From Allomyces arbusculus (lineage: Eukaryota > Blastocladiomycota > Blastocladiomycetes > Blastocladiales > Blastocladiaceae), in assembly GCA_027604705.1 (NCBI GenBank), contig JADHYV010000097.1, positions 1 to 58,910 of the forward strand: a stretch of DNA of 58,910 nt. The letters run 5' to 3'. The stretch's first letter is position 1. Every line of letters begins with the position of its first letter. This document shows positions 1 to 58,910 of this stretch, in pieces. The notes below the pieces were generated by a model, which was not told where the DNA came from, did no database searches, and was given only the letters and a program-made list of their open reading frames with translations. The translations under genes were made by a program, and so were the position numbers.

Positions 1-1785
1 CTTTACGCTCGTCACGGTGGTCGTCTTTACGCTGCGTCGAAGGGACCCGGCCGTGCGCGCCACGTCGCGGCTCTCCATCAGCTTGCTGCACCTCCAACGA
101 CGGCCGTGGCCGCGGTTCAAGCGTCGCTTCCACCGACACCTAGGCCACCCGCCGTCGCGCAGTTACCAGCACCACCTCCCGCCGCTCTACCCGCCACATA
201 ACCACCCAACCTCCGCATCCTGACCGACGCGACACGCACCCTGTCTCTTCACGGCCCCATCGTCCCGTCCCAGCCGTCTGCTCAGCCGACCGTTTCCCCC
301 TCCATGCTGCCGAGATCCGAGTGGTCCGTGTCGTGGGCGGCTCCACAGACCGACACGTCTCCGACCGTGCGCGGCAACGACCCCGGCGGGATCTTCAACA
401 AGTGCAACGAGTACAACCACGAGCCGGCCATGCCGTGACTGTAGCAGAACCTGAACTGGCTCACCACGTCCGACGACAGCATTGCCGCGATTTCGAATAC
501 GTCGCGGCACGCGAGCCACGTTCTCGGCCTGCAGGACACGAACGACCGTAGTTGCATGTCACCGTTTGCCAACGACGATGAGCGGCGCGCGTTTCTCGCG
601 CAGTCTACCGCCGCGGCGCCGTCGATGACCGCGACCAAGCGTCCTTCCAGTCGGTGGTCGCCGCCGTCACTGCCGCGGCGGCGCGAGGAAGCCGACGACG
701 ACGAGTGACGGCGCGCGATTGAGCGGCCCAAGAGCGTGACCCATGGGTCTCCTCCAAGTCGCCGGACGCGTCGTTGGCCCACGCGGACGCCAAGACGAAC
801 TCGTTCCGGGCCACGTACGCGCAGACGAGCGGCACGTCGCTGTTGGGGTCGATGCCGCGCTCACCCTGGCTCGACTCGAGCTCGCTGTCGCTGTCGCTCG
901 ACCGGTCCGTGACCAAGGGCGCGAGACTTTCCAGAGGACTGTTGAGCGACGACACGACCGCATCCCGCCGGTCCCCAGACACTGACGCGACCGCGTTCCG
1001 GTCCGCGTTCCGGTCCGCGTTTGTCGATCCGCCATGGCCGCCACCATCCACTTCCGAGTACTACCGCGCACGCACTCCACCCCCGCCGCCATCGGCTGCG
1101 CGTCCTCCTGTGCCGGCGTCGCTGCCGAGACCCGACTTGCGCGCTGCCGCGGCGAGGCGGACCGACGCAACCGCAACGCGCGTGCTGCAGGACCGCGAGC
1201 GGCACCTGACCGAGGCCGTGCTTTCGCTCAAGGCGCGGCTCGAAGAGGAACATGCGCAGTCGACGTATTTGCGCAAGCACGTTGCTTGGCTGCACGACCG
1301 GCTGCGGGCCGAGAATGCGCGTCGGGCCGCGGCCGATGCCGAGGTGTCGTTGCGCGCGCGCGTCAGGGATTTCGAGCACCATGTCCGGCGCGGCGGGACC
1401 AGTGGGGGTGAGTTTGGGGGGGGGGGGGTAATGGCGCAGGGGAAGCGACGTCGGCGCGCCCAACGGAGCCACGGCCAAACGACGAAAGGAATTGCGGCAA
1501 CGAGAGGGTGTAAATGATCCGGGCGCGACGTGGTGCGCGTCGTTGTTGCAGACGGGCATGCCGCGGTCACCAACGGCCGCGGCCACGGCGGCGCCATCAT
1601 ACCGGTCCGACTCGATCATCATGGCCAAGCGGTACGACGACGCCCCGGTCCCGCTGCTGCCGTCGCGGCCGGTGCAGCACGAAGTCGACGACCCGTACTG
1701 GATGCCGTGGACATGGCGTGGGCGTGCCAGGGGGGGGGGGGACGTGAACGTGGGTGGAGACTGGAAGACTGGAATGAGCGAATGA
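1..1785 (+). pseudogene. Damaged or mis-spliced unknown coding region with a coiled coil
   Basis: I do not recognise the family. From position 1 to about 708 one frame (starting at base 1) has coding-like composition but carries in-frame stops near 199 (TAA), 436 (TGA) and 442 (TAG). Coding character then moves to another frame, from about 730 to 1407. That part has a Ser/Pro-rich stretch and then a charged, Leu-rich coiled-coil-like segment (about 1180-1380). A GTGAGT donor at 1408 and a CAG acceptor at 1551 would join it to a last exon ending at 1785, but the splice phase leaves the final frame doubtful. Two runs of 12-13 G lie at 1416-1428 and 1730-1741. Each early stop is one C-to-T change from a sense codon (CAA, CGA, CAG). 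The gene is probably open at the left window edge. It could also be a living gene with introns I failed to place. Confidence 0.35.
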
Positions 1786-2251
1786 AGGATGAAACACCGG
1801 CATCGGCGGTAAGATCACCATCAATCACCGCTGACTGTTGCCGCTCTGGCAGATGCGGTGCGATGCCGTGAACAAGGAGGATTGCACTGTGGCAGTAACA
1901 CTGCACGATTACACCGCAGTCGACGCCTCAAGCAAAGACAGAAACTGCCTGAACGAGCGCACAAACACGTGCTCAAACGTCGGTGCGTTGAGCTCGTCGC
2001 GAGCTCGTCGTCGACTCTGGTTCTTCGCCGCGGTCAACGTTGGTCGACGTCCTCCAGCACCGTGTCGACGAGGACCTCCCTCGACCTGCTGCAAGAGCCA
2101 GAGCACGCGCACAGTTACCCGCCCCCGCGTACCCGCTCAGCAATCGCAAGTCACGCCTATCACCGAGCAGCACCGCGTAAATTATGGCGGCTCCTGCCCT
2201 GGGACTGAATTGCCAAGCACTGATTTTTTTTTGACCATCGCTGCAACCAGC

Positions 2252-3436
2252 ATGAACAACGACGTGCCTGATGTCGACATGGACCTACTTGCCGTCGAGC
2301 CGGGCGGTGCCGCCCCACCTGTTCTTTTCGTCCATGGTGCGGCTCCAGTTCCCCTCGGTCGCCTGCTGCCAGCCGACGTATGGATTTTCGTGAAACTTGA
2401 GCATCTTGGGTCACGTACTAACTAATTGACGGTGTTTTGTTGCTAGGCTCGCCGTACCGCTGCGCCCCCTCGTGTCGTGCACGCAGGAACCCGCATTGAC
2501 GATCAGCAGCTCGTCGAAGCTGTCATTTGCCGTGACCGCCACCAACGGCTGCTCGCGCACACGTCCGGTAAGCTCGCCGAGGCCCTTGCCATGCAGGCGG
2601 CGAACGTGGAGGCCCTCCAAGACGAGGAGCGGCAGCAGGCCACCGCGTACTACGATGCGAGATTTTACCATCACAAGGTATATAAGCGCCTGGTCCTTGT
2701 CGTCTTGAAGTTAGTGCAACTGACCTTTACTTGCTCCTCTTTGTTGCTCCAGCTCGTCGCAGCGGCCGTGGCTCCTATTGCCCCCGCCCATGGCGACAAC
2801 CACGACAACATCCTCGTGCAAATTCACCTTGAGCAGCAACGGCAAGGACGTGTGCTCGCTCGGCTCGCCGAGCAGCAACAGCGACTGCTCGACGCGCAAG
2901 AGGAGCAATTCGAGCGCCTCGATAACCTGTTGCTCCGCGCCAACCAGCAGCACCGGCTCGCACTCGGCTCGCTGTTCCCGGCGCTCGCCATGGATGCGTA
3001 TATGGCTAATCGCCGCGCTCGGGCCGTTTTTCCACGCAATTCTCGTGCCGCGCTCCTGCAGCCAGTTCTCCCGTCTCGGCAGCGCCTCCGGCGTCTAGCT
3101 CTCGCTGACGCGGCCGAATTTGGCCTTGGACAGCCTGCCGATTGGGTGCATTGGTCGGCCGAGTACAATGACGTTGATGAGCTCCGGGTTCCGCGCGAAA
3201 CTCGGCTACTTTTCCCAGCGAATGTTCGTGCTTTACACTCACTCTCAAACCGTTCCCTCATCTTTTTCGAGATTCTTTATGGCGTTCGTTTTTATGAGCG
3301 CCGTCGTGATTCCCGCCGCAGGCTGCCTCCTCCAGACAACCAGTTTGGTCGTGAAGGGGCTCCAGCTGCTGCTCGCGAGGCGTTTCTGGATTTTATTTGT
3401 GGTGAGCCAGCCCCACTGCTTGATTTCGTGCAGTAA
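2252..3436 (+). CDS. Hypothetical protein with central coiled coil (3 exons)
   Basis: Three exons (2252-2377, 2447-2677, 2753-3436) give 346 aa. Intron 1 (69 nt) has a GTATGG donor, a perfect TACTAAC branch site at about 2416 and a TTGCTAG end. Intron 2 (75 nt) has GTATAT and a T-rich tract before CAG; it is a multiple of three without a stop, so it also reads open. The start was chosen as the only ATG before exon 1 that keeps phase. The middle (about residues 130-200) is rich in Gln, Glu and Leu in heptads and should form a coiled coil; the C-terminal half is Arg/Leu-rich. There is no signal peptide or membrane segment. No family was recognised. It sits at the edge of the repeat-rich zone and may be a lineage-specific gene. 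Confidence 0.6.
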
Positions 3437-4150
3437 ATTGGTGATGTTCTTCATTTGTGGCTTGGCTGGGGTGCGCTTCGTCCATTCAACAGGACAGCAA
3501 ACATTAGTGTCCATCAAAGGGTTGGACAAGAACAAATCGTTGCTGGCCAATCATGACGATACGTGGCAACATGCGCAGGGTGACAAAAAAACATGACAAA
3601 CTGTATTCGCAACCCCACACCGACGTCACTCCCTGCGCGCGACAACACGGTAGTCCCAATCACACAGCAGGGTCCGAGTTTGGTCACGGCTCAGTCAAGC
3701 ACCAGGCAGCTGCAGGTTGTACAGCGACCGGACTGACAGGGAGGTGCTGACGTCCAACGCAGGTGGGGACGGGACCATGGCGGGTAGGTCCTGGGGCGGT
3801 GGAGGGCCCATGACGATGGGGACCAGGACAGGAACAGGCGTTCTGGGCCAAGCGACAATGATGGTGGTGGCGTCAATACTGGGCTGCATGCGCGACTGGA
3901 ATGACTTGCAGCTGAGTGAACCCATGCAGACGTACTTGTTGGCATTGACGCCAGGTAAGAGGATACAGCCCGCAGGCTTGTCAAGGGAACTCGAAATGCT
4001 CAATCGAGCAGGAGGCAATCGACAGGTTCAGCAGCGACTGTAGCTGCCATGGCAATCATTGCCACTGCATGGGCTTCAGTGGCAAGCGCATCAAGATCAG
4101 CTTGAGTTCACTGCTGCTGTGGCGGGATCAGTTGGGCCCACAGTGGCGCT
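3437..4150. other. Spacer without a supported gene
   Basis: No gene is supported here. Open frames at 3695-4043 on both strands are Pro/Gly/Met-rich and lack splice or domain signals. The sequence is becoming CpG-poor toward the repeat zone that follows. Confidence 0.4.
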
Positions 4151-4305
4151 GTCGCAGGGCCCCTAACTGAGGGCGTTCTCAGCGACCGGGACTCGGATTT
4201 GGGCTCGAATGGCGGCGGGTTGGGCGACCAAGCTGTGCTGACATCGGCTGATCGCTCTGACTCACTTAAGGGGAGCAGCAGCTGACAGTTCAAACTAGAC
4301 TTCAC
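4151..4305 (+). repeat. S-family repeat copy 1 (SINE-like, ~155 bp)
   Basis: Begins GTCGCAGGGCCCC, contains GTTCTCAGCGACC and GCGACCAAGCTG, and ends CAGTTCAAACTAGACTTCAC. The same blocks recur in order at 8453-8604, 31466-31603, 5460-5610 and, inverted, 7466-7616. The tail contains a Pol III B-box-like core (GGTTCAAATCC in copy 2). A ~60-bp block just downstream (4316-4372, starting at TTCTCCACCCAGACACC) recurs at about 31988-32043. A tRNA-derived SINE is an inference; no clear A box was found. Confidence 0.45.
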
Positions 4306-4429
4306 TTGTGCCATCATTCTCCACCCAGACACCGACATGCAGGACGCTTCCGACGACTTGAAACGACACGTACAATGGCCGCCCTGACATGACTGCCACG
4401 CGCAACCTGTCAATGGTGTGCTCTTTGCC

Positions 4430-4885
4430 CCCTGCTTGCCCAACGAGGAAACGAACTGCCCACTGACGATTTCTCATTGCCTGTTGCTCAGAGCCGCTGC
4501 CATCAAGACCATACAAATCGACTCGGGTTTTCGGGACACAACGTGTGCCATCTGCCCTGGTCCCTGTACGCAAGAATGGCCCACTCATCCACAACAGGTA
4601 CAAAACTTGAGTCTGTGTGTGAAACGTGCAAGACGACCTGCACAGTGGCCTTCTTTGGAAGAGCTGTGCTGTGGGCATCTTCGGGTGACATGCTGTTGTT
4701 TAGCACATTCTAGCAATCTAGACCACTTCCATTGGCCACAGGCCGTGGTGTGACCATTAGCCTTGCAGCAAATTGGGCGCCCATGACAACCTGTATCTCT
4801 TGCTGGACCGCTCACCACTGCTATACTGTCCATTTCACCTGCTCAGACTCCATTGCCATCCCCACAGCGCCACAGTAGCATGCTG
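4430..4885 (-). repeat. Degenerate copy of repeat B (b3)
   Basis: This matches the reverse complement of block B. Landmarks shared with the B' copy at 6206-6786 are CTGCCCACTGACG...GTTGCTCAGAG and CTTGCAGCAAA...CCTGTATCTCTTGCTGG. It lies directly left of B in opposite orientation, with the centre of symmetry near 4877 (CCCCACAG...CTGTGGGG). Many CpG sites of B' are TpG or CpA here. No coding function is apparent. Confidence 0.5.
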
Positions 4886-5455
4886 TGGGGACACAAATGG
4901 CTTCAGGGGCAAGGTGCTGACACAAAACGGGCAGAGGAGAAGGGTGGGGGAAGCCCAGGCTCAGCAAGAGGCACAGGTGATCGTAAGTGTCCTGTTTCGC
5001 CGCAAAGCTTGCAGTGCACAAACGGCCTGGAGGCAGGAGCGAACCGAAAAGGAACGCCATGGATAGCTCACGAAAGCGTCTCCACCCATCAAACCTTCCC
5101 GCAAATCGTTCCCTGGTGCACTGATCGTGCAGAACGATGTGGTCCGTCTTGCTCGCTTCGCGCAAAGGTGTGCGCATTGCAGTCATACTTCAAATGTTGC
5201 GCCAACAGAAGAGAAAATGGGCCCATACGTACCTGTTGTCAGAGGGGACAGCCGTTTCGTGCATGGGACCTAGGCAGGTGGCACTTGTTGCGCATCCTCA
5301 AAACCCAGTCAAAATGTGCGCGTCGACAATGGCTGTGACGAAACTCTGAGCGACAAGGACGAAACACGTCAGCGGGCAGTTCTCTTTCAGTGGGGCAGGG
5401 CAGGCGTGCACAAAGGACACCCACCCTTGGGCCACCGACTCTTCTGAACTTGCCC
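4886..5455 (+). repeat. Repeat block B, part of a B-C-B'-C' arrangement
   Basis: About 570 bp, repeated in inverted orientation at 6206-6786 with roughly 90% identity by eye. Shared landmarks run from GTGGGGACACAAATGGC at the outer end to GAACTTGCCCCG at the junction with C. It holds no convincing gene. Further, more decayed relatives lie at 4430-4885, 8890-8965 and 9048-9490. Confidence 0.75.
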
Positions 5456-6205
5456 CGTTGTCGCAGGGCCACTGTCAGACAGCGTCCCCAACGGTCCTGT
5501 CGGTGTTTGGCAGCAGGAGTCAGATCTGGTCAGCGGCGGTTTGCGCGACCAGGACGGATCACTGACTCCTGGCCACTGAGTTGAGGTCGCCAGCTCAAAC
5601 CTGACTTTGCTCACACCCGCGGTTCACTCCCTGGCCCTTTTCCTTTCATTTTCTTACACACCTCCTGCCGCGCTTCTGCCCGCACAAATATGCCACGACC
5701 TCAGGCTGCTGTTTGCGGCCTGTCACGACCGCCTCTGGTCCTCTCTTCATCGGGACCACTGTCGTCGACGCGCAACGTTGCGCGCCTCCACCTTTCCGTC
5801 CTTGTCACCGTTCTCTGCCGCCTCGCCGCGCCTGTCCGCGACAACAGGAGCCGGCCCCTTCTTCCGCGCGAGTTGATCGCGCCTGCTGAAGCGTGGCGTC
5901 GATGAAGCTGGCGCACCTTGTCCTGGTTCCATGCCAGGACCAGCATGACGGACCACTGTCTGCAGGCGCACAACGTGGTCGCGCGCAAGTCCAACCAGCA
6001 GTCACCGACGCTGGCTTCCTTCTCCTCTCTCTCTCCCCTTCTCTTTGGGCCGAGCCGGTGGCGGCTAATGCGCCCCATGACGCTGTCATGCGTGTGAAGG
6101 CTGGCGCACAGAAACGGTTCGCGGCCGCCACCATCACCGATGTGCATGCTGCTGAGGGCCCAGGCCTCTCTGCTGTTTGTTGTGTTCCCCTGAGCGACGG
6201 CGGGC
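5456..6205 (+). repeat. Repeat block C
   Basis: About 750 bp, repeated inverted at 6787-7622. Its first 150 bp are an S-family copy (5460-5610). The rest includes TTTTCCTTTCATTTTCTTACA (5639 on) and a GC-rich stretch. A long open frame crosses C into B' on the minus strand, but it is not conserved between copies. I see no transposase. Confidence 0.75.
5460..5610 (+). repeat. S-family repeat copy 4 (inside block C)
   Basis: Starts GTCGCAGGGCCACTGTC, contains GCGACCAGGACGG and ends CAGCTCAAACCTGACTTTGC. It matches the S copies at 4151, 8453 and 31466 in order of blocks. A hairpin CCAGGA...TCCTGG (12-nt loop) sits near its middle. Confidence 0.45.
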
Positions 6206-6786
6206 ACGTCGCGGGGCGAGTTCAAAAGAGTTGGTGGTCCGCAGGCGGGTGTCCTTTGCGCACGCCTGCCCTGCCCTGCTGAAAGAGGACTGCCCCCTGA
6301 CGTGTTTCGTCCCTGTCGCTCAGAGTTTCGCCACAGCCATCGTCGACGCGCACGTTTTGACCGGGTTTCAAGGGCGCGCAACGAGTGCTGCCCGCCCAGG
6401 TCCCACGCGCGAAACGGCTGTCCCCTCTGACGACAGATATGTGCAGGCCCGTTTTCTCTTTCTGTTGGCGCGACGTTTGAAGTATGACCACAACGCGCAC
6501 GCCTTTGCGCTAAGCGAGCAAGACGGACTGCATCGTTCCGCACAATCGGTGCACCAGGGGACGATTTGCGGGAGGGTTTGATGGGTGGAGACGCTTTCAC
6601 GAGCTATCCGTGGCGTTCCTCTTCGGTTCGCTCCCGCCTCCAGGCCGTTTGTGCACTGCTAGCTTTGCAGCGAAACAGGACACTTATGATCACCTGTGCC
6701 TCTTGCTGAGCCTGGGCTTCCCCCGCCCTTCTCCTCTGCCTGCTTTGTGACAGCACCTCGCCCCTGAAGCCATTTGTGTCCCCACA
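6206..6786 (-). repeat. Repeat block B' (inverted copy of B)
   Basis: Reverse complement of 4886-5455. It lies between the inverted arms C and C', so recombination between C and C' would flip it. It keeps more CpG sites than the dispersed B relatives. No gene recognised. Confidence 0.75.
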
Positions 6787-7622
6787 CCGTGACATGCCTG
6801 CCGTAGCTCAGGGGAACACAACAAACAGCAGAGAGGCCTGGGCCCTCAGCAGTACACACATTGGCGACAGTGGCGACCGCGAACCGTTTCTGCATGCCAG
6901 CCTTCACACGCGTGACAGCATTGTGGGGCGCTTTAGCCACCACCCGCCATGCTGCTGAGGCAGAGAAAGAGTGAATGGGAACAACGAGAACAGCATGATG
7001 GGCGACAGTGGCCGCCATCGGCTCAGCCCAAAGAGAAGGGGAGAGAGGGAGGAGAAGGAAGCCAGCGTCGGTGACTGCTGGTTGGACTTGCGCGCGACCA
7101 CGTCGTGCGCCTGCAGACAGTGGTCCGTCATGCTGGTCCTGGCATGGAACCAGGACAAGGTGCGCCAGCTTCATTGACGCCACGCTTCAGCGGGCGCGAT
7201 CAACTCGCGCGGAAGAAGGGGCCGGCTCCCGTTGTCGCGGACAGGCGCGGCGAGGCGGCAGAGAACGGTGACAAGGACGGAAAGGTGGAGGCGCGCAACG
7301 TTGCGCATCGACGACAGTGGTCCCGATGAAGAGAGGACCAGAGGCGGTCGTGACAGGCCGCAAACAGCAGCCTGAGGTCATGGCATATTTGTGCGGGCAG
7401 AAGCGCGGCAGGAGGTGTGTAAGAAAATGAAAGGAAAAGGGCCAGGGAGTGAACCGCGGGTGTGAGCAAAGTCAGGTTTGAGCCCGCGACCTCAACTCAG
7501 TGGCCAGGAGTCAGTGATCCGTCCTGGTCGCGCGAACTGCCGCTGACCAGATCTGAATCCTGCTGCCAAGCACCAACAGGACCATTGAGGGCACTGTCTG
7601 ACGGTGGCCCTGTGACAGCGTG
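6787..7622 (-). repeat. Repeat block C' (inverted copy of C)
   Basis: Reverse complement of 5456-6205, with an extra ~90 bp near 6920-7000. Its right end (7466-7616) is S-family copy 5. Identity to C is high by eye; the long stretch 7000-7420 differs at only scattered bases. Confidence 0.75.
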
Positions 7623-8452
7623 CAGTGAGCATGTCAGTGGTAATAGTCCAGTCTTCTTGGATTTTGTTGATACTGTCAAGCCAGTAAGAGACGTCATAGG
7701 CCATGGAACTGTGGTGGCGCAAGGCCAAGTTGGACCTGGCGTGTGGGCGGCTGGCAGAGACAGGAAGCAGGAGTTGCTGTTGTTGCTGTGGCTGCAGGGC
7801 ATGGCAGTGACACACGTGTGTGTAAGCCCATGGCCTCATCAGCCTTGTCAGCCTCATTAGCTTTGTCAGCTTTGTCGATATTGTCATCATCACCATACAT
7901 GGGCAATGACCACTGACACAGAACACTGGCATGGTGTGCGTTCATGGCGCCAGTGGTCATGACCCAGTGCAGCTCTTCAGACTTGCACACTTTCAGCATC
8001 ACATGGCATTGACTTGACCATATGTGAGGCCCCCATCACCACACGATTGGTTGGAATCTGCAGACAGGACATGATCAATGGCATGGGCCATACAGCTGAC
8101 AGGAGAAATGCGCATGCATGGTGCAATTGGCATGTGACCCCCAAATCGCACAAGTCCCTGGACAGCATGCAGCTGTCAGCACCACACATGACAAGCTGGT
8201 ACAGTTCGAGCAGGTTGGACCCACCTTCAAACACCAAGTTGTGCACAAATGTGTTATGTGCCAGGATGTGCAGGGCCAGGGTGGTATATGTGTGCACTGT
8301 GACAGACAGCCAGTTGATCACTGAAAAAAGCACTGCACACACGTCCAAGGGCCACAATCACGTCTGTGATTTTGTTCAAGCAAATCACAAACTAATCAAA
8401 CGCACCTGCTAGGTGAGCAAGGTCAGACTGAATGGGCAAAATGCGCTCTGTT
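7623..8452. other. CpG-poor spacer, no gene supported
   Basis: The sequence is dominated by TG and CA with few CpG and has no open frame with domain or splice support. Short inverted and direct similarities to neighbouring repeats suggest old repeat DNA. Confidence 0.4.
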
Positions 8453-8604
8453 GTTGTAGGGCCTCCCACTAAAGACGTTCTCAGCGACCACGGTTTAGAT
8501 TTGGACTTGGTTGGTGATGGGTCATGCAACCAAAGTCGTGCCAATGTGGGCTGATCACCTTGACTCAATGGGGACAGCAGCTGACGGTTCAAATCCGACT
8601 CTAC
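8453..8604 (+). repeat. S-family repeat copy 2, with B-box-like GGTTCAAATCC
   Basis: Starts GTTGTAGGGCCTCCC and contains GTTCTCAGCGACCACGG. Near its end it carries GGTTCAAATCC (8586-8596), a perfect Pol III B-box consensus. This is the best hint that the S family derives from a tRNA-like gene. Confidence 0.45.
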
Positions 8605-8889
8605 TTGGCCAACTGTGTCAGGCCTGCGCCTCCACCAGTCACCCCAAACCTCTTCCCAACCCTGCAAACTGCTGAAGTGGACAGTGGGCCGACTATGTGC
8701 ATGCCATCTGCCACATGGCAATGACAATGCTACAAACCTTGCCCACACGCCCTGATTTCGTCGCATTTTTTTGGGGAGTGGAGGTCCCACGCCTTGTTCT
8801 TTAGTTGTTTTCCTTTGACATTCCGATGTGGTCGCTGAGCAGCAGCACGAGCGTCATGGGATTCAAAAGCTCAGTGGGCCCACCTTGGT

Positions 8890-9490
8890 GTGGCCTTTGC
8901 CCCCTGCTTGCCCACTGAGGAAAACGAACTGCCTGCTGACGATTCTCGTTGCCTGTCGCTCAGGTCTGTACCGCCATTTTCTTAGTTGTCCACCGTTTTG
9001 GGATGAGCAAATTTGTCTATATTGTGTCAAAACAAATACACGGCCCCCTGCTTGCCCACTGAGGAAACTGCCCACTGACAATTCTCATAGCCTGTTGCTC
9101 AGAGCTCTCGCCGTCAAGAACGTACGATACGACCCAGGTTTTGAGGACACGACATGTGCTGTCCGCCCTGGTTTTGTACACAAAGACGGTTCACTCATTT
9201 GTGACAGGCATGAATCTGGGCCTCACTTCTTTCCTTTTGGCCAGGCAATTGTGACCACAACACGCAGGACTGTGCGCAAAGTGTGTGAGAAAAGCCGTAC
9301 AGCAGACCTCCTTTGAGAGAACTGCACGGTAGGCTCTTCAGAAGAACGCGCTGTCTTCAGTCATGCATTTTGGTGATTCATCCCACTTCCATTGGTCACA
9401 GGCCACTGTGTGACTGTCAGCTTTGCAGCAAAACAGGCATCCACGAAAACCTGTATATTCTTGCTGGGCTAATCGCCTCTGCTGTATTGT
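8890..9490 (-). repeat. Two decayed copies of repeat B (8890-8965 and 9048-9490)
   Basis: TTTGCCCCCTGCTTGCCCA...GAGGAAA...CTGCC...TTGCTCAG occurs twice, 160 bp apart. The second copy continues through AGCTTTGCAGCAAAACAGGC and CCTGTATATTCTTGCTGG, as in b3 (4430-4885) and B'. Orientation is that of B'. Copies are divergent and CpG-poor. Confidence 0.45.
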
Positions 9491-9899
9491 CCATTCCACG
9501 TACCTGATACTCCTGTGTGCCCCCCACACCATGCACGCCAAAAGGCCACAATTGCATCCATGTTGTTGTGGGCCTCCCTTGGCATGGGCACCAGTCCTCA
9601 AGCCCAGTCTGACCTCCCTGCTTACTATTCCAGTGGATGAAAAAACACAGAAATGACACAAAAGCTCACAAAACAGACAAAGGGTGCAATGCAACCAACA
9701 AAAGCACAAGGAAAAGCAAGGAAGGGAAAAGGCACAAAGAAAAATGAGGTTTTGCATGCAAAAGTGCACAGTGTATGAGGCGCAAAACAGAAGATGGTGG
9801 AAGCAGAAGCCACAGCAGTGGCAAAGAGAGTCACACACACTGACCCTGAACTGTGTGAACCAAGGGTGACCATGTCACTACCACAAAGGGATGGCGCCT

Positions 9900-10672
9900 G
9901 GTCATGGCGACAACTGCCACAGCCTTGGCCTGGACTGACGTGGCAGTCAAGGACGTCACATGGTGCAGGCCCAGGCGGTCTGGGTCCATGATGATACATG
10001 AGCTGTGGGTAGGCATATACATCCCACATGGGCGGACTGAGGACCATTGGGAACCTGTAGTCGATATTGATGCCAGGCAACTGGACATTGAGTGGGATGT
10101 GGACTGGGTAGAGAGGCAGCGGGATGTGCAGCAGCAGCTCAACAAAGGCGGGGCAGACTTTCATCAATGGGTGCAAGTCCAGGAGGGTCCTGCACAGGTC
10201 TGACTGTGGATCCATGCCATGTGGGTAAATGGCAGTGAGGACCATGTCGATCACGTGCTTGGCATAGTGGATGTGACTCACAAATACTGACCAGTTTGGG
10301 GCCATGGGGCAGCATATGTGCACAGGGCAAGTGTACTTGCTGTCATCATGCATGTGCAACCAGTGCTGTTGTACGTGCTGGGAGGTTTGGTGCCAGGACA
10401 GGAGTGGCTGTCACAGATGGTGGTGGCAGTGGAGTTGCTTCTTGAGCAGGCGTCTCAGGGGGTACTGGTGTTGAATCATGCATTGGCATGTCAGCAGTCT
10501 TATCAGTGTGGGTCTTTTTCAGCCGACTGCAGTGCTTTTTGGCCACAATGGGCTCACCATCTGGTTCAGTGAGTGGCGTGCCCAGCTTGGGGCGACAAAT
10601 GGGGCTGGGGGTGGCCCCACGATCACACAAACGTGGCGTGACGCCAGTGAGTGGGGCCTGCTCGTGCAATTT
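9900..10672 (-). pseudogene. Possible decayed coding region, unknown family
   Basis: Two adjoining minus-strand open frames (10672-10346 and 10359-9900) read as a Pro/Thr-rich segment followed by a His/Pro/Leu-rich segment of natural-looking composition. They are in different frames with no clear intron between them. The DNA is strongly CpG-depleted: I count 4 CpG in 10201-10500. Most likely a relic of a gene or repeat; function unknown. Confidence 0.25.
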
Positions 10673-10699
10673 GTAGAGGCGGTTGGCGATCAGGTGTAC

Positions 10700-11062
10700 A
10701 AGTCACCCTCCATGCCCTCAATGATGTTGCACACATTCCATCTTACACAGGCATCACCAACATCCCACTTCATCAATCATGACATTCAGCCTGAGCAGCA
10801 TGTTTGCCAAGGGCGCTTTTGTCCTTCTCCACCCAAGTTTCCTGCAACACTCCATGCTCTTGGCCTGAGCTGGAACTGCTTGACACAAACTGACTTGACA
10901 TGGCTTGCAATCCCCAAGTCAGTGTGCATGCTGCAGCTGTTGCAAAACCTACATATGACAATCCCAACACTGCCACCACATCTTCAAGTTCTCGATGTCG
11001 CATGGAACCCCTTTGACAGCAATGGCGAGTGGATCCAGCAAGTCCTCCCAATGAGAGTGTGA
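10700..11062 (+). pseudogene. Leucine-rich-repeat gene relic
   Basis: The plus frame ending at 11062 contains about three LRR-like units, recognisable by the segments PATLHALGLSWNCLT and PPHLQVLDVAWNPFDSNG. The frame opens at 10478 without a convincing start, and the upstream part does not resemble LRRs. CpG is scarce and TpG/CpA are abundant, as in other decayed copies in this window. It is probably an old duplicate of a host LRR gene that is no longer functional. Confidence 0.4.
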
Positions 11063-11663
11063 AAGTGTGTCACAGGATATACAGGAGCGGCTGGCATAGA
11101 GTTGCATTCAATTGGTTGAACTCCGCTCGTGAACGATTGGGCAGTGTCCCATCTGGGACGATCTGTCTTTCTGGTTACCCATCCATGGCAGTGGAATGCA
11201 GGTGATCGGAATAATGACAGCATGGCCACAGCAACTATGTGCTCCTGCACATTGCTGCAACACATTGTTCATTATCTGAACCCAGCATCAACATGAATAT
11301 CTATCAAACGTTTATGATTCTGTGTTTTGAAAGCTGTTTCTTTGCAGATCACAACAATAGTTCAGGTCCAATCTCATGAGAACCAAGCCCTTCTTGTCAT
11401 GAAATCGAACAGAGAGAGAGGCTCTGCCAGAATGTCAACGAGTCTCATACACATTTTCATGCGCCCATTTCCTGAGTGTCGCAGTCGTGCAGAATGCAAA
11501 TCAGCAATGACTCAAAGGGCGGCTGAACCCGTGCAATATCAATGATCAGCAAACTGCTTGATCTGGCTGCAATCTTATCAAAAAATGCTGAGCAACATTG
11601 AAGCTGATCTTCACGGGTGGTCGACGAATAGGACCAGATTCCATGCTCACGCCTGGCTTGTTG
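11063..11663. other. Spacer, nothing recognised
   Basis: AT-richer sequence with short open frames only. No domain, repeat unit or RNA gene was recognised. Confidence 0.4.
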
Positions 11664-11978
11664 TCACTCAGAAGCCGCCTGACACTTCCTGCCCTTGTCA
11701 CTCCCAAACCAATGAAGGAACCGAAGCGCAAAATATAACGCATAAATCTTGTTAACCACGGCCCAGGAAAGTATCAAAGACCCACACGGCAGGTATTCAA
11801 GCAGCACGTTAGCAATATCACCGGCTCTTGCCTCATAAAACAGACATGGCAATGCTCGTGTGGCATTGACGTAGTTCGCTTGATTTAAAAGAATTCTTTG
11901 CTTGGTAAGAGAACCAAAAAGTATCACCCATGCCGTTTGGAGCGTGTAGACCAGAGTTAGACTCAAGCCAATACGTGA
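11664..11978 (-). CDS. Hypothetical membrane protein or fragment
   Basis: From the ATG at 11978 (start of MSRIGLSLTL) the frame gives 104 aa with two hydrophobic stretches, one near the start and one around residues 60-85 that includes GSLILSWAVVNKIYALYF. The open frame extends upstream to 12077 with a hydrophilic leader. It could be the 3' exon of a larger polytopic protein or a relic; no family was recognised. The flanking sequence on both sides is repeat-like. Confidence 0.3.
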   Translation of the reverse strand, partial: SRIGLSLTLVYTLQTAWVILFGSLTKQRILLNQANYVNATRALPCLFYEARAGDIANVLLEYLPCGSLILSWAVVNKIYALYFALRFLHWFGSDKGRKCQAASE

Positions 11979-12078
11979 CATGAGCAGCTCTTGCCTCTTC
12001 CATTTCTTCGCTCCTGTCTCGCCTTGTTGGCCGACCAAATTTTGAGTGTGATCCTCTAGCGCACCAGCAAGAGGCAAG

Positions 12079-12518
12079 TGTAGACATGTGGTCGCCGCGG
12101 TATTATGGAGGATAGCATCGAGGGTTCAGCCGCTTGAACTGGGTAACCCGATGTTAATTGTTGGCGATTGAATTGGCGGGATGCCGATTTGGAGAAGGGG
12201 AGCAAGCGGCTGGCCGTCCACAACCTGATCGACAGGCCATGCACCGTATTTTCGGCATAGAGAACCACGCTTCAATCAATCGTGGACGGCGATGGTGAAG
12301 CCAATCGCTGGCTTCCATCTTTAAAGTCCTACGGGCCTTAAGTCGCTCGGGGAAAAAGGGCAAAGCGATCCATTCACGCTGCCGTCCTCAGCCAAGTCCC
12401 TCCCTTTCCATCACACCCAGTCCGCTCCTGCGCGTCCCCTGTAGACCATCGCTACTGCCACCAGCGTGCGGCGGACGAGTCTCCCATCGCGCCGTCTGAA
12501 CTCGCCATCCCGCACCGC
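12079..12518. other. Spacer before the villin gene
   Basis: No gene supported. It contains the 3' flank of the minus-strand villin gene; I saw no clear polyadenylation signal. Confidence 0.4.
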
Positions 12519-15500
12519 TCAAAACAGTCCAACTACACGCGCGCACGTAATTCATCAGTCCTTGCACGCCCTTCGCCCGGCCCCGCCCGCTGAACCGCAA
12601 CATAACACGTACGCTTCTTCTTGAGGTCCTTCTGCTTCCACCCGGCGAGCGCGGCAAACGCGGCACGGTCCATCCCAAAATGCTTGCTGAAATCGACGTC
12701 GCTCAAGTAAGACTCGAGTTGCGATGGGTCGAGCCCACGCACCGTCTTGTTGCGAAGCTGGTCAATCGAGTAAGTCGGTTTCGTAGGGCTCCCCAGGAAC
12801 TCGGCCATTGTGACCACATCCTATAAAAATGGAGCGTGAGATGCGCAAGCTGCCCCGAGGCATGTTTAAAGGCGTGAACTAGTCCATACCGTTTGCCCGC
12901 CGAACCGGCCCGTCAAGAACGCTGCCCCCGGCAAGAGCGACTGCATGTACGCCGGCAGACCCGTCGGCATCTTGGCCACAAACACGTTGGCCTCCTTGAC
13001 CCCCTTGTAGGTCTTGGCCAAATCGAGCGCCGTCTTGACAAACTCGGCATCCGCGACCATCGACCCGACGAGGACCACCATCTTGTCCTCCCCGACAGCC
13101 ACGAGCGTGACAGAATCCTCGCGCACGTCACGCCACGTCGCGTGCGCGACCGCGCGCAACGACGCCGTCGGCGCCATCGTGAAGACGGCCGTGGTCGTGC
13201 CCTTGGCGACACGCGGGTTCACGACGGGCGTTCCGCCAAGCTGCTTGGCGAAATCGAGCGGCGTCGCGGGCGCGATCATCCGGTCGTGCACGAGCGAGGG
13301 CGGGTAGTGCGCGAGGTTGCGCGTGGCCGGGTCGGTCGTCAAAAGTTGGTTCTTGGTTTTGAGGACAAAGTGCGCGGTTGGGCAGTTCCAGATCGCCGCC
13401 GGGTCCTGGTTTCGCCGACGCGCTGTTAGTTCCACCCGGTATGTGCATTAGTCACGGGTGGGATCACACATACCGCATTGATCACCTCTAACACCCGCCC
13501 GTTCGCATGCACCGCACACAATTCCTTTTCGGCGACCGCCGTCGGCTTCCCGTCTTCGCCCAAGTACGTCCCCGGGCGGTACACGACGCGGCGATCCGCA
13601 AACAAGCCCCAGAACGCCGTCGGTTCGCGGTACTGGTGCACCGTGGCCACGGGTCCACCCCCACGACGCAGTTCGGCCAGCATCAACTGACTCAGCGGCG
13701 AATCTGTGGCCGTCGACCCGACCCACTTGACGAACCCACCCGACGCGGTCGACAGAACATACACGTCCTTGGCGTACAAGATCCCAACGTCGACGTCGGC
13801 CATCCGCGCGCGGGACTCGCGCACAACGTAGACCGCCTCGATTGTGTCGTTTGCGGGCCACGTGTCCCACGGCGCACCCACCGTCGGCGTCGCGGCAGCG
13901 GCGTGGACGCGGGCCCAATCATGCACGACCTTTTCCGGCACCAATCCCGCGGCCACCGCGAGCGATGCGCCATCGCGTCCGGAAGTCGAGTTACTGCGCG
14001 AGAGCCGGCCGGACGTGATGGGTGGGAACACGGCCGCGGGGGACGCGGGCGATCCGAGCCCGACGCCGCCGGAACTGAAACTTGGGCTGCGGCCGAGCGT
14101 CGCAAAGTATTCCTTAAACACGGTCGTTTCGTGGCCTTCGTGCACGACCGTCGGGACCACGCCAAAGACGCCGAGGACCTTGCGCGAGATCGCGTCCGAG
14201 TCGGCACCGCCGCTGGCGGCGGCTTGCGCGCCGACCCAGACGTACGCGACGGCGCGCGTCCCGCCATTGGCGGAAGTGAAGTTGGCGACGACGACGAACG
14301 CGCGGGCCGTGTCGAGGAGACTCATCGGCGCGCGAGACCCGCCCGTGAGCGTCGTCACCGGGTCGAGCAACTGGTCCGAGTCATAAATCGCGACCTGGTG
14401 CAGATCCACCGCGTCGGGTTTCAACCCGGCGACTACCGACGGCACGTCGACGACCCGGACCCCGAGAACCTTCCAAAACTCAGACCCGGCGCGATCCATC
14501 ACATCCTCCAGCGTCGTCGGCAGCTTGCCCGCGGGCACTTCCACGTCCTTGATCCGCGTCGCCACGTCCATCGCCTTGGCTTTCTTCAGCACCGCCGCAT
14601 CGGGTCCGGCCCAGACATAGATCGCCGTCGCCGTCGGCGTGACAGGGTCGAGCGAGTCGGGCACGGGCGCGTTCACGATCGACCGCAGCGTGGGCGCGAC
14701 GACCAGAACGTACGCGTCGTTGCGGGCCAGTTCCGCGGTCGAGACGGTCGTGCACGGGATCACTGTGAACTTCTTGCTCCCGACAACGCGGTACAGCGCT
14801 GGACCGCCGGGGGCCGCGCGCGTGCTGTTGGAGCGCGACAGCGAGTTGGTGCGGGACCGTGTGCGCGTGCCGGTCGCGGGCGCACCGCCGATACTGCTCC
14901 CAAGCCCGCCGAAACTGGCCGTGCGCGACCGCGGGCCGGAAGACGTGGGGCCGCCGGGTGCGGCAAGGCTCGCGCCGGGGGACACGGGAGACAGGTGGTT
15001 CGCAGCCGTGGTGGGGGACGCGTTGAGACTCGCGTGCAAGTCCCGCTGCAGCTGCGCCAGCGCCGACGTCGACCGCTCGAGCGGTGCCGGTTTCGTGGGA
15101 CTCGCGGGCGCGGGCTCAGCAGCGGGCTCGACGAACGTCGGCTCAGGTGCCTTGATCGGCGCCGTCTCCTTGGCGATACCAGGCATCCCCGACGACTCGC
15201 CGAGGGCCTCCGGGATACTTGGCTCGTCGGGCGCCGCCGACTCGGCATCTTTCCCCGATGGCGAGGTGCCGGCGAGGTTCGTGAGCGACCCGTGCCGCGA
15301 CGAGGGCTTGCGGCCTTTAGGCGGCGGCGGGCGCGTCGCCGTCGGGTGCGTGAGTTCCGTGGTCTTGGCGGGAGACGCAGGCTCACTGGTGCTCGTGGAC
15401 GAGTCAGTCGTGGCGGCACCAGCAGACGCGCTGGCGAGGCCGGGCAGGGGGGTGCCGCCGCGCGTCGCGAGCCGTTGCAGCCGTTTCTGCTCGGATTCCT

Positions 15501-15823
15501 GTCATTTCAAGTCAAGACATCCATGAGGGCACGTTCAGATCCGGTCCCACGCGACGGTACGCGATGCAAGGTACCTTTTCCAACTTCCCGGCGAGCTCCT
15601 TCAACTCCTCGGACCGGCGATCGCGCGACTCGCGGCGCAACTTCTTGGCGGACTCGACCGTTTTCTCCACACCTTCGAGCGTTGAGGCCAGTGACCCGGC
15701 CTCGCGCGAGAGCGACCCGGACGGCGACATGGCGCCGCCGGCGCCGCCGGCCGCGAGCAAGTAGGCCGACGCGGTCAGGGCGCGGTTGCTGCCGGATGGA
15801 CTGGACTGGCTCGGGTCGGCCAT
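12519..15823 (-). CDS. Villin/gelsolin-family actin-binding protein with headpiece
   Basis: Five exons: 15575-15823, 13474-15498, 12890-13405, 12613-12820 and 12519-12532, giving 1003 aa. Residues 1-316 are low-complexity and Ser/Pro/Ala-rich. About 317-930 hold several gelsolin-like repeats, for example YVWAGPDAAVLKKAKAMDVA, the hallmark beta-strand plus long helix, followed by FWKVLG. The C-terminus is a villin headpiece with YLSDVDFSKHFGMDR and WKQKDLKKK. The last exon is only 14 nt and completes the canonical ...KKLGLF end, which confirms the final splice. Introns are 68-80 nt. The protein should bind, sever or bundle F-actin; the long disordered N-terminus is unusual for villins and recalls supervillin/dematin-type headpiece proteins. 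Whether calcium is required cannot be judged from the sequence. Confidence 0.85.
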
Positions 15824-16146
15824 GGTCGGTGCGGGGAGTGTGGTGCGCGCGCGATCGGCTCGGCCGTTGTCGTCGCGCGGGGAGGATGGGCGGGGCGGAG
15901 AGGTGGGACCGGAGTGGAGAAGGCGCGACGCCGACGCGGAGCACGTGGCACAACGGCGCGGTGCGGAGACGCGAAACACGCCAAATGAATTTATCGTCCC
16001 GCATTCAGCGGATGGAGCGCGGATGGACGGCCCTCATCGTCGCGCTGGCCAAACGCGGAGCCCATGAATTTGTACAAACCAAACAACGCTCCACCAAGAC
16101 CGCCCTCTCCCTTCCTCTCGCCCGCAACTGCACGCGCTCGCGGTCC

Positions 16147-17175
16147 TCAATCCTGGTCCTTGGGCGCATTCGCCTTGGCAATCTCGCGAATCCTCTTTTC
16201 ATACTGCGCGGGACTCTTTCTTTTCAGCTGGTAGGCGGGCCCATTGGCGGGCGACTCGAGGTTGGGCGTGTCGAGCAGCTCTACTCGCTCCCTCGCGTCA
16301 GTGACCGGGTCGAGAACATGGGTGCGCGCGTGGTGCGTACCTTGCACGCCGAGCAAGATTTCCTTGAGCGTGATGGCCGGTTTCCACGCGTACCCAATGA
16401 TACTCAAGCAGATTTTGCCGTCGGGGTAGACGTTCGGGTGGAAGAGCGCCGGCGTGAAGCGCACGACTAGCAACCCCCAGTTGCGGAGTGTCAGCGATGC
16501 GAATCGGGGAGGTTGTGCGAGTTGAACGCACCGGGTGGGTCCTGCGGGTAGGATCTTGGGAATTCAAGCTGGAGCTTGTACTCGCCGCCCTCCCACGGCT
16601 AGTGACAGAACGCAAAGGTCAGCAAACGGGTCGCGGGCAAGGCATCGAAGTTGTCGATGAGACAACGGACCGTGCCGGCCTTGCCCGGAATCGCCGCTTC
16701 CCATCTCATCAAGTTGAGCGTGCCGTCGGTCGTCTTGGTCGGCTTGCACACAAAGCCTGCGGACGACCCGCCAACGCATGTGCGCAGCGGTGAGGAAGCG
16801 ACTCGGAAGAGGGTCGACATTCGAGCGAGCGGACGCACCGTACGGGTGGTCTGTTCGTCAAGAATGGCGTGGATTCGATTGCCGAACGCGGTCGCGTTCG
16901 TTCGGGACGGGGCAAGATGTCGGAACAGAGGGACACGCAAAGGAGCGACATGACGGTGCCGGCACGAGTGTCGTTGGGCCACCAAGGCAAATCATCGAGG
17001 CAGCGATTCATGGTCAAATTCGACTTCAGACTTGAACGCCAGCTGCAGAACATGACTGCTGCCATTATCGCCGCGCCGAGCGACGAGTCGAGCGGACAAG
17101 GATGCAGAGCGATGGTCCACCTTTGCGCCAGTTTTTGCGCTCTTCTTGCAGTCGTTGCTTGCACAAGGCGGACAT
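16147..17175 (-). CDS. UBC9: SUMO-conjugating enzyme UBC9 (6 exons, one 12-nt microexon)
   Basis: Exons 17121-17175, 16839-16850, 16671-16756, 16532-16598, 16341-16466 and 16147-16280 give 159 aa (human UBC9 has 158). The protein starts [18 protein letters not shown]. The 12-nt microexon ACCACCCGTACG, flanked by CAG and GTGCGT, supplies DHPY of the conserved RKDHPFGF motif. Then come [33 protein letters not shown] and [14 protein letters not shown] with the catalytic Cys. It transfers SUMO from the E1 to substrates in the nucleus. It is head-to-head with the DHHC gene, the starts being 206 bp apart if the DHHC start is 17382. All splice phases are consistent. Confidence 0.9.
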
Positions 17176-17381
17176 GATTGGCGGTGATGGAGAGCGAGGA
17201 CGGCATCGGCAGGCGGCCGAGGAAAGGCTGGCGCGCAGCCAGCTGCCGCAGCCCTCCGCAAGACTGCACGCTTAGCAGTGTGAAGCATCGGCTGCCTCGA
17301 GTGCCAGGGGGAGGTTGCCTGGGTCCCCCCGCTTGGCTTCCCTGTTCCCGCGCGGTGGCGCGCCGACATGCACCGTGCACC
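17176..17381. promoter_or_regulatory. Shared region between divergent UBC9 and DHHC genes
   Basis: About 200 bp separates the UBC9 start codon (17175, minus) from the chosen start of the palmitoyltransferase (17382, plus). No TATA box is evident. A bidirectional promoter is inferred from spacing only. Confidence 0.35.
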
Positions 17382-20372
17382 ATGTCTCCATCGTCGTCGA
17401 CCCCATTCGCTCCAACGACCTTGTCGGCCGCAGCGACGCGCGGCCCCGCGACGGCCTCAGCACTTCCGACTTGCCGCACTCGACTCGCGCCCTCTCTATC
17501 AACTCGGCGCCCTCCGCGCGGATCGGCCTCGGCGCGCGCTCTCGCTCGCTGTCCACGCTCCACGATGCCGGCCCCACTCGACCACGCCGCCTTTGCGGCG
17601 CCCTCAACCACCGACTGGACTTCGGCGCGTGTGCACTTACCCGCGCTCGTCCCCGCCATGGCCGCGCTCGACCCGCCTTCCTCATCTTCAACCTCTCCAC
17701 CCCCTCCGATGCCGACGCACCGCGGCTCATCAAGTACCGACGACGAAGAGATCCCGCTCGCCGTCGCCTTTTCTCCACCCGCCCCCACTAGCGCCGTCGC
17801 TACCGTGACCGCATCCACCACCACCTCGCCGAAAACCGCGACCGCCGACGCGCCACCGCTGCACAAGCACTTGCGCGACGCCGCCATCTACAACAACCGC
17901 GTCGCGATCCACGCGCTCCTGTCCACGAATACGGGCATCTCCGCCAACACTGTCGACCACGAAGGCATCCCGCCCTTACACTGGGCCGCGATCAACGGCC
18001 ACGTCGACCTGTGCCGCCTGCTCATCGACGAGTTCGGCGCGCTCGTAGACGTGCCCGCGGGCTCGCTCAACGCAACCGCGCTGCAATGGGCCGCACGGCG
18101 TGGGCATGTGCACGTCGTACACGCCCTTCTCGCGCGTGGCGCGCGCGCGCACGACGTCTACGATGTGGAAGGCGCCGCGCCGATCCACTTGGCCGCGCAG
18201 GCCGGGTCGCCACTTCTCGTGTCCCTCCTGGTCGCCGGGTACGCGGTCCCCGTCGACGCCCTCGATTCTAAACACCGGACCGCCCTATTTTTCGCGGTCA
18301 TTGGGTCGGCCACGGTCGACGCGGCCGCCGCGCTCCTCGCCCTCGGCGCCGACCCGAACGCGGTGGCGGAAGGGTACCCGTTACTGCACTGGGCGCTGCA
18401 CCACCGCCGGATCGCGGCCGCCGAACTCCTCCTCGCGCACGGCGCGGACCCACGCGCGCGGGACCCCTCGGGCGTCGACGCCCGTGCAGTCGCGGTCGAC
18501 CTCGATCTCGATCCCGGATGGGTGCGCGAATCGCTCGGCTCCGCGCTGCCGGGTTCTCGCGGCGGTCGCGGCGCGCGGCGAGCGTCGATTGCAAGCAATG
18601 CCGCGGGCGTCGTGCACGCCGACGAGGACACCGACGAGTTTGACGACGATGACGACGACGACGACGACGAGAACGCGACGCGCCAGCCGCTGCAGGACGG
18701 CACCCCAACCCCCACTCCCGGCTCCGGCCCGTCGTGTCTCCGGCCCCGCCGAGCGCGCGCGATCGTGAACCGAGGCCGCCCGCGGCGCCCGTGGTTCTGG
18801 TGGCTTCGATCCGCACGCGGGCTGCTATACTACAGCGTCAGCGACCGCCGCGCGAACCAGCTGTTTACGGTCCTCCCCGGGCTGCAAGCGTCCTTCTTTG
18901 CACTGCTCACCGGCTGGCCGTGGTACGCGAACCTCGTTGGCGGGATCGTGCTCGCGTCCGGGATCCACGTCGCGGCCATGCGGCTGGTTCTGAAACCGCC
19001 GCACCGTGGGCGCCACGGGCGGTCGGTCGCGTCGGACGACGAGCATTTTGGTGGGTATGTCCGTGGGAAGAAACGGAGCGTGGCACGGACGCCCTACTTG
19101 GCTGCGATTATTGGCTGGACATTGTTATTGGGTGCGGTGGTCGTGGCGTGGAAGCTCGCGCCGTGGCTCGATGGGAAGGAGTGGGCCGTCGGCGTGTTTG
19201 TCGTGACGTGGCTCGGCGGCGTGGTGGTGATGTACCGTGCGGTCCTCGGGGACCCGGGGTACCTCCCGCGCCGTGGGAGGCAGGTCGTCTGGCCGCCGCC
19301 GATGCGGGATGCGGTCGTAGGTGCCGAAGGGAGGGCGGTAGTGGTCAAGGTGGAGGGGGAAGGGGTCGGGGAGTACCCGGTGGTCGGACGGGATTTGGTG
19401 GAGTTGGCGGATCGCGAGATGTTGGATAAGGCGCATTTCTGTTTGACGTGCATGGTACGCGATGGATTTTCTTTTCCGCCGGTTCTCTCGTTTTCGTGAC
19501 GGCGACTGACTTTGTTGGTGGCATGCGGAATAGGCACGGCGACCCGTCCGGTCCAAGCACTGTCAGCAGTGCGATCGGTGCGTGACGCGGTTCGACCACC
19601 ACTGTACGTCTTTCGCCTCCACTTGGTCGTTGGTTTCCGCTCCCCTCGTCTTCTCACCTCGACAACGCACACCGAATCACTAGGTCCCTGGACATGGAAC
19701 TGCATCGGGTCCGGCAACCACCGCGCGTTCATCCTGTTCCTATTCTCGATCATCCTGCTCGCCATCCAATTCATCCACCTGTGGTCGTCCGCCACTTCGT
19801 CGCGCAAATCCCAACTCCCACTGCCCGTCGCCAACGACCTCGAGCGATACTGTCTGCAATTCACGCTCTGCGAGTCGTTTGTCCTCGACCCCACGGCGAC
19901 GTGGCTCGCCATCTGGTGTGCGATCCAGATCCCCTGGGTGTTTATGCTCGCATTGCAGCAAGTGTATCACGTGTCGGTCAACTCGACGACCAACGAGTGG
20001 CTCAACTGGTACAAGTACGATCATACGTCGGTGCCCATCGAGTCCCGCGCCGCGGATACCTACCGATCGGCACGGAACCGGCGGTACCGGAATGTGGCCG
20101 ACAAAGGGTGTCCCCGGAATTGGGTCACGTTTTGGATGGGAGATAAGGAGGATGCGGTCGGTTCGGGGTGGGGGGATGACGGGGAGGAGGGTGGACCTGC
20201 GCGCGGGAGTGCTGGTGCGAGGCGCGATCGTGGGTGTTGTGGCGCCGTGGTGGCCGGGAAGCCGCAGGGGCCGCAGGCCGGCGCAGGTCAAGGAGCAGCG
20301 GCAGGACGAGGGAGTGGAGCAGCTCGTGGCGGCGCGAACCAGGAAGAGTCGGCGCGGTTCTTGGCGGGATAG
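17382..20372 (+). CDS. Ankyrin-repeat DHHC palmitoyltransferase (AKR1/HIP14 type)
   Basis: Exons 17382-19454, 19534-19603 and 19684-20372 give 943 aa. About residues 160-375 form ankyrin repeats ([35 protein letters not shown] and others). A poly-Asp tract lies near 416-430, with transmembrane segments around 490-530 and 575-620. The zinc-binding cysteine-rich domain ends in DHHC (712-715), whose Cys codon is split by intron 2, then [13 protein letters not shown] and two more membrane spans. The DHHC Cys forms the acyl intermediate when palmitate is moved to cytoplasmic proteins; AKR1-type enzymes act in Golgi or endosome membranes. The start is uncertain: in-frame ATGs also occur at 17178, 17563 and 17659, and 17178 would leave almost no promoter beside UBC9. 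Confidence 0.85.
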
Positions 20373-20854
20373 GTAATGGAGGGCGAATGGAGGACGGATG
20401 AATGGGTTGTTTCCAGTCAAAAGTGCAATGCAAATAGACACGCCTTGGAAGCACAATCAACCGCGATCACACAGGGCTCGGCGCGGCCGCGGTGTGCGTT
20501 GACCCATCGGTGATCTGCCGGAGCAGGCGCGGCCCGTACGCCGGCAGGCACGGAGGCTCGGCAGCTTGCGCGTGTGGGGCCAGAAGAAAGCGGCGCGTCT
20601 CGCGTCCCGCACGGTCGAGGAGTCTCAGGTCACGCGGCGTCACGCCCTGCGTTGTCAGAGCCGCGTTCCGTTGCTGCCCGCGACCGAGCCGCCGTTGACT
20701 CCACCGATTTGACCGCATCGAGGTGGACTCGACGACGAGCACGAGCACGAGCACGAGCACGACAACGAAGTCAAGGAAATAACGGCCAGACTACGACCTG
20801 CCCGTTATATTCCGCGCGGTCCCTCTCTCTCGCCGACCAACCAGACCGACCGCC
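20373..20854. other. Intergenic spacer with a short GAGCAC tandem repeat
   Basis: No gene seen. Four copies of the hexamer GAGCAC lie at about 20735-20760, shortly before the tyrosyl-tRNA synthetase gene. The stretch should hold its promoter; no TATA box was found. Confidence 0.4.
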
Positions 20855-22189
20855 ATGGCCGCTCCCGCACCGACTCCCGCCGCCGCCACGCCGGCACAGC
20901 CCCCCGCCCCGCTCTCCGGCGCGACGGGCACTCGTGACGCCCTGACGATCGAAGCCAAGGTGGACCTTATCACGCGTGGCCTACAGGAAACCTTGGGCGT
21001 CGACACGATTCGCGACGTGCTCAAGGAGCGCGACCTGAAGCTCTACTGGGGCTCGGCGCCGACGGGCAAGCCGCACATTGGCTATTTCGTGCCGATGGTC
21101 AAGATTGCCGACTTCCTCGCGGCGGGCTGCCACGTGACTATCTTGTTTGCGAACCTGCACGCGTTCCTCGACAACATGAAGGCGCCCTGGGACCAGCTCG
21201 AGGCGCGGACTCAGTACTACGAGCATCTGATCAAAGCCATTCTGACGTCGGTCGGTGTCCCTATCGACAAGTTGCGGTTTGTCGTGGGCACCGAGTACCA
21301 GTTGACGCGCGAGTACAACCTCGACGCCTACAAGCTCGCCGCGATGCTGACCGTGCACGACGCGATCAAGGCCGGCGCCGAAGTCGTTAAGCAGACTGAC
21401 AACCCACTGCTGTCGGGCCTGATCTACCCGGGCCTGCAGGCGCTCGACGAGCAGTACCTCGACGTCGACGCGCAGTTTGGCGGCGTCGACCAGCGCAAGA
21501 TCTTTGTGCTGGCGGAAAAGTACCTGCCCAAGCTGGGTTACAAGAAGCGCGCGCACTTGATGAACGCTATGGTGCCCGGTCTCGCCGGCTCGAAAATGTC
21601 GAGTTCCGACCCGGACTCGAAGATCGACTTGCTCGATTCGCCCAAGGATGTGGAGCGCAAAATCAAGCGCGCGTTCTGCGAGGAGGGCAATGTCGTGGAT
21701 AACGGCGTGCTCTCTTTTGTCAAGGCCGTGCTCTTCCCGATCGCCGGTCTCCGTGGCAACGCTTCGTTCACGATCAAGCGGCCCGAGAAGTTTGGTGGCG
21801 ATTCGACCTACACGAGCTTTGAAGACCTCGAGACGGCGTTTGCCGAGAAGAAGGTGCACCCAGGAGACTTGAAAAAGGCCGTCGCCGAGGCGCTGAATGT
21901 CCTGCTGGACCCGATTCGTGCCGCGTTCAACACGCCCGAGTTGCAGGAGCTGACGGAGGCGGCCTACCCGACGGGCAAGAAGCCCGCCGCGGGCGCCAGC
22001 AAGAAGAAGGAGAAGAAGAAGCATAACAAGCGCCCGGAGACGGCCGATTCGGCTGTATCGGACGCGACCAAGTCGGTGGAGAAGATGAAGCTGGCGACTG
22101 TGGCGCCGGTCAAGGACGCGGCCACCAAGCCCGTGGCTGAGCAGGCCAAGGTTGAGCCGGGAGAGGCGACCAAGGTGGCTAAGGCGTAA
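20855..22189 (+). CDS. TYS1: Cytosolic tyrosyl-tRNA synthetase
   Basis: A single exon of 444 aa. This class I synthetase charges tRNA-Tyr in the cytosol. The HIGH-like motif is HIGY (74-77) within [12 protein letters not shown]. The KMSKS-like loop is KMSSS (247-251), followed by [10 protein letters not shown] as in eukaryotic Tyr[36 protein letters not shown] and [14 protein letters not shown] match the archaeal/eukaryotic subfamily. The last ~70 residues are Lys/Ala-rich with [13 protein letters not shown], resembling the basic tail of fungal TyrRS; there is no EMAPII domain. The ATG lies in a GCCATGG context. No intron was seen. Confidence 0.92.
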
Positions 22190-22291
22190 TGTGGAGACAG
22201 TGTTTGAGGGTCGCTTTTGCACAACGGTCACAGTTCTTTTCTTATTTTCCGCGTCGGTTTGCGGTCGTTTCGTGTTGCTGGTCCTGTTACC

Positions 22292-22297
22292 AATAAA
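22292..22297 (+). terminator. AATAAA polyadenylation signal of the tyrosyl-tRNA synthetase gene
   Basis: AATAAA lies 103 bp after the TAA stop and before the convergent SSF1 gene, so it probably marks 3' end formation of this transcript. Confidence 0.5.
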
Positions 22298-22602
22298 TAC
22301 GCGCTGTGTAGCTCAGCGTCGTGTCCAAATCGCAATCCGTACGATGCTTGCCATGTGAACGATCAAGCACCACCGAGCACAGCATGCCGGAAGGAAAGGA
22401 GGTCATGCTTTGCAATTGGTGCAAACGGTTGAGTGCACACGTACACGTGGCGCGAGCGCTCAAATATGCGGCCCGTATTGATGGTCCGGCTGCTTTTGCT
22501 ATCACGGCTTTCGACCATCCAGCATGGGCCTGAAACAAAACAACGGCAGACAAAACAAATCAAATTTTAAGGAATGCACATCCCATCACACCTCGTGTCC
22601 AC
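22298..22602. other. Convergent intergenic region
   Basis: The 3' flanks of the tyrosyl-tRNA synthetase (+) and SSF1 (-) genes meet here. No coding or RNA gene recognised. Confidence 0.4.
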
Positions 22603-24240
22603 TCACTTGCGTCCACGTCCGCCACGACCTCCACCGCGTCCCTCGCGGCCACCGGCCCCACCACGGCCACTCCGAGCACCGGCGCCGCCGCGGCCACCAC
22701 GGCTTCCTGCACCACCACGGCCGCCACGCGTGCCGGCCCCACTGCGGCCACGACTCGCACCAGCTGTCCTTGCTGCCGACGGCGCTGCGGCGTGCGAGCT
22801 CTTGGTTCGCTTCGGTGCCGGCTCCTCAATATCCTCGTCGTCGTCGGCCTCCTCGTCGTCGTCGGCCTCCTCGTCGTCGTCGTCCGATTGGTCGTCGCCA
22901 CCCGACAGGTCGTTTGCGTCCTCGGGCGCAAACGCGTCGTGCGCGCCGTCCTCGACCTCATCATCGCCATCATCGAAATCCTCCTCATCATCGATATCAT
23001 CGAACTGCTCGAACGCCTTGGGCCGGCCTTCGTCATCCGAATCCTCGTGCCCATCACCATACTCCAAATCCGTCCCGTCATCCTCCTCCGCCTTGGCCGC
23101 CTTCTTGGCCGCCTTCTTCGCGCGCTTCTCCTCCTTGACCTGTTTCTTGCGATCCACATTCGCCTCCTGCTCGGCACGACGGCGCGCCTTTTCGGCGTCG
23201 CGCTTGGCCTTGGCCGCCTGCAGGGCTTTGAGTTCCGCGGGCGTCTTCTGCACGAACCGATGGAAGAGCACTTCGCCCGAGCACAGGCCCTCTTGAATTT
23301 TCATGAGCGACAGGTCCATCCGTGGGCCGAGTTCCGTCAGCTTGATCGCGCGCTGCTCGGCCTGCCGGTTGTTGCGGCCCGTGTAGTTGTGCGGCAGCTC
23401 GACCGTGTTCTCGGGGCCGTCCTCCAGGTCGGATTCGGCGGCGGCGGCTTCGCTAAAAAGTGGGTGGAGAAAAGCCGCGTTAGATCCGTAGTCATCGTTA
23501 CGAAAGAAGGCGGAGAAAAGAGTGTACCGAGTGATGTAGTCCGAGATATCGCGGAACGCGCCCAAGTCCGGGACCCCCTTGCCGGACACGATCTTCTTGA
23601 CCCCCTTGGACACGCCCGTCGCCTTGACGTCGATCGCATAGTGCCGGAAATCGAGCGCGTCCGTCTCGGCATTGTAGTTAAACAGCACGACGCGCCGCGT
23701 CGACGAGATCTTCATATCCGCGACGGAAATGGCCGGGAACATGTTCTGCAACAGCGTCGCCAACAACTTGTACTCGTTACGGTCGGTCGGGAAATTATTC
23801 AGGACCAGCAGCGGTGCCGACGCAAACAGACTGCCCGACTGCGTCTTCGGATTCTTTTGCAGCGCGACCACGTCGGACGCGAGCGAGTACGAGTTGACGC
23901 GGAACCCAGCCGTCGGACCGCGCGGCAACTTGCCAATCCGTAAATTCAGGGCCCCGCCGAGTGAAGGGTTCTCGGGCTTGGGTTTCCCGCGCGAAAAGAC
24001 GGCGAGGTGCGACACGTGCAGCGGGCCGGCGAGCGCGACATAGTCGCGCAACTTATTGGACTTGCGTTCGCGCAGCTTGGCGGCCGTGTTTGGGTGCATG
24101 ACGCGGCGCACGTCCCGGACCAGGTGCGCAACGAGTTTGCCGACATCGCCGGATTTCACGACAAACGAGCGCGGAGGGGGCGTGGTCGCGTCGTCGGCGG
24201 TCACGACGTGCGTGCGGTTCTTCCTGCGGCGTTTGGCCAT
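22603..24240 (-). CDS. SSF1: Ribosome biogenesis protein SSF1/Peter Pan (Brix domain)
   Basis: Exons 23528-24240 and 22603-23452 give 520 aa. It starts MAKRRRKNRTHV, like the MGKRRKKNRTHV of PPAN homologs, so the ATG at 24240 is preferred over the upstream one at 24279. A Brix domain fills about residues 25-310 (FVVKSGDVGKLVAHLVRDVR to RMDLSLMKIQEGLCSGEVLFH). The 75-nt intron (23453-23527) is a multiple of three without a stop, so it also reads open, but its GTAC...TCTAAC...TTTTTAG structure and the family alignment show it is an intron. The C-terminus is Lys-rich, then strongly acidic (repeated DDDEEAD), then an RGG-like Gly/Arg tail. It acts in nucleolar 27S pre-rRNA processing for the 60S subunit. 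Confidence 0.9.
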   Translation of the reverse strand: MAKRRRKNRTHVVTADDATTPPPRSFVVKSGDVGKLVAHLVRDVRRVMHPNTAAKLRERKSNKLRDYVALAGPLHVSHLAVFSRGKPKPENPSLGGALNLRIGKLPRGPTAGFRVNSYSLASDVVALQKNPKTQSGSLFASAPLLVLNNFPTDRNEYKLLATLLQNMFPAISVADMKISSTRRVVLFNYNAETDALDFRHYAIDVKATGVSKGVKKIVSGKGVPDLGAFRDISDYITRYTLFSAFFRNDDYGSNAAFLHPLFSEAAAAESDLEDGPENTVELPHNYTGRNNRQAEQRAIKLTELGPRMDLSLMKIQEGLCSGEVLFHRFVQKTPAELKALQAAKAKRDAEKARRRAEQEANVDRKKQVKEEKRAKKAAKKAAKAEEDDGTDLEYGDGHEDSDDEGRPKAFEQFDDIDDEEDFDDGDDEVEDGAHDAFAPEDANDLSGGDDQSDDDDEEADDDEEADDDEDIEEPAPKRTKSSHAAAPSAARTAGASRGRSGAGTRGGRGGAGSRGGRGGAGARSGRGGAGGREGRGGGRGGRGRK

Positions 24241-24594
24241 GGTGGCGTTGCGGTGCGGGTTCGTTCGGTCGGTTGGCAATGGACGACTGGTCGACTGCGG
24301 CCACGGCGATCAGTGAGGACGACGAGGAAGCGGGTAGAGTTTGTGTGTACGACGTCACGCCCAGTCGCGTGCGCTGTTGCTTCACGCTGTAGTTCGTTGC
24401 AATTCAACACTTTTGCAACCGCCAACGATTGACCGACCACCGTCGACCACGATTGCCATCGATCCCGCCCGGCGCACTCCCTGCAACCCCCCGCACTCAG
24501 CGCCCGCCAAGGTGTGCCCGGCATCCGCACCGCCTCCACCCCGAATCCGCGGCGCTCACCGCGGCCACCCACCCTACCCTAGACCCAGCCAATC
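24241..24594. promoter_or_regulatory. Region between divergent SSF1 and bL36m genes
   Basis: 354 bp between two ribosome-related genes transcribed away from each other. No TATA box or named element was recognised; shared regulation is an inference from layout. Confidence 0.3.
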
Positions 24595-24861
24595 ATGATC
24601 GCCGCCCTCGCCGCCGCCCGCACGTCGGTCGCGGCCGCCGCTGTCTTGCGCACGTCGATGCGCACGCTCCTTGCGACCCCGACCGTCGCGGTCGCGCGCC
24701 CCGTGACCCCGGCCACCGCCGCGATGGCAAGTTCGGTGCGCGGGTACCAGGTGCGCGCGTCGGTCAAGCCGCGGTGCGAGCACTGCTATGTGGTTGTGCG
24801 CAAGGGACGCCGCTACGTGCTGTGCAAGAAGTCGACGCGGCACAAGCAGCGTCAGGGGTAG
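24595..24861 (+). CDS. Mitochondrial ribosomal protein bL36m
   Basis: 88 aa. Residues 1-50 are Ala/Arg/Thr-rich without acidic residues and fit a mitochondrial targeting peptide. The mature part [18 protein letters not shown]...[17 protein letters not shown] is typical bL36, with the zinc ligands CxxC, C and H in place. It is a component of the large subunit of the mitoribosome (yeast RTC6). A single exon; AATAAA at 24997-25002 can serve as its polyadenylation signal. Confidence 0.92.
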
Positions 24862-25158
24862 ATGGTAGGGATATACAGTTCGTAGTTCAGATTCTATGTG
24901 TTTGAGCTGGTTGACGAGAGAGCGTTTTGCAGCCCGACGCAAGGGGCTCCCTATCCCACAATCCAAAGCGTAGAGGAATCGCATCGCACGGTCAACAATA
25001 AAGAAGCGAAGAGGTTGCGATGTGTGGAGACAACAATTTATTCACTCATTCCGTGCAAGTCGAGTCAGTCGGCATCATCCACAACATGAAGAGCGCGTGC
25101 ACCTCCTCAATCCAAGACAACCGCCGCCGCAGGAACCCGCCCGCGACTCCACCAGTCC
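24862..25158. other. Convergent 3' region
   Basis: The 3' flanks of bL36m (+) and the ATP-grasp gene (-). AATAAA at 24997-25002 suits the former. Nothing else seen. Confidence 0.4.
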
Positions 25159-26434
25159 TTACTCCTTTTTCTCCACCGCCTCGTCTTCAATCCCCATCCA
25201 CCCGACCGGCCGGTACCACGCGGCCTGCGCGACCCACGCCAACACTTGCGCGCGATCCACACCCTCGGCGCGCGTCGACATGGCAAAATACGAATTCGGC
25301 GCAAACGACGCCGTGTTGTTGACCTCGAGCACGTAGACGCGCCCGGCATCATCGCACCGCACATCGACGCGCCCCCACGCACACCCGCCGACCGCCACAT
25401 ACGCGTCGCGTGCAGCGACGCGACACGCCTCGACTAATTCCGGCTCCCCCTGGACGACCTTCTCAGCTGCAGTCCCGTCGGGCGGCGAAAACAGTTGCCC
25501 CGGCAAGAACACGCGCTCGACCGCATGGAACGCGCGAACGCCCGTGGGCGTGTCGCAGACGGCGACGGTAAACTCGCGCCCGGCGAGGTACCGCTGCACG
25601 ACGATGGCGCCGTGCGCCTCGACGAGTGGCGAGGCCGCGGTGACGAGGGCGTCGTACGAGTCGACGACGCACCCGGAAGTCAGGCCGCACGAGTTGAACC
25701 CGTTGTCAACCTTGATGAAGAGCCGCGTGCCGGGGGCGTTGGCGAGAATGCGGTCGACAAAGTCGCGCGTGGTGGTGCCGTTGAGCTCGTCGAGGTTTGG
25801 GACAATGAGCGAGTCGGCGTGCGGGATTTGGGAGCGGACGAATTGGTCGTGCATGCGCGACTTGTGCAGCGTGCGCTCGCAGAAGGCCGGGACGTGCCCG
25901 AGGACGTGCGGGAACTGGCCCACGCGGAGGAACGTGCTGGAGAGCAGAGAAATGGACCGGATCAGTCACGTGTATTCCTGAGAGAGGATCGCGACGCAGG
26001 AGAACATACCGCAGCGCCGTAAACTCGGCCCCCTTGGTCAACCCGGGCGGCATATCCGCATGCAGCACGAGCACACCGTCCTTGGGCACTTTACGCGCGA
26101 GTTCCTCGGCATTCTCGTCGTTCACGACCCATGTCGTCACCGACGTGCACCCGAGCTCGCGCACGGGCACGATCAGGTCCGTGTGCAGCGCCGGGTCGGC
26201 ATAAGACGGGTCGTAGATGAGGTGCACGTCGCGACCAGCAATCGGCGACGGGATGAGTGGGGTAGGAGTGGCGGTAGCTGACGCGGGCGCGGGCGCGCTC
26301 TTGACGGGCACCGGGGCAATCTCGGCACTGCGCGCGGGCGCCGGGCCGTCGAGCGTCAGGGCCGCCGCGGCGTCGACGAGGTGCGCGTCGGAAGTGGTGG
26401 CGGCGGTGGCGCCGATCAGGTCGTGCGCGGGCAT
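25159..26434 (-). CDS. ATP-grasp ligase of the D-Ala-D-Ala ligase type
   Basis: Exons 26010-26434 and 25159-25936 give 400 aa; the intron is 73 nt with GTATGT and CTCTCCAG. The N-terminal 65 residues are low-complexity Ala/Pro/Thr. A Rossmann-like segment starts RDVHLIYDPSYADPALHTDL and a hinge has DGVLVLHADMPPGLTKGAEF. The C-terminal ATP-grasp part contains RLFIKVDNGFNSCGLT, VVQRYLAGREFTVAVCD and WGRVDVRCDDAGRVYVLEVN, with acidic and Asn residues in the usual Mg-ATP positions. It should form an amide or peptide bond from a carboxylate using ATP. Fungi lack D-Ala peptidoglycan, so the true substrate is unknown. A bacterial origin is possible, but the gene has a normal host intron and GC content. 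Confidence 0.7.
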
Positions 26435-27149
26435 CGTGAACAGCGAGGAAATGGAGACGAGTTCGGTTGGAGTATATGACTTGGTATAGCACGAGGCCCT
26501 TGATCAGGAGCCCGTCGCGCGGAAAGAGTGCGGAGAAGTGCGGAGAGTGAAGGAGCGACGGATCGAAGCGACGCTGGAGAGGATGGGTCGCGGCGCGGGG
26601 ACATCCCGATTTTATACCAGGCCGTTTCGCTGGTCATGGTCGAGCGACTTCCGTGCCAAAGCGCGTGCCCAGTCGCCTGACCGCGGAAAGCAAGCATGTC
26701 TCGGGCCGGCAAAGATGCGGCAGGTCGTCGTGGGCGACCGAGCGTCGGGCTGGCTGTGCTGTTCGTCACGATGATGAGGCCAACAAAGCGCGCGACTCTG
26801 TGGCAATTCATTTTTCGATAAATTTGTCTCGGCGAATCGTTGATCTTTAACACGTGCGCATCACTGCATGTCTCCCATCCGACCCAACGACAAACACCAC
26901 TCCTGTGGCTCGCAGCGTCACGGTCCATGCAGGTGGACACGAACCGCGCGTTCGTCTCTCGGCGCCGCGGATGCGACGGCTCAGTCCTGGTCCCGACCAA
27001 CACCAAGGCCAAACTCTTGCAGCTGGAACATACATGAATGACTCTGGCCCACAAAATCCCTCGCCAACCTGCCCATTCCTGTCAATCTCAAACCCTTTTC
27101 GAACACGATATGCAAATCGAGCAAGAAAATTGTTGCATTCACATTCACA
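26435..27149. other. Spacer between the ATP-grasp gene and ankyrin copy 1
   Basis: The left part should hold the ATP-grasp promoter. The right part (26847-27149) is the 3' read-out of ankyrin copy 1. No gene recognised. Confidence 0.4.
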
Positions 27150-28802
27150 TGTGCCGTCATGCCCATTTGCAATTCGGGGCAGGCATTCGCCATCGAGCGG
27201 AGCCGACAGTGGAAGATCCAAGCTGCGCCACCAGGACGCAACGGGACGGTCGTCCAATGCCAGGCCGTACCGTCGAATATCCGCTGAGTACTTGAGCGGC
27301 AGCCCGGACCGCTTCCACCATTTCAAAGCATCCAGGCGGCCACGGAGCGTCGCTAAATCGAGTGCCACCGCCGTGTAGAGCGACTCGACACCCGACTCGC
27401 GCAGCCATCAGTCAAGGACGTCCACGTTTCCGTGCATGCTTGCGCAGTCCATCGCCCCGGGCGAGTGCAAAAACGGAAGCTTGTGCGTGGCCCACCACCG
27501 CATCGCATCGACGGCGCCGCCTCGACTCGCATTGGTAAAATCTGCAATGGTCGGGCAAATAGTTGGTGGAAAGAGAAACCCGCAATCGGCCCACCACGAC
27601 GGCGGTGGAACAAAATTCGGCAGTGCCGATTGGTCAACGCCTGCAGCGTGCGACTCGACAACCAGCCGCTTCCACCGGTCAAGGATCGCGACCTCGTTCT
27701 TGTACAGTGCCGCGTTGAGCGCCATGTTCATAGTCGACACGCCTCCACCGCCCCAGCGTTTTGTGTCAGCGAGCCACCAGTTGAGTGCCGTGAGGTGGCC
27801 GCTCCGGCTGGCCACGACAACACCGTAGTCGCGGTCCTTGGACGACGGAACGCATCCAAACTTTCTCCACCACCAGTCCAGCACCTGGACGCGGTTTGTG
27901 GTGCTCGCCTTGGACAAGGGCGCCTGGAACGGGAGCTTGCGCACAATACCCCTCTCGTGCGCGTCGCAAAACCACTCGAGCACCTCAATGTGACCGTGCG
28001 CGCTCGCCGCGTCCATGGCGTCGTTACTCTGCCGGATCGGGAGCCCAGTGTGCACAATCCACTCGAGCACGTCGATCCTACCATGCGTGGACGCGGCGCG
28101 CACGAACCACGACGTGTATCTCGCGACCGGGAACCCGTTTCGTAACCACCACTCGAGCATGTGTGTGTGGCCATGCTCTGCGGCCACGTCAAGAGCCCTG
28201 GTCATGGCGCCGCGTACGTCCACGCGTGCGATCCTCGCAAGCCACCAGTCACAAAACGGCACGTCATTGCGCTCTGCGGCCGCGGCAAGCGCCGTCCCAG
28301 AGTATCTTCGCAGTACCGCGCAAAATCTCCACGGTTCGGGGCAATCGAGCAGCAACTGCAGGATGGGCACATCGCCGCGCCGTGTGGCCTGTTGGAGTGC
28401 GCCACTCTGGCGCACAGCGTTGACGTTCACGACCGGGTCGACCGCAACACGGGCCTGTAGGCGGTCGAGGCGGCCATCGGCAACAGCTCGTGGGATGGCG
28501 CACGCGGGGAAGCGTACGACGGCGGCACGATGGACGCCTTTGAGGTCGCGCCCGACGTGCAGGCACTGGCGCAGCTCTTGCTCGATCTTAGCATCACCCT
28601 GGAGCGGCGTCGATTTGCGGCGGTTTCGCGTCAGCGGGTAGTGCGTGACGACGACGTGCACGAGAATCGCCTCGATCAGCTCCCATGGCAAGTGTGGTGC
28701 GGTTGGGCTTGGCTGGTCCAGGCTTGGTTGGTTGATGGTCAGGACAGCGATCTTGCTGCATGTGTCGCTGGTGCTGTGGCCCTGAATGTCGTTGCTGCTC
28801 AT
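27150..28802 (-). pseudogene. Ankyrin copy 1: F-box-like/Trp-rich ankyrin protein with early stop
   Basis: From ATG 28802 (MSSND..., matching MSSNS... of copy 2; an upstream ATG lies at 28847) the frame codes 464 aa to a TGA at 27408-27410. An F-box-like motif HLPWELIEAIL lies near residue 35, followed by about ten ankyrin-like units with the signature VLEWW/VLDWW. Copy 3 (38729-40339) continues past this point with VLDWWLHESGLEPLY. Here the second Trp codon of VLDWW is TGA, and homology continues in the same frame beyond it (WLRESGVESLYTA...) to about 27150. One G-to-A change thus removes the last ~85 residues. It may be a recent pseudogene or a shortened protein. The end given is where similarity to copy 3 stops. 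Confidence 0.7.
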
Positions 28803-28847
28803 CATTTGCCAGGGCAGGGAGCGCGGCCGAGAGAGGAAATCATCCAA

Positions 28848-30090
28848 AGGGCGTTGTGAGCTCTCGATTCAAGTGCTACGACTTGCTGCAGAGTCTGTCG
28901 CATGGAGACTGGTGCTGACGCCTGTGTTGGCGAGGTGGTGACGCATGTTGCAGAAAGGTGTGGTGGGTGTGACTCAGCTGCTGAGAAACTGCCGCCAATG
29001 ATTAGTCGCCGCCAAACCGTTTGCATCAACGCTCACGCCGCGGCGGATATGTGCTGAGAGTGAGGGCGCCCAAATGATCGCGCAGATCCAAGAGTATGCA
29101 AGTTCTCTGAGCCATATGCAGTGCCAATGTCAAGTCGCTGACAGTTTGCATGCCACAAGCACTGAATGATCCAAGCCAACACACACACAGCAAGCATAGT
29201 TTCACGACCATGCCACATCAACAAAGGATCTTGCTGATACGATCCCTGTCTCATCAACGCTGAGGAGACGATATTTTGGCAGTTGGTAAAAACAACAACT
29301 CATGTATTGACTCTTTGGTTTGTTGGTTTGAGTCACCACCACAGATAGCTCATACTTATTGCATACATATTTCCACACCATGCCACAGGGGGGGGGGGAG
29401 GGAATGTCACTGCAGGTGGGGGGAGTGGGAACATCAGAGGCTGAAGAAATCAGTCATCCCATAAACGTTAGTATTGTGTTCCTCAAATTCTTTGTCCATA
29501 TTGAACCGCTTCAAACGCGAATTACGCATCAAGGCATCAACACGCTTTCAGTGATCACACAGGTTTCCCATTGTGCACCTCACCTGGCCAGGGATCATCT
29601 GTGGTAGCCCTCACATAGCAAGATTGTAGTGCAGCATTCACAGTTGTAAACAGGGATATGCACACACTCCCCATGCCAATTTTTCTGCACCTTGACTCAC
29701 AGGTCTCCCACATCATAATCAGCCAGCTTGGATTCATTCAGACGTAGCACATAGGTTTTCAAAACGTGTTTGTGGAGCACAGTGGATGCAGCTGGCAAGT
29801 CAGTCAAGGAGCAGGCGCACCATGGTTGCCATCCTTGCACATGCTTCATTGGCAACATGTGCCTGCTGGCATGACAAGGCACATCACTGTGCATGACACT
29901 CATGTTGGTGGCCATGAATATACTGCTCAGATGGAAGACCAAAAAGGCGGCGCAACCTAAAGATGGCACAAAAGTGCAGGTGTGGCAATTCTGATGCGCT
30001 TGTCCCATCAGTTCCAGACCCCACTCACTCACTCATCATCAGTGCATATATTGAATGCACGGAATTCAATCAATGGAAAGAAACCTCAGA
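28848..30090. other. Spacer including a duplicated ankyrin-gene upstream segment
   Basis: 28900-29250, upstream of ankyrin copy 1, matches 38150-38550 (landmarks GGCGAGGTGGTG, GACGCCGCGGCGGAT, TTCACGACCATGC). The rest is CpG-poor without genes. A run of 11 G lies at 29388-29398. Confidence 0.45.
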
Positions 30091-30290
30091 TTGCGTTCTC
30101 CTTATTTGAACGTGCCATCATGTTCATTTGCAATCTGGGACGGACACTTGCCATTGAGTGGAGCAGACAGCAGAAGACCTGAGGCACTCCACCAGGACAT
30201 GATACCACAGTTGTCTGATGCCAGCCTGTGCCAACGAATTTCCGCTACTTGAGCAGCAGCCCAGACTGCTTCCACCATTCCAAACATTTG
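30090..30290 (-). pseudogene. Decayed 3' fragment of an ankyrin-family gene
   Basis: The minus strand matches the 3' end of copy 1 (27140-27300): LLLSAPLNGKCPSQIANEHDG here against LPLSAPLDGECLPRIANGHDG there. At least ten CpG sites of copy 1 are TpG or CpA in this copy. Only the last ~60 codons are recognisable. Confidence 0.6.
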
Positions 30291-30828
30291 TACAGACTTG
30301 GTGCAATGCCAGGCCCAGAGCTGCCATGGTGTATGAGATGGTGCAGTGCACCACCAAATCCTGCAACTACAAAAATGGTGAATTCTCAGTCAGTTGAGAG
30401 TGTGTGAGGAATGACCAGCTCCTGCAAGTGATGGTGATGAGCATTCACATGCAGCCATTGAGTCAGTCAAGAAGCAGGGCAATGTGCATGAGCATTTCCT
30501 GTCCAATGACATGAATGGGATGCTGGCCATGTGCACAATCAATCGCCATCAGGCTCAAACTCGTTGCATTGTCATGCCAACCCATTTGCAAGTATGCATT
30601 GTCAAACCTGTCGTCTGAGGAGCATATCCCCAGCTGATTATGAGTCAGTGGGGGGCCAAGCTGGAAGGACCATGGACTGCATGTTCCTGTGCTGACAAGG
30701 GGAGCGCCTGCCAGCCATTTGCTCAATGGCCAACTCACTGGGTCGTGTGGTCGAATTGAGCACCACCAGCTCCAGTCCATCTGGAAAGGCCAGTGGTGCT
30801 GGCTGAGGCATCACCACTTTGACCTCAG
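30291..30828. other. CpG-poor spacer
   Basis: No gene supported. A minus-strand frame (30928-30638) overlaps the 51-bp tandem repeat to the right and reads Leu/Pro-rich; it may belong to an LRR-type relic. Confidence 0.35.
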
Positions 30829-30981
30829 CCATGGGCACAAACTGGTTAAGAGCAACAATCAGCACATCCAGCAATGTGCCCATGGGTGCAAACCGCTTGA
30901 GAGCAACAATTGGCGCGTCCAGCAACATTTCCGTTGGTGTGTACTGGTTCTAAGCAACAATTGGAGCGCTGAGCAACACAG
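30829..30981 (+). repeat. Three tandem 51-bp repeats
   Basis: Units 30829-30879, 30880-30930 and 30931-30981 align without gaps (CCATGGGYRCAAAC.GSTTRAGAGCAACAAT...). Because 51 is a multiple of three, the minus strand encodes 17-residue units like LLDAPIVALKRFAPMGT and LLDVLIVALNQFVPMAE, suggesting a former repeat protein. Unit 3 is the most diverged. Confidence 0.65.
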
Positions 30982-31465
30982 TAGGGCTGAGGGGTGACTC
31001 GGTGAGGAGGATGTGAGAGCAGTCAGTCTGGCTGCAGCTTGCACAGGTCCTGAATGTGCAGGAGGGTTGGGAAAAATGCGAGCAACAGTTCAGGTACTGG
31101 ATGTGCAAAGTCGGATGACAGCACAGTGTCATCCAGCAAGCAAAAGGATGCAGGAACTCCAGGATTAGCAATGCATGATCCTGGAGGCTCATGGCCAGGC
31201 AGATGAGCACAAGCAGAAGACAAGGTCATGCAGTTGATGGAATGCCACTGCAGCTGGTCAGCCCAGCATATGGCATTGGTTGCAACATGATGATGGCCAT
31301 TGTGCAGGTGCCAGAAACTACGTGGTACGTGTTGTGTTCTGACTGGTCAATAGGTTCTGCAAGGTGCGCCATAGAGATTTTCTTGTGTTTGCAGCAAGTT
31401 GGCTCAAGTGAGGGGCTCAAAATGATGTGGCAGCCTGATAACAATGTCAATGTGAGTGTAACAGT
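30982..31465. other. CpG-poor spacer
   Basis: No gene, RNA or repeat unit recognised apart from scattered short similarities to the neighbouring relics. Confidence 0.35.
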
Positions 31466-31603
31466 GTTGCAGGACCCCCAACTGATGGCGTTCTCAGCAA
31501 CCAGGACTTGGGATTTGATTGGCGACAGGCTGTGCAACCAAGCTCACGCCAATGTCAGCTGATTGCCCTGGAGCAGTGGCCAACAGCTCAAACCAGACTT
31601 CAC
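31466..31603 (+). repeat. S-family repeat copy 3
   Basis: Starts GTTGCAGGACCCCCAACTGA and contains GTTCTCAGCAACC. It ends CAGCTCAAACCAGACTTCAC. Most CpG sites found in copy 1 are TpG or CpA here. The block that follows S copy 1 recurs 385 bp downstream at 31988-32043. Confidence 0.45.
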
Positions 31604-32529
31604 CTGCACCAACCCCACCCACCACAAACTGCTGTGTCATTTCCTATTCGTTTCCCTGTCAAATTCTTTTCATATCCGGCCACTCGACTTTCTCCACCAT
31701 CAACTGCAGCTGACTGTGACATGGCAGTCAGCTGCTGCTCACATCCAACAGTGCCCCCACACATACACAACAACACCCTTACCCATGATGACACAAGTGG
31801 CGGCCCAGACTACAACCGCCGCAAGTCTCTGACTTTCTCCAACGTCATCCTGTCAAAAACAATCTAAAAACAGGCACCTGGGCCAATCCAACATGCATCA
31901 ACCATAACCAGCACAATGCATGCAAAGCACCACTGCAAAACTGAATGCTCTTGCCATTGTGGTGGACCACACGACTGTCAGTATTATTCTCCACCCAGAC
32001 ACCAGCACGCAAGACGCTTCTGACAACTGAAATTGACACACATCAACAACAGGCTTGCTACCCATCTCATGGAGCCAGCTGAGGTATTCCTTGACCACCA
32101 TTGATTCAAGTTGGCCGTCGTCCCACTTCCACTGAGAACCCGGAGCACCTTGTTCTTGCCGGCTGTGGCGGCAGTGGCCACAGTTGTGGCAGTGGTGGGG
32201 GTCATGGCAGCAGTGGGGGTCATGGTGGCATTCGTTTTCAAGGACATGGCAGTGTGGTCGTGTGTGGTTGTGTGTGGGTTGCTGCTCGGCAGGAGTCGAA
32301 TGCGGGGAGAGAGGAGCAGGGTGCGGCCATGGTGGGAATACTCGAAGCGGGCTAAAGATGGTTGATAGAGTGGATCCATTGTGCCACATCACAAAACCCT
32401 TGGGTCGGCCCTGCTGCAACCTGAGAGATACCTCGGGTCCTGTGTTGACGTTCCTGAGAAAAAATCTCTGCGACACGTCTCGCAGAGATGGGCCATAACG
32501 TTGTTCCTAATGGGCCACTCACAAGCCTT
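31604..32529. other. Spacer with repeat debris, no gene
   Basis: Contains the TTCTCCACCCAGACACC block (31988-32043) and a GGN/CAT-rich stretch (32160-32240). No gene supported. Confidence 0.35.
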
Positions 32530-33060
32530 GGGTTGGGACTTTGCAAAGGTCTCTACTGTTCGACCAACTGCTCACCCCATTCGCGGCCAGCAATCCATGT
32601 ACAATGGCCAAAAACGCGTACATTTAAATATTTTCAGGGCATCATGGCTTCCAACGGGATTTCTATCGAGATGTATGGCCCTGGTGCTGGGATTGACCAT
32701 GATGTGTGATGTTTCATGAATTGGAACTTGCTGAGCGACTTGCTGCACTCCTGCTGCTGCCCACCGCTGAGCTGCTTCCATTTATTCTTTGACCCGGCCT
32801 ATCCTGCTCATCCAAACGTAATCGCACCATATGGTGGCGTGCGCAAGGACTGGCAGGATCGATTCAACAAGGCCAGTGGCTGTTCGGATTGCAGTTGAGT
32901 CAGGATTCAAGGGCGCCACGTCGGACTGGGGCATGCTCACGAACAAGCAGAGCCTTTGCATGTTATCGCTTCCCATTTGGCCCGTGCTTTACGTCCCTCT
33001 CCAATGCCTCTTCCATCCACGCGCAGTCCCTGTCAGGCCTCAGGTTGACATATTGTCCAT
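32530..33060 (+). mobile_element. PIF/Harbinger transposase relic (C-terminal part)
   Basis: Translated segments in two frames match the DDE transposase core of PIF/Harbinger elements: STVRPTAHPIRGQQSMYNGQ and FQGIMASNGISIEMYGPG (32550-32710), then DPAYPAHPNVIAPYGGVRKD and VAVRIAVESGFKGATSDWG (32795-32940). Frame changes and missing segments show it is dead. No terminal inverted repeats were identified. It is a plain DNA transposon and could also derive from a domesticated harbinger-like host gene. Confidence 0.6.
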
Positions 33061-34345
33061 TTCACCTACCTGGACTCCATCACCATCCCCCACAGTGGTC
33101 TCTGCCCATGACAAGATGCTAGTCTCATTGATTGATTGCTGTTGTGTTGGCAGCACCGTCACGACTTCAAGGTGAAAATACGCGAATTTGCAACAGGGCG
33201 CATTTCTTCCAAGTTCCAACACCACTGGGATTGGCCCCCCCACATCCAACTGGATCCCGCTGCTGCCCACCCTCAAGGATCTGGGCTTCAGCCATCAATA
33301 ATAAAGTGGGCGCCGCCCCACGCCAGTGGATGTAGGTCTTTTCTCTGTCCAGCAACATTCTGCTCCACCACACACTGCATGCTCTCCTGACCAGCTCTTC
33401 ACTCGTCATCCACCAACCATGACTTAGAACACGTCACAAGTGTCAACCACCCAAGCTGCAAGCAGCTGCAGCACAGTCAGCACTGAGGCATTGATGCATC
33501 AGTAACATCAATGCAGCAAGCAGACTGCAAAGAAGGGAGTCACCCACCTTTCCTCAATGCTGCCCCTGCTCACAAAGCGCTGCATTCACATCCACAATGC
33601 TGCTGCATCTGCTAGCTCACACCCTGCCACATCTCGCCGCTATCCCAAGATCGACGCATGTCATGGAGCATGGCAGTCTCGCCTGACACACGGGTTCTGA
33701 ATTGGGTACTTGGACGATCAATATCACAAGCGACCACTTTTTGATCTCGATTTTGCATGACTCGCCCACGCATCTTTTGGTCGCGCCATCACATGGCCAT
33801 CCTTCAACCCCAGCTTGCTTCCACGACCAACTCGTCCCTTTTCCGAGTTGGTACCACCCTTCATTTCGATCCGACTGTCTTGCTGCTCAAACTTTGCTGA
33901 TCAGACTCAGGTACACATTTGTCAACTACTTTTAGTCGCTGTGCAACCCCCTGCCCAATGCGGGCAAGGTCATAGTTTTGGAAGACAAAGCGCATATCGC
34001 GTGATTGGGTTACCCGACCCATTGGGCTTTCGTGAGTAATTGGTGATGATGTGCACTGTGCCTGACTTGCATAAGAGAAGAAATACATCCAAAACTACTC
34101 TGTGAACGTCATTCAACTTCAAAGGCATGTTGTCCGAGCAGACGGCTTGATCAGGACCAAGAGCACTGTGTGCCGGCCAGCAGCGCTGACCAAGGGGAAG
34201 GGCGGATTGCACGCCAGCCGAAGGATCGGTGGGTGAAAGGGTACGGGGGTGCCGCTGGCGGATCCGCGCTGACCTCAAGCCCCGTCGGACCATCTGGGGA
34301 ATGGTGACGCACGATCCGCAGACATGAGATTTGTATTTTAGAATG
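33061..34345. other. Spacer left of ankyrin copy 2
   Basis: 33040-33130 resembles the tail of repeat copy b3 (TGTCCATTTCACCT...ACTCCATCACCATCCCCCACAG). No gene supported in the rest. Confidence 0.35.
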
Positions 34346-34518
34346 TTTAGACAGCATTTTAACTGTTCCTTTCGACGCACGCCACTGCTTGCGCATCGCA
34401 ACGCAGCGTGGTCATGCGGCCAGTCTAAATCCCAGCCGAAACCACTTTAGACGTCCCCCCGCGCGCGCAGCCATGTCTAATAGACGCGCCGCCTAAAGAG
34501 CGCGTTTCCACCCTGTCC
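34346..34518. other. TTTAGAC/GTCTAAA motif cluster at the break of ankyrin copy 2
   Basis: TTTAGAC at 34346 and 34446 and GTCTAA(A/T) at 34423 and 34475 lie in alternating orientation just where homology of ankyrin copy 2 to copy 1 ends (~34519). Inverted 7-mers at a breakpoint suggest the end of an inserted element, but no full terminal repeat or target duplication was found. Confidence 0.3.
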
Positions 34519-35673
34519 ATGCGACTCGACGACCAGCCGCTTCCACCGGTCAAGGATCGCGACCTCGTTCTTGGAGAGGGCTGCATGGATCGCCATTTTC
34601 ATGGTCGACACGTTGCCACCGCCCCAGCGCTTCTTGTCAGCGAGCCACCAGTCAAGAGCCGCGAGATGGCCACTCCGGCTGGCCACGACAACACCGTAGT
34701 CGCGGTCCTTGGACGACGGAACGCATCCAAACTTTCTCCACCACCAGTCCAGCACCTCGATGCGGTTTGTGGTGCTCGCCTTGGACAAGGGCGCCTGGAA
34801 CGGGAGCTTGCTCACAATGCCCCTCTCGTGCGCTTCGCAAAACCAATCGAGCACGCCGACATGGCCAAACTTGCTTGCCATGTCCATGGCGTCGTTACTC
34901 TGCCGGATCGGGAGCCCGACCTCAACAATCCACTCGAGCACGTCAATCCGGCCAAACGTGGCCGCAGTACGTGTGAATCGCGACGTCAATTTCGCGACCG
35001 GGAACCCGTTTCGTAACCACCACTCGAGCATGTGTGTGTGGCCATGCTCTGCGGCCACGTCAAGAGCCCTGGTCATGGCGCCGCGTACGTCCACGCGTGC
35101 GATCCTCGCAAGCCACCAGTCACAAAACGGCACGTCATTGCGCTCTGCGGCCGCGGCAAGCGCCGTCCCAGAGTATCTTCGCAGTACCGCGCAAAATCTC
35201 CACGGTTCGGGGCAATCGAGCAGCAACTGCAGGATGGGCACATCGCCGCGCCGTGTGGCCTGTTGGAGTGCGCCACTCTGGCGCACAGCGTTGACGTTCA
35301 CGACCGGATCGACCGCGACACGAGCCTTGAGGCGGTCAATGCGGCTGTCAGCGACCGCGCGCGGCGCGGCGCACCCAGGGAAGCGCACGACGACGGCGCG
35401 GCGAACCTGCGAGAGATCTCGACCAACGTGCAAGTACTGGCGCAGCTCGTGCTCGATCTCAACATCGCCCTGGAGCGGCGTGGACTTGCTATGGTGGCGC
35501 GTCAGCGGGTAGTACGTGACAACAACGTGTGCAAGAATGGCCTCAATCAGTTCCCATGGCAAGTGGGGTGCGCTCGGGCTTGGCTGATCCGCGCTTGGTC
35601 TGTTGATGATCATGGTGGAGATGTTGCTGCAAGTGTCGCTGTTGCTGTGGCCATGGTTGCTATTGCTGCTCAT
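34477..35673 (-). CDS. Ankyrin copy 2: 3'-truncated F-box-like/ankyrin gene
   Basis: 398 aa from ATG 35673 (MSSNSNHGHSNSD). It has the F-box-like HLPWELIEAILAHVVV and the same Trp-rich ankyrin units as copy 1 up to VVESH. There the sequence departs (about 34519) and ends in a foreign tail of about 14 residues. Compared with copy 3 it lacks the last ~150 residues. The 316 bp 34992-35307 are identical to 28121-28436 of copy 1, while flanking parts of the gene differ. It could still produce a shortened protein; a pseudogene is equally possible. Confidence 0.6.
   Translation of the reverse strand: MSSNSNHGHSNSDTCSNISTMIINRPSADQPSPSAPHLPWELIEAILAHVVVTYYPLTRHHSKSTPLQGDVEIEHELRQYLHVGRDLSQVRRAVVVRFPGCAAPRAVADSRIDRLKARVAVDPVVNVNAVRQSGALQQATRRGDVPILQLLLDCPEPWRFCAVLRRYSGTALAAAAERNDVPFCDWWLARIARVDVRGAMTRALDVAAEHGHTHMLEWWLRNGFPVAKLTSRFTRTAATFGRIDVLEWIVEVGLPIRQSNDAMDMASKFGHVGVLDWFCEAHERGIVSKLPFQAPLSKASTTNRIEVLDWWWRKFGCVPSSKDRDYGVVVASRSGHLAALDWWLADKKRWGGGNVSTMKMAIHAALSKNEVAILDRWKRLVVESHGQGGNALFRRRVY
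34992..35307 (-). repeat. 316-bp tract identical to 28121-28436
   Basis: Base-by-base reading of both segments shows no difference over 316 bp inside ankyrin copies 1 and 2; on both sides the copies diverge at many positions. It codes from near GALQQATRRGDVPILQ to LEWWLRNGFPVA. Best explained by recent gene conversion. Confidence 0.85.
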
Positions 35674-36120
35674 AATGACTTGTCAGGCCGAAGACGAGAC
35701 GAGAAACTGCAAGCGGAGGAGAGCGATTTTGTTCCTTGGCAATGCCGCAACTTGCTGTCGCTCTCGTCCACCTGTTTGTGGGTGAGCGTGAGTCGCAGCG
35801 GATGAAGACTTGTCCTAGATGATGCTTGTCGCTTGCGGTCACTTGCTTGGCATTGAAGGACTCAAGACTTGATGTGGCACAAGGATGCTTGGTGCTGACC
35901 TGGTCCTGCTGCCATTAGTGAGTCTGCGGGATTTTGATTCCCCAGTTATTTTCCCGTTTGCCCAGTCACAGAAGACGTGGATTGGTTGGAGTCTGAGTCC
36001 TGTTGTGCATCCTGCTCCTTTCGGACATGCCTGCCTGCGGCCGTACGGCCTGCTGATCGGCCCAGCCCAAGATAAACCATTCTCCCCCTCAACCGCCAGC
36101 TGGCATCCGCGACCATCAGC
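35674..36120. other. Spacer with a ~60-bp direct repeat
   Basis: 35860-35915 (AGACTTGATGTGGCACAAGGATG...) is repeated in the same orientation at 36821-36880 on the far side of the Harbinger relic. Otherwise no gene. Confidence 0.4.
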
Positions 36121-36620
36121 ATGGAAGCCGCTGCTGCGCAACTCGTCGCACGGATTGTAGACGTCAGCGCGCAGTTATCGCCGCCGTCGTCTCCATGGTC
36201 CTTGGTGCAGCTCTCGCAGCAAGGCGCGTGGCCACGGAAAATGACAGCGACAGCGAAGACGATGACGATGACATGGATGTCGACGCTGAGCCCGCGCTCC
36301 GAGTGCCCATGGTCGTTGATCCGCGGCAGTGCACGCGTTGTCGTGATTCATCCGACCTGAACGCATATGCGCCATGGGATTGCTGGATGCGGTTCCGCTT
36401 CCTCCATGCAGATGTTCGCGAGCTTGCTCGTCCTCTTCTCCCTCGCCAATAGCCGTCAAGTGCCCCCAGTCAATATCATGTGTGTGCTCTTGCGTCGCTT
36501 CGCGATTCCAATGTGGTTGTATGAGCTGGAGCATGAGTTTGAGTACGATGCGACCACCCTGTCACGTATATTCACCACGGTCTGTTTCTGTTTTGGTGGG
36601 GAGAATTATTCTCATTGATG
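36121..36620 (+). mobile_element. PIF/Harbinger-like gene relic (N-terminal part)
   Basis: Segments WMRFRFLHADVRELARPLLP (36385-36445) and IMCVLLRRFAIPMWLYELEH followed by LSRIF (36475-36575) match the region upstream of the DDE core in harbinger transposases and related host genes. A hydrophobic stretch AVIAAVVSMVLGAALAARR and an acidic run precede it. It is split over at least two frames, with a possible short intron near 36455, and the DDE part is missing. It does not overlap the part preserved at 32530-33060, so the two are not shown to be copies of one element. Confidence 0.5.
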
Positions 36621-36899
36621 GGAGCCCTGATACCTACAGTATTACCCACCAGGCCGTCATTTATCTCGACGTCAATTTCAGCAGCCACCTCCGCCTTGAC
36701 CCGGCCAGTTACTCTTTTTACGGACAGTTGTGCAGTTTGTTCTCGTCTTCATTGGCCGCGGTACTTGATTTGAGTGATGTGGGTTGTTGTTCGAGGGACG
36801 CGTGTGAGGGACTCCCGTGTAGGACCCAGACTTGATGTGGCGCAGAGAGGATGTTTCGTGCTTGCCTGGTCTGTGGTTGCCAGTGTCGTGACAACCGAT

Positions 36900-38150
36900 T
36901 TAACGTATTGAATAGATCAGCGTTCACGTTGACGTGCTCGTATTAAATGCCCGAGAGAGACTTATTGTTGCTGTTCGCCACCTGCTTAGCCTGGCCAGCT
37001 GACCAGCTTCTTCTGCTACACATCAAGCGAGCCTGACATCACAAAGTTGGCCCACTCGATTGAGGCTCGATCGACGCCAATTTAGCTCGATCGAGCACTC
37101 AACACGACGCCTCAGACACCCTTCAATCGACCGCCTCGAGCGCCGTTGGTGTGTACTCCAGCATAACCCAGGTCCAATCAGGCGCCCCCATCCCCTACCT
37201 CGATTGGGCAAGAGCGGGGGTCGATCGACCAATCATTGCTGCCGTTTGAGCGTGGTGCTGCTCTTTTGAGCGTGATGGTATGAATCGATGCTGCATCTGG
37301 TTGATGGAGAGCACCCTTTCTTCATTGAGCACAGCAGAAGATCAATCAACCACCACGATTCAATCCAAGGCCTACGAATGCAAATTTACAAGCACAGCCC
37401 CCCCCCCCCCATGCGTCCCAACCAACAAAAAAACGCAGTAAAAGTAAGAAAAGAAACCTCTCCACCTCCGAATCCCCCACTACAACGAGCTCGAGTACCG
37501 AATGTGTGAGTGCAAGTCCTTGCTGAGCGTCTCCTGGTCCTTGAGGTATCACAAGCTGTCGTCCTCGGTCGCGGATGCTCTGGCGAGACGCGCATCGTCG
37601 GTTCAAGTCGGTCAGCAACTGGTCGAGCACGAGGGTCAGATCCATGACTCAGAGTCGTGGATGCCCTGCACGATCCGACCTCAGTAATTTGGATAACGAA
37701 ACATGGAGCCTGAACATTATGACCTGTCCTTGTAGAAGTGGCCGCAGGGTCGTAGTCCTGGCAACTCGCAGAATATCCCAAACATGGTTTGCGACCACCC
37801 GCCGACCATGAGTCGGATTCCGTTTCAGCCCACGTCTGGGATCAGGCTTGTCAAGGTGCCGTGCATGGTGCTGGCTGGCGTACAAGCAGCAGATTCGACG
37901 CTAAGAGGCTCTCTCCAACGCATCGTTCCGCAGGCGTATTCAGTGTCCTGAATCTCCACGTTGATCTGGACCACCATTGCGACTTCTTCATGACAGACCC
38001 ATTGGCAAGGCTCGCTTGAGCTTGCATGCATGACAATCACCGTGAAATTGTGACACTATGGCAGAGTCTGCACATCATGCGCTCCTTGCGCTTCACGGGA
38101 TCTTTTACTGACAAATACCGCTCGAACGTGGAGTAAGTATCGTCCAAATG
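36900..38150. other. Spacer with TCGATCGA palindromes
   Basis: No gene supported. Perfect 12-bp palindromes GCTCGATCGAGC and GGTCGATCGACC, plus a third CTCGATCGAC, lie within 37060-37220. A run of 13 C lies at 37398-37410. A short plus frame at 37502-37687 has no recognisable domain. Confidence 0.35.
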
Positions 38151-38550
38151 CAGTGGCTCGTTCCAGATCTGGTCCACCTCGGTCGTTCATGGGCATCTAT
38201 TGCGGCGTACCAGGCGGGCGAGGTGGTGGTGCAAACTGGCAGCAAGGCGTGTTGGGTGTGACCCAAATGAGTCGTGAGAATGCGCTGCCTGTTCTGCTGC
38301 TGCTGCTGCTGCTGCTGCCACAAGCTCGCCGCTTGTCGCACAAACATTTTCATCAACGGTGACGCCGCGGCGGATGCGTGTTGAGAGCGGCAAAAACTTT
38401 CCCGCATGCGTTTCCAATCTTGTCAAGTCACTGACGCTGTGGATGCGGCGCAAGTGTAGAACGATCCAAACCAAAATTTGCATAACAATTGCACTGTTCC
38501 ACGACCATGCAATCGCGTCAATGAAAGAAGTTGCTGATACAACTGAGGGG
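38150..38550 (+). repeat. Copy of the region upstream of ankyrin copy 1, with CTG run
   Basis: Matches 28900-29250 with scattered differences. It contains about eight CTG triplets near 38297-38322. No ankyrin gene follows it on the minus strand, so the gene this promoter-like segment once served seems to be gone. Confidence 0.5.
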
Positions 38551-38728
38551 GTCACACTTCCCTTAACGTCATGCAGAGGGGTCAATGTTCCGTTACTTTC
38601 CAGTCCGCGGGGGATGATTGCATGTTTACTGCAAGCAGCACGCGCCAGCATGGAAATGAGGGAGGCAACATGTATCATTGAGCGACATACTCAAAACAAA
38701 CCCGTTTCGACGATTCTCATTCACCACT

Positions 38729-40339
38729 CTACCCATTCACGGAGCTCTCGAACGCGTTGACGATCCTTGGCAGGCACTCCACCTCAAGCGGTGCCGATGG
38801 CGGCAATTCCGGCTTTTTCCACCAATATGTCACGCCGCGTGCCCACTCCCGCCTAATCTCTTCCCTCCGCGTCTCCTCTGTGTACTTGAGCGGCAGCCCG
38901 GACCGCTCCCACCATTCCAATACCTCCACACGGCCCTGCTGCGACGCATTGGCAAGCGCCGCCGCCGTGTAAAGCGGTTCAAGGCCAGACTCGTGCAGCC
39001 ACCAGTCCAGGACGGCCACACGCCCGGCTTGGCTCGCGCAGTCGATGGCTTCGGGCGAGTGCACGAACGGCAGCTTGTGCGCGATCCACCACCGCATCGC
39101 GTCGATGGCACCGTTTCGGCTTGCGGCCGTGAAGTCGGCAACATCCGGGCCGATGGTGGAAGGGAAACGGCACCCGCATTCAGTCCACCAGGACAGCGGT
39201 GGAACAGATGGCGGCAACGTTGCTTGGCCGACGCCAGTGTGCGAATCGACGACCAGTTGCTTCCACCGGTCGAGAACAGCGATTTGGTTGTCCTGGAGCG
39301 CCCTTTTCAGTGCCAGATTCATGGCCGACACGGAGCTGCCACTCCACTTCTTCTTGTCGGCGAGCCACCAGTCGAGGGCATCGAGTTGGGCGTTCCGACT
39401 GGTCACTACGACGGCATAGTCGCGGTCCTTGGATGACGGCACGCATCTAAACTTTCTCCACCACCAATCGAGCACATTGACACGGCCATTTGCAGCCGCC
39501 TTGGCCATGGGCGCCAGGAACGGGAGCTTGCGAATAATCCCTCGGGCATGCACGTCGCACCACCACTCGAGCACGTCAATGTGACCGTTTGCGCTTGCCG
39601 CATCCATGGCGTCGGTGCTCCACTGAATCGGAAGCCCCGCCTGTGCGGCCCACTCGAGCACCTTGATCTGGCCGTGCGCCGACGCGACGCGCACAAACCG
39701 CGACGTGACATTTGCGACGGGATACGCGTGCGACATCCACCAGTCGATGATCGCCACGTGGCCCAACTTGGCGGCCGTATCGATGGCCACGGCCATGGCA
39801 CTGGACATTTCGTTGCGCGAGTACGGCGCAGTCCTCCGGAGCCACCATTGGCAAAACGAGACGTCGTCACGCGCTGCGGCCCAAATGACAGCGACTTTCG
39901 TTTCCTGCTGCATGAGCGAGCGCAGGTTCCACGCGTCTCGGTCAAAAAGCCACGTCAGGACGGCGGTGTCGCCGCGCCGTACGGCTTGGTGGAACGCAGC
40001 GCGAAGATACTCAGGGTGGAGCTTCATGGCTGGATCGACAGCAGCGTAGACGTTGAGCCGGTCGACGCGGCCGTCGGCAACAGCGCACGGCACAGCACAC
40101 CCGGGGAAGCGCAAAACAATGGCGATGTGGGCGCGCGAGAGGCCGCGGGCGACGTGAAGATACTGGCGCAGCTCGTATTCGTGATTCCTGCAGGACGAGA
40201 AACGATCGCGATCGCGATCGCGCATGAGCGGATAGTTCATCGTGACGACGTCAATCTTCCAGGGCAAGCACCCGCCACCATTCACGAGATCTCTGTTCCA
40301 CCTGGCCGGACGTGAGCGTGTGATGGTTGTGACTCGCAC
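38729..40339 (-). CDS. Ankyrin copy 3: full-length Trp-rich ankyrin protein
   Basis: 536 aa in one exon. About twelve ankyrin-like units carry the signatures VLEWW, VLDWWW, AIIDWW and ALDWW, with unit ends such as GRVEVLEWWERSGLPLKYT. Compared with copies 1 and 2, the F-box-like start is shortened (CLPWKIDVVTMNYPL), so coupling to an SCF ubiquitin ligase is less likely. It keeps the C-terminal part lost in the other two. Ankyrin proteins of this kind form large families in blastocladiomycetes and chytrids; partner unknown. It is the only undamaged member here. Confidence 0.75.
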   Translation of the reverse strand: MRVTTITRSRPARWNRDLVNGGGCLPWKIDVVTMNYPLMRDRDRDRFSSCRNHEYELRQYLHVARGLSRAHIAIVLRFPGCAVPCAVADGRVDRLNVYAAVDPAMKLHPEYLRAAFHQAVRRGDTAVLTWLFDRDAWNLRSLMQQETKVAVIWAAARDDVSFCQWWLRRTAPYSRNEMSSAMAVAIDTAAKLGHVAIIDWWMSHAYPVANVTSRFVRVASAHGQIKVLEWAAQAGLPIQWSTDAMDAASANGHIDVLEWWCDVHARGIIRKLPFLAPMAKAAANGRVNVLDWWWRKFRCVPSSKDRDYAVVVTSRNAQLDALDWWLADKKKWSGSSVSAMNLALKRALQDNQIAVLDRWKQLVVDSHTGVGQATLPPSVPPLSWWTECGCRFPSTIGPDVADFTAASRNGAIDAMRWWIAHKLPFVHSPEAIDCASQAGRVAVLDWWLHESGLEPLYTAAALANASQQGRVEVLEWWERSGLPLKYTEETRREEIRREWARGVTYWWKKPELPPSAPLEVECLPRIVNAFESSVNG

Positions 40340-41019
40340 AAGCGAAGACTATGTATCTGGCCGCAGCGAGCTGGCAAAAATGTGCAGGTCCGGTGCATCC
40401 TTGAGATAGAACTCATGAATCATTCGTTGATCGCCCCCCCCCCCCCCCCGAGCATCGATGGACCCTTGATTTGGTCTTGTTGAGCAGGTCTGACGCCACG
40501 GCCAGATACCGATTTCTTTGGTTTTTTCCTCGAGGAAACGATTGGCGAAGCACGCGCAAGAAGGACGATGCTGGCTCCGACGATCCAACCCGTCGTTGTG
40601 CTCGCAATCTGTCAGGCGTCCTTGGAAATAAATTTGGTGATTGTCTCTTGCACCGTTCTGCCACCGTTTTCAGTCGCAAGATCAACGGACTTCACCACTG
40701 AGCAAATCAAGCTCTCAACCTTTACATGGAAATGCCATCAGCAGCACCTTTTGTCTGAGGTCCGTCGACACTCAGCCACACAGTTGGTTGGTCACCCAAG
40801 TGACCCAAATCAATGCAGACCCGTGATCTGAGCTCGTATCAAAAGCAGAGTGGATTTCAAGAAATAAAAATGGTGCCAAGATCATAATCTCCAAGATCCG
40901 CGCATACATTTATCAGAAGGTTTGATGGTGCAATAGTGCATGCGTCTCGACCAAAAAAGAAATCAATTCCAAACCAGAATTATGAACCGGCACTCCACCC
41001 GACACTTCCGTACCCGCCA
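40340..41019. other. Intergenic region with a 16-C run
   Basis: No gene recognised. Sixteen consecutive C lie at 40434-40449. It holds the promoter side of ankyrin copy 3 and the 3' flank of CstF-64. Confidence 0.4.
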
Positions 41020-42209
41020 TCATTGTGCCGGCGGCACAAACAGGTGCTGGAACTGCGCAAACTGCGTCCGCTACAGACACCAAACCGCACCACCCAGAAA
41101 TCACGTTAGTACTCCTCCCCATCGATCCTCACTCACCCTCAACCCCCAAAACGTACCAACTGCATGACGGTCGCGCGCTGTTCCGGTGCGAGCGCGTCGA
41201 TCTGCGCCGGCGTGAGTGCAAACACCTGCACAAGCAACTGCCGCTGCGTCTCCGAGACCCCCGGAATCGCGGCCGGCGAGACCATCGGCGGTGCCGGCAC
41301 CGGTGGCGGCGCGCCCATGGTCATGGGCGGGACCATGTGTGCGGCGGCAGCGGCCGGGTGGACGAGCGGTGGGGCGCCTAGCCGAGACGGACGGATGTCA
41401 GGGTGGGTCGGGCAGCGCAAATGTGCACGCTATGCGTACCCAGCGGGAACCCGACGGGAGGCGGGACCATGGGCGGCGCGCCCATGAGCGGCGGTGGTGG
41501 CATCAGGCCCGGTGGCGGCGGCGCGGCGGCAGCCACGTTCTTGACGATGCGCTGGATGGCCGACGGGTCGACGATACCGCACGTGAGCATCATGAGCATC
41601 AGCGAGTAGGTGAGCTGCGGGTTGCCGGCGAGCAGGGCGCGCGCCGCCTCGGGCTGGGTCGCGGCAAGGGACTGTCGTGAAGCGAAGGGGGGACGTGAGC
41701 GGTCGGAAGTTCGGTCCCACAGCAACAGTGCGGCAACAAACCTTCATGTTGGCCAACAAATCCAACTGCTGCTCTTTGGAGATACCATCAATCACTTTCG
41801 AAATCGCGTCCATTGCAGCAACCCCGGGCTCGAGCGGCGTGAACGTGGGTTTCCCTGCATCCTGCCGCGCATTCTCCTCCCTATGCTCTCGCTCCCTCTC
41901 CTCCTCGTCATCTTCTTCCTCCACCGCCTCATTCCGCTCCTTGGCATCGGCCAAATGCACGCGCAATTTGCGCCCGTGCAATTCGTAGTCGTGCAGGTTG
42001 CGCACGGCCGACGCCGCCGTCGCCGGGTCAAAGTACTCGGCAAACCCGAACCCGCGCGGCTTGAGTGTTTCCTTGTCGATCATCAGCCGGAACGCCGCGA
42101 GCGGGCCCGGTTCGCGGAAGAGGTCGGCGAGCGTGTCCTCGGTCGCCTCCCAGGGGATGTTGCCGACAAAGACCATGCACCCGGCGGTGCGCGCGTTGGA
42201 ATTCGACAT
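41020..42209 (-). CDS. Cleavage stimulation factor 64 kDa subunit (CstF-64/Rna15)
   Basis: Exons 41742-42209, 41440-41671, 41157-41377 and 41020-41070 give 323 aa. The N-terminal RRM (about 10-90) has RNP2 VFVGNI and RNP1 RGFGFAEY. A hinge follows (MDAISKVIDGISKEQQLDLLANMK, split here by intron 1, then AARALLAGNPQLTYSLM). After a Pro/Met/Ala-rich linker comes the C-terminal helical domain RQLLVQVFALTPAQIDALAP. The last intron (86 nt) has TACTAAC, and the terminal exon ends FVPPAQ. It binds U/GU-rich downstream elements in mRNA 3' end formation. The acidic Glu/Arg stretch after the RRM is extra. It is divergent from the Tctex gene. Confidence 0.88.
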
Positions 42210-42612
42210 TTTGAGCGCGGGCGCGGGCGGTGTGCGGGTGGTTGCGTGAAGTTGCAGGGGCTCGGTGAAGTGCTGGACGAGGACGACGTGGGGGTCGCGG
42301 ACGACAGGAAAGAACACGAAGTCGACGTTGAGCAGGGGTGATCAACGGCGACACGGGGATTTCACGTGGTTTCGAGCCTCCGTCCCGCACCACGCCGTCT
42401 CGCGGCTGCACGACGCGCGTCGCCGCCGTGCACGGGCGACCGTCACACGAGCGCCTGCCGTCCCCTCGCGGCCGCGCCTGCGCCACGCCGATCCCACCGC
42501 GCCACGAACAAGCGCACGACCTGCTGCATCCCGTGCCGCCGTCCACTGCCGCACGCGGCCCCGACCCGCCCGCCGCGCACGCCGACGTCTCGACACCACC
42601 AGCTCCACCGCC

Positions 42613-43312
42613 ATGGCCGACACGGCGCCGCCCGCACCAACGCCTGCCACCACCGGCGGTCCCCCCGGCAGCGCCCCACCTCCCCCCGGCGCCCCCGGCT
42701 CGACCGTCCCGCCCACGCCCGCCGGCGCCTCGGCCAACGGCGCTTTACCGACGGCGGCCAATCTCGAAAAGGCGGCCGAGGCCGGCCAGCGCGTTTACGA
42801 GAACACGTACCGCGTCGGCCCTGACCGCACGTTCCCGACGGCGCACGCGCGCAAATTGGCCGCAGAGATCTTGGAGAAGCGGTTGACGAAGGTGAACTAT
42901 GCGCCGGAGACCGCGGCAGAACTGACGAAGGTGATCTCGGCGGAGATTGTGGCTGGGTTGAAGGGTGCGTTGAGGTCGATCGAGGAGAAGAGGGACGCGC
43001 GGCCGGAGTCAAGCTGGCGAGCGAGCGAGTGAGACATGCCGGCTGACTCCCTCGTGGTAGCGCTCAATCTCGACCGGTACAAGTACGTCGCCGACGTGAC
43101 AATTGGCGAATTCAAGGGCCAGGGCATCCGGTCGGCGAGCCGCGCGCTCTGGGACTCGACGACCGATTCGTTTGCGTCGGCCACGTTCAAAAACGTACGC
43201 TCCGCGCGTGTCTCCCGTTGCCTCTCGCGCCGCTTTGCACTGACGCGACCTGCGGTTCCACTAGGCATCGCTCTTCTGCGTCGCCGTCGTGTTCGGCGTC
43301 TACTTTGAGTGA
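42613..43312 (+). CDS. Tctex1-family dynein light chain (DYNLT2B/TCTEX1D2 type)
   Basis: Exons 42613-42964, 43061-43194 and 43265-43312 give 177 aa. The first 60 residues are Pro/Ala/Gly-rich. The Tctex1 fold starts at YENTYRVGPDRTF and continues with TKVISAEIVAGLK, RYKYVADVTIGEFKGQG, ALWDSTTDSFASATF and ASLFCVAVVFGVYFE. This is the family's typical end with the W-D-S/T-D signature. In animals and algae this subtype belongs to dynein-2, the retrograde intraflagellar transport motor, which fits a fungus with flagellated zoospores. Splice phases all agree; the last exon is only 48 nt. Confidence 0.88.
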
Positions 43313-44046
43313 CCGCCGGCCGGCCGGCCGCGGCGGGTGGGGGCACGACGCGACGCGACGCGCTGGCCGCGTGCGTCCGATGCGAGGCGAGTGGAGGAGG
43401 GTGAGACGACGAGGCCTGAAACCATGGAACCAAGGAGGGTCGGAATCCAGCAAAACCATGAAAGTCGCGCCAGAAGATCCAATGCATGGCGTAGTGAGCG
43501 GCGTGAAATGGTTCGATTTTGGTCAGTTGAGAGTCGTGCCGTGAATGCACCACGGCGCGATCACGTCGCACGGAGTCGCGCCAGTCCTCTGACCGCGCAG
43601 GGCTGGGCAGCTCGAGAAAGCATGCAGACGGGCCTAGGATGCGATTCCATTCAAGAAAACCAAGGGACGACGACAAAGAGGAAAAAAAATATACACACGT
43701 GGGCCCTCGACATCCTCGACCTGACCCTTTTCGACCCTCTTCCTCCTCTTTTCCTTGATGGACACGGCGCGGCGTGGTTGGCGATTGCGAAACGAGTGGG
43801 GAGCCAAGCCGACACCAAAAACGAGTAATCGAAAACGAGAACTGAAGAGCACAAACGAGATGAGATGCCTCAAAAGCACATGGTTTCCCTGTCGCGCACC
43901 GGGTGAAGGAGCGAGCACGAGCACGGGAAGCCAACACACACAACGCCGGACGAGTGACGCGCGCGCGCGCCCGACGCGGAAACACCGACGACGGCAGAAA
44001 AAAAGAAAGGGGACGGTAGCGGGAGTGACAGCAACGGGTGGGCGCT
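43313..44046. other. Intergenic region, no gene supported
   Basis: Open frames on both strands lack domains and splice logic. It lies between the 3' ends of the Tctex (+) and R-SNARE (-) genes. Confidence 0.4.
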
Positions 44047-44636
44047 TCACGGCTTGTTCTCCTGTGCGCTGTTGTTGTCCTTGTTGAGGACGAGCGGGAC
44101 TAGACGAAGAGCATCAGGGATTGGGTCAGTACTCTGTCCGTCGGGTCGCGCGCGGTCCGCGCCATGCCGCTGCCGGTGTCGGTGGACCTGAACGCGGGGC
44201 GGGTGGTGCCGCGCGCGCATACCGCGCGGCACGCCGAGCACGCGGAAACATACGAATGATCGCGAGCAGAATCGCAACGACAATCAAGAACACGATGATC
44301 TTGAGCTTCATGTTCTTCCACCACTACACACACACACGCCCGCAACGCCGTCAGTCCTCCCGTCCGCTGCCCCGCCTCTTCGTCCGCTGTGAGCCGTACC
44401 ATCTGCTTGCGCACTTTGGTCGCGCCACGACGAAACTGGTTGGCCGACTGCGACAAGTCCTCGGTCTTGGTCTGCAGCGTGTCGAGCCGCTCGCCGCGCT
44501 CCATGACTTTTTCAATGTTTTGCTGCATGATGCCGACGACTTCGTTGACCTGCGCCTGGATCGCCGACGTCTTGGACGGGCCCGCCGTCGCTTGCTGCGT
44601 CGGGGATTGCGTGTGCGCCGAGGCGTAGCCGGACAT
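44047..44636 (-). CDS. Synaptobrevin/VAMP-type R-SNARE
   Basis: Exons 44400-44636, 44254-44323 and 44047-44099 give 119 aa. The SNARE motif [20 protein letters not shown]...[15 protein letters not shown] has the zero-layer Arg in [13 protein letters not shown] at the membrane border and a C-terminal anchor [15 protein letters not shown], completed by the third exon (LPLVLNKDN...), match yeast Snc1 and animal VAMPs. The intron 2 splice (154 nt) keeps the anchor hydrophobic, whereas reading through would insert charged residues. It drives fusion of secretory vesicles with the plasma membrane or endosomes. The N-terminus is short and Ser/Thr/Gln-rich, without a longin domain. Confidence 0.9.
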
Positions 44637-45165
44637 GGTGGATGGGCTGGTGGTGCGGTGGGTCGGTGTTGGTGCGGGCGGTCGGGTCCAAGGCACGGCG
44701 CGCGGGGTGCGGCGGGTCGAGTGCGTTCGCGCGGGCGGGTCGAGTGCGGCAAGTCGCGGCCGTGCGGGGTGCAGGTGTGGTCGAGGTGCCGGAGGTGCGT
44801 GGGTGTTCGGGAGAGGGGGAGCGGCACGGGAGGGATGATCGAGGCGCTGATGACTTTCAGTCGTTGACGTTGCGGGCTGCCCAAGTCAGCTGCGTGGCGA
44901 AATGTGCGGTCTGGCGTGGGCGCTTGGCGGTAGCGGTCCGCCGTTCTTTTGTCGGCGCTTCCTGCTTGCTGTTCCGGCTCGGATTGGCCTTGGCCGAATC
45001 GTTCTCCACTCACCCCACTGACATTTTGGCGGGCGAATGGGCAACAAGTGGATGCGCGCGCAACCACTCTGACGGGATCGACGCGCTGCCGAGAAGCCGT
45101 CACGCTCCTCCATCCCGATCAATCCAACGCGCAACGATGCCAAATAAATACCTAACCCCCCAAAT
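44637..45165. other. Intergenic region upstream of the R-SNARE
   Basis: Holds the R-SNARE promoter side and the 3' flank of the presenilin gene. No gene recognised. Confidence 0.4.
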
Positions 45166-46920
45166 CTACACCAGCAACCGCTGATTCGCGACCATCTGCG
45201 TGAATGGCACCAGCGAAAACGCCGACCCCAGGTAAAATACGATCCCAAACGTGATCGAGATCGGCAATGCCGGCAACGCCTTCCTCGTAATCGCCAGCAA
45301 CAAGATCGTCATGGTCATGCCCGTCGTCACGGCAATAATGCACGCGATCGTCGTGACCCAATCGGTCATGGCCGCGCGCGCCGTCAGCACCGAATAGAAA
45401 ACAAAGTCGCCAAGACCGAGCTTCAATCCGGAATCGTCGTCGTCGTCGTCGTCGTCGTCGGCGTCGGCGAGCGTCGACGGCACACGCGGCGCGGTCGCGG
45501 CGTGGGCGGGAGGTGGTGCTGGTGCGCCGGGTGTGCCGGTGGTGGCGGGATCGACGAGCCGCCGCAACGACCCTTCCGACTCGGACGACTGCGCAGTCGG
45601 GGCCGGCGGGTCGTCGGGCGCGAGACCCGGTAAGAGCGTGGCCGGCGCGGCGGGGGATCCACCGGGTCGCCTCGGCGCGCCGGGCGTCGCCGACATGAAC
45701 CAGACGCAGGCGCCGACCGAGTAGACGAGCATTTCAATGTTCTGGTTGCGTTCCTTGACCGTGTTGAGCAGTGCGCGCAGCGGGCCGTAGGGGGAGAGGA
45801 CGGCAAAGAGATCCCACAAGACGAGTAGCGCAAGGAGGATCCAAGTGGTCCATTCTTGCAGGCCAGTCAGGGCGAACGCCTACGACGGTGGAGAGTGAGA
45901 AGGGCAGTACTCGTGACGGAGGAAACGGGTGGAGAAAGACGAACAGACCATGAGCGACGAGATGAGCACGAGGTAAATCTGCTGCACGAACCTTGGCGCG
46001 CGCCAAAACGTGCCGACAATCCCGACAATTGCGAAATTATACAGGCAGAACCCAAGCGTCACGTAGTCGATGACCATACGGAACGCGTTGATGATCGACA
46101 AAGACAATAAAAACCCGGTAAACCCGAGCACCGAGATCAAGACGAGCGAGAAGAGCCCGTAAATGATCTTCATGCAATTATACTTGAAGAGCAAGACCAG
46201 AATCACCGTCATGACGGCAATCTGCGCCAGGATAATGCCCGCGTTCATGAACCCGCCGGCAAGCCGCGCGCCGCTCGACGCGGTCGCGTCTTCCTTGTAG
46301 ACGGTCCAGACGGATCCGGCCGGGCGGAATTCTTGCGACGACATGGAAATTTTGGTCCAGGCGATCGACAGCAGGATGCAGATCAGGATCGGGCGCACGA
46401 GTTTGGTGACTTGCGCCGTGTAGAAGAGTAGGTCGGCCGCCGTGTCCGGGTCGTACCCGAGCGTGTGCAATCGCGCAACGGTGGTCTCGGGCAGCTGCGA
46501 CGCGTCAATGTGCGCGGTGTGGTGCGGGTGCGCGGCCGTCGTCGTGGTGGCGGAGGTCGCGGTCGCGGCGGCTGGAAGACCGGGAACGGCTGGTGCCGCG
46601 GACGTCAGTCTTCCACCCATTCTTCTTGCTCGGTGCAATCTGTCGGCGGACCACGTACTTGGCACGGCGGCGGTCGCCTTGCACACAGGCGCGTGCGCGG
46701 GCCAGTCGGCGAGCTGGCACGCCTGGCTGCAGTAGGAAATGGCGGGCCCGCACTGCGAGCAGGCCGAGGTCGCGCGCTTGCCGCACACGCGGCACACGGC
46801 AGGTGGTGGAGCCGGCCCTGGTGTACGTGCGCCGGCATTCTGGTCGGCGGCACTGGTCGAGGCGCCAGGCTTGGACGACATGGCGGCGACGGCGTTGCCG
46901 GGATTGGGTGGTGGCGGCAT
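45166..46920 (-). CDS. Presenilin with N-terminal MYND zinc finger
   Basis: Exons 46659-46920, 45949-46589 and 45166-45879 give 538 aa. Residues 43-80 are a complete MYND finger, C-x2-C-x7-C-x2-C-x6-C-x3-C-x7-H-x3-C with the usual Trp before the His. Then follow nine predicted membrane spans of presenilin, the intramembrane aspartyl protease of gamma-secretase. The catalytic Asp residues are in VLWDLFAVL (D324; the usual YD is WD) and GLGDFVFYSVL (D459), and the PAL motif is in ALPALPISITFG (504-506). The large loop holds nine Asp in a row. The first intron (69 nt, GTACGT...CAG) reads open and lies between MYND and presenilin, so finger and protease share one frame with or without splicing. 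A second ATG at 46881 would also include the finger. Confidence 0.88.
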
Positions 46921-47504
46921 GGACTGGCCGAGTGCAGGTCAAGTTGGTGGGTGGATTGGCTGCGCCAGGGATTGGATCCGTGACGTGTCGCGCCCGTGAA
47001 TTACAGCGTCGCGGTGCCGGTGCTCGTGCTCGCCTGGTATTGATGCTCGTGCTCGCGGTCGTAGTCGTTGCCCGTGGCCGTGCGCTAAGTCGTGGTGGTG
47101 GAGCGCGGTCGCGGGCGACACCGGCCGCGCCGGTGCTGACGGCGGCGTTCAGGAGGCCGCCCACGGAAGAGGCGGCGCGGGCGGCGCCAAGACCGGTCGA
47201 GTCGGGAGATGGCAGGGGCGTGCAGGGACATCACCTGACCGCGCCGCGAGGGCTATTGAGGCAGCGCGCGCCTGGCCCCGCTCATGTCTCACCCCGCGCG
47301 CGCCGCTGCTCCGCCCGTGATCAGGCGCGGCATCACCTGCCGAGAGCGCTGCCACGGGAACACGCGCTCCGGCGGGCGCGGCCGACCGGCCAGCCGAGCT
47401 CGCGCTCTCTCTCGCGCACGACCCGCTCGCTCCAACCATCGCCACACCGCCGTCTTCGAACACCAGCTGCACCGACCGCACGGCCGCCAACGACACCGAC
47501 CGTG
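46921..47504. promoter_or_regulatory. Region between divergent presenilin and 47.5-kb gene
   Basis: 584 bp, GC-rich, without TATA box. CGTGCTCGC-type repeats near 47023-47058 are the only pattern seen. Confidence 0.3.
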
Positions 47505-48613
47505 ATGCACCACTTCCCGCTCGCGCACCGCCACCGCAAGCACAAGCCCGGCACCGCCGAGGCCATGGCCGCGACCTCGGCTGTCGCGCAGCGCGACGCG
47601 GCCGCCGTGGCCGGCGCCGGCACGGGCCCGGCTTTCAACGAGGCCGACGTGCCGCTCGGCCGCGCACCAGGTGGGAGCACGATCGCGACGCCCGACGCGC
47701 CCGTGGCCGAGCTGCACCATCTGCGCTACGTGCACCACACGCGCCACGCGGGCCTGTTCCGCAAAAAGCACTACCATTCGTACGAGGTACGCCGCGCTCG
47801 GTCTGAGCGAGGCAATTGAGGGTTGCGGTTGAATCTGACCGATCTGATCCGGTCGCGACGCGCATGAAGTTTGACCACCCGCACTGGGAACGGCTCGAGA
47901 CGATCCCGCTCGGCGGCGCGACGATTCCTGCCGCGCTCGAGGGCACGTCCTCCTCCACGACGCGTACAGCCCCTGTCCCGCCGCCGCGCGACTCGGCCGT
48001 CGTCGCGTCGGCGCCGCCCTCCGAGTCCGTCGTAACGCGCACGGAAACCACGACCACGACCGTCGAGCCAGAACCGCGCCCGTCGTTCCACCGGCACGCG
48101 TCGTACGACCGGCACGTCTCTGTCGTCGAGGACGTCGAGCTGCGCCGCACCTCGTCTACGCCCACCGCCCCTCTCCCCCCGCCCACCCGGCGCATCCCGT
48201 CGGCCACATCCACGTCGCGTTCCGTCCGGTCGCTCCGGCTCGACGAACCGGACGTGGCCGCACGGTACCGCGACATTGACGTGGACCGCGAACTCGAGTT
48301 GGCCCGTGCGCGGATGATGGCCGACGAAGCGCGCGCCCAACGCACGGGTGGGCACCAGCACCGCACTCTGTCGGGGCCCGTCGAAGACCCGCACGAGTAC
48401 TCGGCCGACCGCACGCGCGTGCCGCACCCGGACGCGGAGCCGGCCGGGGATTGGGTGCCTATGCATTACCGCGACGACTACGTTCCGCAGGCGCGCGAAG
48501 AGCCTTCGATCATGGGTGCGGGGATGGCGTCGTCGAGCGCGGGCGCGCCGGGCCGGCTCGACGATCCGCGGCAGTGGCGTGCCGCGTCGCCGGGGACGGT
48601 CGAGCGCGTGTGA
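47505..48613 (+). CDS. Hypothetical, largely disordered protein (2 exons)
   Basis: Exons 47505-47786 and 47870-48613 give 341 aa. The intron (83 nt) starts GTACGC and ends ATGAAG; phases agree. The protein starts MHHFPLAHRHRKHKPG. It has a conserved-looking core around the splice site (RHAGLFRKKHYHSYE then FDHPHWERLETIPLGG) and is otherwise Ser/Thr/Pro/Arg-rich with many acidic and His residues. No membrane span, signal peptide or known domain. Codon use resembles the neighbouring genes. Confidence 0.6.
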
Positions 48614-48639
48614 ATGTGGAGAGGAGAGGGGCCGGGTTG

Positions 48640-49210
48640 GTTGATCCGGCCGGCCGCGTCCAGCCGGCACTGGCACGGTTTGGCGAGGCGGTCGCTGAGT
48701 TGGTTGCGCGTCGATTGACGGCGAGATTGATGAGCAGCACGAGGAAGAGTCCCCCCATCATGTACGATACAGATCCGCCCGCACAGAAAGAAAGAAAGAC
48801 GCGCCTTGTTTCCATGATCTTGGACACTTGATCGCCGACAGGGCGCACCAGCGCGAAGTCAGGGTCGATGCTGTCGTGGCAAATACTGGTCGTGGCAAGG
48901 GTACGGCTGCCACGGGGATCAACTTGCTTGTCAGGTTCACCTCGCCGGCTACCCACGCGAGCAGCGCATCGTTGTCAACAATGGTGGGCTGCAGCAAAAA
49001 CTCACACCCACGCACGTTGCCCTGCACATTTAAGTCCCCGCAATTGGCCAGCGTCACCATTTTCAACGACCATGCACGAATCGATGACCCGGCTGACCAG
49101 CCGGCAAGTGGGTTGCCGCCCGTACTTTGATGAGTGCCGGCCCTGTCCGCGCCCACGGCCGAGTGCTCCCGACCGCGGGCACTGCGCGCGGCTCCGCCAC
49201 CGGGCACACT
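48640..49210 (-). CDS. Possible single-span membrane protein, frame unclear
   Basis: Two minus-strand frames join near 48880. The first reads VTLANCGDLNVQGNVRGCEF and further residues in a secreted-protein style; the second has GGSVSYMMGGLFLVLLINLA, one strong membrane span followed by Arg residues. No canonical intron bridges them, so this may be a relic or contain an undetected short intron. The frame runs into the 3' end of the convergent gene. Family unknown. Confidence 0.3.
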
Positions 49211-50443
49211 TCAATGCATCGACGCGGTGCAGGTGTTGGAGGTCAACGTGGAGGTCGGTTGATGGCGCCGCCATCGCGAACCTCCATGCCCGTCAGGCTT
49301 GTCGACCTGCAGTGCACGACCTTGCCCGCGCGGGCACGAGAGCTCGACCAACGACCACTGTACGTCCCGCACTCTCGTCGTGGACACGCCGGCCGTCCTC
49401 TCTGCGCATGTCTGCAGCTCTGGAAACTCTCGCTTGAATGACGGCCAGAGTCCCTCGTCCGTGCGGCGCCGCCTCTTTGTGGTCCCTCTCCCGCTCGACG
49501 CCACGCCAGCGGCCCCATTACAAGAAACAAGAAACAGTCATGGGACCTTGTCGCGCCCGTCCTCGTCCGGCTATTTTGATTTTGTCGCTGCGCGTGCAAA
49601 TGTGCCACGCAAAGACAAACAGCGCGTGCCCGTATTTGCGTCGCTTGGCTGGGTGCGTCGGCCTCCACTCGCCGTGGTTCCCAAATGAAAAACCTGGTCG
49701 TCTGATCCCAGTCTGCATGAAACTGGCGATGCATGCCGATTGGTGGGCGAACAATTGGGATCATGGGGCCGTGCCGGTCCTGTTTTGACGCGCCCTTGCG
49801 CGCCGTGGCGATCTGGCTGGTCGGCGCACGCGCCCGCCGCGCCCGCTGTCCAATCGCCAAGCGACGCTGCCCGCATGGACGCGCTGACGACCCAGGATCC
49901 CGGACCGACCATCGAGTGCGAGACGAGACGGGGGCGCGCGGTGGAGAAGCGAGGCGCGCGCTCGACGGCTGGTTGATCCAACGCTGTGAGCGCGCACGCC
50001 GGATTTTGAGTGCCCGTCCTGCTCCTGCTTCGGCGCGCGCGTGACGGAGCCCGAGACGCCAGTTGCCGTTGACCCGTTCCCGCTCGCGGAGGTCGTGTGG
50101 CCCACCGCCGACGGTGACGCTGATCGATACGCCGCCTCGGTCTTCTCGGATCCTGCACCGGCCAACGTCAACCCCAACCCAACCAAGCACGTCGCTTGGC
50201 GCACGCTCGACGTGCTCCACAAATACCGCGACCGACCGCCGCCGGCTCCCGTCCCGGACCTTCTCTCTCCTCTCCTCTCTCTCCAGTAAACCGTTCTCCT
50301 TGTCGCGTGCTTGCGCTGTTGCTTCGCGTGCTCCTTGTTTGACGGCGCCGCCACCCCCACGTTGCTCGTCGACCGACCCGCGCGAGCACGTTTTTCTTCC
50401 TCGACCGACGGTTTCTCGATCCGCGACCCACCCACCACGCACC
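49211..50443. other. Long spacer upstream of the transporter
   Basis: No gene supported. The long minus-strand open frames here are Arg/Ser-rich and look like GC-rich chance frames. Confidence 0.4.
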
Positions 50444-51994
50444 ATGACGGCCGGTCCCGACGTGCCTCCTGGCTCGGCGAGCGCATTGCGCGTCTTCATT
50501 CTGCTGCTCAAGTCGAACATTGGCACGGGCGCACTCTTCTTGCCCGGTGTACGTTTCTCTCCACTCTCCTTTCGCGTTGGAAATGGATTGGAGCCTGATG
50601 CCTGACGCCCGATCCCGATCCGATTGATAGGCATTCGGTGATGGCGGATATGCGTTCTCGTTTGTGCTCTTGATCGTGCTCGCGTTCCTGTCGACGGTCG
50701 GCATGGTGTTGCTCGCGCAGACGAACCAGCTCGTGCCCGGCTCGTTTGAAGAGATGGGCAAGAAGTTGTATGGCAGGTGGCTGCACCTGCTGATTCTCGG
50801 CAGTGTCGCGCTCGCGCAGTCGGGCTTTTGCTCAGCGTACACGGTGTACGTACCCACTCATCCATTTCCTCTTTCTCGTCCCGCGGCAGCCTAAGCTGAT
50901 CCCAACGTGCCCACTCCCATAGCTTTATTGCTCAAAACACGGTCGAGTTCATCCGGCGCGTCTCGCACGACACGATCCTGCTCAAGACGTGGCACATTAT
51001 TCTGATCGAGCTGGCCTTCTTCATCCCGTGCTCGTGGGTGCGGCGCGTCGAGAACTTTTCGGCCTTTTCGCTCATGGGCAACGCGTTTGTCCTGTTTGGG
51101 CTCGGCGTTATTTGCGTCTCAGGTATCTCGCACATTGTCGATGTCGGCCACATCGCTGAGGGTATTGTGCAGTTCAACCCAGACAAGTTTGCGCTGTACA
51201 TCGGCACCGCCGTGTACGTGGTTCTCCACCCGATTCCGATTGCGCGGCGACGCAGAGACTGACGCGTGTTCCCGCGATTAGGTACACGTACGAGGGGATT
51301 GGTCTCGTGATCCCGGTCTCGCAGTCGATGAAGAACCCGCAGCGGTTCCCGCTCGTGCTCTCGCTCGCATTGACGGTGACGACGGCCGTCTACCTGTTTG
51401 TCGCGTCGTGCGGGTACCTGGCCTGGGGCCCGGACGTCAAGCCGATTGTGCTCTTCAACCTGCCCGAGGGCGGGTTCACGTCTGCCATCTACATTCTCTA
51501 CATTGTCGCGATTCGTACGTTTCGCTTTCTTGACCCGTGATCGACGCGTTCCCTCCTCGACAATGAAACTGACCTCACCACCCCCGCTCTCGCTCATTCC
51601 AGTCCTCTCGTGGCCGCTCATCCTGTTCCCGGCGACCGTCATCGTCGAGCGCCTTCTCGTTCCTGCACCCCCAGTCGAACTGGAAAAGGGCGCCAAACCC
51701 GTGCGCGGGGCCGACTGGTCCGCACGCAAGCGGTACTGGGTGCAGAACGCGGTGCGCACGTGCCTGGTGCTGGTGATCGGGTGCGTCGCCTATGCCGCGG
51801 GCGAGGCACTCAACAAGCTCGTCTCGATCATCGGGTCGTTTGGGTGTGTCCCGCTCAGCTTCGTCTACCCGGGCCTGCTGCACATGCGGTCGCACCCGGA
51901 ACAGGGGATGCTCGGCCGGTTTACCGATTGGTTCCTCGTCGTCGTCGGGACGATCGCGATGCTGTATGTGACAGTCATGACCTTTATGTCGTAG
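50444..51994 (+). CDS. Amino-acid transporter, AAAP family (AVT3/AVT4, SLC36-like)
   Basis: Exons 50444-50548, 50631-50845, 50923-51213, 51282-51514 and 51603-51994 give 411 aa with about eleven membrane spans. The start FILLLKSNIGTGALFLPGAFGDGGYAF is split by intron 1 and is the family hallmark (LLKxxxGTGxLxLPxAF). Further family features are YTYEGIGLVIPVSQSMKNP and the following FPLVL. It most resembles vacuolar exporters AVT3/AVT4 and lysosomal SLC36 proteins, moving neutral amino acids with protons, though the long N-terminal cytosolic domain of AVT3 is missing. All introns (68-88 nt) begin GTACGT and end YAG or TAG. Confidence 0.85.
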
Positions 51995-52532
51995 GTGGGC
52001 GAGGTGGGGATGGTTTGGTAGCTTTGGATTTCTGTTTTTAGATGGCGCGTCGGTCGGCTGTGTTGGCTGGTTGCGCTGGCAAGTCATAGTGTCCCCTCGT
52101 CTTGTCCCTGCTCTGTGCGCTGGATTTTAAATCAATACCATTCGTTTCTCTTGGGTGTTCTTGGTCTTGCGGGATCCGCTGGTGCTCAACGGACCCACCG
52201 ACAAAAGCGGTGGTGTGGAGAATGGTGGAAAATCATGGATCTCCGAGCGGACATGGAAATGAAGGACAGACAGCCACTTTCGGAATGACGTGGACTGTTC
52301 TTCTTGTACAGCTTGGTCACCACCTGAGAGAGAGTCAGTCGTCCGTCAACTCACGGCCACGGTCGTCGCGCTCTCCCCCCCGCTGCGCGCGCCACCCTTG
52401 CGCGCCAATCTAGGCGCGGCCGTCCCCGCGCAGTGCCTCCCTCCTGGTCGACGCGTATTTGGTCGACTGGCGACCCAATCCTCATCCATTTCCGGCACTG
52501 CGCGATACCAAGCAGCGACACCAGCACTAACC
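51995..52532. other. Intergenic region
   Basis: 3' flank of the transporter and promoter side of the next gene. No gene or RNA recognised. Confidence 0.4.
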
Positions 52533-53349
52533 ATGGCCGCCACCACCGGACCGCCCAGGACGCCCCTCGCTTCCCTTCGCGACCCGTCGCTGCGCGAGAC
52601 GCTGCTCGGCAAGAAGAGCCATGGCATCTTTGTCGACCCCGCCAATCTTCGCGGCCACAACGGCAAGCTTCTGGCCGGAAAGGGGGATCAGTTCCAATTG
52701 GAGTTGCTCGGGCGGTTTATCGCGAGCCACGAGGGTGTCGCCGAGTTTCTCGCCACCGTGGCGGTCAAGAAGGTGCCCGCTGAAATCTTCATGGACGTGG
52801 ACGTCAAGTTGCCATACAACCGGCACATGTCGCTGGCAATCCACGCTAAGGAAGTGGTGTGTTTGCATGGCGTCGACGCCAGGTCTGGCCAGCTGGAGCG
52901 GGATACAGACAGTTCGTGTTCCTGATCACTAGGCGGGACTCGGCGCCATTGGCGACATGGACGTCGAGCTCTATCCTGATGGCGTGATCGACACCGACAA
53001 GGACCCGTTGCTCAAGTTCAAGTACAATGTGCGCATGCAGGGCGACGAGCAGACGCGCGCCGCCGCGGCCGCGGACTTGGCCGACATGACGCTGCATCAC
53101 GCGCCAAGAGTGCGCGTCGGACGCAGAGGGATCACTGCACACCCCTCCGCCGACCAGCGGCCCATCGACAGGTCTGGTGCAACCGATTCTGGGGGGGGCG
53201 TGTACCGACAAGTTGCAGGAAACGGCGTGCACGGCAAGGTGCAAAGGACCCGTGCACGACATCCCACTCGATGGAGTTGCCCCGATTCGAAGACGGTGCG
53301 CCTGCTCGGTTGCAGGACAGGGTTGAGTACTGCGGAAGCGGGTCTGTAG
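52533..53349 (+). CDS. Hypothetical protein (2 exons, 3' end uncertain)
   Basis: Exon 1 (52533-52856, 108 aa) joins exon 2 at 52933 after a 76-nt intron (GTGTTTGC...CACTAG) without frame change. The first ~180 residues read as a folded domain (SLRETLLGKKSHGIFVDPAN, FIASHEGVAEFLATVAVKKV, MDVDVKLPYNRHMSLAI, then LGAIGDMDVELYPDG). After about 53100 the frame stays open to a TAG at 53347-53349, but coding character is better in another frame between 53170 and 53320 (Cys-rich). Either a further intron or a frame break lies there, near a run of eight G. Family not recognised. Confidence 0.45.
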
Positions 53350-54073
53350 GAAGGGGGACAGCATTGGCGCCCAACAAGCGGATCGGGTGTGTGCCTAGAG
53401 ACGACACGCGGACGCGTCAACCAGGTAGTTATTTGGGTCGCGTGCATATTCGAATACGGTTGCGTTTGATGCAAGGCCATGCTCTGCATGTGGTCAAGTC
53501 AGGTACGAAGCCGTGCCAAGCGCGCGGTCGTGACAGATGCAAAGTGGTGTCGAGTGCACGGTCACACGGCGGATCATCGCGCTGATAGCAAGGGTGTATA
53601 TGATGCCCACCTACGTCGAGCGAGAGGTCATGGTGAACATGTAGACGTGTTGAGCGTGTGGTTGCGTTGAGCGCGACGTCGAACTGGGCGTGCTGTTGCG
53701 CTGGGAGGACAGTTTTGTGTCGAGCGTGTGGTCGCACCGCGTGATCATGTCGTAGACGGAGATATTGTCGGGTTGGATGGCACGGCATGCGTTGCTCTTG
53801 CCCGGTCATGGCCTTGCACAGAGGTGGAATATCAATAGGGATCGCGACATCCCTATCTTCTGGATTGTGTGCGCGGGAACGGCCGCACGACGAGCGCGTC
53901 GCCGCGTCGAGGTCCCGGTGGTGACCGACAAGGTGGAAGCGCGAGACGTTTGCTGCGAGACTGTCGCGGGGAATCCACGTGCGCGGCTTTCGATCGCGCC
54001 TCGGACTCACTCCTTCGCTTGCCTGCACTGTCGCGTCGGTTCGCTCCCTCTCTCCTTGCCGACCGACAGCAAT
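53350..54073. other. Spacer upstream of the Spartan gene
   Basis: An open plus frame reaches back to 53765 but has no conserved content; treated as 5' untranslated region and promoter. Nothing else recognised. Confidence 0.4.
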
Positions 54074-56286
54074 ATGCACCCCAAATTGATACCCGACACC
54101 ATGCACGACAACGACGACGACGACACTATGCGCGACGATGACGTGCCCGCTCCACCACCTCCGCCGCCACCAAGCCAGTGGATCTACACGAGCGTCGCGC
54201 TCTGGCAAGCACCGCCGGAAAGCTCGTCCAAGAGCACCAACCGCGCCGATATTCCCGACGAAGACGATGGCGACGACGAGCTGCTCCCGCCCGCGCCTCC
54301 AGCACGCTCCCGCGCCGTGCCGCCGCGACCCATCAAGTCGCCACACGCCGCTGCCGTGCACTCGCCCGTTCTGCGAACCCCACACGCCGTGATTGTGCTC
54401 TCCGACACGGACGGCAGCGACGACGACAATCATGTACCATCCGCGCGGCCCGCGCCGCCACCGCCTCGGCGCCCGCCGCGCGTTCCGCGCATGTCGGCGG
54501 TCGAAGCGGCCGACGAGGAGCTTGCGCGGCAATTGCAGGCCGAGTGGGACATGATGGACGCGGCCGAGGCCGCCGCGGCGGGGTCGTCGTCGAGCCGGAT
54601 GGACGACGAGGCGCTCGCGCGCCGATTGCAGGCCAACGACGAGGAGCTCGCGCGGCAATTACAGGCCGAATGGGCGGCATCCGCCGCGTCTTCGTCTGCC
54701 ACGGCGGCCGGGTCGAGCGCGATGGCTTACCCACTTCCTGCACCCTCGCCCGCCACGCCGCATGCGGTCGCTCCACCACCTCGCATGTCGGCGTCCCCGA
54801 CGAAACCCGACGACGTGGCCGCGATCATTGCCAAGACGACGCCCGACTCGCGGATCGCGTTCGCCGACGAGGGCCCGCTGCTCAAATTGCACGAAAGGTT
54901 CATGTACTACAACCACCGATACTTTGGCGGGAAACTGTCGGCGTGCGAGGTGCGGTGGAGTCCGCGGATGACGCTGTGCGCGGGCCAGTGCCATTACCGC
55001 CCGCAAGAAGGGTACTGCTCGGTGCGGCTGTCGGTGCCGCTGCTGCAGTACCGGCCCAAGCAGGACGGGATCGATACGTTGTTGCACGAAATGATCCACG
55101 TACGTTCAATTGATTCGGCGATGCAGTTGGACAGAGTTCGCACATGAACTGACGCGGACGCGAGGCTAGGCCTACCTGTTTGTCACCGACGGCAACGACG
55201 ACCACGACGGCCACGGGCCGGCGTTCCACGAATGGATGCGCAAGTTGAACGAGCTCGAACCGGGGGCCAAGATCTCCGTGTTTCACACGTTCCGCGACGA
55301 AGTGAATGCGGCGCGCAAGCACGTCTGGAAGTGCAACGGGCCGTGCAAGGACCGGCCGCCGTATTTCGGGATCGTGCGCCGGTCCATGAACCGCGCGCCG
55401 CAACCGGCCGACCGTTGGTGGGCCGAGCACCAGCGCACGTGGTAAGTGACGCTCGCCGCGCTCGAGGAGGGAGGGAGGGACTGGATACTGACCACGGCAC
55501 GGGGCTGGACGCAGCGGCGGCACCTACACCAAGATCCAGGGCCCGGACATCGACGCCAACGGCAACCCGATCCCACCGAAGCCTCCCGCGTCCAAGCGCG
55601 CGCGCAAGTCGGACCCGACTTCTCTACCCGGCGAGGGCCGCCGGCTCGGCATGGCCGGCGACGAAGACGATCCGGACCCACCGCCGCCACCACCCGCCAA
55701 GCGCGCACGCACGACCAAACCCAAGCCCGCCGCCGCCGCCAATGACGACGGGAAGCAAAAATTGCTCGACAGGTACCTGCGGCCGTCGGACCCCACGTCG
55801 CCCGGGATCTTTATGGCACAGCCGCCGACACGCAGTATGCCCGGGTCCGTCACGCCGCCGTCGTCGCCGAGCTACGGACCGCCGGGGTCGTCTCCGTTGA
55901 AGGAGGAGGCGGGAGCGAAGACACAAGCGGAGAGGGCGCCGAGGACGCCCAAGACGCCTGCGCCGCGCGCACGCGGTGCGGCGGGGAGGAGGAAGAAGGG
56001 AGCGGCGGCGGCGGCGGCGGATGGCGTGGCAGCGGTGGCGAATGGCGGTGCTCCGATGGTCCCGCCGGTTTCCGCAGCAGCCATTGGCGGGCCGATACAA
56101 GGGCCGCTGGTCGGGCCCGCGGCCCTGCCGGCGGATGGTGGAGGTGCACGGCCTGTACCGCCGCTGCTTCCAGGAATGATGGGGGGTGCGTATGATGCAC
56201 CCGCAGTACCGGCGCCGCCGGCACCGCCAAGGCTCATGCGGCCGGCGTTTGTGGACTTGACGTGGAGTGAGGAGGACGAGGATTGA
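54074..56286 (+). CDS. Spartan-type DNA-protein crosslink protease (SprT domain)
   Basis: Exons 54074-55099, 55170-55441 and 55515-56286 give 689 aa. The SprT metalloprotease has CEVRWSPRMTLCAGQCHY, the zinc motif HEMIH (338-342) at the exon 1 end, and the third His in DGHGPAFHEWM. The zinc-binding module is KCNGPCKDRPPYFG plus HQRTCGGTY, whose Cys codon is split by intron 2. The N-terminal half has three UIM-like DE(E/A)LAR(Q/R)LQA units. A PIP-box-like QKLLDRYL lies near 513, and SUMO-interaction-like acidic motifs are AVIVLSDTDGSDDD (~105) and FVDLTWSEEDED at the C-terminus. It cleaves proteins crosslinked to DNA at replication forks. The start could be the in-frame ATG at 53765, but conserved content begins later. 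Confidence 0.9.
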
Positions 56287-58110
56287 TGACGACCAGAGAA
56301 ACACAATCCATTGGTTGATCTTTTCTTTGTTATTGGTGGGGCAGAGCCGCAACGAAATTGTTTTGTTCCGCTTGATGGTCAGGTCCATGCGTTGCGACTC
56401 ACGACGACGGCGATGACAGCGACCGGGTCTTGAGTTGGTTTGCAGCCGACTTTGAGACCGCATGGGCGCACATGATCATGCAATTCACATCTGCTCGCAA
56501 GCTGAGGTTGGTTTGATCATTTCATCGCATCGGCTCGGCGTCACGCCCGCTCGACTAGGATGACCGCGTTGCTTATGATCTCTCGCTTATTCTCCACCCA
56601 CCAGTTTGACATGACAGAACTATCACATACAGTTCTGGTGCGGCTGCCTTGAGTGGCACGCGGATGGTTGTGCATCAGTCGTTGCCAAAAAACAATGCAA
56701 TGTGTAGAGGATGGGAATGCCTGAAACTAGGCACTGGTGGCCCCCACGACCGGGGGTATCGCTAAGACACTTCGGAGAAAGTAAACTCTCAGGAATTATT
56801 CCCCACTTGTTCAACTCTGTACAGAATGGTGGCCCTTCTGCACATCATCATTTGTGGTGCTGGTCGCGGACGATCGGGCGCGGGTAAAACGGTGGGGCAG
56901 GTCGTGGCAGCGGGATGTACGGATTCAAGGCAGGCACACGGTGCGTCGTTCGAGCTGCTCGCTGGTCTTGTCTGTTGGCAGGAGAGAGGAGAGAGGGAGG
57001 GCAGGGAGGCGTCCCGCTTGTGCGGGTGGGGGCAATAAATACGCCACGGGGTGTCGGTCGGGTGGTGGTGGGCGGGCGAGACAAGTCAAGGCAGGTCAGG
57101 TCCGGTCAGCGAGACACAGCAAGGGCACGCGCGGCCCGCGGGCTAAGCGCAGATGACCGCAGCTCGATCACAATGCTGTGGGTCCGTGCGCCTGCAATGG
57201 AGAAGGAGAGTAGACCTCGGCGAGCACCAGCACCACAACTAACCCATTGGTAGTGCATCCGCAGCGGCAGCGCCAATCACAGTACGGAATGCGACATGAC
57301 CTCGCTCATAACAAGCAATCGCACGCCAAGCACGGAGGGGAGCTGGCCGCTTTGGCGGCGTCAAATCTCTCTGCGGTCCATGCTACCGTGCGTAATGCAC
57401 AGATCAGAGAAATGTGGTCAAGGACAACGAATATCACTGGCATGAATGATTGTTAAGTTCGTGCAGGGCCGTGGCAAGAGCCGCGGCAAGGACTATTCGA
57501 CGAAATGACGACGCGTTGAACGAATCAGCCTCGGCCGCGCCGCGCGAGGGCAAAAGTGCGTGGTGAACCGCTGAATTGATGGAGCAGCAGCGGCGGTTTA
57601 GCTGTGCGTGCGTCCTGGGCACTCAGCGGTGGCGAAAATAGTCAGAAAAGTGATCATGGCGCCTCTCCTCGTTTTGCAGTGGGTTGCAGGGCACTATCCG
57701 TGCGGATGGTGGTGTAGCATCGTGACTATGAATATTGATAAAGACTGCAAAAGGTCGAAGAGGCAGCGTCGCGTGGTGATGAACATGGCAGGTCTAATCT
57801 TGTGATCGACGCGCCTGCTGCTCACACCAGTTTCATTCTCCTTCTTCTCCGAGGTGATGTGAATTGATTCTGAGGTGAGAGAAAGCAGCTGGCATCAGGG
57901 GCTATATCTGCTATTCGGTGGTATTCACCAAGGCAGATCATTGTTGGTCGGCGCTGGTCGGCGTGAGTCGGTGTCGGTTGGCGTTCGTTGAGCAACTGCG
58001 CTTGTCGCACTCCCCTGGTTGCATGCTTCTGTAGAGAAGGCTTTGCCTGCGACTGGGTCATGTTCCCTGCGAAGCTGAGAGTGTACCTCCTTGACCCATC
58101 GGCCCCGAAA
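56287..58110. other. 1.8-kb intergenic region with a hairpin cluster
   Basis: No protein gene supported. On the plus strand 56719-56806 holds successive short hairpins: GCCT/AGGC, CCCCC/GGGGG, GAG/CTC and GGAA/TTCC. This could be a structured RNA, but it matches no class I know. The remainder is featureless. Confidence 0.35.
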
Positions 58111-58114
58111 AAGG

Positions 58115-58123
58115 TATATAAAG
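58115..58123 (+). promoter_or_regulatory. TATA box of the GRDP/DUF1399-type gene
   Basis: TATATAAAG lies 65 bp before the ATG at 58188, a normal core-promoter spacing. It is the clearest TATA box in the window. Confidence 0.55.
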
Positions 58124-58187
58124 AGAGGACACCCGCGCGCGCGATAGAACATTGACCACGCTTGCACCTGCGACCGCCAGGCACACC

Positions 58188-58910
58188 ATGTCTCCAGTTT
58201 CTGCTGCCGTCGCCATTTCCAGCCTCACCGTGCCGGTGGCTGTCACCAACCCCGGCACCAAGGCGACGCCGCCGACGGAGCCGACGCCGATCCTGGGGGC
58301 CAAGGACGCGCTCGCCGCGCACGCAGCCATTGTCAAGGGCGCGCAGGATGGGGACAAAGTAGACAAGGATGCCGTTGAGACGCTCGTGACCGCCATTGGC
58401 GAACGCACGGCCGCTGTCGTGTCGCGCGACACGGTGCTCGCCCACACGGTCCTTCTCGCCGCGTTCCACCAGCTGCGCGACGACACCAACGACGCCAAGA
58501 ACCTGTGCGTATTTTCGCGGCCTTCTGCTGACCGGACCGCCCACGAGCGATATGCTGAACTGGGATCTGTCTGATGCTTGTAGCGCGTTCCTGTGCACGT
58601 CTGAGGCCCGCTACCTCGCGTTCATGCGCGCGCTCGCCAAGGCCGTCGTGATGGACGCGTCATTGATCGAGAACCCGCCGCTCCCGCCGCTGGATGTGGC
58701 CATGTTTTGGCACTCGCACATGGTGCGCGGATGTGCCTGCGAGTGCTGCCATGTGCCTGCGAGCGCTGCCATGGCTTCAGCCAGCGGTTCAACTCATTGA
58801 TTCTGCTCCTTGTTACGGATGTAGCTGAGTCCGATCCGCTTCTCGGACGACATGCAGCGCTGCTTTGGCGATCAGATGCTCGATGTTGATTTCCCGCTGC
58901 TTCGCATGGT
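58188..58910 (+). CDS. GRDP-like (DUF1399) protein, 5' part
   Basis: Exons 58188-58504, 58584-58722 and 58825 to the window edge; the gene continues beyond 58910. After an Ala/Thr/Pro-rich start comes a helical region (VLAHTVLLAAFHQLRDDTND, then RYLAFMRALAKAV). The family motif is PPLPPLDVAMFWHSHM followed, after intron 2, by LSPIRFSDDMQRCFG. Plant and fungal glycine-rich-domain proteins share this W-H-x-H-M...SP..Y/F pattern. Molecular function is poorly known. Donors GTGCGT and GTGCGC and acceptors TAG keep phase. Confidence 0.75.

Follow-up and report, generated by a model that had tools for sequence, protein, structure and literature searches.

A probable single gene for a presenilin with an N-terminal MYND zinc finger

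The closest described relatives of the protein considered here are the human presenilins PSEN1 and PSEN2 (PF01080) and, for its N-terminal part, the MYND zinc fingers (PF01753) of ETO (CBFA2T1/RUNX1T1) and DEAF-1. The presenilin N-terminus faces the cytosol, and we know of no presenilin that carries a folded accessory domain. How γ-secretase chooses among its many substrates is debated. The MYND fingers of ETO and DEAF-1 belong to transcription regulators, and in PMC3555993 the DEAF-1 residues Met512, Glu514, Thr516, Gln529 and Trp533 are described as positions shared with ETO for corepressor peptides. The same source reports that the MYND finger of BS69 (ZMYND11), which is of the PXLXP-binding type, needs a basic C-terminal patch for its PXLXP ligands.

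In a window of 58,910 nucleotides, the whole stretch of DNA that was analysed, we find a minus-strand locus at which a MYND finger is followed by a presenilin. At the level of sequence the feature is real, and it is very probably one gene; the favoured reading is a catalytic subunit of γ-secretase whose finger may serve as a cytosolic docking module. Within a family that is already known, the predicted combination of MYND and presenilin is a new arrangement of domains, unreported in the literature searched.

Domains of the predicted protein

With both introns removed the product is 538 residues long, and it matches the Presenilin family in two stretches (E 1.8e-102, 343.6 bits against a cut-off of 34.3). 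Each half is recognized on its own by Pfam, as residues 167-324 of the 46920-45949 translation give E 5.2e-35 and the translation of 45879-45166 gives E 3.5e-60. The aligned stretches of the profile are 3-224, and 318-407 of 408 (exon 3 scan), and the loop between them is unaligned. Among sequences of solved structures, the first presenilin part aligns to PSEN1 residues 73-233 (E 1.3e-23) and the exon 3 product to residues 240-462 (E 5.8e-42), the latter alignment matching D324, D459 and the PAL motif near TM9. A first-pass annotation of this DNA had named both catalytic aspartates and the PAL motif, and the PSEN1 alignment bears this out.

The protein resembles PSEN1 and PSEN2 in its two-stretch family match, its two catalytic aspartates, the GLGD and PAL motifs, the pattern of transmembrane segments and the long TM6-TM7 loop, which here is 88 residues long and rich in acidic residues and proline. 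What sets it apart from both is the N-terminal finger with its linker, and a Trp where they have Tyr before the first catalytic aspartate (W323-D324, WD for YD), a substitution that had also been proposed and that stands. The position of this Trp is of consequence in humans: Y256S of PSEN1 is a mutation of familial Alzheimer disease, for which a shift in substrate crosslinking is described in PMC6945062. A run of nine consecutive Asp codons (45433-45459, minus strand) lies within the TM6-TM7 loop, shortly 5' of the second catalytic motif.

The finger occupies residues 43-80 and aligns over the full zf-MYND profile (positions 1-39 of 39; E 1.3e-9 and 38.4 bits against a cut-off of 22.7 in the 46920-45949 translation, E 2.5e-9 in the 538-residue product). 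Its eight zinc ligands (C43, C46, C54, C57, C64, C68, H76 and C80) form a C4-C2HC set with MYND spacing, and together with the full-profile match they confirm the complete eight-ligand finger claimed earlier for these residues. When the whole window was scanned in six frames, the MYND-spaced C/H pattern matched once, at this finger. An Ecl1 match that overlaps it in Pfam is sub-threshold (20.3 bits against a cut-off of 28.3), and an NCBIfam search returned no match. MYND fingers fold as a cross-brace around two zinc ions; a structure model of the finger exon built from single-sequence input was poor, with a mean pLDDT of 57.7.

The nearest solved structures are the MYND fingers of ETO (E 9.3e-6), ETO2 and DEAF-1, with ETO and DEAF-1 at about 1e-5. 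With ETO and DEAF-1 the finger shares the C4-C2HC ligands and, as far as an alignment read by eye shows, the Ser/Thr, Gln and Trp of the groove. Unlike them, it has a single additional residue separating ligand 4 from ligand 5, carries Thr and Ala where two other groove residues would lie, and sits on a membrane protease instead of in a transcription regulator. In that alignment the residues at DEAF-1 Met512/Glu514/Thr516/Gln529/Trp533 are Thr/Ala/Ser/Gln/Trp. Of the five groove positions, Gln529 and Trp533 are retained, Thr516 is conservatively changed to Ser, and the remaining two differ. The likeness to BS69 is that of MYND fingers in general; this finger is without the basic C-terminal patch. 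Neither PPPL nor PPL occurs in the fusion protein's own sequence. The finger is joined to the protease by a low-complexity linker of about 60 residues.

Exons, introns and start codons

The minus-strand frame 46920-45880 starts with an ATG, codes for the finger and the first presenilin part, and ends at a stop within intron 2. An in-frame TGA (46941-46939) lies 18 nt 5' of the start ATG. The first-pass annotation had placed finger and full presenilin in the same open frame; this is right for the finger and the first presenilin part, whereas both aspartates and the PAL motif lie behind the 69-nt intron 2 with its in-frame TAG. Candidate intron 1, between finger and protease, is not named in that annotation. 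Retention of intron 2 gives a protein that stops before both catalytic aspartates, at 346 residues, or at 323 if intron 1 is spliced; retention of intron 1 lengthens the 538-residue product to 561.

Table 1 Features of the MYND-presenilin locus in window coordinates.
Feature	Position	Strand	Description and basis
Exon 1	46659..46920	-	ATG 46920, Pro/Ala-rich leader, MYND finger; basis: ORF, upstream in-frame TGA, ATG contexts
MYND zinc finger	46681..46794	-	Residues 43-80; Pfam PF01753, ETO/DEAF-1 structure matches, ligand positions
Candidate intron 1	46590..46658	-	69 nt, GTACGT..CTGACG..CAG, phase 1, stop-free, holds ATG 46620
Exon 2	45949..46589	-	Linker and first presenilin part to the residue matching PSEN1 233; Pfam PF01080, PSEN1 alignment, hydropathy
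Intron 2	45880..45948	-	69 nt, GTCTGT..TAG, phase 0, in-frame TAG at its end
Exon 3	45166..45879	-	Remaining presenilin: W323-D324, loop, GLGD (D459), PAL 504-506, stop
First catalytic Asp codon, D324	45811..45813	-	Preceded by Trp, not Tyr; PSEN1 alignment
Second catalytic Asp codon, D459 of GLGDF	45406..45408	-	PSEN1 alignment

Short introns with a branch-point-like motif occur in the window, which gives it what we take to be a fungal look. A loose signature of fungal type (GTRHGT/CTRAY/YAG, 60-79 nt) is present 12 times on the two strands, against a mean of 4.42 and a maximum of 10 in 50 first-order Markov sequences. The strict signature GTACGT/CTRACG/YAG is present three times, against a mean of 0.075 and a maximum of 2 in 200 such sequences, an expectation that is flattering because the signature was picked post hoc, after the 12 looser matches. 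Besides candidate intron 1, the strict signature marks one site in a gene for an amino-acid transporter (51214-51281) and one in a SprT/Spartan gene (55100-55169). Once these two are removed, Pfam matches Aa_trans without a break at E 2.5e-28, and SprT likewise, over profile positions 2-108 of 108. This restoration of the two domains is an independent check on the strict signature.

Intron 2 was absent from the six best junctions of a junction-scoring script, and its donor GTCTGT was not among the donors that the script scored. We accept it for two reasons: in the PSEN1 alignments the first half of the presenilin stops at 233 and residue 6 of the second is paired with 240, and joining the halves raises the Presenilin score to its full-product value. 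Nor did the script yield a usable junction for the UBC and synaptobrevin genes; for the transporter it proposed none, and the intron of that gene came from the signature.

In the spliced product the in-frame methionines are residues 1 and 14 and next residue 170 at the end of TM1, with no in-frame ATG between the finger and TM1. A spliced junction together with a whole TM1 therefore places the start 5' of the finger, barring a non-ATG start or another first exon, and such a start gives the fusion either way, as splicing or keeping intron 1 leaves the frame unchanged. ATG 46920 stands in a poor context, with T at -3; the second in-frame ATG, at 46881, has G there and is the better of the two. 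The one other ATG before TM1, at 46620, lies within candidate intron 1. Its context is strong, with A at -3 and G at +4, and with intron 1 retained it would yield an ordinary presenilin.

Codon scores trained on three other ORFs of the window bear on the same question. In the ORF frame, intron 1 scores -18.8 over about 22 codons, which is to say non-coding, and the leader, the linker and the remainder of exon 2 score +0.3, +4.4 and +30.6, respectively. The leader is below an antisense frame at +3.8. The finger exon as a whole is weak, reaching -2.2 as read in the ORF while an antisense frame reaches +7.7, and for the finger by itself the value is -6.3, lower than in two other frames (-1.2 and -4.4). 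Codon use by itself is insufficient to prove the finger exon; what carries the case is its Pfam match, together with the structure of the gene.

The fusion, its rivals and the role of the finger

We put the probability that one gene codes for a presenilin with an N-terminal MYND finger at roughly 0.8. The fusion, as the first-pass annotation had proposed, is supported by the shared ORF, the well-formed candidate intron between the exons and the lack of an ATG between finger and TM1 in the spliced form. It is unlikely that the gene instead encodes an ordinary presenilin, with most transcripts starting 3' of the finger, either at ATG 46620 or in an unseen first exon spliced to 46589, and with the finger exon a minor or dead alternative exon. 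ATG 46620, with its strong context, would leave an N-terminus of about 70 residues before TM1, like that of ordinary presenilins, and intron 1 is a multiple of three and stop-free, so its retention would be tolerated; against this, 46658-46590 bears the local intron signature and a non-coding score in frame, and once intron 1 is spliced the sole ATGs before TM1 are 5' of the finger. That the finger and the presenilin come from separate places and were misjoined during assembly is very improbable: the frame is continuous, which a random join would seldom preserve, a well-formed candidate intron lies between the parts, and 44600-47600 is free of gaps.

If the fusion holds, the product of the single gene would be the catalytic subunit of γ-secretase, with a MYND finger on a linker at its N-terminus, the cytosolic placement of the finger following from the established topology of presenilin. 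Presumably the protein would be made, would fold into a finger and a protease of nine TM segments, and would assemble with nicastrin, APH-1 and PEN-2. The likeliest mechanism, at slightly less than even odds, is that an ETO/DEAF-1-type groove of such a finger holds short proline-rich peptides, either from cytosolic tails or from adaptors; judged by its groove positions, recruitment of proline-rich partners by the finger is possible. Docking would give the protease its own site for holding substrates or regulators. The weak codon score of the finger exon, the poor context of ATG 46920, the poor structure model, the lack of PPPL and PPL in the protein and the two changed groove positions count against this explanation as a whole. 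Tentatively, and with the odds against it, the locus could mark a γ-secretase lineage with its own cytosolic docking finger, in which a domain of the catalytic subunit, and not the other subunits alone, picks the substrate or regulator.

The finger of the fusion may also have no dedicated role in proteolysis, being a tolerated extension or a handle for trafficking, stability or a ubiquitin-ligase adaptor, and we regard this as plausible though short of an even chance. Mammalian presenilins function without such a domain, and MYND fingers are found across unrelated proteins, one of which, DAF-25, is reportedly required for ciliary localization of a guanylyl cyclase; however, the eight ligands and the groove Ser, Gln and Trp are intact, which suggests upkeep. 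Far less probable is an intramolecular regulator in which the finger binds PGLAP, a PXLXP motif of the protein's own TM6-TM7 loop (residues 385-389) that is not far from the region of presenilin autocleavage. This PXLXP motif is the single one in the loop, and by the known topology the loop and the N-terminus are on the same side of the membrane. Yet 21.6% of 20,000 shuffled loops contain PXLXP, for which reason we retain self-binding as a weak rival only, and the positive C-terminal patch that BS69 needs for PXLXP, as described in PMC3555993, is absent from this finger.

If the docking finger is real, a naturally occurring presenilin that has a defined module for binding peptides would make docking-based choice of substrate directly testable. 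Should the host be an early-diverging fungus, it would belong to a lineage in which the γ-secretase complex reportedly persists and its role is little known.

Relatives and neighbouring genes

No report of a MYND-presenilin protein was found in the literature searched, which included Blastocladiomycota, Allomyces, chytrid and zoospore angles and covered few subscription journals. An entry of the same architecture may well be present in databases of eukaryotic sequences. The word MYND is absent from the main text of the presenilin-related PMC10406608, and PMC8778642 contains neither MYND nor presenilin. In PMC1550239, a table of Blastocladiella ESTs has one MYND entry, which is ZMYND12-like. 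A search for relatives by peptide pattern gave 2 stretches in viral_contigs and 8 in genome_contigs, none of them confirmed, in collections that are not for eukaryotes and so are uninformative on fungi.

Downstream of the presenilin gene, about 470 nt 3' of its stop and on the same strand, lies an ORF for a synaptobrevin-type SNARE (44100-44696, minus strand; PF00957, 78.6 bits). Upstream, 47518-48610 on the plus strand is a probable divergent gene, for which neither 47518-47800 nor 47807-48610 gave a Pfam match at E 0.01. The SprT/Spartan protease gene (54800-55514, plus strand) has an SPRTN zinc-binding domain and, besides the intron given above, a further candidate intron at 55442-55514. 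The C-terminal domain of a D-ala D-ala ligase, unusual in a fungus, is encoded at 25162-25965 on the minus strand (PF07478, 50.8 bits), with a candidate intron at 26009-25937. Finally, a gelsolin/villin-like gene occupies 12536-15501 on the minus strand, with a villin headpiece (PF02209, 52.7 bits), a sub-threshold gelsolin match and an intron at 13473-13406.
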